64,000 bases of DNA, taken from assembly GCA_945957605.1 (NCBI GenBank), contig CAMFLR010000007.1:248001-312000 (forward strand), read 5' to 3'. Under the pieces are notes generated by a model. The model saw nothing but the letters and a program-made list of their open reading frames with translations. It was not told where the DNA came from and searched no databases. Both the position numbers and the translations under genes were made by a program. This DNA is from an uncultured Isosphaeraceae bacterium. GTDB taxonomy: Bacteria; Planctomycetota; Planctomycetia; Isosphaerales; Isosphaeraceae. Of this stretch, positions 1 to 64,000 are shown piece by piece. Numbering within the stretch: the first letter of the stretch is position 1; each line of letters opens with the position of its first letter.

Positions 1-1
1 T

Positions 2-781
2 GTTGGTACGTTTTGGTTTGCGTGGGTTCCTGGCAAGAACTTTCTCGCCACTCGCCCGCTTTCCGTCACGCCGCCTGCCGGATGGACCGACACCATTACG
101 CACCAGGGAGACGGCGATGGATTCGCGATTCAATTTGTCGCCACGAGTGCAGCGAATGGTATACAACCGGGCGGCTCGCTGAACTTCTCCTTCACTAGCG
201 CAGACACGCCCGCGTCAATCGTCGGCAATTCTGCATTTGAATCCGGAACGCCCGCCGCAACTTCGTTCGTTTATCCAGGCGCACCGTTCAGTGATGCAGG
301 ACATCAATTCGTTGCCACGCTCGCGTCATCGACGCCACCTCCGCCCGTCGTGACACCACTGGTTACGCTTACTGGTGTTACTGAAGTGAAGAACAAGAAG
401 CATCTCGTCAACGAGCTTGTGATTGGCCTCAGTGGCTCGGTGAACGCCATTCAGGCTAGGAACGTTGCGGCATATCAGTTGACGGCAGCCAACGCACGCG
501 GCTCGTTCAGCGCGAGGAACTCACCTGTAATCAAGCTCAGTTCGGCTCTTTACGATGCCGCGAACCATACGATCACACTCACGCTCAGGAAGCCGATTGC
601 TTCCTCTAAACCAGCCGAGCTCATCGTCGACGGCAGTCCACCATCGGGGCTGCAGGACAGTTCCGGCCGACTGATCGACGGTGACCATGACGGAACCGCC
701 GGTGGAAACGCTTTCGCCGTGATTCGCAACACAGGCGTAGTCTTAAACCCAGCGGCACCTCGTGCTCCAAACGGGAAGTGA
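2..781 (+). CDS. C-terminal part of a secreted/surface protein (5' end outside window)
   Basis: An open frame enters from the left edge and ends at a TGA, giving about 259 residues with no start in the window. The first part is a beta-rich, Gly/Thr/Ser-rich stretch typical of extracellular domains. A proline linker (TPPPPVVTP, about residue 112) leads into a roughly 130-residue C-terminal module that starts VTLTGVTEVKNKKHLV and contains LQDSSGRLIDGDHDGT. From memory, this module (a strand-rich region, then GLQDxxGRLIDGDxxG) recurs at the C-termini of planctomycete surface proteins; I know no function for it, though the Asp-rich loop could bind calcium. No enzyme motif is visible. The convergent neighbour at 983-4108 is also a surface protein. 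Confident that it is coding and extracellular; function unknown. Confidence 0.7.
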   Translation, partial: VGTFWFAWVPGKNFLATRPLSVTPPAGWTDTITHQGDGDGFAIQFVATSAANGIQPGGSLNFSFTSADTPASIVGNSAFESGTPAATSFVYPGAPFSDAGHQFVATLASSTPPPPVVTPLVTLTGVTEVKNKKHLVNELVIGLSGSVNAIQARNVAAYQLTAANARGSFSARNSPVIKLSSALYDAANHTITLTLRKPIASSKPAELIVDGSPPSGLQDSSGRLIDGDHDGTAGGNAFAVIRNTGVVLNPAAPRAPNGK

Positions 782-929
782 GCCAACACACGCACAAGGA
801 ATTGTGCATGGCAATACGATTCATGATTGATCGCGCTAAAGTTCTTGTGGATTGTCAGTGAACGACATCTCGGAATTGCATTGGAACGAGAAGGGGGCTG
901 TTTCTCCATCGTGTTCACCACATTGCTCA

Positions 930-959
930 GCTCGGACCTGCTTGCACCCAGGTCCGAGC
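930..959. terminator. Bidirectional hairpin between convergent genes
   Basis: A perfect 11-bp inverted repeat (GCTCGGACCTG / CAGGTCCGAGC) encloses an 8-nt loop. It lies 149 bp after the + strand stop and 24 bp after the - strand stop of the 983-4108 gene. Neither flank has a clear T-run, so it is not a textbook intrinsic terminator, but its placement between two converging stops fits a shared transcription end or 3' stabilising structure. Confidence 0.6.
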
Positions 960-982
960 CGAGCATCAGTGACCAAACGCCG

Positions 983-2220
983 TTATGAAGTAACGGTCGC
1001 TGTACCGCTCGCCGTCACCTTGCGATTTTGATTATCGGTGACCTGAATATTGAACGTGTAAGTTCCGGCCGCGGTATACGTGTGCGTTCCCAAGACGTCG
1101 AACGTCCCAGAACCGGCGAGCGTTACGGTTGTGCTCGGTGTCGAGATTCCGTCGCCCCAGTCGATCGAGGCCGTGAAATCTGACGCGCTTATATTCGGGG
1201 CGGAGTCGGTAAACGTCGCCAGAACGGCGTCAACGAATGCCAGATTTACGACGGCACTCACGGGTTTGGTCGTCAAGTTTTGTGGCCCGCTGGCGGTGGA
1301 ACCCGAGACAGTCGCCGTCGTGCTGGAAGTTGCCTTTGTGTTGCCGGGACCAGTCACGTCGAGCGAAACATTAAGAGACCCGCCGTTCGCATAGGTGTGG
1401 CCTCCAAGGATCAGGTAATTTCCCGATCCGATCGAGGCGATCAAACCGTTGGATGTCGTGCCATCGCCCCAGCCAATTGTGGCGGCGAAATCGGAAAGGC
1501 TTACGTTCGGATCCGAATCGCTAAATGTTCCAATCGTTTGATTCGCAAACGCCTGGCCCGCCGTGGCGCTGAAAGGCTGCGCGACGAGGTTCTGCGGCCC
1601 GATATTACCGGAAGAGACCGTCGCCGTGCCACTAGCGGTCGCCTTTGTGTTTCCCGGACCAGTCACGTCAAGCGAAACAGGGTATGAGCCGCCCGACGTA
1701 TAAGTGTGACTTGCCAGAATGATGTAATTACCCGAACCGAGCGACGCGATGATGCCGTTCGACGTGCTGCCATCGCCCCAGCCGATTGTGGCTGCGAAAT
1801 CGCTGGGCTTCGCGTTGGGATCGGAGTCTGTGAAGGTGCCGACCGACTGATTGGAAAACGCCTGACCAGCCGTCGCGGTTATCGCCTGCACCACGAGATT
1901 TTGAGGTCCAATGTTGGGAGCCGTAACCGTCGCCGTATTGCTTCCCGTGGCCTTGGTGCCATGAGGATCTGTCGCCTGGACGGACACCGTGTACGACCCG
2001 GCCGTTGCGTAGGTGTGCGACCCCGCGACGAGGAAGCTGCCCGGCGTACTGGAGGCGGATACAGTTCCAGGGGAGGTCGTGCCGTCGCCCCAGTTGATCG
2101 TTGCCGAGAACTGTGCGGGATTGGCGTTGATATCAGAGTCCGTCATCGTGGCGACGGTCACACTTGTCAGGGCCTGGCCGACAAGTGCGCTTACCGGTTG
2201 CACCTGGACATTCAACTGGG
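983..2220 (-). repeat. Four tandem ~312-bp repeats encoding PKD-like domains
   Basis: Four consecutive units of about 312 bp lie in the 3' part of the surface-protein gene. Unit boundaries, marked by the GPQNL or equivalent strand, fall near 1285, 1600, 1912 and 2220. The two middle units are the most alike at the protein level (TATAGQAFSNQ versus SATAGQAFANQ; DVTGPGNTKAT in both), suggesting recent duplication; the outer two are more diverged. Confidence 0.75.
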
Positions 2221-4108
2221 ACGCCGCGGCGATATTGATCGTAACGTTCTCGTTGGATAGCCCTTGGATGCTCTTGACGATCACTGGCTGCGCATTGCCG
2301 GGGGTTACCGGCGCCACGACTTGAATGTGCTCATTATCGAGCACAGCGAAACCGGCTGGACCCACCAACTGTCCACCGATGGTTACACCCTCAACCAGCG
2401 AAGGATAAAATCCCGTGCCTGTGATGATGAATTCTCCGCCCGGTTGAACGGTCGGCACGCTCACGCTGGCAACGTTAGGGTTGTCAAGTTGGCGGGTATC
2501 ACCGAAGGGAAGCGGGACGATATTCTTCTTCTCGAATTGGTACGTCGTTGGCCCCGTCATCGGCCCGATGTCCGCATAGGAGACATAGGTGAGCTGCGTC
2601 TGATTGGCGAAGTAGTCGCTAAAAGGCACGCGCCAAATCCACGACGTATTCGCAGTGTACTGCGAAAGGTTTTCGCTATTGGAAACGAATAACCAGTTCG
2701 TCTTGCCGATGTCAAAAATCGGGAAGTACTGAACGGTGATCGAAGGAACTTGATAGGTGGTGCTGCTTGAGAGACTCAAGTTCGTATTGAACGAAGCATT
2801 GAAGCCCGTCGATTGGTTCCATCCAATCGAACCGCTGAAATTCTGGCTCACGCTATTGGTGTATTGGGTGATCGGCCCACCGGTTGAAGCCGGACTGGGC
2901 TGGATGATTGGAATCGAATTCAGCTTCGGCGAATTGAGATCTTGGATGCCAGCGCCAACACCCACCTGGCCGATGTCTTCGAGTCCACTCGACTGTGCCT
3001 CCTGGGTCACATAAAAGAGGTCTTGTTGCTGGTCGAATGAGCGAACAGCGTAGACCGTGTCGGTGAATAGGGTTTGATCGCCCTGGTTGTCTGAGTAGAG
3101 CGTTGAGGTCGAATACGCATGTGCCAGATCAATGAGATTGTTGCTATCTTCGGGGCTGCCGACCGGTGCAGAAGAAGTACTTGCCGGTGCTGACGTGAAG
3201 AGTTTGTTGAAGTAAATCCTGTCGCTTTTGCGAAGGGCTTGAGTTCCGGCCAGACGCTCTGCGTGCGAAGTTGCGACATCAGCCACCGGCAAGACGACGG
3301 AGACACTGAAATTCGCCTTACCACCAATGGTGGTTTTTCGGAACGAGACCAGATCGGCCCGGCTGGAACCTGACAGGTCGACAGGCCTCGGATCGCCGAG
3401 CAGACTCGCCAGAGCGTTGGCGTCGCTTTGCGTGGGATTCGCAATGGTCACCGCTTGCCCGTTGTCGTAATCGTTCTTGAGCAGTGAAACCGTGCTGGGA
3501 TTTTGTAGGTCCGCTGCGCCGATGAGTGCCGGCCCGGCGAATTTCAGTGACATGAGCGCATAAGCCTTCGCCACTCGCTTAACACCCGCACCGCTGGCCG
3601 CCGCACTCACCTGAACGACGCCCAGGTTTTCCAAGAAGATCGTTTGGTTTCGCCCAATGCCGCCGTCAAAGGTGTCGCGGCCTTGCGTTCCGATCAACGT
3701 GTCATTCCCATCGTCGCCAATAAGTGTGTTCGGACCAGACCCTCCGCGCAACCGATCATTCCCCGCGCCGCCGTCGATCCGAGTCGGCAACGTGATTCGC
3801 GGATCAACCACAACTGAATCGGCCCCCGCACCTGTGCTAATATCAATTCTGGCGACCGGCCCGAAAGCGCCTAGGCTTTTGCCGTGCGAGACAACTCGAA
3901 CAAAACCATTGAACTTTGTCGGTAGAATCTGAATCTGATCGGCCTTCGCAGTCCCTTCCACGAACAAGGTGTCGCCAGTGACAGCCACCTGAATTGCAGC
4001 GCTTAAACTCGCCGGCCCCGTGAGCGCCAATCTCGATTCGAGCGATTCCATCGCAGGACGAGCAGAGCGGCGGCGTAACTTGACGTTGCGGTTGCGAGGT
4101 GCAGTCAT
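983..4108 (-). CDS. Large surface protein with LEPR-like N-terminus, calcium-binding repeats, IPT and PKD-like repeats
   Basis: About 1041 residues. I place the start at the ATG at 4108, with GGAAA 7 nt upstream, because the basic N-terminus and the motif MESLESRLALTG then sit at the usual place for the planctomycete LEPR-type export signal. An in-frame extension to 4312 adds 68 unconvincing residues. Order: basic N-terminus; haemolysin-type calcium-binding repeats near residues 110-150 (GGAGNDRLRGG, GDDGNDTLIG); a long region of unknown fold; an IPT/TIG domain (QPGGEFIITGTGFYP) near 620-700; then four PKD-like repeats of about 105 residues, each with a GDGxxS/T core and HTYxxxGxY strand, to the C-terminus. 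Probably a cell-surface adhesion or matrix protein. No catalytic motif seen. Confidence 0.8.
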   Translation of the reverse strand: MTAPRNRNVKLRRRSARPAMESLESRLALTGPASLSAAIQVAVTGDTLFVEGTAKADQIQILPTKFNGFVRVVSHGKSLGAFGPVARIDISTGAGADSVVVDPRITLPTRIDGGAGNDRLRGGSGPNTLIGDDGNDTLIGTQGRDTFDGGIGRNQTIFLENLGVVQVSAAASGAGVKRVAKAYALMSLKFAGPALIGAADLQNPSTVSLLKNDYDNGQAVTIANPTQSDANALASLLGDPRPVDLSGSSRADLVSFRKTTIGGKANFSVSVVLPVADVATSHAERLAGTQALRKSDRIYFNKLFTSAPASTSSAPVGSPEDSNNLIDLAHAYSTSTLYSDNQGDQTLFTDTVYAVRSFDQQQDLFYVTQEAQSSGLEDIGQVGVGAGIQDLNSPKLNSIPIIQPSPASTGGPITQYTNSVSQNFSGSIGWNQSTGFNASFNTNLSLSSSTTYQVPSITVQYFPIFDIGKTNWLFVSNSENLSQYTANTSWIWRVPFSDYFANQTQLTYVSYADIGPMTGPTTYQFEKKNIVPLPFGDTRQLDNPNVASVSVPTVQPGGEFIITGTGFYPSLVEGVTIGGQLVGPAGFAVLDNEHIQVVAPVTPGNAQPVIVKSIQGLSNENVTINIAAASQLNVQVQPVSALVGQALTSVTVATMTDSDINANPAQFSATINWGDGTTSPGTVSASSTPGSFLVAGSHTYATAGSYTVSVQATDPHGTKATGSNTATVTAPNIGPQNLVVQAITATAGQAFSNQSVGTFTDSDPNAKPSDFAATIGWGDGSTSNGIIASLGSGNYIILASHTYTSGGSYPVSLDVTGPGNTKATASGTATVSSGNIGPQNLVAQPFSATAGQAFANQTIGTFSDSDPNVSLSDFAATIGWGDGTTSNGLIASIGSGNYLILGGHTYANGGSLNVSLDVTGPGNTKATSSTTATVSGSTASGPQNLTTKPVSAVVNLAFVDAVLATFTDSAPNISASDFTASIDWGDGISTPSTTVTLAGSGTFDVLGTHTYTAAGTYTFNIQVTDNQNRKVTASGTATVTS

Positions 4109-4789
4109 GAAAGTGTTTCCGCGTAGTGAGTTCCGTTGCTCTACCGCTAATCGGACGGCTTCGTTGCGGCCGGGGTGGTTCAGACCGGCTTGTTCAAACC
4201 GTTCGTCTTGGTTTAGTAATGCCAAGATAATTGAGAAAACGTTGAGCCTGCCACTCTCGTGACACAGTGGTGACCGCAGGTCGAACGGATGCGGCATCAC
4301 TCCCTGTTGCATAAGGGTTACAGGTGTACCGACCGCCTCCGCTTAGCTCTGCTTGCCCAAGATAATGCGTTCTTTGAAACGAACGCGGTGGTCTTCAGAA
4401 GACGGGGGAAGGTTTAAGTCATGACGTCGCTGATAGTTAGGATGATGAATGCGATTTCGGCATTGAGCAAAAAATGTCGATCGATTTCGCCCAATAACTC
4501 GATAGCATCCACCGAATGCATCTCTGACCGCAAGGCGTGGAGAAAGTCGATTATGATTGGTCAGGGCGATGACCTCTGAAGGGGCTCAGTGAATTGCTGC
4601 GAGTTTCCTCTCGACTGGCTTCTGGTCTTCGGGGAATCCACACTGAATGACGATAAACAGTTCCAAAGATGAATTGGATTGGTGAATGTTTAGGAATAAG
4701 CTAGGTGTGTAATCGTCGTTATATATGGGATTGCAAAAATCGTGGCATGAGTTCAGTTCAGGCTCAAGAAGGGGCGGAGTTGGTCAGCG
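4109..4789. other. Divergent intergenic region
   Basis: 681 bp between the divergent surface-protein gene and the adenylation cassette, so it should carry promoters for both. It is more AT-rich toward 4700, with a TATATAT run near 4730 about 55 bp before the + strand start. I see no convincing -35/-10 pair, structured RNA or small gene. The overlapping frame beginning near 4705 is a shadow. Confidence 0.4.
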
Positions 4790-5593
4790 ATGACAGAAAC
4801 ACGCGAATCGCCAGTGGTCAAGGCGGCCGCTCGGGCTTATCGAGAAACGCGATTTTATTCCGACACATATGCAAGCGAGCCGACGACTCTATCAGAAGTC
4901 TCGTTCCTCTCGGGCGCCGACTTCCATCGCGCATCGGGGCTGCTTGATTGCGTGATCAATCGCGATGCCATCATCGGCATTTTGCCTCCATTTTCGCGTG
5001 ATGCAAGCCGGTTGCCGTTCGTCGTACCCGAGGACGAAGCCGAACTCGCACTCAGGCAAAGGCGCATCGTGCGAGCATTCGAAGACCTCGGAGTCGAATT
5101 CTCCGAAACTCCACGATTCGCGATCGTCGCCGACGACCGTCGCGGCCCGTTTGCTTGCGAAGTCGCCAAAGGGCTGTACTGGGAAGGACTGCAAACTTCG
5201 ATGATTCACCATAACGGTTCAACCGATGACCTGATTCGATCGGTCGATGAACTGAGGCCCGACTTCGTCGTACTGACCTGCGCACGCCATCTGCGAAATC
5301 GCCTGGAAAGGCCCAGAAAAACGGTCATCATCGCCGAACATTGCGGCGATTTTTCGATCGAAGATCTCGCATTTCCTGCGCTTCTTTATGCGGACGGAGC
5401 CGACCTCATTGGTTCTCGCGGGGCAGGACGACATTGGTACGACTTCGACAATGATCAGCTTTGGCTGGAGACCAATCCCCTAACGGGATTCTCACACGTC
5501 ACGAAGTCGCGAGCGTCGTGCCTCCCACTGGTTCGTTACAGCTTGGGGCGGCACGTTGCGACAGAACGCGAACCGGCGAGGGCACGGTCATGA
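4790..5593 (+). CDS. Degenerate PaaK-like (adenylate-forming) protein, function unknown
   Basis: 267 residues, ATG with GGAG about 10 nt upstream. It looks like a shortened relative of PaaK/coenzyme F390 synthetase-type enzymes: an N-terminal helical part, a middle alpha/beta section (FAIVADDRRGPFACEVAKGL; ELRPDFVVLTCARHL) and a C-terminal part whose strands (HWYDFDNDQLWLET, LPLVRYSLG) resemble the end of the adenylation core. The Ser/Gly/Thr P-loop and the YGxTE motif are absent, so catalysis is unlikely. Its stop overlaps the next start by four bases (ATGA at 5590-5593), so the two are translationally coupled and may form a pair in which this one is regulatory or binds substrate. Coding: confident. 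Family: tentative. Confidence 0.55.
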   Translation: MTETRESPVVKAAARAYRETRFYSDTYASEPTTLSEVSFLSGADFHRASGLLDCVINRDAIIGILPPFSRDASRLPFVVPEDEAELALRQRRIVRAFEDLGVEFSETPRFAIVADDRRGPFACEVAKGLYWEGLQTSMIHHNGSTDDLIRSVDELRPDFVVLTCARHLRNRLERPRKTVIIAEHCGDFSIEDLAFPALLYADGADLIGSRGAGRHWYDFDNDQLWLETNPLTGFSHVTKSRASCLPLVRYSLGRHVATEREPARARS

Positions 5594-6906
5594 CCGCCCA
5601 ATTCCAGCGTCATGACGACGGATTGGTAAGCCTCGTCGACACCAGCGAGCGTGCAGTCTCCCGGATGCGCGGGTTCTTCGGCATGTTGCATCGCGAGTTC
5701 CGATACTATCGCACCATCATGGATTGCACAGGAATTTCCCCCGAAGACTCGCCTGTTCGCACGCTGGGCAGATTTCCATCGACCACGCGCGATGAATATC
5801 GCGACTTTCTCCAGCCCGAGGCCCTCTCGCGGCTGTCGCGCAGCCGGTTCGTTTGCGACTACAGCTCGGGATCGACAGGTAAATGTGTCTTGCGCCTGGC
5901 AACACCTGCCGATGAACTCGCCGAGCAGGCGATCACCGAGCAAGTTTTTCACCGCGCCGGCATGAAACGTGGCGACCACTTCGTTTGCTGTGACGTCGGA
6001 TTTCCCGAGATTTACGACTTCTACTTTCGGGCTGCGCGAGCGCTCGGCGTCCGCCGGACAACGTATCTCCACCTGAATCGCGATTATGAACGGTCGCTTG
6101 AGCCAATCCTTCGTCTCGCGCCCGATGTCCTTCTCACGCTACCAAGTTTGCTCGCGCGGTTCTGGCCGCACATTCGATCACTTTGGCCAAAAGGCGAAGC
6201 ACCAATCCGCTCACTGATTTTCATGGGCGAACCAATGCAGCCTGGCTTTCGGCAAGAGGTCGCCGAAACACTGGGCTGTGGCGTCTTTTCGTTTTACGGC
6301 ACAACTGAATCGGGCGGGCTCGCTGGCGAGTGCGTCCGCGGCTGCGGCGGCCATTTCGACCCATCGCTGGTCGGCGTGACGATCGTGGAACCCCAATTCG
6401 TCGACGAGCAAACCGTTCAGGGTGAACTTTTACTGACGAGCTGGCATCTACGCGATAACCCCGTGGTGAAATACCGCGTCGGCGATATTGTGCGGGTGAC
6501 GATTCGTCCCTGCGCCTGTGGCGAGTCGACACCTCGGATCACGCTCGTCGAACGTACGCACGAAGGATTCGTGCTCGCCGGCCTCAAGCTACGGTACCAA
6601 ACAGTGCTCGAAGCGCTGAAACGCGTTACGGGAGAGTTGGATTTACTTACGATCACGCTGCGCGACCTGCCGGAAAGAGACGGGCACACGTTAATGCAAG
6701 TCGGCCTGCCTCGACGGTTCGAATCGTGGCAGCCACAATTGCTCGACGCGCTGCGTTTCGAGATATTCGAACTCGACGATCTTTACCAGTTTGGCCTCGT
6801 GCGATTCGAGCTGGACTTTTTTGACAACGACTCGCTCGAAATGCGAAAGCTTCGCCGCGTTGTCGATCTTCGCGTCTTGCCCGGTGCAGCATTGACCGAC
6901 GAATGA
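5590..6906 (+). CDS. PaaK-like adenylate-forming ligase
   Basis: 438 residues from the ATG that overlaps the upstream stop (ATGA). A longer frame upstream is ignored because it runs through the previous gene. It has the adenylation motifs: P-loop YSSGSTGK near residues 94-101, YGTTESGG near 237-244, and YRVGDIVRV near 294-302, followed by CACGESTPRI, which in PaaK/F390-synthetase relatives is a Cys-rich, often metal-binding segment. CVRGCGG adds further cysteines. Length matches the PaaK family (about 430). The expected chemistry is ATP-dependent activation of a carboxylic acid to an acyl-AMP and then a thioester or amide; the substrate cannot be read from sequence. It belongs to the 4790-9269 cassette. 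Confidence 0.75.
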   Translation: MTAQFQRHDDGLVSLVDTSERAVSRMRGFFGMLHREFRYYRTIMDCTGISPEDSPVRTLGRFPSTTRDEYRDFLQPEALSRLSRSRFVCDYSSGSTGKCVLRLATPADELAEQAITEQVFHRAGMKRGDHFVCCDVGFPEIYDFYFRAARALGVRRTTYLHLNRDYERSLEPILRLAPDVLLTLPSLLARFWPHIRSLWPKGEAPIRSLIFMGEPMQPGFRQEVAETLGCGVFSFYGTTESGGLAGECVRGCGGHFDPSLVGVTIVEPQFVDEQTVQGELLLTSWHLRDNPVVKYRVGDIVRVTIRPCACGESTPRITLVERTHEGFVLAGLKLRYQTVLEALKRVTGELDLLTITLRDLPERDGHTLMQVGLPRRFESWQPQLLDALRFEIFELDDLYQFGLVRFELDFFDNDSLEMRKLRRVVDLRVLPGAALTDE

Positions 6907-7102
6907 TTTGATTGTGCATCAATATTATGACGGTTCGAGCGAAGTAACGATTCAGACATCGAAGCCGCTTGAACCTGACCGGCTTTGCCTCTAGCGTATT
7001 TGCATCAAAGGGCGATGGCCCACGGCTGTTTCCCGCCGAGCCCGGGAGACTTTCCCCCATTTCGGCACGCTCTTGCGACTTGGCTCAGGCTGGAGATCAT
7101 CG

Positions 7103-7783
7103 GTGAGCACTTACTCGAAGAATTCGCCCGGCGAGCGCTTGACCTATCCTGCACGAAACCTCGACAAATACCGCGGCGAACAGTTCTGTCTCCGCATCAC
7201 ACCAGGGAACATCGACCTCGACCGGTGCTTCTTCGTCTATCTCGACGAGTTATACGAAGGGCTTTCCATACGTGAGCTTTTCTATACATACTTCGTCACG
7301 CCCAGATCAGACCGTGTGAAGGAAATGGACGCCTGGCTCGCCCCATGGCTCCGGCTCGACCCGATGTTGCCCAAGAAGTACATGCTGTTGCAGCAGATGG
7401 CTGGCCGCGTACTTTCGCAATCGGGAAAAGTTCTGTTCCACATCAACCACGGCCCGTGTCCGGTCAATCCCTCCGAGACCGTTCGCGACCATCTCGGCAC
7501 CAGCGTATTTTCCGATGGAAGCTTCGACGACAAGATCCTCGACATCGTTCTCGAATGCGACACAGGGATGAACTACTTTCCTGAGATGGTGCAGTGGTCG
7601 CATTTTTTCCCGACCAGCACAGCAGGAGTGAAAGGGCCAGGCGATGTTGTTAAACGCAGGACGTTCATGACACGCATGGTCGTGGCCGTCGTTGCGATCA
7701 TCACCGTTCCCTTCTTGCTTTTTAGCTGCAACTGGAACGATCCGAATCGCGGAGGAGGGGGCTTCAATGGAGGAATGCTCTAA
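7103..7783 (+). CDS. Unknown protein with C-terminal membrane anchor and Gly-rich tail
   Basis: 226 residues from a GTG preceded by GGAG 7 nt upstream; an upstream TTG is weaker. I do not recognise the family. The body is soluble with many aromatic residues (LYEGLSIRELFYTYF, VLFHINHGPCPVNPSE). Near the C-terminus a basic stretch (VVKRRTFMTRM) precedes one hydrophobic segment (VVAVVAIITVPFLLF) and a short Gly/Asn-rich tail ending GGGGFNGGML, the layout of a tail-anchored membrane protein. It starts 196 bp after the ligase and overlaps the next start by 17 bp, so it probably works with the downstream transglutaminase-like protein. An alternative is that the Gly-rich tail is a processed or modified peptide. 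Confidence 0.6.
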   Translation: MSTYSKNSPGERLTYPARNLDKYRGEQFCLRITPGNIDLDRCFFVYLDELYEGLSIRELFYTYFVTPRSDRVKEMDAWLAPWLRLDPMLPKKYMLLQQMAGRVLSQSGKVLFHINHGPCPVNPSETVRDHLGTSVFSDGSFDDKILDIVLECDTGMNYFPEMVQWSHFFPTSTAGVKGPGDVVKRRTFMTRMVVAVVAIITVPFLLFSCNWNDPNRGGGGFNGGML

Positions 7784-9269
7784 GCCGCTTCGTTCAATCG
7801 TGTGTACATTCAGTGATCCAGTGCGCGACGCTTCATTCGCGATTGATTATTCGTGCCAACACGGTGCGATGCCGACTGTACGCAACATGCTCGAACAATT
7901 TCGAGCCGCGAAGTCAGCGTTTGCCGGCGAGCAGGAATTAGAAATTGCACGATATGCGGATTCACTGTTTCTCTTGAGCGACGAAGGAGTTCTTGGCGAT
8001 CTTATTCCAAACCTACGGTTCCGCGTGCGGGGCCGCGAATGTAAGCTCGATGATTCGCTTCCTTGCAAGAACCTGAGCAATTCGATCGCGATTGAGATCG
8101 ACCGTTCTGAAACTGGGTATGTCCGCAACTGGCCTGCCTATCTCAAACGTCGCTGGAAGCTGCGTGAAGGAGCGTATTCGCAATTCGTTGAATCGATCAT
8201 TGACGAAGCTTACGGTTGCAATGCCGTAGAAGTGCTCGCCAGAAATAGCCCTTCGAATGCCTTGCGTTTTCTTTCGGCGGTCGCGCGTCGAATCTTTGAC
8301 GCTCCCTACGAAACCTACTCGCGATATCTCTCTCCGTTCGCGCCATTCAAAAGTTGCGATCAAACTCTCGACCGAATCATCTCCGGCGACGGCGGTAACT
8401 GCGCTGAGAAGGCAATGGCGTTGTATTTCGTCGTACATGCCTACGGGTTTCAGAGCGAAATCGTTCTTGGTGGCGAGGACGCGAGCGGCAGCTTTCCTTA
8501 TCACGCACTGCGGTCAATTCTGAACAGTCACGCGTTCGACTTCGCAGGCACGCGCGACGTGCAACGCTACTGGCAGCACTTCAGCTTGCTTTGTACTCCA
8601 TCAAATATCGAGTGTGGTCCAATCTTCTGCGACGTCGCTGGATCAAACCTGCCGTTTTTCTGCACACCCGCCGATGATGTCACTCATCTACTTCGCTCAG
8701 GCGATAAGGAAGCCATTGACGTCGCGATCACGCTCGAACCGTTACGAGTTTTCTATCACGCTTTGCCGCATCGCCAGGACTTGCCACTCGACCTCTACTA
8801 CGCGATGGAATCATTGATCGATTCAATTGACGTCGTTCAAACGTTCGATAATGAGCTCGGTTTGTTGCACACTGGTGACTACTGGATCGGCGCTTTCGCC
8901 TATCGAAGTCGTCGAGAACTCGCGAAAATCAAGGCCGCATACAAACAGTTCGTTGCAGGTGCGGGACGCAACGAAGACCGCGATCTTTGCTTTGTCGCCG
9001 ACCTGCACGACATCAAGCACACACTTCACGAAGAATTTGTTCGGAACTATCCCCGCGGTGCCAGTCAAATCAGCGCCGCAGATAAACGTATACGCGCAAG
9101 AATTCGCCGAATCGACCGACGCAACTCTGTTTGCTACGTCATCCTTAAACTCGCATCGTCCAGTTCTCCAATTCAACCGCGCATTTGCGAACCAATTCAT
9201 TTCTCAGGCTCAATCGCTCCCGCTTCCGTTCCAATATCCAATCGGCCACTCTCAGCAGTGCCTCGATGA
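7767..9269 (+). CDS. Transglutaminase-like (papain-fold) protein, tentative
   Basis: 500 residues from the ATG at 7767, which has a strong GGAGGAGGGG Shine-Dalgarno ending 6 nt before it, inside the end of the previous gene. No signal peptide. The centre carries GDGGNCAEKAMALYFVVHAYG followed by an EIVLGG strand, then FPYHALRS. This has the shape of the transglutaminase-like Cys...His fold: Cys at the start of a helix followed by (V/I)LGG, with His downstream. The third catalytic residue is not obvious. The coding end overlaps the convergent gene by 73 bp. Next to an acyl-activating enzyme, a role in amide formation or hydrolysis is possible but inferred. Otherwise unknown. Confidence 0.5.
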   Translation: MEECSKPLRSIVCTFSDPVRDASFAIDYSCQHGAMPTVRNMLEQFRAAKSAFAGEQELEIARYADSLFLLSDEGVLGDLIPNLRFRVRGRECKLDDSLPCKNLSNSIAIEIDRSETGYVRNWPAYLKRRWKLREGAYSQFVESIIDEAYGCNAVEVLARNSPSNALRFLSAVARRIFDAPYETYSRYLSPFAPFKSCDQTLDRIISGDGGNCAEKAMALYFVVHAYGFQSEIVLGGEDASGSFPYHALRSILNSHAFDFAGTRDVQRYWQHFSLLCTPSNIECGPIFCDVAGSNLPFFCTPADDVTHLLRSGDKEAIDVAITLEPLRVFYHALPHRQDLPLDLYYAMESLIDSIDVVQTFDNELGLLHTGDYWIGAFAYRSRRELAKIKAAYKQFVAGAGRNEDRDLCFVADLHDIKHTLHEEFVRNYPRGASQISAADKRIRARIRRIDRRNSVCYVILKLASSSSPIQPRICEPIHFSGSIAPASVPISNRPLSAVPR

Positions 9270-12200
9270 GCCGAGAGCAGGAACGCGACGAGATCGGCCA
9301 GTTCTTGATGGCTCAATTTCGCCACGAGTCCTTCTGGCATGAGCGATTTGCTCGTGCTGGAGAGCTCATCAATCTGGCTTCGCAGAATCGTGTCTTCCGC
9401 GCCTTCTGCGCGACGAAGCGTCATTGACGACGGCGTCTCCGAGACGATCAGCCCGGAATACACGCGCCCGCTTCGGTCGCTGACGATGTATTGCACATAA
9501 TTCGGCGGCACAAATCGGTTCGGTTCGACGATGTGCGTCAGTAGCGCATCAGACTCACGAAACTGAGTCGCGCTCAAATCTGGCCCGACGGAATATCCCA
9601 CGTTTCCGACACGATGGCACGTTGCACATAGTTTTCCAAACACTTCGCCTCCGCGTTTGGCGTCTCCTTTCAATTTCAATGCGGGACTGTACGACACCAT
9701 TAAGTCAGTCGCTTGCGATGAACCCGTACCAGGCCCGGTGAACAGTTTTTTTGCTATCGCGGCGATTTCTGCATTCTTGTGTTTCGCGAGCGCCGGCCGA
9801 CGGGTCAATTCGATCTCCCCGACATCAATTCGACCGTCCTTCAAGGCTTGAAGCAGCACGAGCGTCCAGCTCTCGCGAGACAACAAGACGTCAATCGCCT
9901 CGACACGAACCACTGGCGCCATGGAACGATTTCGCTCGAGCAAAAGCGACGCGATTTCAGGCTCGCCATATCCAGAGAACGCGCGCAACGCCGCCAGTTG
10001 CAAACGTTGCGAATACTTCGGATCAAGCAGTGCTGAGAGAACATTCCGCGAACGCTCGAAAGGTGCGCATCCCATGATCGCGATTGCCTGAAGTCGCGTT
10101 GCTTCGCCCAATTTCTCATCGACAGACTCGGCAGCGGCGCGATCGAGTGTTTGCGAAATCAGTCGTCCCGACGGCGTTTGTGATCCATCCGCGAGAGAAA
10201 AGTGCCCCCCAGATCGGCTCATACCGCGACCGATCGCGAGCACTAAGCGCCTAACAAAGGGCTGCGGTTGCGACTCGCCAGCCAGGATTTCAAGAGCTCG
10301 GGCGACCTCGTCACGACGATTTCGCGCTCCAAGAACCTCGGCGAGTTGATCGAGAAACGCTGCTCCCGTTTCACTCGAGCGAAATGTTTCGGAGTGAGCA
10401 AGTCGCGCGAATAGCGCATCGGGCATGTTCCCCGCTGAGGCAAGAACCGCAATTCGCGTCCAGGAGTCGTTTGCATCTCGCTCAGCAATTCGTGCCAGTG
10501 CTTCGACAGCGAGGGGATTGCGAGTCGCTCCCAGGCTGAGCGCCACCTGAAATCGAACGCGCAGTTCATCGTGCGATGCGAGCCCAGCAATCTTTTCCAC
10601 CAAGTTCGGCAACGTTTCGAGCCGGGGTTCTGCAAGGCGTACCGTATGCTCGACAACATGCGGTGACCTGTCCGAAAGGCTCTTGACCAGCGTTTCATCG
10701 GAGAGTGCCTTCTGGCCATGCAGAGACCAAAGCGCATGAATACGGCTCACATCGCTTTTCGCCCCGCTGGCCAAGGAATTCAGCCGTTCGATCGCCGTGG
10801 CATCTTGCCGTTCAAAGAGCAAACGATGCGCGGTGTCGCGCCACCATCCGTCGGGATGTTCGAGCATCGAAACAAGCTCGGTGGTCGTCGCCTTGCTCAG
10901 TTGGGGCGACTTTTTTCGTGAGAACCCATCGGGTGCTATGCGGTAAATTCGTCCCTGGTCGCGTCCGCGCCGGAGGTCGAGATGCTTCACGACATCAAGC
11001 GGAATGTGAATCGCCTCGATCACCTCGCGGCTCATGTCGAGGGCGTAGAGCGTGCCGTCCGGGGCGTTAATGAGATTCACCGGACGGAACCAGTTGTCCG
11101 ATGACCTTACGAACTCTTTATCGCCATCGACGGTCGCGGCTTTGAATGTCGGCCCCGTGGGCGTGAGCTTCATTCGATGGATCAAATTGTTTTGTGCATC
11201 ACCGACAAACGCATCGCCACGGAACGATTCGGGATATGCGGTGCCCCGATAGATCGTCACTCCGGCAGCCGCGTCGATGACGTGATGGCTTGCGCCTGCG
11301 GAATCGGCCGAGCGTTCGCCGTGAGCGATGCGGCGGCTCGATCGGATCTGTCGCCAACGCTCCAGCGGGCTGATGCGATGAATCGGCTCAGGGGCATTTG
11401 CGACGTTAGCGATCGCCTGTGACACCGGCAGAAACGGATTTCTCGCCAGATTTTCCATCGGCAGCACGGCATGAAGTAGCGGTCGCGACTCGCTGCACAG
11501 AAATCGATTGCCATAATCATCGAACGTTGTGCCAAACTGCACGGTTCCCGTAATTGCTTCGAATTCGAGAGTCTCGGGATCGAACCGAAAGTCGGCATGT
11601 TCGACGTCAATCACCGGCGCGTTTGGAAGGTCGACGCGATGAACTTTGCCGCCGTTTGTCGACGATGAGCCATAGATCTTGTGATCAAGTCCAAACGTGA
11701 GGTTGTTTACACCACCTTGCTCGTTGTTCGTGCCAAACCCTGTAAATACCTTGCGACGCACGTCGGTGATGTGATCGCCGTTGGTGTCCTTGAAATACCA
11801 AATATCGGGCGGTGCGGCGACGAAAACGCCGCCCTTCCATGGCGCCACGCCCGTCGGCCACATCAGCTTGTCGGCGACAATATCACTCGTATCAAACTCT
11901 CCATCGCCGTCGGTATCGCGCAGTCGTCGCACCGCGCCAAGAGGCTCGCTGCCGGGACGCGGCTTATACGGATAATCAATCATTTCCGCGACGTACAGGC
12001 TTCCATCTTCGTCAAACGCTGCTGCGACGGGACTGTGGACGAGCGGTTCGCTCGCAACGAGTTCCAGGTGAAAGCCAGGGAGCGTTTCAAATGTTTTTAG
12101 AGCCTCGGAAGGCGTAAGCGCAGGCAAAGGCTTGAGGAACACCTTCAATTGCTCGTCGTCGTGAGCTTTTTTCGTGGGATCAAAGGCCTCGGCATCCTCG

Positions 12201-13912
12201 GCAAGCCAAGTTGGCGGCACGCCGGCCGCGGGCAAACCTCCGGACGAACGGATCTTGAGAAGAATGTCGCGCGACTTTTGAAAGTAGTCGAGTAGCTTCG
12301 CCTTCTCGGCGAACTTGCGCGCGCGATTCTTCGCCATTTGCTCATCGAGCTTGGCGATCAAGCGATCGACACTCGCGCGATCGTAGGGCGCTTTTCCATC
12401 GAGATCGACAAACACTGGGTTCGAATGCGATTCCGCATCCGGCGCCCCCAACTTCGTCTTGCCGAACGCACGAGCAGCAATCCAAGATGATTCGTTCAGC
12501 TCAATACGCGTGTCAAACGTGTACCATTCGCGAACGGCCCCACCCGACGGCGTCTTGGATTCGGCGACAACTCGCCCATTAACGATGATTTGCACTGTCT
12601 CAACCGGCGCGACTGGCGAAAGCACGCGCACCGAAATCTTTTGCGAAGATTTCTCCGTCAGCGCAATTCGATCACCTGGCTTTCTGCCATCCACCTCGAG
12701 CAGCAAAATCGGTCCCGTGGTGACGAAACTTCGTCCGTTTCCGGCCCGCTTCAGCCAATCCGCTGGGCCGTCGCCTTTCGGATCACGTTCAACGTACGTC
12801 ACACAGTCGCCCAGCTTGCGGCATGCAGGAAAATCACTTGCTCCCACGCACGGCAGGCGGAATCCGGCGTTCAAGAAAGCGTACCAATCGGCAAGTTCGA
12901 TACCGCGGTAAACACCGAACTGAAGCAACTCAACCGCGTCGATGTCGCCCTGAACAGCGTTGGCGTAAATCTCCTGCGCATAGCCGCCATGGGCGTGAAT
13001 CGCGAATCCACCCTTCCTGCGCGTCTCTCGGCCGACTAACCCGAAGGCCGGCCAGTCGTTTGCATTGTAGTTCTGGCCCTCGTTGACGAGATCGTCGCGA
13101 AAATACAGGTTGAGATGACCATAAGTTGAGCTACGATACTCCTGGCCAGAAGCGAGATGATAGCCACCGCGCGAAGCGACTGAACCCTTGCCAAGCCCCT
13201 GAAGCTGAGGATATTCAAGCGACGCTCGCACTGCGTTGTAAGGGCCGGGAGGGTCGTTGTATCCCAGAGTGAAGCCGTAGCGAATGTCCTCGGCGGCAAG
13301 AAGCGTGAAGATCGCATCGTCGTCGGCTGGGTTTGTGCGCGGAAAATGGAGATGTGTATCACCTGAATCGTAGCCAATTTGCTGTGGCGTGGTGGCACGC
13401 GTGAGTGAAATGCTCACGCGGCGAGTCTGACCCGCTTCGATGGCGACCGTCTCGACCAACGGCTGGTACTCGAATCCTTTCCAGGCTTCGATGCGAATCT
13501 TTCCTTTAGGGACATCAATGAGAGTAGTTCCCGGTGAATAGAAGAACCGGCCGAAGTAGCGGAACGGCGCCTTTCCCGTGCGGTTTCCTTTGCCGTGCTT
13601 CGGCCATTCACCGGTAAGGCTATAGAGCGAAAGTGAGTTCTCGGCCGGCTGATAGAAGTTGCCGTCCGGTCCCACGACGTTCACACGGCAAGGTGTGGGT
13701 TTGCCGGTCGACGAGTCGAGCACGACGATTTCAAGGTGACCCGCGTCTGCACCCGCCGCCTTCAAAGCCGATCCGGGATGATCGAATCCAAGGGGCGTGA
13801 AGATAAGCGATTCATCGTCCCCGCGAACAATGCCGCCTGCCGAACCAACTAGCCCAAAGAGCAACACCAAGAGCGCGAGAAGGCTGCGGATTCGACCGGC
13901 GTTGGTTGGCAT
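9197..13912 (-). CDS. CehA/McbA metallohydrolase - PVC dehydrogenase - cytochrome c fusion
   Basis: 1571 residues from the ATG at 13912, chosen because a signal peptide follows at once (RIRSLLALLVLLFGLVGSAGG); a start at 14011 would add 33 unconvincing residues. Order: (a) about residues 55-170, a beta-rich carboxypeptidase-regulatory-like part; (b) about 180-500, a CehA/McbA PHP-type metallohydrolase with SGDTHLHFPR (185-189), HAHGG (306-308) and VGASDFP; (c) about 590-1000, the PVC-group membrane-bound dehydrogenase propeller (VAEMIDYPY, FVAAPPDIWYF, FTGFGTNNEQGGVNNL); (d) HEAT-like repeats; (e) a C-terminal heme domain with CATCH near residue 1429 and VGPDLS. Dehydrogenase plus heme is a standard planctomycete layout; the N-terminal metallohydrolase is unusual. 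Exported, probably redox-active; substrate unknown. Confidence 0.85.
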   Translation of the reverse strand: MPTNAGRIRSLLALLVLLFGLVGSAGGIVRGDDESLIFTPLGFDHPGSALKAAGADAGHLEIVVLDSSTGKPTPCRVNVVGPDGNFYQPAENSLSLYSLTGEWPKHGKGNRTGKAPFRYFGRFFYSPGTTLIDVPKGKIRIEAWKGFEYQPLVETVAIEAGQTRRVSISLTRATTPQQIGYDSGDTHLHFPRTNPADDDAIFTLLAAEDIRYGFTLGYNDPPGPYNAVRASLEYPQLQGLGKGSVASRGGYHLASGQEYRSSTYGHLNLYFRDDLVNEGQNYNANDWPAFGLVGRETRRKGGFAIHAHGGYAQEIYANAVQGDIDAVELLQFGVYRGIELADWYAFLNAGFRLPCVGASDFPACRKLGDCVTYVERDPKGDGPADWLKRAGNGRSFVTTGPILLLEVDGRKPGDRIALTEKSSQKISVRVLSPVAPVETVQIIVNGRVVAESKTPSGGAVREWYTFDTRIELNESSWIAARAFGKTKLGAPDAESHSNPVFVDLDGKAPYDRASVDRLIAKLDEQMAKNRARKFAEKAKLLDYFQKSRDILLKIRSSGGLPAAGVPPTWLAEDAEAFDPTKKAHDDEQLKVFLKPLPALTPSEALKTFETLPGFHLELVASEPLVHSPVAAAFDEDGSLYVAEMIDYPYKPRPGSEPLGAVRRLRDTDGDGEFDTSDIVADKLMWPTGVAPWKGGVFVAAPPDIWYFKDTNGDHITDVRRKVFTGFGTNNEQGGVNNLTFGLDHKIYGSSSTNGGKVHRVDLPNAPVIDVEHADFRFDPETLEFEAITGTVQFGTTFDDYGNRFLCSESRPLLHAVLPMENLARNPFLPVSQAIANVANAPEPIHRISPLERWRQIRSSRRIAHGERSADSAGASHHVIDAAAGVTIYRGTAYPESFRGDAFVGDAQNNLIHRMKLTPTGPTFKAATVDGDKEFVRSSDNWFRPVNLINAPDGTLYALDMSREVIEAIHIPLDVVKHLDLRRGRDQGRIYRIAPDGFSRKKSPQLSKATTTELVSMLEHPDGWWRDTAHRLLFERQDATAIERLNSLASGAKSDVSRIHALWSLHGQKALSDETLVKSLSDRSPHVVEHTVRLAEPRLETLPNLVEKIAGLASHDELRVRFQVALSLGATRNPLAVEALARIAERDANDSWTRIAVLASAGNMPDALFARLAHSETFRSSETGAAFLDQLAEVLGARNRRDEVARALEILAGESQPQPFVRRLVLAIGRGMSRSGGHFSLADGSQTPSGRLISQTLDRAAAESVDEKLGEATRLQAIAIMGCAPFERSRNVLSALLDPKYSQRLQLAALRAFSGYGEPEIASLLLERNRSMAPVVRVEAIDVLLSRESWTLVLLQALKDGRIDVGEIELTRRPALAKHKNAEIAAIAKKLFTGPGTGSSQATDLMVSYSPALKLKGDAKRGGEVFGKLCATCHRVGNVGYSVGPDLSATQFRESDALLTHIVEPNRFVPPNYVQYIVSDRSGRVYSGLIVSETPSSMTLRRAEGAEDTILRSQIDELSSTSKSLMPEGLVAKLSHQELADLVAFLLSAHRGTAESGRLDIGTEAGAIEPEK

Positions 13913-14229
13913 GGCATTACTTTGGGTTGGATCGCTGTGAGGATTCGTCAATGCGCTGCTTTCATTAGGCGGGCGGGATTCTTTTTTATCACGCGCGCGA
14001 ACCGACGTCATTAGTGCCGTCGATCAATCGAGCAGATTGATGGGAAGAAAAGTAAACGAATGAGGCAGTGAAAGAGTAAGTAAGAATGCAATGCGAATGT
14101 CTACCTCATCCCTTCCGTTTCTTCATCGAGAATTCACAGTCCTCGGGAAGCGGAACACGGACCGATGGGATAGACTCTGCGAAACTTGAATTCCCTCGCG
14201 CGGCCCACGGCAAAAGGAAACCCTCAGAA

Positions 14230-16875
14230 ATGCGTCGAATGATTTTCGTCTTCCTGGTCGCGTGTTTTCCGACCTTTGCGCGGGCGCAGAGCTATCGTGT
14301 ACCTGCGGGCCGAGAGTTTGCGAAGGTCGTTCCTGGCGGGACGACAATTCTTCCGAACGGCCGTTTTCTCACTCCGCTTGGCGTACGCCTTTACACAGAC
14401 GGCGATCTCTGGAACGTTGTGCCAAGCCCGGACGGCAAGTGGATTGTGGGCTTTTGCGAAACGGGGATGGTCGTCAATTCCACAAACGAGCCAACTCCAC
14501 GCAGCCCTTCGTTTCGTATTCCGATGAGGCAGGCCGCGTTCTGCGGTGTCTTTACGAAGGATGGCTCGAAGTTCGTCGTATCGAACGGCGACGCAGGTCA
14601 CGGCATACAAATCTTTGAAACTTGCGACTGGGCCACGCCCGCGAAGAAGCGACTCGAGGTTCGCGAACTGAAGCCGACCTCGACAATTCGTGTTCACGAC
14701 GATGCCTACATCAATGACATCGTTCTAACGCCTGACGAGCGTTTTGCATTCGGTGCCGACGTGGCTCGCCAGCGCATCGTTACTTTTGATCTTCAAGCAA
14801 AATCGGTGCTCGCCGACATTCCGGTCGGCCGCGAACCGTTTTCACTCGCACTTTCGCCCGAAGGTACAAGCCTGTACGTTGCCAATATCGGCGTGTTCGA
14901 TTACTCGCTGGTTCCTCAGGGCGAAGGCAATCCTCGCGGTATTTCAGTTCCCGCTTTTGGATTTCCCTCTCGTGAAGCGGTCGAAGGCGTCGAGATGCAA
15001 GGGCGTAGAGTGCCTGGCCTGGGCGATCCATCCGTCGCCGATGCGCACTCGGTATGGATGATCGATGTTGCGAATCCTTCAAAGCCCAAAGTTACAGCGA
15101 AGGTAAAAACAGGGATTTTGCTGCACGCGCCGGCCGATGGTGGCAAAGCAGTCGGCGGTAGTTCGCCGAACTCGCTCTGCGTATCGGGAGAGACTCTCTT
15201 CGTCTCGAACGGGAACAACGATACGGTTCAGTTCTTCAGCACGAAGTCGATGGAACTGCTGCGGACCGTAAAGCTCGCGCCGCAACCGGCGCTCTCCACG
15301 CTTCGCGGAGTGATTCCCTCGGGCATGACGGCGAGTCGTAATGGAAAAACACTCTATGTTTGTGCATCGGGACTGAACGCGGTCGCGGTGATCGACATCG
15401 ATACCGGAACTGTTCGAAACTGGATTCCCACAGGCTGGTTTCCGACAGCGTGTCGCCTCTCGCCCGATGAAAAGCATCTTTACGTTGCGACGCAAAAAGG
15501 ACTGGGACAGGGGCCGCGTGGCGTGAAGCAGGCCCGGCAAGAGTCTGACGAGCGATTTGGTCTGCAAGAAATGCCGGGGATGATTTGCGTGGTCGATCTC
15601 GCGAACGTGCCGGACGGACGCGAGACAATTCTGCGCAACAATGGAATGACGCCGCACGCCGAATCGCCTCGTGCGTTTCCCGCCGAGATCGAACACGTTG
15701 TATTCATCACCAAAGAGAATCATACGTTTGATGGCATTTTCGGCGGTCTCAAAGGCTCGACGAGCGAAAGCGACTACGCTGAGTTCGGCATGAATGGTTG
15801 GTTGAGAGAGAAAGGGAAGGCAGACCGACTGCCGATCATGCCGAATCACGTGCGCCTCGCGCAGCAGTTCGCAGTCTCCGATAATTTCTACATGGAGCCG
15901 CAAGCGTCGGGCGACGGCCACCGCTGGCTGGTTGGCGTTTATCCTAGTTTCTGGACGACTCGCGTTTTTTATTCGGGCTGGGGCTTCAAGCTGAGCGAAA
16001 GCGCGAAGGGCCGACTTGTCGCGTTCGGCTCGAACGGCTCGCAAATTCCCGAGGATTACCTGGAAAACGGCTCGCTTTGGGAACATCTCGCGCGTGGCGG
16101 CGTGACGTTCCGCAACTACGGTGAAGGTTACGAACTACCCGACAACGATGAGGATAAACCTGAGAGTCGCACCGGCGCTTTCACTCGCGTGAATTACCCG
16201 ATGCCCAAGGTGCTTTACGATAACACTTGCTTTGAATTCCCCGCATATAACACAAATATTCCCGATATTGCTCGAGTCGACTGGTTCGTTGAGGATATGG
16301 AGAAATATCGAACCAAACATGATGGCAAGATGCCGAAATTCATCAACATCGCCATTTGCAACGACCATGGCGCGCGGCCGAATGCTAAAACCGGCTATCC
16401 CTACGTTGCCAGCTACATGGCCGATAACGACCTGGCGCTGGGGCGGATAGTCGCGTACCTTTCCGCACAGCCTGAGTGGAAGAAGATGGCGATTTTCGTC
16501 ACTCAGGATGATTCAGGCGGCGATAACGACTCGATCGATCGCCATCGTTCGTTCGTCCTCTGCATCAGCCCGTGGTCAAAGCGAGGTTACGTTTCCCACG
16601 AACACACGTCGATCATGAGCATTATCAAGTCGATCTACCGACTTGCGAAGCTTGGACCCAATAACCTATTCGACGCCACGGCGACCGACCTGGCTGATTT
16701 GTTCGACTCAAATCCCGACTTCGCGCCGTACAAGTATGTCGCAGCCGATCCCCGGGTTTTCAAGCCGGAAGAAACATTCGACCCGACCGACCCCAAGTTC
16801 GAACGGCGGCGAAAAGCAGGTCCGGCGATGAAACTCGACGATCCTGAGTTTGTCGAGTCGCTTCGTGTGAAGTGA
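14230..16875 (+). CDS. YVTN beta-propeller / phosphoesterase-family protein
   Basis: 881 residues. The start at 14230 gives a clean signal peptide (MRRMIFVFLVACFPTFARA-QS); AGGA lies about 11 nt upstream. The first half (about 30-480) is a beta-propeller with repeats such as VVPSPDGKWIVGF, LALSPEGTSLYVANIG and RLSPDEKHLYVAT. The second half is a phosphoesterase/phospholipase C-type alkaline phosphatase-superfamily domain: VFITKENHTFDGIFG, DNFYMEPQASGDGH, NIAICNDHGARP, TQDDSGGDNDSIDRHR and SHEHTSIMSIIKSIY supply the Asp/His/Asn metal ligands. This propeller-phosphatase combination is known in planctomycetes and acidobacteria. Likely a periplasmic phosphoester hydrolase of unknown substrate. 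It is convergent with the esterase downstream. Confidence 0.85.
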   Translation: MRRMIFVFLVACFPTFARAQSYRVPAGREFAKVVPGGTTILPNGRFLTPLGVRLYTDGDLWNVVPSPDGKWIVGFCETGMVVNSTNEPTPRSPSFRIPMRQAAFCGVFTKDGSKFVVSNGDAGHGIQIFETCDWATPAKKRLEVRELKPTSTIRVHDDAYINDIVLTPDERFAFGADVARQRIVTFDLQAKSVLADIPVGREPFSLALSPEGTSLYVANIGVFDYSLVPQGEGNPRGISVPAFGFPSREAVEGVEMQGRRVPGLGDPSVADAHSVWMIDVANPSKPKVTAKVKTGILLHAPADGGKAVGGSSPNSLCVSGETLFVSNGNNDTVQFFSTKSMELLRTVKLAPQPALSTLRGVIPSGMTASRNGKTLYVCASGLNAVAVIDIDTGTVRNWIPTGWFPTACRLSPDEKHLYVATQKGLGQGPRGVKQARQESDERFGLQEMPGMICVVDLANVPDGRETILRNNGMTPHAESPRAFPAEIEHVVFITKENHTFDGIFGGLKGSTSESDYAEFGMNGWLREKGKADRLPIMPNHVRLAQQFAVSDNFYMEPQASGDGHRWLVGVYPSFWTTRVFYSGWGFKLSESAKGRLVAFGSNGSQIPEDYLENGSLWEHLARGGVTFRNYGEGYELPDNDEDKPESRTGAFTRVNYPMPKVLYDNTCFEFPAYNTNIPDIARVDWFVEDMEKYRTKHDGKMPKFINIAICNDHGARPNAKTGYPYVASYMADNDLALGRIVAYLSAQPEWKKMAIFVTQDDSGGDNDSIDRHRSFVLCISPWSKRGYVSHEHTSIMSIIKSIYRLAKLGPNNLFDATATDLADLFDSNPDFAPYKYVAADPRVFKPEETFDPTDPKFERRRKAGPAMKLDDPEFVESLRVK

Positions 16876-16895
16876 TTGATGCAGCGAGCGCGAGT

Positions 16896-18020
16896 TTAAC
16901 GACGTAAGACCTTGTCGAAGAGCGAATAGGCTCGCTCGCGCATTTCTGGCGGAAAGTCGTGCGCGCAATCGGGATGTTCGACTTCGAGGTAATCGGGCTT
17001 TCCATAAAGCCCAAAGACCGGTTTAGCCGCCGCGATGATACGGTCGACGCTGTCCGCTCGAAAGTTGTGATCCTGCTTGGGGGCAATGATCAGAACATGC
17101 CGAGGTGCGAGCGCACCAATCAATTCATGGAAATCGAAAGGGATTTCGTTCAACCGCCCGCGATAATTACTGAGCTTCGGCATGTAGCGGGTTTGTGTCC
17201 AACCCTTTTCGGGAAGCCAAACCTTCGCGTCGCCGCCGTAGTAGTCAAGAAACGAGTCGAGCCCGCAGCTTGAAACGACGGCTTTGATTCGCTCGTCGAG
17301 CACGGCGGTGTACACGGAGTTGTGCCCGCCGAGCGAATGTCCGATCGCGCCATACTCGCCTGGCTTCACGTAAGGAAGCGAGTCGAGCAAATCCAGTCCG
17401 CGGATATTATCCCAGACCGCTTTGAGCGAACCGCTGTCCCACTTGAGCGCTTTCGTATCGGGCTGATATTTCGCGAGCAGCGGGTAATTTGGCGCGAGCG
17501 TCACATATCCCCGTTCGGCAAGTTCGGCCGCATACCCGCGATTGGGTTTTGCGCCGAGGCCGACAACCGTCCCGTGGCCGACGACATTGTCGGTCCCATG
17601 CAGGCAAAGTACAGCCGGAAACCGCTTACCATTGCTCGTAAGGGCAGATTTGGGAATGAGCAAATAGGCTGGAACTCTCGAACCGGGTTCTGAAGCATAC
17701 GTGAGCAATCGGCGTACATAACTACCGCAATCAACCTCTTCCTCAATCTTCACCGCGAGATCGCACCGCTTTTCCTTGCCCGGCAGTTGACCCATGACCG
17801 TTTGCACGCCGTTGAGAATTTCCGCACGGCGTTTTTGCCAATCGTCGACCGTTCGTACGGGTTGAATCGAATCATCGACGGCGCGATAGACGAGAAGGAT
17901 TTCGCGCGGTAACCGATCGTCCGAAACGGCGAACCTACCGTTCATGAGAATGATGACAGCGGCGAGGATTTTGATCGGTCGAGCCGAACGTGGGCTTGGC
18001 CTCGATACACCGGATTGCAT
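16896..18020 (-). CDS. Secreted alpha/beta hydrolase (acetyl esterase / dienelactone hydrolase-like)
   Basis: 374 residues. The ATG at 18020 has GGAG 7 nt upstream and is followed by a signal-like segment (KILAAVIILMNGRF); an upstream in-frame start at 18098 lacks both. The fold is clear: PAYLLIP strand, AVLCLHGTD oxyanion region, nucleophile elbow GHSLGGH (Ser229), APKQDHNF (Asp317) and CAHDFP (His354), giving a complete Ser-Asp-His triad. It resembles planctomycete acetyl xylan esterase-like hydrolases, so sugar-ester deacetylation is plausible but the substrate is not shown. Stop-to-stop distance to the phosphoesterase is about 20 bp. Confidence 0.8.
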   Translation of the reverse strand: MQSGVSRPSPRSARPIKILAAVIILMNGRFAVSDDRLPREILLVYRAVDDSIQPVRTVDDWQKRRAEILNGVQTVMGQLPGKEKRCDLAVKIEEEVDCGSYVRRLLTYASEPGSRVPAYLLIPKSALTSNGKRFPAVLCLHGTDNVVGHGTVVGLGAKPNRGYAAELAERGYVTLAPNYPLLAKYQPDTKALKWDSGSLKAVWDNIRGLDLLDSLPYVKPGEYGAIGHSLGGHNSVYTAVLDERIKAVVSSCGLDSFLDYYGGDAKVWLPEKGWTQTRYMPKLSNYRGRLNEIPFDFHELIGALAPRHVLIIAPKQDHNFRADSVDRIIAAAKPVFGLYGKPDYLEVEHPDCAHDFPPEMRERAYSLFDKVLRR

Positions 18021-18161
18021 GCGTTCGCTCCGAATGCTTTCGCTCACTGCGGGTAAGGGCTCTTTGCACAATTTAAGCGTGTGTGAAACTGTGAGCAATA
18101 AAGTTGCGGCTCGGAAATTGAGGCCAATTGAAGACCACTGAATATTAAAATAGGAGAATGC

Positions 18162-18434
18162 TTATGGTTTGATATTGGCGGGGTGATTCTTTTTGTTCGC
18201 CGACTGTTGCAGACCGCCGATAACCTGTATAATAACTGTTGTGAAGATTTGTACGTGAAACGTCGTATCGGAAGCATCCCGTTCAACGCCAACTTTGGTC
18301 GGTTGAAACGGCGTAGCTAAAAGTACAACGATTCTTTCATGATCCTTTTCGAGTCCAGAATGCAACTTCACCCGAACGATTTCTGCTTCAAGAACGAGCT
18401 CTTCTAGGAGCTTGATCGGGCAGCGATTGGTCAC
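18162..18434 (-). CDS. Doubtful small ORF (90 aa)
   Basis: A 90-residue frame begins with GTG and has no Shine-Dalgarno. The product has a plausible alternation of helix and strand (LEELVLEAEIVRVKLHSGL; ERIVVLLATPFQPTKVGVE), better than most random frames, which is why it is listed. It occupies the otherwise empty region between the esterase and the efflux genes. No family recognised; it could be chance. Confidence 0.25.
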   Translation of the reverse strand: MTNRCPIKLLEELVLEAEIVRVKLHSGLEKDHERIVVLLATPFQPTKVGVERDASDTTFHVQIFTTVIIQVIGGLQQSANKKNHPANIKP

Positions 18435-18618
18435 TCGGCTACCGTTGATATTGACCGGTTACGTTTTCGGCGGAGCGCACAACCCTTCCCGCGCCACTCT
18501 CCCCAATCCGCCACGTGCTGGGTCTTCGCAACTCAATCTCTCCACCTGTCCCCCCATTGATAATTCACCCGCTGCCCACGCTCGCCTTCGTCGTGCTTGC
18601 GTGTTGAACGGCGCTTTG

Positions 18619-18655
18619 ATTTCGCGCGACCTCCTGCGCGCGAAATGAACGAGGT
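18619..18655 (+). promoter_or_regulatory. Leader hairpin with loop complementary to the czcB Shine-Dalgarno
   Basis: ATTTCGCGCG (18619-18628) and CGCGCGAAAT (18637-18646) form a perfect 10-bp stem around the loop ACCTCCTG. The loop bases ACCTC (18629-18633) are an exact complement of GAGGT (18651-18655), which contains the ribosome-binding site 7 nt before the czcB ATG. The stem could hold a pseudoknot masking that site, or the palindrome could be a DNA operator for a metal regulator. Structure seen; function inferred. Confidence 0.4.
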
Positions 18656-18661
18656 GTTGCC

Positions 18662-20359
18662 ATGTCCGAAATCCCCTCGGTGAGTGCGAGCCGCGACACG
18701 CCCGCATCGTTTGCCGCATTGCGCGTACTGGTCAAACCGAAGGCACTCGCTGCTTACGGACTGATTGCAACTGCGGCAGTATGCGGCCTCATCTGGAAAT
18801 TCTGGGAGCCAGAATCGCATCGGGATACTACCGACGCCAGTTCAGTGGTCGGAGCAAAGAGCGAAAAGGGCAACATCAAGGACGACGGGAGCGTAAGGCT
18901 CGACGCCGATCAACAAAAAGCTGTCGGACTTAACTGGGCAAAGGTGTCTGAAAGCGAAGACTTTGAGGTTCTGTCAGCACCCGGCCGCGTTGGTCCCAAC
19001 GAGACTCAATACGCTTTCATCACGCCGAGAGCCGCCGGAGTGGTGCGTTCGGTGATGGCGCACATTGGGCAGGACGTGAAGGCCGGCGACCTGTTAGCGA
19101 CCATTGACAGCCCGGAAGTTGGCCAGGCAAGGCTTGATCTGTATACCCGTTTGCAAGAGCGTGACCTCGCTCAGGCGCAGGCGAACTGGCAGGAACAGGT
19201 GCATGCGAGCACAATCGAAATGCTCGAACGCATTCGTCGCGGCGAAACGCCCGAAGAGATTCATGGCGCACTCGAAACGCGCCCAGTCGGCGACAATCGC
19301 GAACGCCTGATGACCGCCTATGCACAATATCGTCTGGCGAAGGCGACGATGGATCGCAACCGCGACCTACACGCTCAGCATCTCATCACAGAAAAGCAAA
19401 TTCAAAGCGTGACAGCCGAATTCGATGTGGCCCGTTCGGTTTACCAGACTTTGATGGATCAAACTGGCTACGAAAGCCGCCTCGCTCACACGAAGGCACA
19501 GCAGACGCTCAAGCAGGTTGAAGCTTCGGTCCGCGCCAGTCAGGAGCGCCTGCGAATCCTCGGCGTGAAACCCGATGGCACGGAGCCTCGCGTCGAACAG
19601 GGAAAAGTGGTTGAAGTTGCACGCGATGGGACACTGTCTCAACCGGTGCGCGATCAGAAGGCACCCAACGTCAATCCCGAGCAAATTCTGCCCAAAGCGC
19701 GTGAAAACACGGTCGAGCCCGTGGGCACTCGTCGTGAAAAGACCGCCAACCTTGGCGAGGCGCCCGTCAGCACGTTCTCGATCTGGGCACCGTTAGACGG
19801 CACGATTCTCGAGCGCGAAATGATCGTTCCTGGAGTTGCGGTCGACACGACACATCGCCTGTTCACGATTGCAAATCTTTCAACGGTTTGGATCGAGGCG
19901 AGTATTCACGAGAGCGATTTCGACAAACTCGCCCGCAGCCGGGGCAGCAAGGTTCGTTTCCGGTCGCCTGCCTATCCAGCGCGGATTTTTGAGGGGAAAG
20001 TTGTGTACTCGGGCGATCTTGTGGATGAGAAAAGCCGTACGGTGAAACTTCTGGCGGAAGCCGAAAATCCCGATCGTCTGCTGCGATCGGGGATGTTTGT
20101 CGATGTCGAAATTCTGACTCCGCGCGAAACTCCCGCAGTGCGCGTGCCGTCGACAGCGTTGCTCACGCGCGACGGCCATTCATTCGTATTCGTGCGATCC
20201 GGCGACGACCGATTCCTACCGCGGAAGGTCTCGGCCGATGAGCCGCGTGGTGAGACAGCAACCGTCAAACATGGTCTCGAACCTGGCGAGGAGGTCGTGG
20301 TTTCGGGCGGAGCGAAGTTGAAGGCGATGGCCGAGCAGGGGGGCGGGATTCAGTTCTAG
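18662..20359 (+). CDS. czcB: RND heavy-metal efflux periplasmic adaptor (CzcB-type)
   Basis: 565 residues, ATG with GAGG 7 nt upstream. One N-terminal membrane anchor (about residues 30-48), then the membrane-fusion layout: lipoyl half-motif (ITPRAAGVVRSVMAHIGQDVKAGDLLATID), a long alpha-helical hairpin with LHAQHLITEKQIQ, the second lipoyl half (IWAPLDGTILEREMIVPG), and the beta-barrel (NLSTVWIEASIHESDF; VRFRSPAYPARIFEGKV). An insertion of about 50 residues with a basic and Pro-rich stretch lies between the hairpin and the second lipoyl half, making it longer than many CzcB proteins. It links the inner-membrane pump (next gene) to an outer-membrane channel. No His-rich metal site is visible. 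Confidence 0.85.
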   Translation: MSEIPSVSASRDTPASFAALRVLVKPKALAAYGLIATAAVCGLIWKFWEPESHRDTTDASSVVGAKSEKGNIKDDGSVRLDADQQKAVGLNWAKVSESEDFEVLSAPGRVGPNETQYAFITPRAAGVVRSVMAHIGQDVKAGDLLATIDSPEVGQARLDLYTRLQERDLAQAQANWQEQVHASTIEMLERIRRGETPEEIHGALETRPVGDNRERLMTAYAQYRLAKATMDRNRDLHAQHLITEKQIQSVTAEFDVARSVYQTLMDQTGYESRLAHTKAQQTLKQVEASVRASQERLRILGVKPDGTEPRVEQGKVVEVARDGTLSQPVRDQKAPNVNPEQILPKARENTVEPVGTRREKTANLGEAPVSTFSIWAPLDGTILEREMIVPGVAVDTTHRLFTIANLSTVWIEASIHESDFDKLARSRGSKVRFRSPAYPARIFEGKVVYSGDLVDEKSRTVKLLAEAENPDRLLRSGMFVDVEILTPRETPAVRVPSTALLTRDGHSFVFVRSGDDRFLPRKVSADEPRGETATVKHGLEPGEEVVVSGGAKLKAMAEQGGGIQF

Positions 20360-20419
20360 CTGCAATGCGCGAGTTCTGCGTAATCCACTCCTCCGGCAAT
20401 CACCGTACGGGACGAGAAT

Positions 20420-23400
20420 GTGTTTGATCTTTTGATTGATTATGCGCTCAAGAATCGAGGGCTTGTCGTTGTCGTGCTCTTCGGACTGATTGCAGCAGGT
20501 GTTTTTTCCCTGCTTCAGCTTCCGGTCGACGCGGTTCCCGATATTACCAATGTTCAGGTGATGGCGTTAACAAGTGCGCCCGCGCTTGGTCCGCAGGAGG
20601 TCGAGCAGTTCATCACGATTCCGGTCGAAAACGCGATGAACGGTATCCCGCACATTAAAGAAGTGCGTTCGTTCACGCAGTTTGGCATCTCTGGTGTGAC
20701 GATCATTTTCGAAGATGGCACAGATATGTACTGGGCGCGCCAGCAAGTCGGCGAGCGGCTGACGCAGGCGCGGTCTGAGATTCCCGACGAGTTTGGTCAG
20801 CCTGAAATGGGGCCGATCGCTACGGGCCTTGGCGAGATTTTTCAGTTCGAGGTTCGCAACCGCGCGGATAACCCCGAACCGCACTCCCTGATGGAGCTGC
20901 GGACGATTCTTGACTGGGAGATCGCACGTCGGCTCAAGAGCGTGCCAGGAGTTGTCGAGGTCAACGCACTCGGCGGTGAACTCAAGACATACGAGGTCGA
21001 ACTCGACCCGAACCGGCTGCAGGCCCGCGGAATTGCGCTCAATCAAGTCTACGAAGCGATTCGCCGCAACAACGTCAATGCGGGCGGCGGATACATTCAG
21101 CGCAACGGCGAACTTCGCGTGATTCGCGGAGTCGGCTTGATCGACCGACTGAAAACCCTCGAGCAAGTGGTGCTCGCGACGACTCCTGAAGGCACACCGA
21201 TTTTCGTGCGAGACGTGGGGCGCGTGCACTACGCCCCGATGATTCGGCAGGGGGCGGCGACGCGCGACGGTAAGGGGGAAGCTGTAACCGCCACGGCCTA
21301 TCTGCTAGCTGGCGAAAATGGCCGCGTGGTCGTCGATCGAATCAAGGCGAAGCTCGCCGAGATTGAAAAGCTGCTCCCGGAAGGCGTTGAGATCAACACG
21401 TATTACGATCGCAGCGTGCTTGTGAATAAGACGATTTTCACCGTGGCACGTAACCTTTTGGAGGGAAGTGCACTCGTAATCGTCGTGCTGCTTGTCATGC
21501 TCGGAAATCTCAAGGCAGGACTCATCGTTGCCGCGGCAATTCCTCTCTCCATGCTTTATGCTGGCAACTTGATGTTAACAGTTGGCGTAACCGGAAGCCT
21601 GATGAGCCTGGGAGCGCTCGACTTTGGGCTCATTGTCGATAGCGCGGTGATCGTCATCGAGAACTGCGTCGGACAGCTTGCCCATGCCGATCATAAGGCG
21701 CGCGCGATTGACGTCATCCGGCGAGCGACGCTGGAAGTCCGCCGGCCTGTCGTCTTCGGCGTGGCAATTATCATCATTGTTCACTTGCCGATTTTGGCTC
21801 TGCAGGGCGTTGAAGGCAAAATGTTCCGCCCAATGGCCCTGACGGTGATCTTCGCACTCATCGGCTCGTTGCTCCTGTCGCTCACGGCAATCCCCGTTCT
21901 AGCCTCGTTTTTCCTTCGTCCCGGCACATCAGAGCGCGATACCTTTCCCGTCCGCTGGGCCAAAGTCGTCTACGCGCCAGTGCTCGCGTGGTCACTTCGT
22001 CACCCAGTTTTCGTGAGTGTTGCTGCGTTTGCCGGCTTGGCTATTTGCGTGCCCGTCGCGCTTGGGTTAGGCGGTGAATTTATTCCGCAGCTTGATGAGG
22101 GCGACCTCGTCATCGTGCAAACTCGTCCGCCGAGTAGTTCGTTGCAAGAAGCGCTCGACGATGCGGTACGTCTCGAAAAGGCTCTTCGCGCAGAACTACC
22201 CGACGAAATTCATACCGCTGTGAGCCGAATCGGCCGGCCCGAGATCGGACTCGAACCGGCTGGCGTCAACATGACCGACACCTGGCTGATGCTGACAGAG
22301 CCCGAAAATTGGAAGGCAGTGAGTAGCAAATCCGAGCTAATTGACCGGATCGATACTATCTGCAAACGTGTCATTCCCGGCACGTTTTACAGCTTCAGCC
22401 AACCGATTGAGCTACGCTTCAACGAACTGCTTTCCGGCGTACGCGCCGACCTGGGAATTGGCGTCTACGGCGACGACCTCAACGTTTTGCAGAAAACGGC
22501 CGACGCCGTTTCTGATACGCTCGAAAAAATTCCTGGCGCGACTGGCATCAAGTCACAGGTGCTCGGCGGCTTGCCATTCTTGCGCATCAATGTCGATCGC
22601 GATCGCATGGCGCGTTACGGAATCGACGCAGCCAACGTGCTCGATGCCGTCGCCGCGCTCGGCGGCAAGGTGGTCGGTCAGGTGGTTGAAGGCCAACGCC
22701 GCTTTGCGCTTCAAGTTCGCTTCGGCGAGCGTTACCGAAACGACGTCGAGGTCATTCGCAGTCTGAAAATTGCCGATCCCCAGGGGCGAATGATTCCGCT
22801 CGAGGATCTTGCCGACGTAAATCGTGAAGAGAGTACATACGAGATCTGGCGAAAAGGAGGGCAGCGGCGCATCACCGTTCAGGCAAATGTGCGCGGGCGC
22901 GACCTTGCGGGGTTTGTTGCGGAAGCGCAAAAACGCGTCGCAAGCGAGGTCGATCTGCCGCGCGGGTATGTTCTGGAATGGGGCGGCACATTTGAAAATC
23001 TTCAATCGGCGATGCATCGGCTTGCCATCGTCGTTCCCATCGCACTTATGCTGATTTTCCTGCTGCTTTATTCAACATTCCACTCGGTTCGCCTCGGCGG
23101 GCTCATCTTTCTCTCGGTTCCGCTGGGGGCAATTGGCGGTGTACTCGCGCTCTGGTTACGAGGGCTGAATTTTAGCATTTCGGCCGGCGTCGGTTTTATT
23201 GCGCTCTCAGGTGTTGCTGTGCTCGACGGTCTCGTGCTCGTTTCGGCAATTCGCCACATGATTGAACAAGGCGTTCCCGTGCGAACGGCCGTAAGAGAAG
23301 CGTCAATGTCGCGTCTGCGGCCGATTTTGATGACCGGACTTGTAGCAAGCCTGGGCTTCGTCCCCATGGCTTATTCGTCGGGCGCGGGGGCCGAAGTGCA

Positions 23401-23548
23401 ACGTCCATTGGCCACAGTGGTCATCGGCGGCCTACTCACAAGCATGCTGCTCAAGCTTGTGGTACTTCCTGCAGTTTATCCCTGGTTTGATCCCGGTCGC
23501 GAAGCTGAGGAAGTTGCGACGCAAAATGAACCAGGCGTCCACGCCTGA
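20420..23548 (+). CDS. czcA: RND heavy-metal efflux pump (CzcA-type)
   Basis: 1042 residues from GTG, with GGGACGA just upstream; length is normal for HME-RND pumps. N-terminal helix, then PVDAVPDITNVQV, the typical start of the family. The proton-relay helix reads LDFGLIVDSAVIVIENC, giving Asp401, Asp407 and Glu414 with the same spacing as the D-D-E relay of CzcA, and unlike the motif of copper/silver CusA. This favours divalent ions such as Zn, Co or Cd, by family knowledge. The C-terminal half has the second docking domain and helices (IFLLLYSTFHSVRLGGLIF; SGVAVLDGLVLVSAI). It lies 60 bp after czcB in the same transcript and ends 10 bp before the convergent czcC-like gene. Confidence 0.9.
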   Translation: MFDLLIDYALKNRGLVVVVLFGLIAAGVFSLLQLPVDAVPDITNVQVMALTSAPALGPQEVEQFITIPVENAMNGIPHIKEVRSFTQFGISGVTIIFEDGTDMYWARQQVGERLTQARSEIPDEFGQPEMGPIATGLGEIFQFEVRNRADNPEPHSLMELRTILDWEIARRLKSVPGVVEVNALGGELKTYEVELDPNRLQARGIALNQVYEAIRRNNVNAGGGYIQRNGELRVIRGVGLIDRLKTLEQVVLATTPEGTPIFVRDVGRVHYAPMIRQGAATRDGKGEAVTATAYLLAGENGRVVVDRIKAKLAEIEKLLPEGVEINTYYDRSVLVNKTIFTVARNLLEGSALVIVVLLVMLGNLKAGLIVAAAIPLSMLYAGNLMLTVGVTGSLMSLGALDFGLIVDSAVIVIENCVGQLAHADHKARAIDVIRRATLEVRRPVVFGVAIIIIVHLPILALQGVEGKMFRPMALTVIFALIGSLLLSLTAIPVLASFFLRPGTSERDTFPVRWAKVVYAPVLAWSLRHPVFVSVAAFAGLAICVPVALGLGGEFIPQLDEGDLVIVQTRPPSSSLQEALDDAVRLEKALRAELPDEIHTAVSRIGRPEIGLEPAGVNMTDTWLMLTEPENWKAVSSKSELIDRIDTICKRVIPGTFYSFSQPIELRFNELLSGVRADLGIGVYGDDLNVLQKTADAVSDTLEKIPGATGIKSQVLGGLPFLRINVDRDRMARYGIDAANVLDAVAALGGKVVGQVVEGQRRFALQVRFGERYRNDVEVIRSLKIADPQGRMIPLEDLADVNREESTYEIWRKGGQRRITVQANVRGRDLAGFVAEAQKRVASEVDLPRGYVLEWGGTFENLQSAMHRLAIVVPIALMLIFLLLYSTFHSVRLGGLIFLSVPLGAIGGVLALWLRGLNFSISAGVGFIALSGVAVLDGLVLVSAIRHMIEQGVPVRTAVREASMSRLRPILMTGLVASLGFVPMAYSSGAGAEVQRPLATVVIGGLLTSMLLKLVVLPAVYPWFDPGREAEEVATQNEPGVHA

Positions 23549-23558
23549 GTCGAGAAAC

Positions 23559-25148
23559 TCACGGCAAGAGACGTTGGCCGACGGCTGTATTCACTCGCAG
23601 CATGGAACGGCGATGTCGAAGTAGCATGTCGCGATATTGTCGTGCGGCCTCGTTGAACTCGCGCTGCGCGTTGAGATAGACCATCGCGTCTTCTTCACCC
23701 TGGATGTAGAGGCGATAGGCATCATCGCGCACTCGGCGAGCGGCGGGAAGCAAGTTTCCTTCGATTCGTGCGATTGCTGCGCGTGTGAGGGCATATTGCC
23801 GCTCGGCTTGCCGCACCTCGTTTTCAACGACCTGTTCACGCTCGGCAAGTTCAACGCGCGCCTGCGTAACATTGATCTTGGCGCGGTGAATGTTTCCTTG
23901 ATTGCGATTGTAGACCGGCAGTGGAACCGTCACACCGAGCGCCCAGGAATTCGCGCTCTGCTTGCCAAAGGGCGAGTTGTCCTGGAACGTATAAGGCTGA
24001 TAAAGCACGTAAACATCCGACATGCGATTGGCGTTCGCAAGTTTTACATCGGCCTCGGCACGTTCGATTCCCATGCGGTATGCGACCACGTCCGGTCGAT
24101 TACACATCGCAAGTCGGATCAACTCGTCCACAGCCGGTGGGGTTGCGAAGGAGTCGTGCAGGCTTCCGTGAAGCTCGAGTGCCTCGGCTTGAGAGGCGCG
24201 GAGATTCAATAAAACACCGAGGTTGCGTTTGTTGCCGCGAAGCAATTCCTCGGCGTCCATCACCTCGATTTCGGCGGCTTCGTGAAGCGCCTCGATCCGG
24301 CTAACATCCGCGGCGGTGCGGGTTCCGCGTGCGTGCAGGCCTTTCGTGCGTGTCAGGAGCTCGGCCAGTCCCTCTCGCGCGGCCTGTGCGAAGCGAATCG
24401 TCTCGCGTGCCCCGAGCACGTCACTGTAGGCCGTGTACAGGTTGTCGATTTGGAGCCGAACCGCATCCTGATATTGCGCCTGCAGAACATTCTTGGCACG
24501 AGTTGCAACCTGAACGCGTGCCTTGCGTTTGCGACTGACGTCGAGTGGATACGTGATGCTCACGTCATACTGGATCGGTCCGCCGGGACGTTTGTTCGAA
24601 TACGAGCCGTAAGGGACAAGCTGGCTATCGGCATAGAGCAGGGGATTTGCACGCAAGCCGGCTGTGAGAATGTCGGCGTCGGCCTGAGGCAATTCAAACG
24701 CGCGAGAACGCAGCCCAAGGTTTTCGCGAACGAGCGTATCAATCGCTTGATCGAGCGTAAGGCCATCAACTGGGCCGAGATCGTCGCGGCCTTCGGGAAC
24801 GCTGAGCGGACCCAGCAGGGGAACTTCGGCGAGCGGCAATGCCGAAGGCGCGGTGATTCCTTCCTGTGTCGGGACGCCACTTCGGGCGGGAGATGGAATG
24901 GTCGCCGAGGCAGGGACGCGCGGGACGGATGATCCAACGCGACCGCTGATTGGTTCGTCGAGCGCGCCGCTGGGGCCGAGGCTCTCATCGCCACCTGCCG
25001 CCCCAAGCGCAGGGCCGAGTCGCGAACGTGTCGATCGGGGATCTTCGGCCGCGCCGCCCGGGAGAGTGGGACCTTGGCCCAACGCCAAAGACGACGTCAG
25101 GCACAGGAACCCGAACGTGGCCCACGCTAGCCAAGAATTCCGTTTCAT
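23559..25148 (-). CDS. TolC/CzcC-type outer-membrane efflux protein
   Basis: 529 residues. The ATG at 25148 has AGGAGGGG about 6 nt upstream and starts a signal peptide (WLAWATFGFLCLTSSLALG-QG). A low-complexity Gly/Pro/Ser linker (about 25-130) precedes two outer-membrane efflux domains with long helices and turns typical of TolC (LTLDQAIDTLVRENL; ANPLLYADSQLVPYG; ALGVTVPLPVYNRNQGNI; RAKINVTQARVELAERE). It is the probable outer-membrane channel for the CzcBA pair, but is encoded on the opposite strand, so it must be transcribed separately. The long linker before the channel domain is unusual. Confidence 0.85.
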   Translation of the reverse strand: MKRNSWLAWATFGFLCLTSSLALGQGPTLPGGAAEDPRSTRSRLGPALGAAGGDESLGPSGALDEPISGRVGSSVPRVPASATIPSPARSGVPTQEGITAPSALPLAEVPLLGPLSVPEGRDDLGPVDGLTLDQAIDTLVRENLGLRSRAFELPQADADILTAGLRANPLLYADSQLVPYGSYSNKRPGGPIQYDVSITYPLDVSRKRKARVQVATRAKNVLQAQYQDAVRLQIDNLYTAYSDVLGARETIRFAQAAREGLAELLTRTKGLHARGTRTAADVSRIEALHEAAEIEVMDAEELLRGNKRNLGVLLNLRASQAEALELHGSLHDSFATPPAVDELIRLAMCNRPDVVAYRMGIERAEADVKLANANRMSDVYVLYQPYTFQDNSPFGKQSANSWALGVTVPLPVYNRNQGNIHRAKINVTQARVELAEREQVVENEVRQAERQYALTRAAIARIEGNLLPAARRVRDDAYRLYIQGEEDAMVYLNAQREFNEAARQYRDMLLRHRRSMLRVNTAVGQRLLP

Positions 25149-25682
25149 GTTATCCCCTCCTGGGACGCAATCGATCGCGCTTCTTTTGCTGCCGACAGGC
25201 GCCGACTGATGATCCTGGACCAGATTCACCGCGGTTCGTGATGGCCGTTGTGAATCGTTTCGGTCAAAGGTCGCAGTCGAGCCGTTCTTGCAATCGCCAA
25301 TCCTCTGTCTGGCGCCAGCAAACGACGTCATTCTGAATTATCGGCAATTGTCGATTTATCTTTTGCGTTGAGTGCGGCGAATTGCCGGGCAACAACCGGA
25401 TAATCGATTTCTTCGGTACGACGGGTACCGTTCACGATTGACGACAAAATGTTGTCTCTTGGTGCCGTCTGGATATAAACCAATTCGAGGCTGAGAGTTG
25501 CGATTCGTCGATCTCGGCAACGTTCTCGCGTAGGCACGTCGCGATAACTCGGATGCGAGCCATAATAATTGGCGTCAGCAGACGTTTCGAGCGACAGTTG
25601 ATTTGAAATACGCAATTAATTGAGCATAAGATTGTTTGCGTTCGATCTGCCTCTTGAAGGTGATTGCACACCGGATCGGCGT
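25149..25682. other. Intergenic region, no gene seen
   Basis: 534 bp between the start of the TolC-like gene and the stop of the methyltransferase gene, both on the - strand. It should contain the promoter of the efflux protein. A 6-bp hairpin (CGGTAC/GTACCG, 25414-25430) lacks a T-run. The frame at 25328-25615 starts with TTG and looks random. Confidence 0.4.
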
Positions 25683-26258
25683 TCAGCCGCTTTTGCGAAT
25701 CGCGAGGAGAGAAGGTGAATTGTGTGGATTGAGGAACTGGTACCAAAGCACGACAGCGTGCGCTGGATCGAGACTTTTGGCCCAGTCGATGACCGCATCG
25801 GCCTCGTTTCGACCGCCCGCGTGGCCTGTGTATAGAACAACCGTGAGTAGGCCGGCTGGTCGAAGACGCGCGATCGTTTGCTCCAGCGCAGAGATGGTAG
25901 TTTCGGCCTGAGTCACGAGATCCTTGGAGCCGCCGGGCCTGTAGCCGAGATTAAACATTGCTCCTGCCAGCGATTCGCCGGGCCAGTGGTTGTCGAGCCA
26001 TTTACCCAAGTATTCATGCCTTTGAAGAACCAACTCCACGCGATGTTTGACGCTGGCCGCTTCGAGACGCGCCGATGCATGGGTAATCGCTTCGGCTTGA
26101 ATATCAAACGCGACAACCTTGCCCGACTCGCCGACACACTCGGCCAGGAAAGTGGTGTCGTGCCCATTTCCTGCAGTCCCGTCGAGAACTCGATCGCCGG
26201 AATGAATTGCCGCTCTCATGAGCCGTTGCGTCATTTCGCGGATCGACTCGAATTGCAC
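25683..26258 (-). CDS. mnmM: YtqB/MnmM-family SAM-dependent methyltransferase
   Basis: 191 residues, apparently from GTG; an in-frame ATG lies eight codons later. Class I methyltransferase: motif I VLDGTAGNGHDTTFLAE, an acidic strand end VVAFDIQ, and NLGYRPGGSKDLVT, which is the family signature of YtqB-type putative rRNA methylases. Work on the Bacillus member renamed it MnmM and showed it makes the final methyl transfer of mnm5s2U at tRNA position 34; assuming the same here is inference. It lies 65 bp downstream of the ECF sigma gene on the same strand and may be read with it. Confidence 0.7.
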   Translation of the reverse strand: MQFESIREMTQRLMRAAIHSGDRVLDGTAGNGHDTTFLAECVGESGKVVAFDIQAEAITHASARLEAASVKHRVELVLQRHEYLGKWLDNHWPGESLAGAMFNLGYRPGGSKDLVTQAETTISALEQTIARLRPAGLLTVVLYTGHAGGRNEADAVIDWAKSLDPAHAVVLWYQFLNPHNSPSLLAIRKSG

Positions 26259-26322
26259 TGGTGTCTCGAAAGCTGGTGAGGCAACTCGTGCTAGGTGTAA
26301 TTACGTCGTTGCAAATCAAAAA

Positions 26323-27594
26323 CTATTGCACACACTTGGCTAGCATTCGATCGATCACCTCGTGGTCAAACCTCGAATTTGTCTTCTTGCGTGCCGATTC
26401 GAGATGGCCCTTTGCGACTTCAAATCGTCCGAGACGGCGGTTCAATTCACCCAATGTTGCATCGTGGAGATGATAGTTTCGCAATCGAGGATCGCTTCCC
26501 AATTCTTCCATCGCTTGCAATGCGGCTTCGGGACCTTCAAGTTCAGCAAGGACGATCGCTCGATTGAGCAAATAAACGGGCGATCGATGCCATCCCAGCA
26601 ACACGTCGTAAAGACTCAGAATCACTCGCCAATTCGTCTCGGAGTACGTTTTCGCCTGGCAGTGGTGATAGGCAATCGCAGCCTCAAGGTGATAAACCGA
26701 AATCACTTCTCCTTCGGCCGAAGCGTTGAGAAACTGTTCCGCCGCGCGAATGAGATTGCGATCCCATTTCGAACGATCTTGTTCTCCGATAAGGAGCAAG
26801 AAGCCGCCTTCGTCGACTCTTGCATCAAGCCGTGCTGCGTGGAGCGTCATCAGGCCGAGAAGCGCGTAGCTGCTGGGGGCGGAAAAGTGGTGATTCGAGC
26901 AAAGCAACATGCAGAGCCGGACCGCTTCTTCACAGAGATCGGCACGGATTGCAGCGTCGCCCTTTGAGGCGCTGTAACCTTCATTAAACAGCAGGTACAG
27001 CACCTGATGCACTGCCTCGAGCCTCGCTGGAAGCTGGTCGGAGGGGGCAGGATCGAGAGTGATATTTCGTTCTGCGAGATCCTTCGTTGCGCGATGTAAT
27101 CGTTGCTTGACTGTGTCTTCGTTCGTGAGCAATGCATGCCCGATTTCGGCGTTTCCGAAACCGCAAAGAGTCTTTAGCGTGAGCGCGACTTGATTTTCTC
27201 GTGCCAGGTGAGGATGACAGCAGGCAAACATCATGCGGAGCTGGCTGTCCTCAATCCCGGTATCGAGAAAGAGGTCATCAAGCGTTTGTTCGTTGGTTTT
27301 TTGATCTTTGGACCACTCTGATGCCGCACGTTGGCCGATCTTGTCGCGTCTGAGTGCATCGAGAATCTTGTTGCGAGCGACTCGATGCACCCAGGCCGAC
27401 GGATTATCTGGCACCGTCACGCGCCAGGCTGAAAGAGCGTCAAGCAACGTCGCCTGGACGACATCTTCGACAAGGTCGAAGTTCTTCCAGCCGAAAACAC
27501 GCGTGAGCACGGAAACAAGCCGCCCTGCCTCGTGGCGGAAGAAGTGTTCCACCAGAGGTGCCGAATTCGCTGAGGCAGGGCCAGCGTTTGTCAT
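26323..27594 (-). CDS. ECF42-type RNA polymerase sigma factor
   Basis: 423 residues. Sigma region 2 (VEDVVQATLLDALSAW; NPSAWVHRVARNKILDALRRD) and region 4 (TLCGFGNAEIGHALLTNEDTVKQRLHRA) are followed by a C-terminal extension of about 230 residues beginning LPARLEAVHQVLYLLFNEGY, with helical, TPR-like repeats. This extension and size define the ECF42 group, which lacks a conventional anti-sigma factor and is regularly encoded beside DGPF (YCII-related) proteins. A DGPF protein is indeed encoded just upstream at 28306-28659, with a DUF1579-like gene between. All three are on the - strand and probably form one operon. The extension is thought to control activity in place of an anti-sigma factor. 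Confidence 0.85.
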   Translation of the reverse strand: MTNAGPASANSAPLVEHFFRHEAGRLVSVLTRVFGWKNFDLVEDVVQATLLDALSAWRVTVPDNPSAWVHRVARNKILDALRRDKIGQRAASEWSKDQKTNEQTLDDLFLDTGIEDSQLRMMFACCHPHLARENQVALTLKTLCGFGNAEIGHALLTNEDTVKQRLHRATKDLAERNITLDPAPSDQLPARLEAVHQVLYLLFNEGYSASKGDAAIRADLCEEAVRLCMLLCSNHHFSAPSSYALLGLMTLHAARLDARVDEGGFLLLIGEQDRSKWDRNLIRAAEQFLNASAEGEVISVYHLEAAIAYHHCQAKTYSETNWRVILSLYDVLLGWHRSPVYLLNRAIVLAELEGPEAALQAMEELGSDPRLRNYHLHDATLGELNRRLGRFEVAKGHLESARKKTNSRFDHEVIDRMLAKCVQ

Positions 27595-27622
27595 TCAGTC
27601 ATGCATCGCAACGGTTTGCGAC

Positions 27623-28159
27623 TCACTTCTTCCGCTTGAGGTTGAATACCACGTTGCCGGCCGACTTACCGCCGACGTAGTGGGTCCATTCTGACGAGAT
27701 CGTATCCTTGTCGATAAACGTGTAGGTCACGTCGTGCATGTGCATCGCCTTCTCGTCCGTGAGATTGGTCACCTTCACAAACTTGAACGCGACCTTGTTG
27801 CCGTCGAGCTTGCCAGGCGCTTTCATTTGCGGCTGATTTCCAACCATGCAATAATGCGTCAGCGCGAGGTCATCGCCGTCCGGATGGATGACGGTGACCA
27901 TCTCCATGTCAGTTCCGGGGAATTCGGTTTCGACGACCGAGGTACCGCCTGCCGTCAACTTGAAGTTGATCGCAACGTCGCCGCCGTTGGGGCCTTTCTC
28001 GGTGCCGACCCAATCTCCAGCAAGGTCGCGGAATTTTTCGAATGCGGGAGTTCGCGCGACCGAAACTGGTGCGGTATGGTGATCCTTATGCTTATCCTGC
28101 GAAAAGGCAGGGGCGGCGGCGACCAACAGAGCGGCTGCGAGCGCAAATCGCTTGAGCAT
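27623..28159 (-). CDS. Secreted DUF1579-like protein
   Basis: 178 residues. The ATG at 28159 is preceded by GAGAG and starts a clean signal peptide (MLKRFALAAALLVAAAPAFS-QD), then a His/Lys-rich patch (KHKDHH). The body has LAGDWVGTEKG and a series of alternating strands (GGTSVVETEFPGTDMEMVTVIH; LTHYCMVGNQPQM), which fits the DUF1579-type, lipocalin-like barrel. No catalytic residues are known for the family. It sits between the DGPF gene and the ECF42 sigma gene, 28 bp upstream of the latter, so it is likely co-transcribed and could be a sensed or effector component of the pathway; that is inference. Confidence 0.65.
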   Translation of the reverse strand: MLKRFALAAALLVAAAPAFSQDKHKDHHTAPVSVARTPAFEKFRDLAGDWVGTEKGPNGGDVAINFKLTAGGTSVVETEFPGTDMEMVTVIHPDGDDLALTHYCMVGNQPQMKAPGKLDGNKVAFKFVKVTNLTDEKAMHMHDVTYTFIDKDTISSEWTHYVGGKSAGNVVFNLKRKK

Positions 28160-28305
28160 GAGATTCTCTCTTTCGTTCTTGAAGACTGACCGGGGAATAA
28201 CGAGAAGGAATGGGATGAACCCATCGGCGCTTGTGCCTGAAACGTTGAGATCGTTCTGAATGACACAAGCTTTTTTGCGGAGGTGCTTTACAAGATTTGC
28301 CGCGA

Positions 28306-28659
28306 TCAAGATTCAATCTTGAATCCGGCGAGCGGGCGCACTTCGATGCTGCCCTTGCCCATTGCTGCGGGGCATCCCTTCGCGTACTCGGCGGCTTCGT
28401 CCAGCGTGTCGGCCTGAACAATGGAATAACCGCCGACAATTTCCTTCGCTTCCACAAACGGTCCGTCCGTGACGAGTTGGTTCGGGCCCACAACGACGCG
28501 TCCTTCCTGTGTCAGTCCGTCCCCGGGCGCAATCATCCAACCTTTCGTCATGCCTTCCTTGATCCACTCATGCCAGCGCTGCATCATTTGCTGCATGTCT
28601 TCAGAACTCATCGGAGCCGATTCCGTGCTGCTCCGATAGACAAACAAGAAGTTTGCCAT
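28306..28659 (-). CDS. DGPF-domain (YCII-related) protein, ECF42 partner
   Basis: 117 residues. The ATG at 28659 has AGGAG 9 nt upstream; a longer frame to 28836 has no support. The domain signature VTDGPFVEAKEIVGGY is clear and gives the family its name; the opening MANFLFVYRSS and MMQRWHEWIKEGM match its usual start. DGPF proteins are small alpha/beta ferredoxin-like proteins found beside ECF42 sigma factors; their biochemical role is not established. First gene of the DGPF-DUF1579-ECF42 set. Confidence 0.85.
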   Translation of the reverse strand: MANFLFVYRSSTESAPMSSEDMQQMMQRWHEWIKEGMTKGWMIAPGDGLTQEGRVVVGPNQLVTDGPFVEAKEIVGGYSIVQADTLDEAAEYAKGCPAAMGKGSIEVRPLAGFKIES

Positions 28660-28991
28660 GGTCACGCTCTCCTGCGGCATTTCTGCCGCTTCAAACCGTT
28701 CAACGTTCGCGAAACCGCCCCATGCGGTCTCATTGTCGCAGAGTTGACGAACGAAACCCACCGGTGGGGACAAGATTCCTGAGAAGTTTTCATTTCCTTC
28801 AAAGACGTTTGAGATTCGTATTTGTGAAGGATACAAAAGTTCAGTGGAATTGCAAGAAGGCTATGAGTTTTTCCAGAGTGTGAATGGTATCCGAGGGCGG
28901 AGGCCAATCCTTTGGTGCGCAGAGCTTGCGCTCCCGCAAATGCTAGCTCGAGAACGGCGTTATGGTTTCGCCCGTGTCGAAGTGCCAACGA
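28660..28991. other. Intergenic region upstream of the DGPF-ECF42 operon
   Basis: 332 bp. On the - strand, TTGCAA and TATCCT separated by 16 bp (about 28825-28855) make a weak sigma-70-like promoter candidate for the DGPF gene. No structured RNA or extra gene was seen. Confidence 0.3.
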
Positions 28992-29492
28992 TCACGGCGC
29001 GACGAGTGGTTCTGGTGCCTGCCGGATCGAAACGAAGAGTGTTCCCTTCTGTGCAATCCGCAGATACGCCGGATCAACACCCGCGCCGCGTAGCGCGTAG
29101 AGAACAACGCTCGGCTGCGCGAATAGCTCAGCGTATTTGGCGGCCGGAATCGGGCGGCCGTCTGAGTCGAACACTTTCACGTCCGCTAGCGGATAGGTGC
29201 TGATTACCGATCGAAGGTCCGCGGCTTGATACGCTTCTTGCACTTGCTTTGTCACGCTCTCTTCGTGACCGTTATTGAGCACCTTTTCAACAAAGGTACG
29301 CGTGCGTGTTTTGACCACGTTCTCGGTAACTGTGAGGCGAAGCTTGAGCGAACTGGCCTCGATTCCCTCGGCGACGCAAATTGTTGGTGCCAGTCCCGGC
29401 GACGTGAAGACGGGTGAATCCCCTACCTCCTGCGCCGCGACAGATCGAATCGCAGTGAGGAACGTCAACAAGAAAACGCTCGTTCGGGCCAT
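28992..29492 (-). CDS. Secreted protein of unknown function
   Basis: 166 residues. The ATG at 29492 has GGAGG 8 nt upstream and begins a signal peptide (MARTSVFLLTFLTAIRSVAA-QE). The mature part contains a strand-rich stretch with TVTENVVKTRTRTFVEKVLN and later VFDSDGRPIPAAKYAELF, a wording reminiscent of planctomycete secreted proteins that describe a parameter with a set value, but I cannot name a family. A 10-bp palindrome, TCTCGCGAGA, lies about 100 bp upstream (29595-29604). Confidence 0.65.
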   Translation of the reverse strand: MARTSVFLLTFLTAIRSVAAQEVGDSPVFTSPGLAPTICVAEGIEASSLKLRLTVTENVVKTRTRTFVEKVLNNGHEESVTKQVQEAYQAADLRSVISTYPLADVKVFDSDGRPIPAAKYAELFAQPSVVLYALRGAGVDPAYLRIAQKGTLFVSIRQAPEPLVAP

Positions 29493-29638
29493 TCGGAACC
29501 TCCGCTTGCAGAAAGTCCGAGGTATGAGATCGAGGAGACGCACGAGTCTGATCAAAACATGTCGTCACCGTTGACTAAATCGTAACTGAAAGACTCTCGC
29601 GAGACATTCATTAATTCCTTAGCACTGCGAAACGGAAA

Positions 29639-29662
29639 GGCGGCGCCAATACAGACGCCGCC
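29639..29662 (-). terminator. Hairpin after the sulfatase pair
   Basis: GGCGGCG/CGCCGCC, a perfect 7-bp GC-rich stem with a 10-nt loop, lies 22 bp past the stop of the sulfatase gene. Read on the - strand it is followed by TTTCCGTTT, a short T-rich tail. It is a probable intrinsic terminator for the sulfatases and insulates the 28992-29492 gene. Confidence 0.55.
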
Positions 29663-29683
29663 CTTATGCACTCCGCGAGTCAA

Positions 29684-31096
29684 TCATGGTTCAGCTTGAT
29701 TTCCGCCCTTCTTCGCCGCGGCCTTCTTTCTCACAGCACGCGGCGCCCTCGGTTCGACTTCTCGCTTATCGAGGGTCGGTAATCTTTTGCTGAGTTCTGC
29801 TTTCACTCCCGCGTGTTTGGAATCGCCGGCGAGGTTGGTCCATTCATAGGGATCAACTCGCTCGTCATAGAGTTCTTCGTCACCATTTTCATAGCGAATG
29901 TATCGCCAGTCTTCAGATCGAACCGCGTGATTCTTGAAGCCGTAGGTCGTTAACGCGGGCTCGCCCCAGCGGGCTTTGGGATCCTTGAGCAACGCGAGAA
30001 TGCTACGTCCTTCAATATGGCTCGGCGTTGTGATTCCACAAACGTCGGTCAACGTGGGATAAATGCTCATAAAATCGACTGTTCGATCGCACACCGTATT
30101 CGCGTGAGTCACGCCTGGCACAACCCAGATGAGCGGGGCTCGCGTTGCTTCCTCCCAGAGTGCGAATTTTCGCCAGTGTTGTTTTTCACCGAGATGCCAG
30201 CCGTGGTCGCCCCAGAATACGATGATCGTGTTGTCGCGATAGGCTGATTTGTCGAGCGCATCGAGCAGCCGGCCGACCTGAGCATCGCAATAGGAAATCG
30301 CTGCGAGATAGCCTTGCACCGCTTCTTTCCACCGGCCCGACTCGAGAATGGCCTTGTGATCCCCCTCGGGATGCGCCATGCGCTTGCCGGCGGGCGGGAC
30401 GTCGGCAAGGTCGTCGGCTCGGTGTGGCGGCAGTTCGATCGAGTCGATCGGATGCAAGTCGTAATACTTGCGCGGGACATTCCAGGGCATGTGCGGCTTG
30501 TGCAAACCGATGGTCAGTAAGAACGGCTTCTCGTGTGGCTTGCCAAGCTCATCGATGCCGTATTGAACGATCTTCCAGTCGCGAAGGTCTTCATCCTTGC
30601 AGTCGAGGGGAGCGAATTTGATTCCGCCCACACCTGTGTTTCCAGTCGGCTGCGGCTCCTTTCCTTCACCTTCCAGATACACATCCCACTCTGCACGACG
30701 CCGGTAAGCCTCATGATAAATCTTGCCGGCACCAGCAACGAAGTACCCCGCCTTGCGGAAGGTTGAAGGCAGCGTCAACTCCTGGGAAATCGCTGGCCGC
30801 CAGTCGTTGTTATTGTCGTAAACTCCGGTCGAAGACGGTCTGAGGCCGGATAGAAGCGCCGCACGCGATGGGTTGCAAACTGGCGCCGCGCAGTAGCTGC
30901 GCGTAAAGCGAACGCCACGCGCAGCCAGGCGATCGATGTTGGGTGTGGCGGTCTGGCGGTTACGTCCCAGGTAGCCCACCCAGTGGTTCAGGTCATCAAC
31001 TGCGATAAACAAGACGTTGGGCTTGCTTGCTGCAACGGCTGACGCCGGAAGAGCAAGGCAGCATAGAACTAATGCGATAATGATCCGATTTATCAT
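29684..31096 (-). CDS. Sulfatase (iduronate-2-sulfatase-like)
   Basis: 470 residues with an N-terminal signal peptide (MINRIIIALVLCCLALPASA). Metal ligands appear in NVLFIAVDDLNHW (Asp34, Asp35). The formylglycine motif is CNPSR (Cys74), and FWGDHGWHLGEKQHW gives the later Asp/His ligands. The overall wording (YLGRNRQTATPNIDRLAARG; LLTIGLHKPHMPWNVP) matches iduronate-2-sulfatase-like enzymes abundant in planctomycetes, which remove sulfate esters from algal or animal polysaccharides. The substrate is not predictable here. The C-terminus has a Lys/Ala-rich tail. It lies 33 bp after the second sulfatase gene, so the two form an operon. Maturation needs a formylglycine-generating enzyme, which is not in this window. 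Confidence 0.9.
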   Translation of the reverse strand: MINRIIIALVLCCLALPASAVAASKPNVLFIAVDDLNHWVGYLGRNRQTATPNIDRLAARGVRFTRSYCAAPVCNPSRAALLSGLRPSSTGVYDNNNDWRPAISQELTLPSTFRKAGYFVAGAGKIYHEAYRRRAEWDVYLEGEGKEPQPTGNTGVGGIKFAPLDCKDEDLRDWKIVQYGIDELGKPHEKPFLLTIGLHKPHMPWNVPRKYYDLHPIDSIELPPHRADDLADVPPAGKRMAHPEGDHKAILESGRWKEAVQGYLAAISYCDAQVGRLLDALDKSAYRDNTIIVFWGDHGWHLGEKQHWRKFALWEEATRAPLIWVVPGVTHANTVCDRTVDFMSIYPTLTDVCGITTPSHIEGRSILALLKDPKARWGEPALTTYGFKNHAVRSEDWRYIRYENGDEELYDERVDPYEWTNLAGDSKHAGVKAELSKRLPTLDKREVEPRAPRAVRKKAAAKKGGNQAEP

Positions 31097-31129
31097 TTGA
31101 AAATGTCCCGGAATTGAGAAAGCGATGAG

Positions 31130-32566
31130 TTAATCCTTCTCACCCCAGACTCGTGGCGAACGGAATCCGGCCGCTTTGGGTGCCGACTTCGGTGGAATCG
31201 CCTCGCGCGCAAAAGCCTCATATCGACGTCGAATTTCCGCGACCTTGGATAGTTGATCTGCAGCGAGGTTCTTTTTCTCGTACGGATCTTCTGCCAGGTT
31301 GAACAACTCGACCGATTCTTTTCCGGCCGGTCGTCGATCGTTCTCTTCGATATCATTCGCGGCCCCGGCACCACCCGCTCTGATGATTAGTTTCCAATCG
31401 CCGACGCGAATGGCTCCGGCCCGAGGCGCTGCATTTAGCAAGATCGCGTCGTGCGGCGACGGCGCGCCTTGCGCGATCGCCGGCCAGGCATCACGACCGT
31501 CCAGCGGTAGCGAACCGTCAACTTTACCGCCAGCCAGTTTGACGATGGTCGGATAGAGATCAACCGCGTGGAGCGGCGCGTTGACCTCACTTCCGGGCTT
31601 GATGTGGCCTTCCCACGTCGCGAAAGCTGGCACTCGCACGCCGCCTTCATAGAGCGTGGCCTTGGCTCCGCGAAGCGGTCCATTGCTGGTTACCGTACCG
31701 GGGCTCGGGCCGCCGTTATCGCTGGAGAAAAGGAACAGGGTATCTTTGCGCAATCCCTTACGATCAATCGCCTCGACGACCTGGCCAACTGCTTCATCTA
31801 GCGCAGCAAGCATCCCTGCGTAAGTCCGGCGAGGCTCCTTGAGGTGGGCGTAAGGTGACTTGTATTTGTCGAGAACCTGATGGGGCGCGTGCACGGCGTT
31901 GAACGGAATGTAGAGGAAAAGCGGCCTGGCTGGGTCGTGTGTTTCGACAAGCCTTACTGCTTCCTTCGCGAGCAGGTTGGTGGAATACCCCTGGTCGCGG
32001 CTGACCTTATCGTCGCGATGCCAGTCGAAGCCGCCGTCGCGGTCGTGCGTGAAGTAGTCGAGTGCTCCATTGTAGTGACCGTATTGATGGTCGAATCCGC
32101 GACGCGTCGGCAAGTATTCGGGCGAAAAGTGGCCGAGATGCCATTTGCCGACGATCGCTGTTTCGTAGCCCGCCTCGTGAAGCGCGACAGGTAGCGTGCG
32201 TTCGGCGAGTGGCAAACCATACTGCGCCCACGGACGCACGACGCCGACCTGCAATCCATGCCGCATTGGGTATCGCCCAGTAAGAATCGCCGCGCGAGTC
32301 GGCGAACAGACGGGCTGAACGTAAAATTGTTCAAGCCGCGCCCCGGCGTTCGCCAGCTTGTCGAGATTCGGCGTCTTGATTTCGCTGCCATGCCAACCAA
32401 CGTCGCCCCAGCCGAGGTCATCGGCCAGGAAGTAGACGATATTCGGTCGCGATGGTGCAGGGGAGTCCGCGATCGAGGAAACGCTCCATGTCGTGATGGC
32501 AAAGATCGCAATGAACAAAAGCCGGAGAGCGCTCGGTGATTTCTTGGTGATCATGCGCTTTGTCAT
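31130..32566 (-). CDS. Arylsulfatase-type sulfatase
   Basis: 478 residues from the ATG at 32566, with AGGA 6 nt upstream. A basic N-terminus and hydrophobic stretch (RLLFIAIFAITTWSVSS) form a signal peptide. NIVYFLADDLGWGDVG carries the first metal ligands, CSPTR (Cys87) is the formylglycine site, and FSSDNGGPSPGT supplies the second pair. The pattern VCSPTRAAILTGRYPMRHG and GYETAIVGKWHLGH is that of arylsulfatase A/B or N-acetylgalactosamine sulfatase-like enzymes. It is first in the two-gene operon; the downstream iduronate-type sulfatase suggests that the pair attacks two different sulfate positions on one glycan (inference). Confidence 0.9.
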   Translation of the reverse strand: MTKRMITKKSPSALRLLFIAIFAITTWSVSSIADSPAPSRPNIVYFLADDLGWGDVGWHGSEIKTPNLDKLANAGARLEQFYVQPVCSPTRAAILTGRYPMRHGLQVGVVRPWAQYGLPLAERTLPVALHEAGYETAIVGKWHLGHFSPEYLPTRRGFDHQYGHYNGALDYFTHDRDGGFDWHRDDKVSRDQGYSTNLLAKEAVRLVETHDPARPLFLYIPFNAVHAPHQVLDKYKSPYAHLKEPRRTYAGMLAALDEAVGQVVEAIDRKGLRKDTLFLFSSDNGGPSPGTVTSNGPLRGAKATLYEGGVRVPAFATWEGHIKPGSEVNAPLHAVDLYPTIVKLAGGKVDGSLPLDGRDAWPAIAQGAPSPHDAILLNAAPRAGAIRVGDWKLIIRAGGAGAANDIEENDRRPAGKESVELFNLAEDPYEKKNLAADQLSKVAEIRRRYEAFAREAIPPKSAPKAAGFRSPRVWGEKD

Positions 32567-33233
32567 GTTCGATCCTAAATGAGTGAGCAATTGAGCGAGT
32601 GTGAAATCGGTGCGAGTCCGTACTCCGCCGGTCTTCGTGATCTTAGGTAACCAGAACGTTGAACGCGTGGTGTTCCAGCACTCTTCGCCCCGGTGGGATG
32701 CTTGCCACGTGATGCTGGTTAGCTCTCAGGTAAAATCGACCAAAAATGATTCGTGGCGATGGCCGCTTGCCGAGCCTCAAAAGCACCACTTTGCTTAAAT
32801 CGTTGAATCGCTTTCAGACCGCCTGGTCGCAATTGAAGGCCTCGCTTCGGAAAGCGATTTTTCCTTGCCGGTAAGGTAAGGGAACGGACTGGCGCAGTCG
32901 AGGTCCCAGTTGCTCTAAACTTTAAATCCTGCGGCTCACAAAATATGAAGATGCGAGCGAGTTTGGGGTTGAAATGAGAGAAACATATGCGCGTTCTGAG
33001 ACGAGCGTTGGGACGCTCTTGGCAAGCACAAACCGCGCCCGATCTACCCGAAATCGGACAGTGTCAGAGAGGCGTCAGATCACGCATTTCGTCTCAAAAA
33101 GACTTGCGAACTTTAGCGTATTATGAGCTTAGTCCGAGCTTTGCGTATCGACTAGAGCCGACTTCGGTTCGGTGTTGTCGTGTAAAAAGATTTCAAATCA
33201 GCGTAGTTTAAAATACTCGTCTGCGAGCGTCCC
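32567..33233. other. Intergenic region between sulfatases and sensor kinases
   Basis: 667 bp without a convincing gene. It contains the sulfatase promoter region (leftward) and the tail of the kinase operon. A + strand terminator-like hairpin stands at 32842-32862. A + strand frame of 65 codons at 32601-32798 ends 44 bp before that hairpin but has no Shine-Dalgarno and no recognisable content. Confidence 0.4.
32842..32862 (+). terminator. Orphan intrinsic-terminator-like hairpin
   Basis: TCGCTT-CGGA-AAGCGA followed by TTTTT: a 6-bp stem with a tetraloop and a five-T tail on the + strand. No + strand gene precedes it, so if real it would end a small non-coding transcript. The stem is short and chance cannot be excluded. 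Confidence 0.35.
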
Positions 33234-34946
33234 CTAGTTATTTTCGCTCGCAGCCGGCCTGTCGAACGCAAATGCGAATGACGGGGAATTATTGGAACGA
33301 ACGTGCTTTTTCCGCTCGATAATGTCGGAAAGGAGCGTGATGAGCGCATCGTGATCGATTGGCTTGACGACGTGGTGATCGAAGCCTGCCTCCTGAGATC
33401 GGCGACGGTCCGCTTCCTGGCCATAGCCGGAAACTGCGACGATCACCGTATTCTTGCAGGTTTCATCAGACCTCAATCGTGCAGCGACTTCGAAACCATC
33501 CATACCGGGCAAGCCGATGTCGAGCAGAATGATCTGGGGATGAAGCTCATAGGCGGCTTTGAGTGCTGATGTGCCATCGTGTGCGGTTCGCGCGTCGAAG
33601 CCGGCGAATTGCAGAAGGCTTGCCATGCCGATTGCCATGTCGCGATTGTCGTCGACAACCAAGACACAGGCGCCGGTCTGATGTGCGAGCGTCGGCGAGG
33701 CGTCGACCTTGGCGGTAACTGTTTCCGAGTCATCCGGGCGCGGGAACCGAACCGAAAACTCGCTACCTTTACCAAGTCCCTCGCTTCGCGCTTCGACATG
33801 CCCCCCGTGCAACTCAGCCAGGCGGCGCACAAGCGTCAGACCAATGCCAAGCCCGCCCTGGGCCCGATCGAGCGAATGGTCGACCTGCGCGAACAGGTCG
33901 AAGATGCGCGGGAGCATTTCGGGCGCAATTCCCACACCGGTGTCGGTTACCGTGATCGTCGTTTCATGCTTGTTCTCGCGCGCCGACACTGTGATCTGCC
34001 CGCCGGGATCGGTGTACTTGGCTGCGTTTGTGAGAAGATTGACGAGAATCTGCTCCATGCGCGTCGGGTCGGCTTCGAGCCGCAGCGGTCCCGCCGGCAG
34101 AGCGATTGTCAACGTGTGCGATCGCTCGCTGAGCAGCGGGCGAACCGTCGCAGTGGCGCGGTCAACTGCCTCGCGCAAGCTAATTCGCTCTTTCCGAAGT
34201 TCAACCTTCCCGCGAGCAACGCGCGAAATATCCAGCAGGTCGTCGATCAGACGCGCAAGCTGGCCGGCCTGGCGCTCAATCACTTCCTGACACCAGTCGC
34301 GGTCGGTCTGCGTGGTAACTCGCCGCAGCAATTTGCTGCAATTTCCGATGGCGGCGAGAGGGTTGCGCAGTTCGTGCGCGAGCATCGCCAGGAACTCATC
34401 CTTGCGGCGGTCGGCCTCAATGAGTTGCTCGTTGCGCAGCCGCAATTCTTCTTCCAGACGGCGACGTTCTGCAATCGACTCTTGAAGCTGTTCGTTGGTC
34501 CGCCGTACCGCCTCAGTTTCCGCAGCCTGCCGCTTGGTGCGAACCTGGCTGGTCACGCGTTCGATGGCGGGGAGCAGGTAGTCGAGGAAGTCAGGCGTTT
34601 TGGGAACGAAGTCGCGAACACCTGCGCGAATTGCCTCGATGACCTTTGCTTCATCGGCGAAACCGGTCACGAGAATCGCGGGAATGTCGGATCCTTCCGC
34701 TTGCAGGCGGCGATAGAAGTCGAGCCCGCTCACATCGCCGCGCAGGCGGTAGTCGAGCACGACGAGTTCCACCGCGCCCGCTTCGAGTACGGTCATGGCT
34801 TCGTCGGGCGTCGTCGCCGAAACAACGGCGTAGCCGAGCCGTTCGAGCCGCCTGCGCACGAGTTGGGCCAACCCCTCGTCGTCCTCGAGCACGAGTACCG
34901 TGCCGCGAACCGGCTCAGGCACGTCCTTCCCCCTTCTTACCACCAT
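33234..34946 (-). CDS. Hybrid histidine kinase (REC-HisKA-HATPase-REC)
   Basis: 570 residues, no membrane segment. Order: receiver domain (phospho-acceptor Asp65 in VVLDYRLRG, residues about 15-130); coiled-coil linker (about 140-180); HisKA with MLAHELRNPL (His191); HATPase with LVNLLTNAAKY, VTDTGVGI and GGLGIGLTLVRRL (to about 402); a second receiver with Asp476 in LLDIGLPGMDG and the Lys in VVKPIDHD. The start overlaps the upstream response-regulator gene. An alternative GTG at 34922 has AGGGGG six bases upstream and would trim 8 residues. It probably receives phosphate on the N-terminal receiver from the kinase at 35379-36947 and acts as a second tier. Output is not visible: no DNA-binding domain. 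Confidence 0.9.
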   Translation of the reverse strand: MVVRRGKDVPEPVRGTVLVLEDDEGLAQLVRRRLERLGYAVVSATTPDEAMTVLEAGAVELVVLDYRLRGDVSGLDFYRRLQAEGSDIPAILVTGFADEAKVIEAIRAGVRDFVPKTPDFLDYLLPAIERVTSQVRTKRQAAETEAVRRTNEQLQESIAERRRLEEELRLRNEQLIEADRRKDEFLAMLAHELRNPLAAIGNCSKLLRRVTTQTDRDWCQEVIERQAGQLARLIDDLLDISRVARGKVELRKERISLREAVDRATATVRPLLSERSHTLTIALPAGPLRLEADPTRMEQILVNLLTNAAKYTDPGGQITVSARENKHETTITVTDTGVGIAPEMLPRIFDLFAQVDHSLDRAQGGLGIGLTLVRRLAELHGGHVEARSEGLGKGSEFSVRFPRPDDSETVTAKVDASPTLAHQTGACVLVVDDNRDMAIGMASLLQFAGFDARTAHDGTSALKAAYELHPQIILLDIGLPGMDGFEVAARLRSDETCKNTVIVAVSGYGQEADRRRSQEAGFDHHVVKPIDHDALITLLSDIIERKKHVRSNNSPSFAFAFDRPAASENN

Positions 34947-35382
34947 TGGATTCGGGAACTTTCACAACCTGCAAAAACAAGCCAAGTTGCTTGATCGCCT
35001 CGACGAACTGCTCGTAAGCGACGGGCTTGGTGATGTACACGTTGCAGCCGAGGGAGTAGCACCGCTCGACCTCGCGCGGGTCGTCGGTCGTTGTCAGCAT
35101 GATAATCGGCGTCAGCGCGAGCTGTGGGTCGGCCTTCACGCGGCGGAGCACTTCAACGCCATCAACCCGCGGCATGTTGATATCGAGCAGGAGCAAACAC
35201 TTTCCACGCATGCCGGGTCCAGGGTGCTCACCCTCACCCCGCACAAGGTCGAGTGCTTCCTGCCCGTCGCGCACACGAATGAAGCCGTTTACGAGCCCTG
35301 CACGCTGAAGGTTTTTGTGCACGAGATGAGCATGGCCGTCGTCGTCCTCGGCCAAGATGATTGTAAGTGCTTCAGTGCTCAT
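34915..35382 (-). CDS. Single-domain response regulator (Rcp1-like)
   Basis: 155 residues. One receiver domain: acidic pocket AEDDDGH, phospho-acceptor Asp67 in LLLLDINMPRVDG, switch Thr in MLTTTDD, and Lys119 in ITKP. The insertion after helix 2 (RGEGEHPGPGMRGKC) and the sequence type are those of the Rcp1 family, which partners phytochrome-like and CHASE3-type kinases. There is no output domain. Its start overlaps the stop of the kinase gene upstream (ATGA, 35379-35382) and its end overlaps the next kinase, so all three are translated in fixed order and probably signal together. Confidence 0.9.
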   Translation of the reverse strand: MSTEALTIILAEDDDGHAHLVHKNLQRAGLVNGFIRVRDGQEALDLVRGEGEHPGPGMRGKCLLLLDINMPRVDGVEVLRRVKADPQLALTPIIMLTTTDDPREVERCYSLGCNVYITKPVAYEQFVEAIKQLGLFLQVVKVPESNGGKKGEGRA

Positions 35383-36947
35383 GCAAGTGTCCCTGTGGCT
35401 TCGAGAATTCGCGGCGCTGATTCGTGATCACCCGTTTCGGGTGGTTGTGTGGGAAGCTCGACGTAAAACGTAGTACCAACTCCCGACTGCGACTCCACGC
35501 GAATCTTGCCACCGTGGCGTTCGACGATTCTCCGAACCAGCGCAAGTCCAATCCCTTCGCCCTTCGCCGCACCGTCGTGGAACCGCTGAAACGCGAGGAA
35601 TAACTTCGCCATGCCCGATTCGGGAATCCCGCGTCCATTGTCCTTGACGTAGTAAGTCCGAACCGCCGAAGGCGCACCGTTCAAAACGCCCACTTCGATT
35701 CTACCGGGACGCTTGGGATCGAGGTAGTTCACCGCGTTGCCAATCAGGTTCGCAAAGATCTGCTCGACCGCCGTCGGATCGCCCCATGCTGGCGGAAGCT
35801 CATCCGCCGTAACCTTTGCCCCGCGTTCGGCGATCGTCGAATTCAGAGCCTCGATGACACGTGAAACGACCACGGAAACGTCGACCTCTTGCCAACGATA
35901 CTCCACGCGTCCCGCACGCGATAGACGCAAAAGCGCGTCGATAATTGCTGAGAGTCGAGCAACGGCCGTTTGAATAAAGTGGATCGATCCTGCGATATCT
36001 TCGTCAATAATCTCCCGCGCCCGATCGCCGGATTTTTGCGGGAGTTCCAGTCCGTCGACAATCCCCCGCAGTTCTTTCGACGCGTGTCCAAGTTCCTGGC
36101 TAAAGCCTTGCAAGTTGACGAGGGGCGAGCGGAGGTCGTGCGAGACGCTGTAGATAAACAGCTCGTTTTCACGATTCTTTTCCGCGATGACGCGGGCCAT
36201 ACTGTGAAACACACGATCGAGCTGCGCAATTTCGTCTCGTCCTAAGAGCGGCCGCGCGAGGTCCTTACCATCGGCCAATCGCTGGGCGTTTCCCGCAAGC
36301 ACGGCGAATCTCGTCGTGATCCCGCGTCCAAAAATTGATGCGAGAATGACCACGCCAATTACTGCGAGCGCTCCGCCAACTCCGAGCGCCCACCATTGAT
36401 GCTGCGCGGTTGTCGCGAGTTCCTGCGATCGTTCGACATCGAGCCGGGTTTCGGTGGCAAGAAACTCGTCGATTGCGACCCGCACATCGTCGAGCATTAA
36501 TTTGCCGCCCTTGTTTTTCACTCGCTCCAAGGCTGACTCGCGATCGCCGTTGCGAACCAGTCGGGCGGTTTCCTCCTGCCAATTCATGAGTGCGGACGAC
36601 TTGCCCGCGATGTCGCGTGCTTTGGCTTGCTGTGTGGGATTGTCGGAAACAAGGCTCTGCAACTCGCTCAACTCTGCGGGCACCTGTCGAAGGGCACGCT
36701 CAGCCTGGTCATAAAACGTTTGTTCGCCGGTCAAAATCAGCCCGCGAATTCCGCTATGTGCTTCGACCAGCCTGCGAAATGTCCCTTCGACCTTGGCGAT
36801 GACTTCCTTCGAATGGAGCGCCCAATGCTGAGCGCGGGCGCCATCGGAGTAGGTCTTTATCAGCAGTCCCAAAAAGGCGATCTGAAACAGGAACGGAATT
36901 GCAACAAGAACGAGACCCTTCTTGAGGATCGTAAGGTTTCCACTCAT
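35379..36947 (-). CDS. Membrane sensor histidine kinase (CHASE3-like, HAMP, HisKA, HATPase)
   Basis: 522 residues from the ATG at 36947; the frame extends to a TTG at 36986, but the ATG starts just ahead of the first membrane helix. TM1 is about residues 10-30, then a 155-residue extracytoplasmic helical region of CHASE3 type (VEAHSGIRGLILTGEQTFYDQ). TM2 is about 186-207, then HAMP to about 260. HisKA has YSVSHDLRSPL (His270); the HATPase has IFANLIGNAVNYL, VKDNGRGIPESG and GEGIGLALVRRIVERHGG. It matches phytochrome-family-like kinases that pair with Rcp1-type regulators. First gene of the three-gene signalling operon. The ligand is unknown. Confidence 0.9.
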   Translation of the reverse strand: MSGNLTILKKGLVLVAIPFLFQIAFLGLLIKTYSDGARAQHWALHSKEVIAKVEGTFRRLVEAHSGIRGLILTGEQTFYDQAERALRQVPAELSELQSLVSDNPTQQAKARDIAGKSSALMNWQEETARLVRNGDRESALERVKNKGGKLMLDDVRVAIDEFLATETRLDVERSQELATTAQHQWWALGVGGALAVIGVVILASIFGRGITTRFAVLAGNAQRLADGKDLARPLLGRDEIAQLDRVFHSMARVIAEKNRENELFIYSVSHDLRSPLVNLQGFSQELGHASKELRGIVDGLELPQKSGDRAREIIDEDIAGSIHFIQTAVARLSAIIDALLRLSRAGRVEYRWQEVDVSVVVSRVIEALNSTIAERGAKVTADELPPAWGDPTAVEQIFANLIGNAVNYLDPKRPGRIEVGVLNGAPSAVRTYYVKDNGRGIPESGMAKLFLAFQRFHDGAAKGEGIGLALVRRIVERHGGKIRVESQSGVGTTFYVELPTQPPETGDHESAPRILEATGTLA

Positions 36948-37368
36948 CTGGATAGGGCGATCATTCTCGACGCTTCGCGCACCCAATTAACCCAGGCCAA
37001 TTCCTCGGCCGGAGAGATCTCGGTTAGAGCCGGTGCAAAGCATTGTCGTTAGAGAAGTCCTTGCACCGCGGCAGCCGCCGGTCGACAGTTCCGCGCAGAA
37101 TGCATGGCAACAAACGGGGTCGCAGAAGAGATCGACATCGATTCAAGCGTCTCGACATCGTCAAAGAGCAAGCCCGACCGATTGACCGCGAGTCACCTTT
37201 AACAGCGTTTCATCGTCGATCAGCGAGCACCTGTGCATTTTAGCAGGTACGCTGAAACAATCAATGGTTCACAACGACGTGAGTCGACGGAAGTGTAAAT
37301 CACCCTTGAGCTTGCTTAATCGAAGGCACGCCTATTCAGTTCCCAAAATGAAGCCCAATCGGTGTGCC
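36948..37368. other. Intergenic region between kinase operon and oxidase operon
   Basis: 421 bp. Downstream of ctaF and upstream of the kinase operon, both on the - strand, so it should end one transcript and start the other. I found no strong terminator hairpin; a 5-bp pairing ACCTG/CAGGT near 37230 is too weak to count. No small gene. Confidence 0.4.
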
Positions 37369-37665
37369 TTACTTACCGGGCAGAGCCGGCCAGCGGGACA
37401 CGAAGTCGAGAGTGGTAAGTCCGATGAGCAAGGCGAGCCACGCCACTCCCATCGCCGAGAAAACCCAGGCGAGACGATTGCTACCTTTGAGATGCATGAA
37501 GTACAGAGCGATCAACACGACCTTCACAACGGCAATTGCGAGTGCGACGAGAATATTTGCCGATCCAAGATTGAGATAGGCAGCACCGACCGTAAGCGCG
37601 AGCAAAAGCATGAGCGCAAGATAGACAAAGCCGTAGGTGCGAATTGACGGAATGGTGTGACTCAT
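37369..37665 (-). CDS. ctaF: Cytochrome c oxidase subunit IV (bacterial type)
   Basis: 98 residues with three hydrophobic helices. YGFVYLALMLLLALTVGAAY, NILVALAIAVVKVVLIALYF followed by MHLKGSNRL, and VFSAMGVAWLALLIGLTTLD match the prokaryotic COX4 family; the VVLIALYFMHLK stretch is its signature. It is the small structural subunit of the haem-copper oxidase. Last gene of the operon; its start overlaps the ctaE stop by an ATGA. Confidence 0.9.
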   Translation of the reverse strand: MSHTIPSIRTYGFVYLALMLLLALTVGAAYLNLGSANILVALAIAVVKVVLIALYFMHLKGSNRLAWVFSAMGVAWLALLIGLTTLDFVSRWPALPGK

Positions 37666-38330
37666 CGGTGTACGTCAATCAAATAGAGCAGGGGATAAAG
37701 GAACACCCAGATCACATCAATGAAGTGCCAGTAAAGGCCTGTCATCTCCACGAGATTCTCGCCCTGGGCAACGTACTGATGACGCGCGCAGAATCCAGCA
37801 ACCGTCGCCACCAGAGCGATGCCGATGATCAAATGTATCGCGTGCAATCCAGTCATGAGAAAATAAAGCAGGAAAAAGATCTCCGCGAATCCCGCGAACT
37901 CAGGTCGAAAGGGGAATGTGAAGAGAGAACCTGGAACAAGGCCTCGCTCGTAATCTTCCGACCATTCGAATGCCTTGATCCCCAGAAATACCGCGCCAAA
38001 TACGATCGTGATGGCGAGGTAGATAAGAAGCCAACGACGTTCCCTTAGCTTCGCCGCGCGAACTGCAAGCGCCATTGTGAGGCTACTTGTGAGCAAAACC
38101 GCAGTGTTGATGGCCCCAGCAGCGACGTTGAGTTCTCGGCTCGCGACGACGAACTCGATCCAATGCATGCGGCGATAGACCGTGTATGCGCAGAACAAGC
38201 CACCGAAAAAGAGTGCCTCGGTTGCGAGAAAGATCCACATCCCAAGCTGCGCAGAGAGGTGCTGCTGCTCGAGGTCGTCGAAGTGTTCGGCGAGTGGCGG
38301 TTCTTGGAGCAATTCATGTGTGGTTGACAC
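37662..38330 (-). CDS. ctaE: Cytochrome c oxidase subunit III
   Basis: 222 residues with five or more membrane helices, no long N-terminal extension. Family landmarks: [21 protein letters not shown] (Glu in the second position of the helix pair), [28 protein letters not shown] and [18 protein letters not shown]. It assists oxygen access and stability of subunit I. Its start overlaps the end of ctaD by 17 bp. Confidence 0.93.
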
Positions 38331-39993
38331 GAGGACGCTCCTCTATCTCGGCGAGTGAGGCCCTGTATTCTGCCTCGGCCACGACTGGATCGTATGCGTA
38401 AGGGGCTTCAGTAACGACTGGAGTCTCTTCAAAGTTATGCGTGGGCGGTGGCGATGTGGTTTGCCATTCGAGCCCGGTCGCGCTCCAGGGATTGCCAGTC
38501 GCGTGCTTTCCAAACCAGAGCGAAAGGATGAGATAACTCAGCGGTAAGAGATACCCAACGGCAAGTATCGACGCACCAAGCGTGCTCATGATGTGCAGAA
38601 TCTGGTAGTCCTCGGTGTATTCGTACACTCGCCTGGGCATGCCAAGATAGCCAAGGACGAATTGCGGAAAAAACGTCAGATTGAAGCCGAAGAACACGAT
38701 GAGTGCGGAAAGCTTGCCCCACCATTCGGAATACATTCTTCCCGTCAATTTTGGCCACCAGAAATGAATCCCCCCAAGATAGGCCATCACCATCCCACCG
38801 ACCATGATGTAATGAAAATGCGCGACCACGAAATACGTGTCATGCACGTGGACGTCAACTGCCAGCGACGCGAGGATCAGCCCCGTTAGGCCACCAATCG
38901 TAAATAAACCGATAAAGCCCAGTGCGTACAGCATTGGCGTATCGAAGCGAATCGAACCTTTGTAAAGCGTTGCAGTCCAGTTGAAGACTTTGATGCCTGA
39001 AGGTATTGCCACCAAAAAGCTGATGATCGAAAACACGAAACCTGCATACATCGACTGGCCACTTACGAACATGTGATGGCCCCATACGATGAAGCCGAGA
39101 AAAGCAATCGCCAGCAATGCACCAGCCATGAATTTATAGCCAAAGATCGGCCGCCGTGCGAAGCAAGGGATAATCTCGCTCACAACGCCGAATCCGGGAA
39201 GAATCATAATGTAAACGGCAGGGTGCGAGTAAAACCAGAAGAGATGCTGGAACAGGATTGGATCACCACCGAGTCGAGGATCGAAGATCCCTACGCCCCA
39301 AATTCGCTCGGCCGCTAGCAAGGCAACAGTGATTGCCAAAACGGGCGTCGCGAGAACCATGATGAGACTTGTCGCATATTGTGCCCAGACAAAAAGCGGG
39401 AGTCGGTCCCATGTCATTCCAGGGCATCGCATCGTATGCGTGGTGACGATGATGTTCAGGCCGGTCAATATCGAGGAGAAGCCGACAATGAAAACTCCTG
39501 CCGCTGCCGGAACGACGAACGTGTTTGAGAACATGCTTGAAAACGGGACATAAAACGTCCAACCCGTATCCACCCCGCCAGCGATGAGCGTCGCAAGCAC
39601 AATAATTCCGCCTGCCATGAAGATATACCAGCTCAGCAAGTTGAGCTTCGGAAACGCCATATCGCGCGCTCCGATCATGACTGGCACGAGAAAGTTACCG
39701 AGTACAGCAGGGATAGAAGGAATGAGAAAGAACCATACCATCACTACGCCGTGCAGGGTGAACATCCGATTGTAAGCATCGGCTGTTTCAATCAAGTCTC
39801 CTTTCGGCGTCATCAATTCGAGTCGAAGAATCGTCGCTGCTGCACCGCCGACGAAGAAAAACAGCGTGATCGACACCATGTAAAGAAGGCCGATTCGCTT
39901 GTGGTCGGTCGTGAGCAACCATGATTTGAGGTTGTAGCCATCCGTCAGGTATGACCTGGCCATTCGCTCTTCAGGCGCAATCGCGACACTCAT
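38314..39993 (-). CDS. ctaD: Cytochrome c oxidase subunit I, A2-type
   Basis: 559 residues with 12 expected helices. Haem a ligands His81 (FTLHGVVM) and His394; haem a3 ligand His392 (VAHFHYIM); CuB ligands His257, His306 and His307 (WGHHMF). The segment FYSHPAVY has Tyr255-Ser256 and Ala259, where A1-type oxidases have Glu, so this is an A2-type enzyme as in Rhodothermus and Thermus caa3 oxidases, where the Tyr-Ser pair replaces the Glu of the D-channel. K-channel Lys335 (SGIKVFNW) and a D-channel Asp111 ([10 protein letters not shown]) are present. It reduces O2 with electrons from haem c of subunit II and pumps protons. It overlaps ctaC by an ATGA. Confidence 0.95.
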
Positions 39994-40949
39994 TTCGAGG
40001 TCTCCTCTGCGCCGATGGATTTGATGTAGGCAATCAGCTTGAGCAAGTCGGCTTCAGACAATTCAGTCTGATCGTATGTCGGCATCATTGGCTCGAAGCC
40101 TGCGACGATCTCCTTCTTAGGCAGGCGAACCGAATCGTGAATATAGCGATCATCCGCAGTGATGAAGTTCGTCGATGGGTCGCCCTCTCGGGTCACTGGC
40201 ACTCGCCCGCCGTAAACGCCTTGCAATGGCGGGGCAGGAACGTTTTGACTCGGTCCATGGCATCCCCCGCAATGGTGCTTTTGGAACAATTGTTCCCCCT
40301 GGCGCGCCAACGAACCCTCACTAGAACCACTGCCGAGCCATCTCTCGTAGTCAGCAGGCTCCATCACTTCAACGGTACCGCGCATCACCGCATGGTTCGT
40401 GCCGCAATACTCAGCACAAAACAGGTGATATTGTCCCACTCGTGTCGGCTGGAACCAGAGAGAGGTATATCTTCCTGGGAGAACATCCTGCTTCGCGCGA
40501 AACGCTGGGACATAAAAGCTGTGAATGACATCTTGCGAGATCATTCGTAATCGTAGAGGTCTTCCCAGCGGCACGTGAAGCTCATTGATCTCGCGTTTGC
40601 CTTCGGGATGTTGGAGATAGAACATCCACTGTTTTGCAACAACGTCGACGAGATACGCATCCGCGGGCGGACTGTAGAGCCGGTAGTAGACGACTGCCGA
40701 CCAGGCAAACATGCCGATCGAAATTATGAGCGGGATACCGATCCAGAGCAATTCGATACGCAGACTTGTATTTGGAGCATTGTCTCGTTCGGCAGTCGTT
40801 CCCCTGCGATAACGCACGAGAAACGTCACGATGAGGATCAAAATGAGGGCTGTGAAAAACGCGAGAATCCCCATTCCTGCGAGGAAGACCGCGTCCACGT
40901 CTTTTGCGTGAGACGAGGCTTGTTCTGGGAAGAATGGGAGATGCGCCAT
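39990..40949 (-). CDS. ctaC: Cytochrome c oxidase subunit II with fused cytochrome c (caa3)
   Basis: 319 residues. Two N-terminal helices (about 20-45 and 68-90) anchor a CuA cupredoxin domain: [11 protein letters not shown], ligand His143, then [12 protein letters not shown] giving Cys178, Cys182, His186 and Met189. A C-terminal cytochrome c domain follows, with CGGCH (227-231) and a late Met (MMPTYDQ) as the likely axial ligand. The fused haem domain defines a caa3 oxidase, which takes electrons directly from the alternative complex III encoded upstream. Ends in an ATGA overlap with ctaD; starts 10 bp after the SCO gene. Confidence 0.95.
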
Positions 40950-40959
40950 GGGGATTGCC

Positions 40960-41814
40960 TCAGGATTGAGCAGGCACGAGCGTGCGAGATTTTCGGCGAT
41001 CGACGTAGATGAAAGCTGTGATCGCAGTGGCGAGAGTCACGAACGTTGCCACGCCACATATACGGAGGACACGCATGATTGCGAGCGTGTATTTGCCTGT
41101 GCGTGGGTCGTAGTCGTAGCAGAGCAGTCGCACCCAGGCGATCGCTCGGCCGGTTTCGCCGCGAGATGTTTGCTTCAATACGTCGCGGAGCGTTTTTGCA
41201 GGGTAATCGAGGCCCGAGAAGTAGCGAGCAATACGGCCGTCGGCGGTAAGAATCACAAGCCCTGCGTCGTGTGCGAAGAGACCTGTCGCCGGATTGTAAA
41301 CGTAGCGAAATCCAACGCTTTCAGTGAGTTGACGAATTGAATCGGCGTTACCGGTCAAGAAGTGCCAACCCTTTGCCCCTTCAGGCCGGCCATACGCTTC
41401 GATATAGCTGGCCTTCTTGCGTGCGGCGAGTTCAGACGCTTCTTTCGGGTCTATACTCACTGTCACAAGCTCAAAGTCGCGTCCCGGCTCTTCGCTCAAT
41501 GTGCGGAGCGTTCGAGTCAGCGCATCGAGTTCTTTTGAGCAGAGCATGGGGCAACGGTAATAGACGAGCGTGAGAATCACCGGTCGCTGGCCGAAACAGT
41601 TCGCAAGTTGCACAGTTTTACCTGACTCGTCATGGAACTCGAGGTCAAGCGGAATTGCCGCGCCGGGTTTCTGGTCGAATCCAACATTCTGCACCACCGA
41701 TCCCGGCGTCGTCTGAGCCTGGCTGAGTTTCGATGAGGTGCAAACAATGGACACTGCCGCAAACAAGGCGAACCGTAGCCTCCACGTTGTGATTTGATTC
41801 AGCATACGACTCAT
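40960..41814 (-). CDS. SCO1/SenC-type copper chaperone for CuA assembly
   Basis: 284 residues, N-terminal signal or anchor (LRFALFAAVSIVCTSSKLSQAQ) and a C-terminal helix (ICGVATFVTLATAITAFIYVD), so it is likely held in the membrane by its C-terminus. Thioredoxin-like core with the copper-binding CPMLC (Cys88, Cys92) and His182 in GLFAHDAGL, the standard SCO set. Known role: delivery of copper to, or reduction of, the CuA centre of subunit II, whose gene follows 10 bp downstream. Overlaps the preceding small gene by an ATGA. The extra C-terminal helix is not present in all SCO proteins. Confidence 0.9.
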   Translation of the reverse strand: MSRMLNQITTWRLRFALFAAVSIVCTSSKLSQAQTTPGSVVQNVGFDQKPGAAIPLDLEFHDESGKTVQLANCFGQRPVILTLVYYRCPMLCSKELDALTRTLRTLSEEPGRDFELVTVSIDPKEASELAARKKASYIEAYGRPEGAKGWHFLTGNADSIRQLTESVGFRYVYNPATGLFAHDAGLVILTADGRIARYFSGLDYPAKTLRDVLKQTSRGETGRAIAWVRLLCYDYDPRTGKYTLAIMRVLRICGVATFVTLATAITAFIYVDRRKSRTLVPAQS

Positions 41815-42254
41815 GGCTTGGTGCGCTCCCGCGATCCTTTCGGCGCGGCCGTATTTGTAGCGGGTAGGCCACGTTCTACGAGAATTGTCATCGCGCGATC
41901 GATTGGAATACGCGCAATGCCCGCGTCCGCATCGATCCAGCCATAGCTTCCAAGAACTGCATCTTCGTGCGCTCGCAAGGTTTTGATGTTTGTACGAGGC
42001 GTTGTTTGCAGTGTTGGCTCCGGGAATTGATCAACTGCCATCAGCCCAGGCCGGGATCGTTGAGTCTGCTCGAAGTTCTCTGTGAACGCTGTCATCAATA
42101 AGTGGAGGCCAAAAAAGATGAGAACGGTAGTGACGAGGGCAGCGAAGCCGAAGCGCACGAAGGGGCTGAACGTTAGATCGACGGGTTCGTGTTTGCTAGA
42201 ATCGTGGCGTGCAGCTGGAATCGACGCCTGCGGTTTGAAATCGGCATCTGCCAT
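41811..42254 (-). CDS. Conserved small membrane protein of the ACIII-caa3 operon, function unknown
   Basis: 147 residues from the ATG at 42254, which follows the actF stop by 2 bp; the longer frame runs inside actF. One helix (FGFAALVTTVLIFFGLHLLMT) about residues 33-53, then a periplasmic part with QFPEPTLQTTP and the block YGWIDADAGIARIPIDRAM, which I recall as a recurring phrase in proteins at this position in other ACIII-caa3 operons. No haem, metal or enzyme motif. Its place between actF and SCO implies assembly or linking of complex III and the oxidase. The role is inferred from position only. Confidence 0.75.
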   Translation of the reverse strand: MADADFKPQASIPAARHDSSKHEPVDLTFSPFVRFGFAALVTTVLIFFGLHLLMTAFTENFEQTQRSRPGLMAVDQFPEPTLQTTPRTNIKTLRAHEDAVLGSYGWIDADAGIARIPIDRAMTILVERGLPATNTAAPKGSRERTKP

Positions 42255-42256
42255 AT

Positions 42257-43465
42257 TCAAGTTCCCGCCGCGCGAGCGGTGTTGTGGCGGACGACACGGC
42301 CGTTTCCGGTCGCGACGCGTGGGACGAGCGATGCTGCTCCGAGTTGCCAGAAAAACACGGAAAGCCACGCGCCACCAATTGCTACGGTCGCAACTACGGC
42401 GGAAGCGACCTGGCCGACGTCGATAGCCGGCGTGCGGATACTAGTTGTCGCGGGAACGACGAGCCAGACGATATCGACGACGTGCATGATGAAGACCATG
42501 ACGGCGATGATCATGAGCACTTCTCCCCGGCGCTTCGACTCGCGAAAGAACAGAGCAACGAACGGAAGCGCGAAGTGGAAGATGATAAGTGCAAGAGCGA
42601 CAGCGCCCCAGCCACCACCAGAACGTCGTAAATACCAGGGAATCTCCTCTGTGACGTTTCCACTCCACATGATTAGAAATTGCGAATATGCCATGTAGGC
42701 CCAAAGCATGATGAACGCGAGCATTAGGTTGCCGAGGTCGTTCAAAAGGTCGGGAGTTAAGATCTGGGAAATCGGGGCGATTTTCCGTTTCGCGAGACCC
42801 GCGGAGACGAAGACCACCAGCGTAAATGCCGAGAGTCCTTCGCCGACGATCCAGATCGCACCATAGATCGTAGACGTCCACGAAGGCTCGCGTGACATCG
42901 CCCAATCGACCGCTGCGAATGTCGCTACGAAGAACGTGAGGACCAGACCGGGCCCACTGATGGCCTGAAGCCACCGCAGATGACGAGTGTCGTCTGGCGG
43001 AGCGAAATCCTGTCGACGCGAAAACGTTACGAGCAATGGGCCGAGCGTTGCGAGCGCAAAGAAGTACAAACCCGCTCGAATGTCGAATGCAAGGGGACTG
43101 AGGTAAATACGTTTGTGCGGAGCGATGACCGCGGGATCGGTCCAGGGATAGAGATGTCGCAATCCAAATGTGATCGGCAGGAAGCAGAGTGCCATAAGGG
43201 GGAGTGTGGTAATGCCCGATTCGAGTGGACGACGAATTGCGGTGCCCCACGCACCGCCGACCAAGTGATGAAGAGTAGTGAGCAACAGACAGCCGATACT
43301 AATTCCCGTCCAAAAAAGGAAACCAACCAAATAGCCAGGAAAAAACATGCGAGGCCACCATAGAAGACCCGCGACGCACACTGCGAGTCCGACAATTGCA
43401 ATTAAAATCGCAAGCATAGTAGGACGTTTGAAGATGACGCAATCTTTCAGCTCTTCGGCGTTCAT
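42257..43465 (-). CDS. actF: Alternative complex III, quinol-site subunit ActF
   Basis: 402 residues with about 10 membrane helices: LAILIAIVGLAVCVAGLLWW, YLVGFLFWTGISIGCLLLTTL, then a run of helices including TALCFLPITFGLRHLYPWTDP-type loops. Conserved His in LHHLVGGAWG and MWSGNVTEEIPWYLRR agree with the ActF/PsrC-like subunit of ACIII, a partner of ActC in quinol oxidation and ion translocation. It overlaps actE by an ATGA. Confidence 0.88.
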   Translation of the reverse strand: MNAEELKDCVIFKRPTMLAILIAIVGLAVCVAGLLWWPRMFFPGYLVGFLFWTGISIGCLLLTTLHHLVGGAWGTAIRRPLESGITTLPLMALCFLPITFGLRHLYPWTDPAVIAPHKRIYLSPLAFDIRAGLYFFALATLGPLLVTFSRRQDFAPPDDTRHLRWLQAISGPGLVLTFFVATFAAVDWAMSREPSWTSTIYGAIWIVGEGLSAFTLVVFVSAGLAKRKIAPISQILTPDLLNDLGNLMLAFIMLWAYMAYSQFLIMWSGNVTEEIPWYLRRSGGGWGAVALALIIFHFALPFVALFFRESKRRGEVLMIIAVMVFIMHVVDIVWLVVPATTSIRTPAIDVGQVASAVVATVAIGGAWLSVFFWQLGAASLVPRVATGNGRVVRHNTARAAGT

Positions 43466-44028
43466 CGCGGCGTCTCCGCGAGCTTCTGCCGATCTTCCGC
43501 TGATAGCTGCCTGGTGTCAGCGTGCTGGCTCAATTGAAGAGCGCGAATATACGACGCGATGCACCAACGATCTTTTGTTTCGACGCGTGCCGCAAAAGAG
43601 TACATAGCGCCGTGACCATTGGTAATCACGTCGAAAAAGTGCCCCAGGGGGGCCTTGCGCAAGTCGTCTGAATGAAATGACGGTGGCGGAGTGAAGCCGC
43701 GTTTCACGACAATTCCCTGACCGTCGCCAATTGCTCCGTGGCAAGGTGTGCAAAAGATGACGTATCGTTCTCGACCGCGTTCCAGCACCAGTCGATCGAA
43801 CTGGAACGGCAATCGATCTGCTAGCTTGCCATCCTGAGTACCTGTGTCAAACGCGGTGAGTTCGCGATTTTCTTCATATGCGACGGTGCCTTCGGGCATG
43901 TCTCGTGCGGACGAGGACCCTAAGAGATTGGATCCACCGGAAAGCGGCTTGTACCTGGGCTGATCGTACATATCGTTACGACATCCCGCTGCCACGCCAA
44001 TTGTTAGTAAAATACAAGCCCACCGCAT
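43462..44028 (-). CDS. actE: Alternative complex III, mono-haem cytochrome c ActE (lipoprotein)
   Basis: 188 residues. I choose the ATG at 44028 rather than 44046: AGAGG lies 8 nt before it and a lipoprotein signal follows at once (MRWACILLTIGVAAGC, lipid-modified Cys at the end of the lipobox). One haem site CTPCH in RYVIFCTPCHGAIGDGQG; a distal Met (GHGAMYSF) may be the sixth ligand. ActE accepts electrons within ACIII and passes them toward the oxidase. The alternative start at 44046 would overlap the actD stop in a TAATG junction. Confidence 0.88.
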   Translation of the reverse strand: MRWACILLTIGVAAGCRNDMYDQPRYKPLSGGSNLLGSSSARDMPEGTVAYEENRELTAFDTGTQDGKLADRLPFQFDRLVLERGRERYVIFCTPCHGAIGDGQGIVVKRGFTPPPSFHSDDLRKAPLGHFFDVITNGHGAMYSFAARVETKDRWCIASYIRALQLSQHADTRQLSAEDRQKLAETPR

Positions 44029-44045
44029 GACTAAGACCTCTGACA

Positions 44046-44591
44046 TTATGCGGGGACGACGGTGGTACGAATTGGCCGGAGCGTTTCGAGCATCGTGACC
44101 ACACGGCCAGATTCAAACAGCGGGTCAGTGGCCATGACGCAGAGAAAGAATCTGTCGCGAGTCGCACGCTCAAATCCGGGTACAGCGAACACGGGGTGAT
44201 GGGGACGAGGGAGTCCGTTGAGACCGAGCATCCCCAGTACGGCCGCAAAAGCCGCGCCAAGAATGATCAATTCAAATGTAATGGGGAGGTACATCGGCCA
44301 GCTATGAAATGGTCGGCCGCCGACGTTGATGGGATAGTCAACATTCGTGGCATACCAGAGCATGAAGTAGCCACCAATTCCTCCCGCAAGGCCGCCCAAA
44401 AGCACGACAAGGGGAATTCGGTTGCGACGAAATTCGAGCACTTGCGCGAGCCCTTCGACAGGGAACGGGGTGTACGCGTCAAGATGAGTGAAGCCTTCGC
44501 GTCGCGCCGTCTCGGCGGCAATCAGCAATTCTTCGGGAGAGGCGAATTCGGCGATCAAGCCGTAGTTGCGGGCCTCTATTTGGGGCTTCAT
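44046..44591 (-). CDS. actD: Alternative complex III subunit ActD (DUF3341)
   Basis: 181 residues. Cytoplasmic N-terminus with YGLIAEFASPEELLIAAETAR and GFTHLDAYTPFPVEGL, the signature of DUF3341, then two membrane helices (PLVVLLGGLAGGIGGYFMLWY; TFELIILGAAFAAVLGMLGL). PRPHHPVF follows. It is a structural subunit between the membrane and cytoplasmic parts of ACIII. Starts in an ATGA overlap with actC. Confidence 0.92.
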   Translation of the reverse strand: MKPQIEARNYGLIAEFASPEELLIAAETARREGFTHLDAYTPFPVEGLAQVLEFRRNRIPLVVLLGGLAGGIGGYFMLWYATNVDYPINVGGRPFHSWPMYLPITFELIILGAAFAAVLGMLGLNGLPRPHHPVFAVPGFERATRDRFFLCVMATDPLFESGRVVTMLETLRPIRTTVVPA

Positions 44592-46006
44592 GGCTCGGCT
44601 CCTTCCTGTATTGCTGGTTGGGAAGGATTGGCCTCAGTGGCCTCGTCGGCATGATGCACGAGTTCGCGCATTTCAGCCATCGAAATGACGGGTAGGAATC
44701 TCACGAAGATAAAGAGCAGCGTAGCGAAGAGACCGATGGATCCATAGAACGTGGCGTAGTCCCAGAACGTTCCGTGATACACATCCCATGATGAAGGCAG
44801 ATAGTCTTTGTGCAGGCTCGTCACAATAATCACGTAACGTTCCAGCCACATGCCGACATTAACCACAATCGAAATACACCAAACGAGCCAAACGTTTCGC
44901 CGCGCGGCCGGTAGCCAAAGAATTTGTACGACGGTGCAGTTCGAGGCGATCAGCATCCAGTATGTATGAGAATAATCGCCGAACGGGCGTTCCTGAAGAA
45001 GCATAAACCGTTCGTATGGGTTATCCCCGTACCATGCAAAGAATGCCTCCATGACATAGCCGTACGTGACGATCAGGCCGGTTGCGAGGAGCACCTTTGC
45101 CATGTTGTCCACATGGCGTTCTGTAATGAAATCTTCGAGACTATATGCTTTCCGCAGAGGCAGCGCGAGCGTAAGCACCATTGCGAAACCGGAATAGATC
45201 GCACCGGCGACGAAGTAGGGCGGGAAGATTGTCGAATGCCAACCGGGCATAATCGCGAGGGCGAAATCCCAACTCACGATGGTGTGAACGGAGACGACAA
45301 GCGGCGTTGCCAGCGCGGCGAGAAGCAAGTAAGCCGTTTGGTAACGTGCCCAGTGACGGGCGGACCCACGCCAGCCCATTGCGAGAATGCCGTAGCCGAT
45401 TTGGGCAAATCGATTCCTGGCGCGATCGCGCAAGGTGGCGACATCGGGAATGAGACCAACGTACCAGAACAGAAGTGACACTGTTGCGTATGTCGAAACC
45501 GCGAACGCATCCCATACGAGCGGACTTCGCCATTGCGGCCACATGTCCATTGTGTTTGGGTAAGGGAAGAGCCAGTAGAACAGCCACCATCTTCCCATAT
45601 GGATAAGGGGAAAGAGACCCGCGCAGCTTACGGCAAACAGTGTCATCGCTTCAGCGAAGCGGTTGATTGACGTGCGCCATTGTTGTTTGAGTAACAAAAG
45701 GATTGCCGAGATGAGTGTTCCTGCGTGTCCAATGCCGATCCACCAGACGAAGTTAACAATGGCGAATCCCCACATCACCGGGGTTCGCACGCCCCAAATG
45801 CCGACACCTGCACTCAGGAGATAAGCCAGTGAGACGAAAAGCACATTGACCAGGAAGAAGGCCAGAAGAAAACCTACCCACCAGCGGCGTCCTGTCTTTT
45901 TACGTAGGACGATGGCGCTGATCTTGTCGGTAACCGTGGCATAGGTGTGGCCAGGGGCGAGCACAGGCTCACTTGATTCGGCTGAGGGCGCGGTGGAACT
46001 GGCCAT
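44588..46006 (-). CDS. actC: Alternative complex III, NrfD-like quinol-site subunit ActC
   Basis: 472 residues with ten helices of the NrfD/PsrC family. Landmarks: FVWWIGIGHAGTLISAILLL, FPLIHMGRWWLFYWLFPYPNTM, VGLIPDVATLRDRA, and HTIVSWDFALAIMPGWHSTIFPPYF, all conserved in ActC. It binds menaquinol or ubiquinol at the periplasmic side together with the iron-sulfur subunit ActB. Starts 4 bp after actB and overlaps actD by an ATGA. Confidence 0.93.
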   Translation of the reverse strand: MASSTAPSAESSEPVLAPGHTYATVTDKISAIVLRKKTGRRWWVGFLLAFFLVNVLFVSLAYLLSAGVGIWGVRTPVMWGFAIVNFVWWIGIGHAGTLISAILLLLKQQWRTSINRFAEAMTLFAVSCAGLFPLIHMGRWWLFYWLFPYPNTMDMWPQWRSPLVWDAFAVSTYATVSLLFWYVGLIPDVATLRDRARNRFAQIGYGILAMGWRGSARHWARYQTAYLLLAALATPLVVSVHTIVSWDFALAIMPGWHSTIFPPYFVAGAIYSGFAMVLTLALPLRKAYSLEDFITERHVDNMAKVLLATGLIVTYGYVMEAFFAWYGDNPYERFMLLQERPFGDYSHTYWMLIASNCTVVQILWLPAARRNVWLVWCISIVVNVGMWLERYVIIVTSLHKDYLPSSWDVYHGTFWDYATFYGSIGLFATLLFIFVRFLPVISMAEMRELVHHADEATEANPSQPAIQEGAEP

Positions 46007-46010
46007 TGCC

Positions 46011-48953
46011 TTATTCCTCGGCCTTCGGATTGGTGAGCTTGGCCAGATAAGTCGTTCGCGGTCGCGTATTCAATTCTTCGAGCAGGCCGTAGTCGCGCGG
46101 ATCCTGCTTCGCCTTTGAAACAGCACTCGTTTTGTCGTTCAAATCGCCGAACACAATTGCGCGAGTAGGGCAAGCCGCCTGGCAGGCTGTCATGAACTCG
46201 CCATCTCGGATCGGGCGATCTTCTTTCTCGACGTTGATGCGGTGTTCAACGATGCGCTGCACGCAGTATGTGCATTTTTCCATCACGCCGCGGGTACGTA
46301 CTGTGACTTCGGGATTATGCAACAGTTTGAGGTTGTCGGGCTGGTTCTCGGTGTATCCAAAGTAATTGAAGCGGCGCACCTTGTAGGGGCAGTTGTTGCC
46401 ACAATACCGCGTGCCAACGCAACGGTTGTAAACCATCACGTTCAACCCTTCGGAGTCGTGTACCGTCGCATTCACAGGGCAAACGAGTTCGCATGGTGCG
46501 TTTTCGCAATGCATGCAGGGAACAGGCTGATGATAGATCGCGTCGGGTGAATTGGGATCGTCACCCTCGTAGTAGCGATCGACGCGAATCCAGTGCATCG
46601 CACGGCCTGCCGCCACTTCATCCTTGCCAACCACAGGAATATTGTTCTCCGTCTGGCAGGCTGTGACACATGCGTTACAACCAATGCAACGATTCAAGTT
46701 GATCGACATGCCCCATTTGTGGCCGTCATATGGGTGACCAGGATAGAGGCTTAAGCCACCGTGCTCGGGATTCTCATGATGATCAGCGAATTGTGGATTC
46801 GCGCGAAATTCTTCGAAGGTTGTGGCGCGGACAAGGTCGCGGCCAGCCATGTTGTGAAAGTGTTGGGTGGTCGCGAGCGGATGGTGCGATTGCGTTGGTT
46901 TGATTTCAACGCCGTCGCCGTGCCATAGCGTTGTTGACGTCCGCAAAGCATAGGCGTTGAAACCCTGTCCCGAACCGACGCGACCGGCTTGGGTACGGCC
47001 GTAGCCGAGCGAGAGCGTCATCGAGCCCGACGCATGTCCAGGGTCAATCCACACCGATGTGCGAAGAGTGGACGCCTTGAATGTTAGTTCGACGACCTGT
47101 TCGTTTCGAAGTTGCCAACGCGAAGCATCCGCCGGGGAGATGCGTAGGGCGTTGTCCCACGTGAGCTTCGTAATAGGCTTCGGGAGTTCTTGTAACCAAC
47201 CGCTATTCGCAAACTGCCCGTCCCAAATGGTGGAGTCGGGGCGGAAACAGATTTCGAGGGCGGAAGCTTCAGGATGCTTCTGATCTGCCTCCAAAAGCTC
47301 GGCAAGCGCTTTCGGCTTTACATCCACTCTCTTTGCATTGGAACCGGCAACGACGCCGTCGTGAACGGCGGCTCGCCATGCTGCGTCGAAGCCAGATTTC
47401 ATCACGCCTTGCCAGTATTTGCGCACCAGGTTAAGCGAAGATTCGTTCAAGCGGCCCAGCAAGCTCGCGATGACCTGCGCTGTGGTCTGGCCTTCATAGA
47501 GCGGTTTGATCAATGGTTGCTGGATCGTGGCAGATCCATCGAAGGCGCGAATATCATTCCACGATTCAAGAAAATGAGCCTGAGGCAAGTGCCAGGCGCA
47601 AAGCTGGGCGGTCTCGTCTGCGTAAGGTCCAAGATGAATTGACGTATGACCACCGCTATCCATGAGCTTCAATGAGCGCTTGAAGTCGAGATCGATTGGT
47701 GCGTCGTATCCCGGGTTCACACCAAGCATCAGGAGTAGCGAGACTTTGCCTGCCGCGATGTCGCTTGTAAGCGTGGCGAGTGACGATTCATCGTTGATGG
47801 GCGAAGCGCAGACGGCGTCGTGATAAGTCACAGTTTTGCCGGATGAATCGAGCAAGGCGTTGATCGCATGTGCCAGAGCATGGACCTCGGCCGGCTGCGA
47901 TTCGCCCACGAGCACGAGCGACTTGCCTCGATGGGATTTCAGGTCGGAAGCCAGAGAAGCGACCCATGAACCGTGTGGAGTTTCGGCGGCGATTTCATTT
48001 CCCTGGAGTGATTGCGCAAGCATCCGGGCGATCGATGCGACTTCCGATGCACGAACCGCCAGCCTGTGATCGGCCATTGCGCCTGTGATCGTTGGGGCGG
48101 GTTCTGCGACATACAGGCGGTTCATGCCACGTTGGTCATTTGGCTCACGCCGGTCGGCGAACCGACGCGCATCGCGGAGGCGAGCTGGTCCCCAGGCGAG
48201 GAAGTCGGCATCGAGCGACACGATCACATCTGCATTTTCGAGGTGCGAAATCGCTTCGACCTCGCGCCCGAATGCCTGGATCGCTCCCAGGCGGGTGTTT
48301 CGGCGGCCGACGGGATCGTGCGCATGCCAGCGGGCGGCAGGGTAGGCTGCTTGCAATTCACGCATTAAAGCCGCGACGGTTGGCGACGTCACTGTGCCGG
48401 TGAGAATTCGCAGGCCGTCGCCTTTCGTGGCTTTTAGACGCGTCATCTCATTCGTCAAGAATGCGTGAAAGTCATTCCATGTGCTGACTCGGCCGCGATG
48501 GAGCACGACCTGGGATCGATCGCGATCATAGAGGTCGAGCACGGCGGCTTGAGAGAACGAATCGGCCGCGCCAAGGCTTGCGGGGTGGGCTGGGTTGCCT
48601 TCGATTCGGCTTGGGCGCCCTTCGTGGCTCTCCACCAGAACACCGACACCAAATCCATCGAGTGGGACGGCTGTTGCGAAGTGCAGAGGCTTACCCGGAG
48701 TAATGCGCGGCGGCTGCGTTACGTAGGGGACGATCTCTTCGGCTGGTTGATAGGCACAACCCGTTACGCCGGCCAGCGCGAGCGATGCTGCCATGACTCG
48801 GAGAAATTGACGGCGGGTTGTCGGGTCGAGAAACTGGGGCGCCGTAGAGGGAAATTCACGAACGAGCAAATCATGGAACTCGTCGGAATCGGCCAGTTCT
48901 TCGAGGCTGCGCCAGAGCGTGCGGCCGTGTTCGTGAGTCGATAGATCCTTCAT
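46011..48953 (-). CDS. actB: Alternative complex III, molybdopterin-like / iron-sulfur subunit ActB
   Basis: 980 residues from the ATG at 48953, which shares ATGA with the actA stop; a GTG three codons upstream is possible. A Tat signal is seen well inside ([22 protein letters not shown]), as in other ActB proteins. About residues 70-720 are a molybdopterin-oxidoreductase-like domain without cofactor-binding Cys/Ser; ACIII ActB is known to lack molybdenum. The C-terminal part has four cubane motifs: [38 protein letters not shown] and CTYCVQ...CQAACP. It carries electrons from quinol to the haem subunits. Confidence 0.93.
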
Positions 48954-49612
48954 CGATGACACACCGAGCAGTTAGTGAGAAAGTAGGCCGAAGGGACATG
49001 ATTTTGCTCGACGATTTTCTTGCCCACAGCGTTTTGCTCAGAAGAAGCGAGGTGGTAATTCATGTTGAAGGCTTCTGTCGGTGGTCGCAGTTTTTCTTCA
49101 GGATGTCTGTGACAATCGAGGCACCATTCCATCGTCAGGGGCTCAGCCTTGTATGTGAGCGGCATTTCATCAATCCGCCCGTGGCATGTCGCGCAGCCGA
49201 CTCCCTTTTTCACGTGAATGCTGTGGTCGAAATAGACAAAGTCGGGGAGGTCGTGTACGCGTCGCCACCGGATCGGCTGGTTGTGAGCGAGACTTTGGCG
49301 CACCTGGACGAGAGCGGGACTATCTTTCCAAATCTGCGAATGGCAAGTCATGCACGTGTAAGTTGGTGGAACGTTCGCAAATGCCGAGGTTTCGACAGTT
49401 GTGTGACAGAATCGGCAATCGATACCAAGCTCGCCGGAATGATGGGCGTGACTGAACGCAATGGGCTGATCGATGCTGACGTTGACCTTGGTTTGATAGG
49501 ACGACCGCATGAACAGGTAGCCCAGTATTAGCAGTCCCACAACACCGATTGCCGCGCCGAATACGGACAGGCGGGAGAGCGTGTTGAAGCTGGGATGAAA
49601 GATCTGGGGCAT
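48950..49612 (-). CDS. actA: Alternative complex III, pentahaem cytochrome c ActA
   Basis: 220 residues. One N-terminal helix (FGAAIGVVGLLILGYLFM) anchors it. Five CxxCH motifs: CRFCH, CMTCH, CATCH, CLDCH and CSVCH, exactly the ActA set, with extra His (FSHAHHSG, YFDHSIHV) as distal ligands. The arrangement, followed by actB through an ATGA overlap, makes this the first gene of the operon. It accepts electrons from ActB and hands them on. The promoter must lie in the 271 bp upstream; no clear -35/-10 pair was found. Confidence 0.95.
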   Translation of the reverse strand: MPQIFHPSFNTLSRLSVFGAAIGVVGLLILGYLFMRSSYQTKVNVSIDQPIAFSHAHHSGELGIDCRFCHTTVETSAFANVPPTYTCMTCHSQIWKDSPALVQVRQSLAHNQPIRWRRVHDLPDFVYFDHSIHVKKGVGCATCHGRIDEMPLTYKAEPLTMEWCLDCHRHPEEKLRPPTEAFNMNYHLASSEQNAVGKKIVEQNHVPSAYFLTNCSVCHR

Positions 49613-49883
49613 GAATTAACGCACTCCGAAAGAGCGTGCGCAAAGCCAATGGCTCGAAGGTTCGCGTCAAGAGTTGATCGATTGTCAGCAAGCCGAATGC
49701 CGCAAAAGCTCGCGAATAGCGCCAGCTATCGAAATGTGTGATTGCAATGCGCGAATTGAAAACGATTGTTCTTACAGTGCATTTGGCAAGAAAACGTACT
49801 TGGCGAATTTCGATGCTCTTGCTGACCACCAATGAAAGTTATCGCTTCGCGCACTGGAAAGCTCATCCATGCGCAGAGCCCTG

Positions 49884-50087
49884 CTACATGCTGTGATTCT
49901 TGATGTAACGGCGCAACTCAGGTGCGAACAGACTCCAGGCGAGCAATCCCAACCCGACGATTACGACGCCCGCCACGACTATGTGTTTTGGTTCCAGATG
50001 CGAATTGTTGTGCGCGACCGATTGATGGGTATCTTGGGCGTGTTCAGGGGGAAACCAATTTCCGTGACGTGAAGCGATTGCTACCAT
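49884..50087 (-). CDS. Small single-helix membrane protein upstream of actA
   Basis: 67 residues from the ATG at 50087, with AGGAG 8 nt upstream; a TTG two codons earlier is not needed. A His/Asn-rich hydrophilic half (HAQDTHQSVAHNNSH) is followed by one helix (HIVVAGVVIVGLGLLAWSLF) and the end APELRRYIKNHSM. That ending resembles the short bacterial family DUF6893, whose members close with a helix and an RRYxxxxSM-like tail; this is a by-eye resemblance. It is on the same strand as the ACIII operon, 271 bp upstream of actA. Function unknown. Confidence 0.6.
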   Translation of the reverse strand: MVAIASRHGNWFPPEHAQDTHQSVAHNNSHLEPKHIVVAGVVIVGLGLLAWSLFAPELRRYIKNHSM

Positions 50088-50622
50088 CGCCAAGTCTCCT
50101 TTGGAGGGATGAACTGGTTGGAAGCGTCTTGATTGATGAGAAAATCTCTCGTCTGCAAGAAGACGTCTCCTGGCGTCCAGAAGCAGCCAGATCTTTGTTA
50201 ATACCTTGTCAGCGAAAGGACATTTGGAAAGACGAAATCCATGGGCTGTTTCAGTCGTCGCCCATGGTCAGTCCCGAATGGTCGACTCGAAGCGAAAGAA
50301 TCTCGGACCTGATCACGGGTTCATGTAATTGAGTCCATTGCGCACACGGAATCAAAAAGTGGGCGAATTGCGTACCACGACAAATGCAAAAGGCCGGAAC
50401 TCTCGATTCAAGCTCGAAGTTGGAAGCTGCCAGAGCTAAGCGGGACGCGAGGCGTTTTTCTCGGAATCGCTCCAAATTGCTTGAGGTCACTTGGCTCGGC
50501 GATTCCGCTGAGATAGCCTGATGCAGTCGTGCCGTTGATTGGCGAGTTCGTGGAGTTCGCGACAATTTCCGTTGCGCGAGTTCGCGGTGCATCGTCGCTT
50601 CTTTGCAAGATGAATTCCACAA
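50088..50622. other. Divergent intergenic region, no gene seen
   Basis: 535 bp between the small membrane protein (leftward) and the sugar-acid operon (rightward). Promoters for both must be here. I see no strong -35/-10 pair, hairpin with T-run, or credible small gene; the longest frames overlap neighbours or lack start signals. Confidence 0.4.
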
Positions 50623-51426
50623 ATGAATACAAGGGCAATTGTTGCGCTCAGACGTAAGCTAGCATCTGGTGAGCCGGCGTTTGGCCTTTGGGTGACGCTC
50701 GAGTCGCCGAGCATTACCGAGATGGCGGTTGCGCTTGGGCTTGATTGGGTGGTGATCGACGCAGAACACGGCCATCTCGACTGGGGAAATATCGTCGCGC
50801 ATTTGCGCGCGGTGGTGCGGAGTGAAACCGTTGCGATGGTGCGAATCGCGACGCTCGATCGTGCTCTGATCAAGCGCGCGCTTGACCTCGGTGCCGATGG
50901 CGTCGTTGTGCCGTGGGTTGAAAGCGAAGAAGAGTTGCGTGCGGCGGTAAGCTTTGCCCGATATCCGGCGGAAGGCGTTCGCGGGATTGGGGCCGAGCGC
51001 GCTACGGGTTGGGGCGAGTGTTTCGTCGAACACGCGAACGAAGCGAATGAGCATGTTCTTGTAGTTCCCATCATCGAAACAGTGAGTGCGCAGGAACAGG
51101 TGAGTCAAATGTGCGCGGTCGATGGCGTCGACATCTTTTTCTTCGGCCCGGCCGACTATTCTTCGTCTGCCGGCTATCGCGGCCATTGGGAAGGGCCGGG
51201 CGTTGCCGAGCAGATCCTGGCGATGAAGAATGAGATTCGGGATGCGGGGAAGTTCTGCGGAGTTGTCGCTGCTGGGAACGCGAACCTGCGCGAGCGAGTA
51301 GAGCAGGGGTTTCAAATGCTGGCTATCGGGCTCGATTGCGGCCTTTTGCTCCGATCAATTCATGACGCACTTGGAGCGGTGGGCCGAGACCGCCGCATTC
51401 GCGCAAGTTTTCAGGTTGAAGACTAG
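50623..51426 (+). CDS. HpcH/HpaI-family class II aldolase
   Basis: 267 residues. TIM-barrel aldolase: GLWVTLESPSITEMAVALGLDWVVIDAEHGHLDW, the typical start with the catalytic His/Asp area; VPWVESEEELRAAVSFARYP; VPIIETVSAQEQ (metal Glu) and FFFGPADYSSSAG (metal Asp). Family members cleave 2-keto-3-deoxy sugar acids or 4-hydroxy-2-oxo acids to pyruvate plus an aldehyde; RhmA (2-keto-3-deoxy-L-rhamnonate aldolase) is the closest functional idea, because a RhaT-type transporter is in the same operon. First gene of the five-gene + strand operon. Confidence 0.85.
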   Translation: MNTRAIVALRRKLASGEPAFGLWVTLESPSITEMAVALGLDWVVIDAEHGHLDWGNIVAHLRAVVRSETVAMVRIATLDRALIKRALDLGADGVVVPWVESEEELRAAVSFARYPAEGVRGIGAERATGWGECFVEHANEANEHVLVVPIIETVSAQEQVSQMCAVDGVDIFFFGPADYSSSAGYRGHWEGPGVAEQILAMKNEIRDAGKFCGVVAAGNANLRERVEQGFQMLAIGLDCGLLLRSIHDALGAVGRDRRIRASFQVED

Positions 51427-51510
51427 ATCGCTCGGTGCGGGGGAAAACGGGCCGACGTCGAATTCATCGAGCGATATTCGCAGGCGAAGTAATTAGTCAG
51501 GAACGTCGAA

Positions 51511-52563
51511 ATGAGTATTGAGACAGATCGATTCCGGGTTGCACTGACAGCAGACTTTTTTGGGGCCGATGGCGGCACGCGATATCCGGATATTGGCCTC
51601 TCCGTGTTCGAGGGGCATAACCATCTCGAATGGACGAAGCTCAGCGAGCATCGCACGCCGATTGCGCACGACCAGATCGAAGGAGTGCAGGGCGTCATCG
51701 TGCTGACACCTGCCGTGTCGGCCGAAACGGTATCGCGCAGCGAGAATCTGCTGGCGATCGGCCGGTTTGGCGTTGGTTATGACGCTGTGGACGTCGACGC
51801 GTGCTCGCGCGCGAATGTCGCGGTTTTCATTACCACCGGGGCCGTCGATCGTTCGGTTGCCGAAGCAACCGTCGGATGGATGATTGCGCTTACGCATCAT
51901 ATGCGAATCAAGGATTCGCTTGTGCGAACGGGGGAATGGGATACGAGATCGCGTTACATGGGGAAAGAACTACGAGATCGCACATTTGGCGCGGTTGGCT
52001 TTGGAGGAATTGGCCGTGCGACGGTAGGTTTGCTGCGCGGTTTCGGCATGAAGACGCCACTTGTGTTTGACCCCTATCTCAACCCGGACGCCGCGGCAAA
52101 GCTTGGCGTTCGCGCGGTCTCGCTTGACGAGCTGATGAGTGACGCGGACTTCGTTTCGATTCACTGTCCGCTCACAAAGGAAACGCGCGGCTTGATCGGC
52201 GCAAGCGAGTTGGGATTGATGAAGCCGGATGCGTATCTGATCAACACGGCGCGAGGAGGCATCGTCGATGAAGATGCCCTCTATTCCGCCCTTGCCGAAG
52301 GGCGAATCGCCGGTGCCGCACTCGATTGTTTTGCGAGTGAACCAGTTCTAACGCCCCACCGATTTGGCACGCTTGAGAACGTTCTCCTCGCGCCGCATAG
52401 TATCGCCTGGACTGACGAACTCTTCCGCGATATCGGACGTGCGGTATGTGGTGGAATGCTCGATCTGTCGCTGGGAAAAGTTCCAAACGGCTGCGTGAAT
52501 CCGGCTGTGTTTGACAAGCCTGAATTCCAGGAAAAATGGGCACGATTGCGGGCGAGGAGTTGA
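51511..52563 (+). CDS. D-2-hydroxyacid dehydrogenase (phosphoglycerate dehydrogenase-like)
   Basis: 350 residues, ATG with AGGA 8 nt upstream. NAD-binding Rossmann motif GFGGIGRA, catalytic Arg in NTARGGIVDE, Glu in CFASEP and His in APHSIAW make a complete active site of the family. Length and wording match D-isomer specific 2-hydroxyacid dehydrogenases that act on 2-oxo or hydroxy sugar acids. In this operon it could reduce or oxidise a sugar-acid product such as glyoxylate, lactate or a 2-ketoacid; the substrate is not read from sequence. It lies 84 bp after the aldolase and 4 bp before the SDR. Confidence 0.85.
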   Translation: MSIETDRFRVALTADFFGADGGTRYPDIGLSVFEGHNHLEWTKLSEHRTPIAHDQIEGVQGVIVLTPAVSAETVSRSENLLAIGRFGVGYDAVDVDACSRANVAVFITTGAVDRSVAEATVGWMIALTHHMRIKDSLVRTGEWDTRSRYMGKELRDRTFGAVGFGGIGRATVGLLRGFGMKTPLVFDPYLNPDAAAKLGVRAVSLDELMSDADFVSIHCPLTKETRGLIGASELGLMKPDAYLINTARGGIVDEDALYSALAEGRIAGAALDCFASEPVLTPHRFGTLENVLLAPHSIAWTDELFRDIGRAVCGGMLDLSLGKVPNGCVNPAVFDKPEFQEKWARLRARS

Positions 52564-52567
52564 CGAG

Positions 52568-53353
52568 ATGGGTTCGCGACTTGCAGGAAAAACGGCCTGG
52601 ATCAGCGGTGGGGCATCCGGAATTGGTGCGGCGGTGACGCGGCTTTTCGCGGCGGAAGGGGCGAATGTGTTCGTCGCCGATGTCCTCGCCGATCAAGGAA
52701 AAACACTTGCTGAGTCAATTGGACGAGAGGGCGGTAACGCGCGATTTCAGCTTACCGATGTTTCTCGTGAGAATGACGTTCGGCAGTCAATCGACTTAGC
52801 GGCGAAACAGTTTGGCGGCTTGCAGATCATCGTCAATTGTGCGGGTATCGTGCACGTCGGCTTGCTTCATGAGTATGACGAGAGTGACTGGGATCGCTTG
52901 ATGGGTGTGAATGTGAAGGGGATCTATTTTTCAATCAAACATGCGTTACCTCATCTCAGGAAGCAGGCATCGAGCCACATGGTCAACGTGGGGTCGATTA
53001 GCAGTTTCGTCGGTCAGGCGAGCACGCCGGCTTACACGGCGTCGAAAGCTGCAGTGTTGGGACTGAGTCGCTCAATTGCGCTTGATTACGCGTCGATTGG
53101 TCTGCGATGTAATTGCGTTTGCCCGGGAATTACCGATACCCCGATGCTGCGTACGCACTTGAATGCGACGCCCGATCCTGAGGCGACGCTTCGCCAACGC
53201 GTGCGTAGGGTGCCACTGAATCGTGCGATGGCGTCGGACGATATCGCCCGCGCGGTCCTGTACTTGAGTTGCGATGATTCATCAGGCGTCACAGGAACTT
53301 CACTCGTTGTTGATGGTGGATATTTAGCGGCCGCGGAGTGGGATGCGGGGTAA
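52568..53353 (+). CDS. Short-chain dehydrogenase/reductase
   Basis: 261 residues from the ATG at 52568, with AGGAG 8 nt upstream; the longer frame starts inside the previous gene. Classical SDR: cofactor loop SGGASGIGAA, Asp in FVADV (NAD preference), NCAGIV, catalytic Ser in NVGSISS and YTASKAAV (Tyr, Lys). Such enzymes in this setting often are L-rhamnose, L-fucose or sugar-acid dehydrogenases. Together with an HpaI aldolase and a RhaT symporter, a non-phosphorylating deoxysugar route is suggested but no dehydratase is present nearby. Confidence 0.88.
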   Translation: MGSRLAGKTAWISGGASGIGAAVTRLFAAEGANVFVADVLADQGKTLAESIGREGGNARFQLTDVSRENDVRQSIDLAAKQFGGLQIIVNCAGIVHVGLLHEYDESDWDRLMGVNVKGIYFSIKHALPHLRKQASSHMVNVGSISSFVGQASTPAYTASKAAVLGLSRSIALDYASIGLRCNCVCPGITDTPMLRTHLNATPDPEATLRQRVRRVPLNRAMASDDIARAVLYLSCDDSSGVTGTSLVVDGGYLAAAEWDAG

Positions 53354-53406
53354 CGCGCGGTTTCTGTTGAATCGTTACGTGCAATTTCGTCAAAGGAGCC
53401 AGATCA

Positions 53407-54252
53407 ATGCCCGTGCGGCTCGCCTGTGCTGATTTCGCGTTTCCGTTGCTCGATCACGATAAGGTGCTCGATCTCATCGCGCTTCTGAATTTTCCAGGTG
53501 TCGATCTTGGCCTTTTTGAGGGACGCTCGCACATCTGGCCGTCTCAAGTTTTTCGCGACATTCCAGGTGCAGCACGCGAGTTGACTTCAAAGCTTGAAGA
53601 CCGCGGACTTGTTCTCGCGGATGTCTTCTTGCAGACGGCGCCAGAGTTCTTCTCGCTCGCGCCAAATCATCCCGACCCGGAACGAAGACGCGAAGCACGC
53701 ACGTGGTTCAGGCAAACGATTGAATTTGCTCTGGAATGCGGTTGTCGGCACGTTTCCGCAGTTCCCGGCGTTTGTTTCGAGGGAGTTCCAGAGCAAGAGT
53801 CGCTCTCGCTCTGTTCTGATGAACTTGCGTGGCGCGTTGACGAAGCGCAAAAGAGTGGGATCATTTTTGGTGTCGAGGCGCATGTCGGGTCGATCGTCCC
53901 GACGCCTGAATCCGCGACTGAACTTGTGCGGCGCGTGCCTGGCTTAACGCTTACGCTCGATTACACTCATTTCACGCGAAGTGGTGTTCCCGATTCGGAA
54001 ATCGAGCCGCTCATCGCTTTTGCGAGCCATTTTCATGCACGATGCGCTCGGCCCGGACGGTTGCAGACGTCGTTCAAGGAGAATGTGATTGACTATGCTC
54101 GCGTGCTCGATGGAATGAGTCGCGTGGGATATTCGGGCTATGTCGGTGTGGAATATGTTTGGATTGATTGGGAACATTGCAACGAGGTCGACAACCTTTC
54201 GGAAACGATTTTGCTGCGAGATTTTCTCTTGAATCACGGAACACGATCATGA
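53407..54252 (+). CDS. Sugar-phosphate isomerase/epimerase-like TIM-barrel protein
   Basis: 281 residues, ATG with AGGAG 8 nt upstream. A xylose-isomerase-like barrel: VDLGLFEGRSH, GVEAHVGSIVPTPE (metal Glu and His), LTLDYTHF (Asp, His) and GVEYVWIDW (Glu near the end) are the metal-binding strands. Substrates of the family are wide (tagatose, inosose, hydroxypyruvate). It ends in an ATGA overlap with RhaT, so it is closely coupled to transport and probably converts the imported sugar or its acid. Confidence 0.75.
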   Translation: MPVRLACADFAFPLLDHDKVLDLIALLNFPGVDLGLFEGRSHIWPSQVFRDIPGAARELTSKLEDRGLVLADVFLQTAPEFFSLAPNHPDPERRREARTWFRQTIEFALECGCRHVSAVPGVCFEGVPEQESLSLCSDELAWRVDEAQKSGIIFGVEAHVGSIVPTPESATELVRRVPGLTLTLDYTHFTRSGVPDSEIEPLIAFASHFHARCARPGRLQTSFKENVIDYARVLDGMSRVGYSGYVGVEYVWIDWEHCNEVDNLSETILLRDFLLNHGTRS

Positions 54253-55328
54253 CGTCGCCAGATCCTGCGCTTGGTGTTGTTTATCACGCGATCGGCGGAT
54301 TTGCGTCGGCGACGTTCTATCTCTTTTTCAGACGCGTTCGCGAGTGGAGTTGGGAGACATACTGGCTTGTTGGCGGCGTTTTCAGTTGGATTGTCGCTCC
54401 TTGGCTTTTTGCGATTGTAAATACTTCGCGGTTGATGAGTGTTCTGGCTGAGGCACCTCATGACGCGATGCTCTGGTCCTACTTTTTCGGTGTCTTGTGG
54501 GGGATTGGTGGGCTTACGTTTGGGTTGACGATGCGCTATCTGGGCCTGGCTCTGGGGATGGCCATGGCCCTTGGCTACTGCGCTGTGTTTGGCACGCTGA
54601 TGCCACCGTTGTTCAAGGGGGAGTTGGGGGAGATTATTGGTTCTGGATCCGGACAAGTCGTACTTGGCGGCGTGCTTTTGTGCGTTGTGGGAATTGTGAT
54701 CAGCGGGCTTGCGGGTCGCTCGAAAGAGAAAGAAATGAGTGACGAGCAGAAGCAGGCGGCGATTCGCGAATTTAGCTTTGGCAAAGGCGTGATCGTCGCA
54801 ACGGTCTGCGGAATTCTTAGCGCCTGCATGTCTTATGGATTTTCCGCGGGCAAGCCGATTGCCGAACTTGCCGTGACTCGTGGAACGAACCCGCTCTGGC
54901 AAAACTTGCCCGTGCTCATTGTGGTGCTTGCAGGCGGGTTTACCACGAATGTTGTCTGGTGCGTCGCACTTAACATTCGCAACGCAACTGGCAGTGAATA
55001 CGCAGGAAAGCGTGCTAATGCGGGACGGCTTACGCTAAAAACCCTGGCGTTCAATTATCTCTTTTGTGCGATTGCAGGCACGGTTTGGTACTTGCAATTC
55101 CTGTTTTATGGAATGGGAAATACACTCATGGGGCGATATGAATTTTCAAGCTGGACGCTCCACATGGCGACCATCATGATCTTTGGAACGATTTGGGGGC
55201 TCTACTTGCAGGAGTGGAAAGGCGCGAGTGCGCGAACACATGCCTTGAATTTCTTGGGATTGTTTACGCTCGTCGCGTCGACGGTCGTCGTTGGTTATGG
55301 GAATTATCTGGGTGCGCCGCGTTCGTAA
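54249..55328 (+). CDS. rhaT: RhaT-type L-rhamnose/proton symporter
   Basis: 359 residues from the ATG that overlaps the preceding stop (ATGA). About ten membrane helices of the drug/metabolite transporter superfamily. Features of the RhaT family: YWLVGGVFSWIVAPWLFA near the N-terminus, LWGIGGLTFGLTMRYLGLALGMAMALGYCAVFGTLMPP, and FLFYGMGNTLMGRYEFSSWTLHMATIMIFGTIWGLYLQEWKG near the end, all read by eye. E. coli RhaT brings in L-rhamnose with a proton; planctomycete relatives are diverged and could carry other sugars. Ends 17 bp before the convergent epimerase. Confidence 0.85.
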   Translation: MTSPDPALGVVYHAIGGFASATFYLFFRRVREWSWETYWLVGGVFSWIVAPWLFAIVNTSRLMSVLAEAPHDAMLWSYFFGVLWGIGGLTFGLTMRYLGLALGMAMALGYCAVFGTLMPPLFKGELGEIIGSGSGQVVLGGVLLCVVGIVISGLAGRSKEKEMSDEQKQAAIREFSFGKGVIVATVCGILSACMSYGFSAGKPIAELAVTRGTNPLWQNLPVLIVVLAGGFTTNVVWCVALNIRNATGSEYAGKRANAGRLTLKTLAFNYLFCAIAGTVWYLQFLFYGMGNTLMGRYEFSSWTLHMATIMIFGTIWGLYLQEWKGASARTHALNFLGLFTLVASTVVVGYGNYLGAPRS

Positions 55329-55345
55329 AGAGGGCAGCACGCCTT

Positions 55346-56368
55346 TCAAAGTGAGCGAATTTCGCCCAAAAATGGATTGCGACCGGAGGCCTTGGCATCG
55401 ACCAGCGCTGCGTGAATGCTACTGATGGGATCGGGGTGAACCAGATTGAACAGGCGGTCGGCACGCGTTCCCGAAACGTGCAATCGGAGATAGCCGCCGG
55501 CGGCTGATGCGGCGGAAATGTCGATGCGTTGATGACGCGTCATCTTATCGATCATTCGTGCGGTCGACACCACGAGTCGCTCAGTAAAATCGGGAAGCAC
55601 GGTGATGACATTCGGACGACCGGTGATTCTGCGGACCATTCGAGCCAGGTCGGGATAACTCACATAGTGGCCGACGACTGCATAGCGCTCGCCAGGAACA
55701 CCTAGCATCAGCGCAGCGCCGTGGGCCTGGGCGATTACCGAAGTGTCAACGATTGGGATGCCGCCGTTGGGGACGCTCACGACACGCGATTTGGCCATCA
55801 GAAGCAGAATGCGCGTGGAGGTTGGCTTGATGTCGCGCGGACCTAAAACCATCCCTGGACAGAGCACCACGCTCGCCAGCCGGTCGGTTCCCGCGCGTAC
55901 GATTTCCTCGGCTTCACGCTTTGTACGCGAGTAGGGAGAATCGACGGCGTGCAGGTTCCAACCTGCGTCTTCATCGGCTGGATCGCTCGCCGTGCCTGCT
56001 GCCACGGTGTGAAGGGTGGAGGTGAAGACGAACCGCTCGACGCCGGCTTCAGAGGAAAATTCGAGCAGCCGCTTCGTTGCATCGACGTTGATGGCCGCTG
56101 CATCACCGCGATGGTCGGCCCCAAGGCTCACCCAACCTGCCGTGTGAATCACGCCACGCATGCCGGAGACGGCATTCTTTACGACGTCAGCCGATCGCAG
56201 ATCGCCGACGATCCAGTTGATGTCAGGATCGCCGTCCCGAATTTCTGGCGGTTTTCGCGTGAGGCCGTAGACGGGATGTCCGAGTGATGCGAGGTGGCGA
56301 GCGACGTGGCCGCCGATGAAACCACCGGCGCCTGTGACGAGCACTGGCCATTCTTTGGGGTCGATCAA
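55346..56368 (-). CDS. NAD-dependent epimerase/dehydratase (HpnA / dihydroflavonol-reductase-like)
   Basis: 340 residues. Extended SDR: TGAGGFIGGHVARHL at the N-terminus, IVGDLRSADVV, VIHTAGWVSLG, TSTLHTVAAGT and YSRTKREAE (catalytic Tyr, Lys), then CPGMVLGPRD. The sequence is closest in style to the HpnA-like hopanoid-associated sugar epimerases and dihydroflavonol-4-reductases. The substrate is not known. It overlaps the upstream protease gene by an ATGA, so the two share an operon. Confidence 0.8.
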   Translation of the reverse strand: MIDPKEWPVLVTGAGGFIGGHVARHLASLGHPVYGLTRKPPEIRDGDPDINWIVGDLRSADVVKNAVSGMRGVIHTAGWVSLGADHRGDAAAINVDATKRLLEFSSEAGVERFVFTSTLHTVAAGTASDPADEDAGWNLHAVDSPYSRTKREAEEIVRAGTDRLASVVLCPGMVLGPRDIKPTSTRILLLMAKSRVVSVPNGGIPIVDTSVIAQAHGAALMLGVPGERYAVVGHYVSYPDLARMVRRITGRPNVITVLPDFTERLVVSTARMIDKMTRHQRIDISAASAAGGYLRLHVSGTRADRLFNLVHPDPISSIHAALVDAKASGRNPFLGEIRSL

Positions 56369-57450
56369 CGTCCGCCGAGCCTCATGAGAGTCGAGTCAGG
56401 CTGCCAGAGATAGAGGAATGTGGGAATCTTTGCGCGATCGAGACCAGGGTAGCTGAGCGGAACAAGCTGGCCTTCGATGGGAGTATTCGGCGTGATCGAA
56501 TAGAGTGAACGTCCCGCCGCGCCCTTTCGTTGGAAGATGACGACCTCGCCGCCCGAGGTGCCTGCCAGTTTTTCTGCCTCGTCAATCGCGTCGTGAACAT
56601 AACCAATCTGGTCGACGAGATGCAATTCCACTGCCTTGGGACCGCTGACGATTCGGCCGTCGTCAAGCAGCTTCCAGTCGGCAGCAGTCAAGCCGCGGCG
56701 AGTTTGCGCGACCCGATTGCGGAAGCGGTCGCGGAAACTGTTAACCATCTCGCGAAGCATTGTTTCGGCTTCAGGAGCCAGCGGCGCAGTGATGCTGCCG
56801 ATGTCGACCATCGGGGCAGATTTGATTGGCTCGGCACGAACGTTTAGCTGCGCCATCGCGTCCTGGAGGTTGTATTGATTGAGCAAGGCACCGATATTGC
56901 CAGTGACGGTCGTCGGGTGTGCGATGACGCGATCTCCGCCGACAGCAAGATAAAGGCCGCCTGATGTTGCGAGATCCATCATGCAAACGACGATCGGTTT
57001 TCCGGTCGCCTGCCGGAAGCGCCTGAGTTCGTCGGCCATGATATCGCATGCAGTTACGCTGCCGCCCGGCGTGTTAATTCGCAAAACCAGGGCACGAATC
57101 GATGGGTCGGCGGCAATGGCGTCGAGTTTTTCGCGGAATGTGGAGACGGGGTTCTCGCCGGTGGAGTAGAGGCCCGTGAGGTTTTGATTTAGGATGATCC
57201 CGTCGACGTCCACCAGGCCGATTCGTGCCCCCGGTTGCCCTGCGCGAACGGAAACCGGAACAATTGGACCGGGGTCAGGGGCGGTGGGCATCCGGATTTC
57301 GATGGGGCCCTCAACCGTTGCGGCCACTCGTCCGTTCACGCTTGTATCGCCGCGGAACGACGTTTGAATGCGTCCGACGATCGGAATCTCCGCGCAGCCG
57401 GCGAACAACAGGCACCAGAAGATCGCCGCGGACGCGAGTCGCGACGGCAT
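56365..57450 (-). CDS. Signal peptide peptidase SppA-like protease (S49), lipoprotein
   Basis: 361 residues from the ATG at 57450; the upstream in-frame start at 57504 lacks support. Lipobox LLFAGC gives Cys19. S49 core: LRINTPGGSVTACD, then DLATSGGLYLAVGGD (Ser163) and EPIKSAPMVDIGS with Lys210, 47 residues on, which fits the Ser/Lys dyad of the single-domain SppA. TVTGNIGALL is the family strand. SppA-type proteases clear signal peptides and membrane fragments. Here the enzyme is predicted to be a periplasm-facing lipoprotein rather than a membrane-spanning form. It is paired with the epimerase gene downstream. Confidence 0.85.
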   Translation of the reverse strand: MPSRLASAAIFWCLLFAGCAEIPIVGRIQTSFRGDTSVNGRVAATVEGPIEIRMPTAPDPGPIVPVSVRAGQPGARIGLVDVDGIILNQNLTGLYSTGENPVSTFREKLDAIAADPSIRALVLRINTPGGSVTACDIMADELRRFRQATGKPIVVCMMDLATSGGLYLAVGGDRVIAHPTTVTGNIGALLNQYNLQDAMAQLNVRAEPIKSAPMVDIGSITAPLAPEAETMLREMVNSFRDRFRNRVAQTRRGLTAADWKLLDDGRIVSGPKAVELHLVDQIGYVHDAIDEAEKLAGTSGGEVVIFQRKGAAGRSLYSITPNTPIEGQLVPLSYPGLDRAKIPTFLYLWQPDSTLMRLGGR

Positions 57451-57588
57451 GGTATGGTGATTGCAGTTCGAGCGTAACACGGCAATCCCTCGTAAACGGA
57501 ACAATCGCGCAACCTAGCAGAAGTATCGGCCCCGCCCTCGCCGAACTTGGCGACAAAACCGGCGCAAACCCATAATCCGGCAAAATCC

Positions 57589-58479
57589 ATGCTTCATCTT
57601 CTTATCGCTACGGCCATTTTATTCGCTCCACCCGAAGTCCGTGAGCTCAAGCACGATGCGAACACCGTCTATCATTTTGTGACGACCGACGGAATCAAGG
57701 TGGATGGGCAGCAGATCAAACCCGATCCGCCGACCTTTGGCGACGAAATGTCGCAAGATGAGCAACTTGCTGCGCTCCGGCGGATCGCAGGTAGCGAGCG
57801 TGGCGCGACCGAGATGATGAGCGATTCAATTTCCGCTCCGCACAAGTTGACGATTCGCGACACGAAGACGAAAACCCATGTGGTCCGTTCGGGCGACCTC
57901 TATTTCTGCGTGCGCGTCGACCTGAATACGATACAACCACAGAAGGCCTTCGCCGCCGTGCAAGACCGTGCTGTTGAAGCGGGGAACATGCGATTTGAGG
58001 CGAAGGCGGTTGCTGCTGGCGAACTCCAAGTCATTGGGGAGAAGCCGCGTGAGGACCTTTGGTATGTGCGAGCGAAGCTACGTTTGCTCGACCGAATCGT
58101 CGCGACGAGAACCGATCAGGTTGCGTCGAGTCGCTCGGAAGATTCGGTGATCGTTGCTGCGCGAACTGATGAGCGTTTCAACACGGGCGCAAGCAAGAAT
58201 GAGTGGCAGACGTTGACGGTGAAAGGTTCGACAGAAACGCTCGGCACGCCTCGCCCTTATGCGGGTGGCGCTGGCTATGCGAAAATGACTCGGCTCAAAG
58301 GGGAAGCGGGGCGAGTGATTGTCGAGACGCACTTTGTGTATGCCGAACCGCTTGAATGGTTCGATGGCGCGCCAATTCTGCGGTCGAAGTTCGGTCTGAT
58401 CGCGCAGGATCAAATTCGTCGCTTGCGTTCCGAACTAAAAAAGGCCACCACGAAATCAGAGGCCAAATCCGGGTCGTAA
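57589..58479 (+). CDS. Secreted protein of unknown function
   Basis: 296 residues from the ATG at 57589; an upstream start at 57547 would put 14 residues ahead of the signal-like segment (LHLLIATAILFA). No domain recognised. Two all-beta regions with many charged residues, including MRFEAKAVAAGELQVIGEKP and GAGYAKMTRLKGEAGRVIVETHFVYAEP, suggest an extracytoplasmic protein. Divergent from the protease gene; its end overlaps the next - strand gene by 24 bp. Confidence 0.6.
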   Translation: MLHLLIATAILFAPPEVRELKHDANTVYHFVTTDGIKVDGQQIKPDPPTFGDEMSQDEQLAALRRIAGSERGATEMMSDSISAPHKLTIRDTKTKTHVVRSGDLYFCVRVDLNTIQPQKAFAAVQDRAVEAGNMRFEAKAVAAGELQVIGEKPREDLWYVRAKLRLLDRIVATRTDQVASSRSEDSVIVAARTDERFNTGASKNEWQTLTVKGSTETLGTPRPYAGGAGYAKMTRLKGEAGRVIVETHFVYAEPLEWFDGAPILRSKFGLIAQDQIRRLRSELKKATTKSEAKSGS

Positions 58480-59313
58480 GCGACGTTCGAAATCCGTCGG
58501 CTCGATTGACCCCGATTGAGTCAAAGCTTCGCGAACGTCCGGCGACAGCTTGATTGGCTGGCCCGATGGCAGTCTGGTCATCGCGAACGACCAGGCGAGT
58601 GCGAGCGGACCAACGCGGGTTGCGATTTCCACGTCGAGCGCACAGTCGAAGCTCGCGTTCGGTGGAAGTCGAGTTGCCGACTCGGGAGCTTTTACGCGCT
58701 CGCGCGCGGTTGACCAGTTCATGGTGCTGAGCTCTCCGGTTTGGGCATTCACGAAGAGTGCGTAGTAAAGGTCGACCTCGTGCTGCCGACCGTCGACGAC
58801 AAGCCTGGCCGGCGTGCGGTAGAGGGCAAATGTGGTGGTCGACACGACAACTCGACCGCGCCGGAGTTCAGCGTCGGCCACGTTCGCCACGATTCGTTCC
58901 ACTGGGGAAAGTGTCTCGCGAAGGTCGATAGGACCGTTGGCTGTCACGACCTTTTCATGAGCGCCGGCAACGATCGAATTACCGACGCCCACTCGACGCA
59001 ACTCGTAACCGCGGTTGGTTTTGGCGACGTCGGCGAGAATGAGTGTTCGGATGAGTGTCGCAGAGCGGCGTCCCGATTCCGGCAGGCTGGCAATCGCGCC
59101 GGATTCGAGCCGCGGAACCGCGTGGATTACCTTGTGCGTCCATCCACCACGTTCGATCTCATCGATGTCTGTGCCAGGCGCGAGGAACAAGAAAGACGCG
59201 CAGTGAATTCCGTTCATGTTCGGAAGTTCAGGCGTTTGCCAGTTTATGCAACTGGCAGTCAATATCAAAACCCATTGAAGTAAGTGCTTTATTTTCATTG
59301 GATTAAGTTGCAT
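58456..59313 (-). CDS. Secreted protein of unknown function
   Basis: 285 residues, ATG with AGGGG 7 nt upstream. N-terminal hydrophobic stretch (HLLQWVLILTASC) could be a lipoprotein signal with the Cys as anchor. The body has ERGGWTHKVIHAVPRLESG, VVVSTTTFALYRTPARLVVDG and YYALFVNAQTGELSTMNWS, a mixed alpha/beta protein with no motif I can name. It converges with the 57589-58479 gene, and the ends overlap by 24 bp. Confidence 0.6.
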   Translation of the reverse strand: MQLNPMKIKHLLQWVLILTASCINWQTPELPNMNGIHCASFLFLAPGTDIDEIERGGWTHKVIHAVPRLESGAIASLPESGRRSATLIRTLILADVAKTNRGYELRRVGVGNSIVAGAHEKVVTANGPIDLRETLSPVERIVANVADAELRRGRVVVSTTTFALYRTPARLVVDGRQHEVDLYYALFVNAQTGELSTMNWSTARERVKAPESATRLPPNASFDCALDVEIATRVGPLALAWSFAMTRLPSGQPIKLSPDVREALTQSGSIEPTDFERRLRPGFGL

Positions 59314-59346
59314 TTCTTGCCCCTGTCCCTGCCTGTTCTACAACCT

Positions 59347-59376
59347 CAATGCCGCTTGATTAGGAATTCGGCATTG
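59347..59376. promoter_or_regulatory. 8-bp perfect inverted repeat, possible operator
   Basis: CAATGCCG and CGGCATTG flank a 14-nt spacer between two divergent start sites. A dyad of this spacing could bind a dimeric regulator or form a leader hairpin for the - strand gene. Sequence is clear; role inferred. Confidence 0.35.
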
Positions 59377-59420
59377 GATTTGCCTAGTTTGCCTGGTCCC
59401 CCATGACGTGTCGGGAAGAG

Positions 59421-59435
59421 TCGGGTTTGACCCGA
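59421..59435. promoter_or_regulatory. Short hairpin TCGGGT-TTG-ACCCGA
   Basis: A perfect 6-bp stem with a 3-nt loop about 205 bp upstream of the megasynthase start, without a T-run, so it is not a normal terminator. Could be part of an operator with the repeat at 59347-59376. Confidence 0.25.
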
Positions 59436-59639
59436 ATTTCATTCGGTCGAAGTCAGCGGCGACGCTCATCGACCTGCAAATATGGCGCTCAACGAGTCAT
59501 TCATGGTCACTTACGATCGGCGAGACGAAATTACCCGCTTTCTCCAAATTGCCCAGTATACTGTAAATCGGAGCGTCGGACTGCGCGAATGCAGAACTCG
59601 TGGCAAGCGATCCGAGGAATGAGAACTCGTGACGCAGGG

Positions 59640-62600
59640 ATGATGATGATGGCACGCAACGGATCGCCCGAATCGAAAATCGACGGAGTTGGGAAGCCGA
59701 TGAATCTTGTTCTTCCGCGAATATTTGCGTGGGCGCCTCAAGGAGTACGAGGATCGGCGGTTGCGATTGCGGCGACTCGCGCTGGCGGACTGGGGTTTCT
59801 GGACCTGACTGCGCTTGACGTGTCCGAATTGCGCGATTTTGTCGATAAATCTGGAAGAATGGGAAGCTTTGGCATTCGGCTTCTTGCCGATCAGGCATCC
59901 CATATGGGTTTTGATTCGCTTCCAACGCAGGTGCAAGCGATCTGCTTGGTCGGAACTGGCGCCGGTGAGTTTGAATCGATTGTCAAGCAAGCGCCAAGAG
60001 AGCGACCGATTCTGGCCGAGGTCACGACGCGCGATGCAGCGGTCTCGGCAGCCGCGGCGGGAGTGCAGGGGATCATCATCGCCGGCCATGAGGCTGGCGG
60101 AGTTTGCGGCGACGAGTCTTCGTTCATCCTGCTCCAGGCTGTTGTTGAGAAGTTGGCGCTGTCGGTCTGGGTCCGAGGCGGAATCGGCCCGATGAGTGCC
60201 GCAGGTTGCATCGCCGCTGGAGCCCGCGGAGTGGTACTCGACGGGGCGCTTCTCCTGACGCGCGAATCGCCGCTGGATGCTTTCGCGCGAGAGATGGTCT
60301 CACGATTCGATGGTGGCGAAACGCTGGTCGGCCCCACGACCGAGGGGTTGGCATTTCGGTCATTCGCTCTCCCAGGATCAGCCGCACAAACAGCATTAAA
60401 GGCGGGCAATCCTTATCCCGAGAACTCGATTGGCTGGGCCGAGAATCAGGCGTGGCCCGTCGGGCAGGATGCCGCGTTCGCCGCGCGAATGGCTCAGCGA
60501 TTTGTCACGGTCGGCGGAGTCGTGCGGGCGGTTGACGCGTCAATCGACCATGCAATTTCAGTGGCGCGTGACACAAAACCGCTGGCAGAAAACTCGTCGC
60601 TTGCTACATCGCATGGCACGCGTTACCCGATTGCCCAAGGCCCGATGACGCGTGTAAGCGACACTGCCGAGTTCGCGGAAGCTGTCGCCACCGGCGGCGC
60701 GCTGCCATTCCTGGCGCTCGCAATGATGAGCGGGAACGATGTGGCGCGGTTGCTCGAAGAAACCAAACGGCGGCTCGATGGCAAGAGCTGGGGTGTGGGG
60801 ATTCTTGGCTTTATCGATCCTGAGCTGCGCAACGCTCAAGTCGCAGCGATTCGAGCCGTGAAACCGCCGTTTGCGCTGATCGCCGGAGGAAGGCCCGATC
60901 AGGCTGCCGCGCTCGAAGGTGAAGGTATTGCTACATACTTGCATGTTCCATCACCGGGCCTTTTGTCGCGATACCTTCGTGAGGGTGCGAGACGATTCGT
61001 GCTCGAAGGGCGCGAATGTGGCGGGCACGTGGGACCTCGCTCAAGCATGGTGCTATGGGAGCAGGCGATCGCTCAGGTTGAAGAGTTCCTCGACGGCGGT
61101 GAGCAGGCTTCTCCGATTCATTTGCTTTTCGCAGGTGGAATTCATGACGGTCGTTCGGCGGCGACGGTGGCGACGATGGCCGCGCCCCTCGCGGCTCGTG
61201 GGGTGAAAACGGGGGTGCTCATTGGCACGGCATACCTCTTTACGGAGGAAGCCGTGGGGACTCGCGCGATCATTCGCCGCTTTCAGAATGAAGCGATTGC
61301 ATGTCGCGAAACGGTGCTGCTCGAAACGGGGCCAGGTCATGAGGTTCGCGTTAGCCCGAGTCCCTTCGCGTCGCGCTTCGATGAGGAACGGAAGAATCTG
61401 GTTGCGTCGGGCAAATCGGCCGACGAGGTGCGCGAGTCGCTTGAGCAGTTGAATGTCGGCAGGCTGCGCATCGCGGCGAAGGGAGTCGATCGCGCGAATG
61501 GAACGGGCTCCGCGGTCGTCAATGTTGCAGATGCCGATCAGTACACCAAAGGGATTTACATGCTTGGGCAGGTGGCAACACTTCGCGACGGCGTGACCAC
61601 GATTGCTGAACTTCATCGTGAGATTTGCGACGGCTCCGCGGAACGTATCGAGCAAATTCGCGACGGTGAGCACACGGGTGCCGCAGAGAAATCACGTCCG
61701 TCTGACATCGCGATTATCGGTATGTCTTCGATCCTTCCGGGAGCGTCGTCTGCTCGCGAATTCTGGCAAAACACCTTACGCGGCAAGGATGCGATTACCG
61801 AAGTTCCCGAAGATCGTTGGGATTGGCGACTTTATTATGACGCCGACCCGAAAGCGCCGGATAAGGTCACGTCAAAATGGGGCGGGTTCCTGCCTGATAT
61901 CCCGTTCGACCCGCTGCGCTACGGCATGCCGCCGACGAGTTTGAATTCGATCGAACCCGTGCAGTTATTGCTGCTCGAAGCGGTAAGAAATGCCCTGGAC
62001 GACGCTGGATACGCCTCGCGCGAATTTGCTCGCGAGCGGACTGCAGTGGTGCTTGGCATGGGTGGCGGCGCCGCACAGCTTGCGATGGGTTACGCGTTCC
62101 GATCGTACCTGCCGATGCTCGAAACTGTGGCGCCGGAAGCGGGAGCCGAAGCACGCGAGAAGGCGGCGGAATACCTTCCCGAGTGGACTGAGGATTCGTT
62201 TCCCGGCTTCCTTTTGAATGTCGCGGCGGGACGGATTGCCAATCGCTTTGATCTTGGGGGGGCGAATTACACGGTCGACGCCGCGTGCGGTTCCTCACTC
62301 GCAGCAGCCTCGCTCGCGGTTCGTGAACTGGAAACCGGCACGGCCGACATGGTCATTCTTGGCGGTGCCGACACCGTTCAAAATCCACTCACGTATCTCG
62401 CGTTTAGCAAGACGCACGCGTTTTCTCCTCGCGGACGATGCCGGCCTTTCGATGCATCGGCCGATGGAATCGTGATTAGCGAAGGTGTCGGTGTTGTTGT
62501 GCTCAAACGTCTGGCTGATGCCGAACGCGACGGCGACCGAATTTATGCCGTGATCAAGGGGCTGGGAACGTCGAGCGATGGCCGAGCGCGTGGCCTGACT

Positions 62601-64000
62601 GCGCCGAATCCTGAAGGCCAGACGCGGGCACTCGTCCGCGCGTACGAGAAGTCGGGCGTCGATCCCGCAACGCTCGGCTACATTGAGGCGCATGGTACCG
62701 GAACGGCCGTGGGCGATGTCGTCGAAATCAACGCCCTTTCTCAGTTGCTCTCCCATGCCGGCGCGGAGCCCGCAGGTTGTGCAGTGGGATCAGTCAAGTC
62801 GATGATCGGTCACACCAAGTGCGCAGCAGGCCTGGCCGGGTTGATCAACGCATCGCTCGCATTGCATCATCGCACCTTGCCGCCGACCATCGGCGTCGAC
62901 GAATTGAATCCAAAGATCGACCTCGTGAATGGCCCGCTCCGCGTGAGCACTCAGCCGCGCCCTTGGTTCCACAGTGAGACGGAACATCCGCGAAGAGCAG
63001 GGGTGAGTGCCTTCGGCTTCGGTGGCACGAACTTTCATGCAGTGCTCGAGTCGTATGAGCATAATCTCGCACCTGCGACTGCCCCCGTTTCCGAATGGCC
63101 TGCGGAACTGTTGCTCTGGCGCGCTGAAACTCCGGGAGAAATCGGATCAGCAATCGACGGGCTATTGCACGCGATCGAATCCGGGGCGACTCCTCGATTG
63201 CGCGACCTGGCGCGAACTCTTGCCAGCAAATTCGAAGCGACGACGACTGCGTCTTACGCGACGCTTGCAATCGTCGCCGCGTCGCTCGAAGATCTTGTCG
63301 AAAAATGCAAGCGCGTACGGACGACGATTGATTCCGGGGAGCGCGAACTGAATGATCCCAAGGGAGTTTACTTCGCTGCGAGCCGGCATTTTTCGGCAGA
63401 GGACGTAGCGTTTGTCTTCCCCGGACAGGGCTCGCAATCGCTCGACATGCTCGCGGATCTCGCTCTTGTGTTTCCTGAATTGCGGGAAAGTTTCGAGCAG
63501 TTTGACCGCACGTTGATCGGTATTGGGCGAAGTGCGATTACGCCCAAAATCTTCCCGAGCACAACGCTTGGCCATCCGGCGCGTGAGGCCGCGCGCCTAG
63601 CACTCATGGCTACGGACGTTGCTCAACCAGCAATTGGAGCGGCGTCAGTTGGCCTCTTGAAGTTGCTGGCCCGTCTAGGAATAAAGCCGGCCGCCGTGGC
63701 CGGGCACAGCTATGGTGAGTTGGTGGCATTGCACGCGTCTGCCAATCTTTCAGTCGAAGCACTCGCCGAACTGTCTGAAGCACGCGGGCGATTCATGAAC
63801 GAGGCGGCTGGCACGAATTCCGGTTCGATGTCGGCCCTAGCTGCTTCCGCGGACGTTGTAAAAGAACTCATTGATGACAATCATTCGGTTGTCATCGCGA
63901 ATCATAATGGCCCGCGTCAGACGGTGATTTCGGGCGATCGTGATGCAGTCACGCAGGTTGTCGAGCGAGCCCGTTCTCAGGGTATTCGCACCTTCGACTT
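59640..64000 (+). CDS. PKS-type megasynthase: tandem NPD domains - KS - AT (3' end outside window)
   Basis: At least 1453 residues, open at the right edge. The start is uncertain: four consecutive in-frame ATGs at 59640-59651, and AGGG sits 6 nt before the third; further in-frame ATGs lie at 59589 and 59619. Order: a nitronate-monooxygenase/enoyl-reductase-like (NPD) domain (about 20-330) with GHEAGGVCG (Val155 where the catalytic His is usual); a second NPD domain (about 340-640) opening YPIAQGPM and with GRECGGHVG (His463); ketosynthase from 688 with DAACGSS (Cys883), EAHGTGT (His1018) and MIGHTKCA (His1058), a full triad; then an acyltransferase with VFPGQGSQ near 1260 and GHSYGE (Ser1357). 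It recalls PfaA/PfaD-like secondary lipid synthases of planctomycetes. Product unknown. Confidence 0.85.
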   Translation, partial: MMMMARNGSPESKIDGVGKPMNLVLPRIFAWAPQGVRGSAVAIAATRAGGLGFLDLTALDVSELRDFVDKSGRMGSFGIRLLADQASHMGFDSLPTQVQAICLVGTGAGEFESIVKQAPRERPILAEVTTRDAAVSAAAAGVQGIIIAGHEAGGVCGDESSFILLQAVVEKLALSVWVRGGIGPMSAAGCIAAGARGVVLDGALLLTRESPLDAFAREMVSRFDGGETLVGPTTEGLAFRSFALPGSAAQTALKAGNPYPENSIGWAENQAWPVGQDAAFAARMAQRFVTVGGVVRAVDASIDHAISVARDTKPLAENSSLATSHGTRYPIAQGPMTRVSDTAEFAEAVATGGALPFLALAMMSGNDVARLLEETKRRLDGKSWGVGILGFIDPELRNAQVAAIRAVKPPFALIAGGRPDQAAALEGEGIATYLHVPSPGLLSRYLREGARRFVLEGRECGGHVGPRSSMVLWEQAIAQVEEFLDGGEQASPIHLLFAGGIHDGRSAATVATMAAPLAARGVKTGVLIGTAYLFTEEAVGTRAIIRRFQNEAIACRETVLLETGPGHEVRVSPSPFASRFDEERKNLVASGKSADEVRESLEQLNVGRLRIAAKGVDRANGTGSAVVNVADADQYTKGIYMLGQVATLRDGVTTIAELHREICDGSAERIEQIRDGEHTGAAEKSRPSDIAIIGMSSILPGASSAREFWQNTLRGKDAITEVPEDRWDWRLYYDADPKAPDKVTSKWGGFLPDIPFDPLRYGMPPTSLNSIEPVQLLLLEAVRNALDDAGYASREFARERTAVVLGMGGGAAQLAMGYAFRSYLPMLETVAPEAGAEAREKAAEYLPEWTEDSFPGFLLNVAAGRIANRFDLGGANYTVDAACGSSLAAASLAVRELETGTADMVILGGADTVQNPLTYLAFSKTHAFSPRGRCRPFDASADGIVISEGVGVVVLKRLADAERDGDRIYAVIKGLGTSSDGRARGLTAPNPEGQTRALVRAYEKSGVDPATLGYIEAHGTGTAVGDVVEINALSQLLSHAGAEPAGCAVGSVKSMIGHTKCAAGLAGLINASLALHHRTLPPTIGVDELNPKIDLVNGPLRVSTQPRPWFHSETEHPRRAGVSAFGFGGTNFHAVLESYEHNLAPATAPVSEWPAELLLWRAETPGEIGSAIDGLLHAIESGATPRLRDLARTLASKFEATTTASYATLAIVAASLEDLVEKCKRVRTTIDSGERELNDPKGVYFAASRHFSAEDVAFVFPGQGSQSLDMLADLALVFPELRESFEQFDRTLIGIGRSAITPKIFPSTTLGHPAREAARLALMATDVAQPAIGAASVGLLKLLARLGIKPAAVAGHSYGELVALHASANLSVEALAELSEARGRFMNEAAGTNSGSMSALAASADVVKELIDDNHSVVIANHNGPRQTVISGDRDAVTQVVERARSQGIRTFD

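Follow-up and report, generated by a model that had tools for sequence, protein, structure and literature searches.

What might an acid-activating enzyme, an inactive relative of it, a membrane-anchored protein and a putative cysteine enzyme do together in one planctomycete gene cassette? The four genes occupy positions 4790-9269 of the window, i.e. the whole 64,000-nucleotide stretch of DNA that was analysed, and they and all features described below lie on the + strand. The ORF calls bear out the arrangement given in the original prediction: gene 1 (4790..5593, 267 aa) is coupled by an ATGA overlap to gene 2 (5590..6906, 438 aa), and gene 3 (7103..7783, 226 aa, GTG start) shares 17 bp with gene 4 (7767..9269, 500 aa). 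Promoter and terminator scans of the cassette gave signals no higher than in shuffled sequences, and near the cassette no genes for a substrate, a carrier or an amine acceptor are encoded. The cassette had been suggested to serve a modification or small-molecule pathway. Tentatively, and with somewhat less than even confidence, we read it as an operon for membrane-tethered acyl activation and amide formation (or cleavage).

Four other genomes of the family have the same four genes, identically ordered, with protein identities of ~52-73%, so the genes do stay together in other planctomycetes, a point on which the original prediction depended; in the L009 copy the contig end falls inside gene 1. 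One copy comes from the assembly of Singulisphaera sp. GP187, a named strain. The dN/dS values across the copies indicate purifying selection on all four genes. Overall, 5 of the 45 genomes of the family carry the cassette, while ~390 genomes from elsewhere in the class lack it, and its distribution across planctomycetes is thus patchy. A weak gene 4 match in genome G380 was discarded, as it runs antisense to a sulfatase-like gene; the gene 1 matches seen in further genomes were short and weak (E 0.007-0.1) and were attributed to chance, and a tRNA call within gene 1 of the L011 copy was judged to be false. No relatives of gene 4 were found in plasmids or viral contigs, and none of gene 3 in phages.

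The flanking genes differ at each of the five copies; next to one of them is a gene for an HNH nuclease similar to PtuB of Septu. Between some genera the synonymous divergence of the cassette (dS) is ~2-6 times below that of recA, which points either to exchange between the genera or to contigs assigned to the wrong bin. The patchy spread and the low dS fit an accessory mobile set and, together with the PtuB-like neighbour, would suit a module for conflict or defence, its ubiquitin-like/transglutaminase-like enzyme being activated via the membrane protein. However, comparison of the four products with the PADLOC models gave one chance-level match only, the cassette itself contains neither a nuclease nor a known effector, and no defence family turned up in the flanking genes scanned, i.e. 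those next to the copies in the window and in L011. We consider a defence function unlikely.

The sequence of gene 2 is that of an adenylating enzyme of the PaaK-like ANL type with intact motifs. The P-loop YSSGSTGK (5860..5883, residues 91-98) and the motif YGTTESGG (6295..6318, residues 236-243), both named in the original prediction, are present; SSGSTG is kept in four of the five copies and reads SSGSTD in L012, and YGTTE is invariant in all five. Further downstream lie an aspartate, D299, and a candidate C-terminal lysine, K420 (6847..6849, in RKxRRVxD), which is invariant in the five copies and for which the analogy with ANL enzymes suggests a catalytic role. The profile matches the PaaK structures 2y4o and 4r1l in the PDB with an E value of 1e-16. 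Against NCBIfam NF045666, the DVU_1553 family of AMP-dependent CoA ligases, the score is 81.2 bits at a curated cut-off of 300 bits.

For gene 1 the sequence points to a remote, shortened and inactive PaaK-like homologue, i.e. a conserved pseudoenzyme, in line with the expected partner of the same fold that has lost its P-loop. It aligned over its full length to a profile of ~30 PaaK-like proteins with an hhalign probability of 94-95 and P values of 2e-7 (local) and 8e-9 (global), and its score of 55.8 compares with a maximum of 27.6 among 100 column shuffles. It has neither the P-loop nor the YGxTE motif, nor a C-terminal lid domain. This homology is seen only with the diverse PaaK set and not with a few close sequences; direct hhalign comparison of genes 1 and 2, each represented by 4-5 close sequences, gave no support. 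The lost catalytic motifs could also be read as signs of a decaying gene among unrelated neighbours, but with the gene order unchanged in five genomes, internal stops absent and a dN/dS of ~0.2 for gene 1, this is hardly conceivable. Since gene 1 is ATGA-coupled to gene 2 and encodes a conserved but inactive member of its family, we regard it as a putative partner of the gene 2 enzyme.

Gene 4 combines two predicted domains, the first of which had been missed in the original prediction. Its residues 7-117 (7785..8117) are modelled with a beta-grasp fold: the model (pLDDT mostly 61-83 per block) superimposes on SAMP1 with a Z score of 8.0 (2.9 Å, 82 residues), and the Foldseek list for this domain consists mostly of ubiquitin and SUMO proteins. 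Pfam searches with the individual domains of the gene 3 and gene 4 products returned no relevant match, and hence no sequence-profile support for the ubiquitin-like domain; the structure models of the two proteins both have a low mean confidence. The second domain, residues 130-330 (8154..8756), contains C212 (8400-8402), H271 (8577-8579) and D289 (8631-8633), which are invariant among the copies and extend the Cys...His pattern noticed earlier. Alignment with transglutaminase cores gave a weak match that nevertheless exceeds the shuffles (hhalign P 1e-4, score 34.3, maximum of 100 shuffles 22.8), while the best E value against PF01841 is 0.058, below the Pfam cut-off, with any match at all in three of the five members. 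Fold matches of the core fall in the transglutaminase/NAT superfamily, with Z scores up to 8.2 (4.1 Å, 137 residues). The arylamine N-acetyltransferases (NAT, PF00797) are not supported as the nearest sequence family, their profile score lying within the shuffle range. The lasso-peptide B2 leader peptidase family (PF13471) scored 12.5 bits at a cut-off of 26, and no asparagine-synthase-like product (lasso cyclase) is present among the four proteins. Profile and fold comparisons thus place the core in the transglutaminase-like superfamily, a match that is equally compatible with transfer and with cleavage.

Profile searches assigned gene 3 to no family. For residues 29-155 (7187..7567) a low-confidence model (mean pLDDT 50) matches EccD5 and ubiquitin-like proteins, with VIA-align Z scores up to 4.3 (3.5 Å, 78 residues); the domain is possibly ubiquitin-like, and a profile comparison of gene 3 with gene 4 gave no support for their relatedness. 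As predicted, one membrane helix (7676..7729) and a Gly/Asn-rich tail (7730..7780) follow, and both recur in the other copies. Over 19 residues the helix reaches a hydropathy of 2.2-2.5 in all five. Basic residues lie mostly on its N-terminal side in 4/5 copies, whereas in L011 the charges flanking the helix disfavour the N-in orientation. The main domain would accordingly be cytosolic, with the tail beyond the helix.

The helix ends in a lipobox-like LLFSC (C209), which had escaped the original prediction; the PROSITE-type pattern is matched at this position in all five products. Gene 3 might on these grounds encode the precursor of a small lipopeptide, the helix acting as a lipoprotein signal, Cys209 being lipidated, a tail of 15-23 residues being released and genes 1, 2 and 4 serving its modification. 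With basic residues mostly preceding the helix, the order is that of a lipoprotein signal, and the short Gly/Asn-rich C-termini begin at the lipobox cysteine. Known lipoprotein signals are N-terminal, however, while the gene 3 cysteine is residue 209 in a protein of 226; the commonest lipobox form does not have F/Y at position -2, and the cassette has no exporter or maturation gene, which makes a lipopeptide quite unlikely. Sorting by the GlyGly-CTERM/rhombosortase system does not fit: there a Gly-rich motif is followed by the hydrophobic helix and then by basic residues (PMC6219818), an order that is reversed in gene 3.

The tail ends in GFxGGML, which is invariant in the five copies; its conservation was a point that the original prediction had proposed to inspect. 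Also overlooked had been that the reading frame of gene 4 opens within the DNA encoding this tail, which raises the question whether the glycines are a by-product of a ribosome-binding site. This explanation was rejected, because in the relatives the start codon of gene 4, ATG or GTG, lies within the tail of gene 3 and upstream of GGAGG, and because the three variable sites in the overlap are silent in gene 3 and non-silent in gene 4. From the pattern of substitutions, the Gly-rich tail looks to be selected for gene 3.

An invariant GG followed by Met-Leu is also what a capped ubiquitin-like carrier, of the kind used for thiocarboxylate natural products, would show, in which case gene 4 would remove the cap and gene 2 would activate the carboxylate of a small molecule, onto which sulfur or the carrier is passed. 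Known capped carriers, e.g. those ending in GG-MV, require a protease to expose the GG (PMC6006322), and the PDTC and quinolobactin operons encode a peptidase alongside an AMP ligase and a ubiquitin-like carrier (PMC1779556). Yet an E1-like enzyme, a rhodanese and a JAB peptidase are absent among the four products, and the beta-grasp fold of gene 3 depends on a poor model. Moreover, because the GG lies beyond the membrane helix, it is probably outside the cytosol, apart from ATP and the soluble enzymes. A capped carrier is therefore improbable.

The reading we prefer, membrane-tethered acyl activation with amide formation or cleavage, is based on the ATP-binding motifs and C-terminal lysine kept by gene 2 and on the co-occurrence of the four genes in five genomes with unrelated flanks. 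The products of genes 1 and 2 would probably form a heterodimer, in which gene 2 as the catalytic and gene 1 as the inactive partner adenylate a carboxylic acid, with transfer to CoA being optional. Gene 3 would be anchored through its C-terminal helix, the main domain facing the cytosol, as its single helix and the mostly N-terminal basic residues in 4/5 copies suggest, and may act as a docking partner or as the target of modification. Gene 4 could be recruited via its own N-terminal domain, given that this is predicted to be ubiquitin-like. In view of the invariant triad and the alignment of the Cys region with transglutaminase cores, its Cys212-His271-Asp289 site may then accept the activated acyl group and form an amide, or cleave one, gene 3 or a bound partner being the target. 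The cassette probably acts at the membrane, by attachment or by trimming. If so, it would form a compact module, complete in itself, for acyl transfer or protein modification at the membrane, one that seems to move between planctomycetes, and the copy in Singulisphaera sp. GP187 opens its function to bench study.

As a whole, the cassette matches none of the named systems tested. A literature search for the combination, in which an acid-activating enzyme and its conserved inactive homologue are joined by a membrane protein and a ubiquitin-like/transglutaminase-like enzyme, returned nothing relevant. The E1-like enzymes (ThiF/MoeB) and JAB peptidases of sulfur-carrier and thiocarboxylate operons were not detected among the four products at E values up to 1, and neither were the E1 and E2 enzymes of prokaryotic ubiquitin-like conjugation systems. 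That the PaaK-type ANL enzyme and its pseudoenzyme replace E1, and gene 4 the conjugating or deconjugating enzyme, in a membrane-bound ubiquitin-like system is very unlikely. Like the PDTC/thioquinolobactin operons, the cassette encodes an AMP-forming ligase, a protein whose GG is followed by just two more residues and, possibly, a peptidase for processing, but it has a cysteine enzyme instead of the E1-like/rhodanese and JAB proteins, and its carrier candidate is membrane-anchored. Gene 3 resembles EccD/YukD of type VII secretion in its weak fold similarity, with a possibly ubiquitin-like domain ahead of the membrane part, and differs in its single helix and its tail, the other type VII genes being absent from the cassette. 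Gene 4 has in common with the transglutaminase core (PF01841) the pattern G-N-C-A-E-x-A ... G-[IFL]-x-x-E-[VIM]-V-L-G-G and the invariant Cys, His and Asp, whereas it has the ubiquitin-like domain ahead of its core and, behind it, ~150 residues that could be assigned to no known family. Finally, gene 2 shares the P-loop, YGTTE, the downstream Asp and the C-terminal Lys with PaaK (phenylacetate-CoA ligase) and PaaK-like ANL enzymes such as NF045666, but is set apart by curated family scores that all fall far under the cut-off and by its pairing with an inactive homologue.

In agreement with the original prediction, four plus-strand genes occupy positions 4790-5593, 5590-6906, 7103-7783 and 7767-9269, genes 1 and 2 sharing an ATGA overlap and genes 3 and 4 overlapping by 17 bp, with a 196 bp gap between genes 2 and 3. 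Gene 3 has a GTG start; the mechanical ORF opens at a TTG further upstream. The four genes also stay together elsewhere. When 84,980 species genomes were scanned for close gene 3 relatives, four loci emerged, all with the identical gene order: L009 (Planctomycetota MAG RYN_438; contig stops within gene 1), L010 (Planctomycetaceae MAG CP_BE_RX_R3_1), L011 (Singulisphaera sp. GP187) and L012 (a Singulisphaera MAG). Compared with the window proteins, the products of genes 1 to 4 at these loci are about 55-59, 69-73, 52-61 and 53-56% identical, respectively.

The two adenylation-type proteins predicted at the start of the cassette are borne out. Gene 2 matches solved PaaK enzymes at E 1e-16; it also matches PaaK-like NCBIfam models, the DVU_1553 family with 81 bits, below its cut-off of 300 bits. 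Besides the P-loop and YGTTE motif, it retains an Asp within the YRVGD segment and the C-terminal Lys; the L012 copy deviates in the P-loop (SSGSTD). Gene 1 aligns over its full length to a PaaK-like profile of about 30 diverse proteins, most of them from a phylum search (probability 94-95, P 2e-7 local and 8e-9 global), scoring 55.8 against a maximum of 27.6 among 100 column shuffles; genes 3 and 4 did not match this profile. With its P-loop and YGxTE positions substituted and its end ahead of the lid domain, gene 1 is a pseudoenzyme. Its dN/dS, about 0.2 when the less divergent copies are compared, indicates that it is retained for use. Another genome of the phylum (G421) may encode a fused PaaK-like protein, as a PaaK-like match lies within a 785-residue open frame (L043).

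Family searches returned no match for gene 3. Structural matches of its poor model (pLDDT 50) were mostly ubiquitin-like proteins, led by an EccD5 domain (Z 4.3, 3.5 Å, 78 residues), which makes a beta-grasp domain no more than a tentative lead. In all five copies a single C-terminal hydrophobic stretch closes in L-[FY]-S-C, matching the PROSITE lipobox pattern, and the Gly-rich tail noticed earlier proved conserved, running 15-23 residues from the lipobox Cys to a GFxGGML end. A gene set around a lipopeptide precursor is one possible reading. Since basic residues mostly precede the helix (L011 being the exception), the tail probably lies outside the cytosol. Its DNA doubles as the beginning of the gene 4 coding sequence. 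Across the final eight gene 3 codons, one variable codon set aside, the five copies vary at three sites. Each of these is silent in gene 3 and alters the amino acid in gene 4, which favours, on a small count, selection on the gene 3 tail rather than a by-product of the overlap.

AlphaFold modelled gene 4 with low overall confidence (mean pLDDT 58) and did better in the N-terminal stretch, for which Foldseek returned chiefly ubiquitin/SUMO family matches with marginal E-values. Residues 10-117 resemble SAMP1 (VIA-align; Z 8.0, 2.9 Å, 82 residues) and the model of residues 130-330 shows similarity to the transglutaminase/NAT superfamily (Z 8.2, 4.1 Å, 137 residues against NAT), both Z values being middling. 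At the sequence level, transglutaminase cores could be aligned to the Cys region (P 1e-4, score 34.3, where the best shuffle reached 22.8), and no alignment with NATs was detectable; Pfam gave transglutaminase matches only, all sub-threshold. The predicted Cys...His pattern holds, C212, H271 and D289 being invariant. These features fit transfer and cleavage alike.

Among whole genomes, 5 of the 45 in the family carry the cassette and none of the remaining ~390 of the class do, a sixth match being spurious. It was absent from congeneric relatives of three carriers, and the copies have no flanking genes in common. The window copy lies between a minus-strand gene (983-4312), whose 1109-aa product carries PKD domains and calcium-binding repeats of the RTX type, and a convergent DUF7133/cytochrome c gene (9197-14011, minus), which overlaps gene 4 tail-to-tail by 73 bp (9197-9269); the L011 copy adjoins a mechanosensitive-channel protein. 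Upstream of the Singulisphaera MAG copy, L025:4858-6304 encodes an HNH nuclease similar to PtuB of Septu (PADLOC E 1e-10) together with a 282-aa protein outside any Pfam family. The cassette could possibly be a conflict module. Cassette dS values of 0.12-0.22 (L009 against L010) and 0.26-0.36 (L011 against either) are well below the recA dS of these genome pairs (0.73-0.92), which suggests transfer between genera; L009 and L010 are MAG contigs and may be misbinned. For the window copy, the cassette distance to the others is at least the recA distance. The MAG of L009 (G019) holds a second, partial copy on a separate contig (L030, contig C127), which covers gene 1 and a portion of gene 2 and shares 87% DNA identity with L009, be it a paralogue, strain mixture or misbinning.

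Our tentative reading, somewhat short of an even chance, is that genes 1 and 2 would activate a carboxylic acid in a process anchored to the membrane by gene 3, in which gene 4 would make or break an amide through Cys212. A literature search found no published description of this four-gene combination. The nearest worked example is the PDTC/thioquinolobactin type of operon, which combines an AMP ligase with a peptidase and a ubiquitin-like carrier whose GG is capped (PMC1779556; PMC6006322). Unlike these operons, the cassette has no E1-like or JAB member among its four products; a ubiquitin-like conjugation system operating without an E1 is a further possibility.
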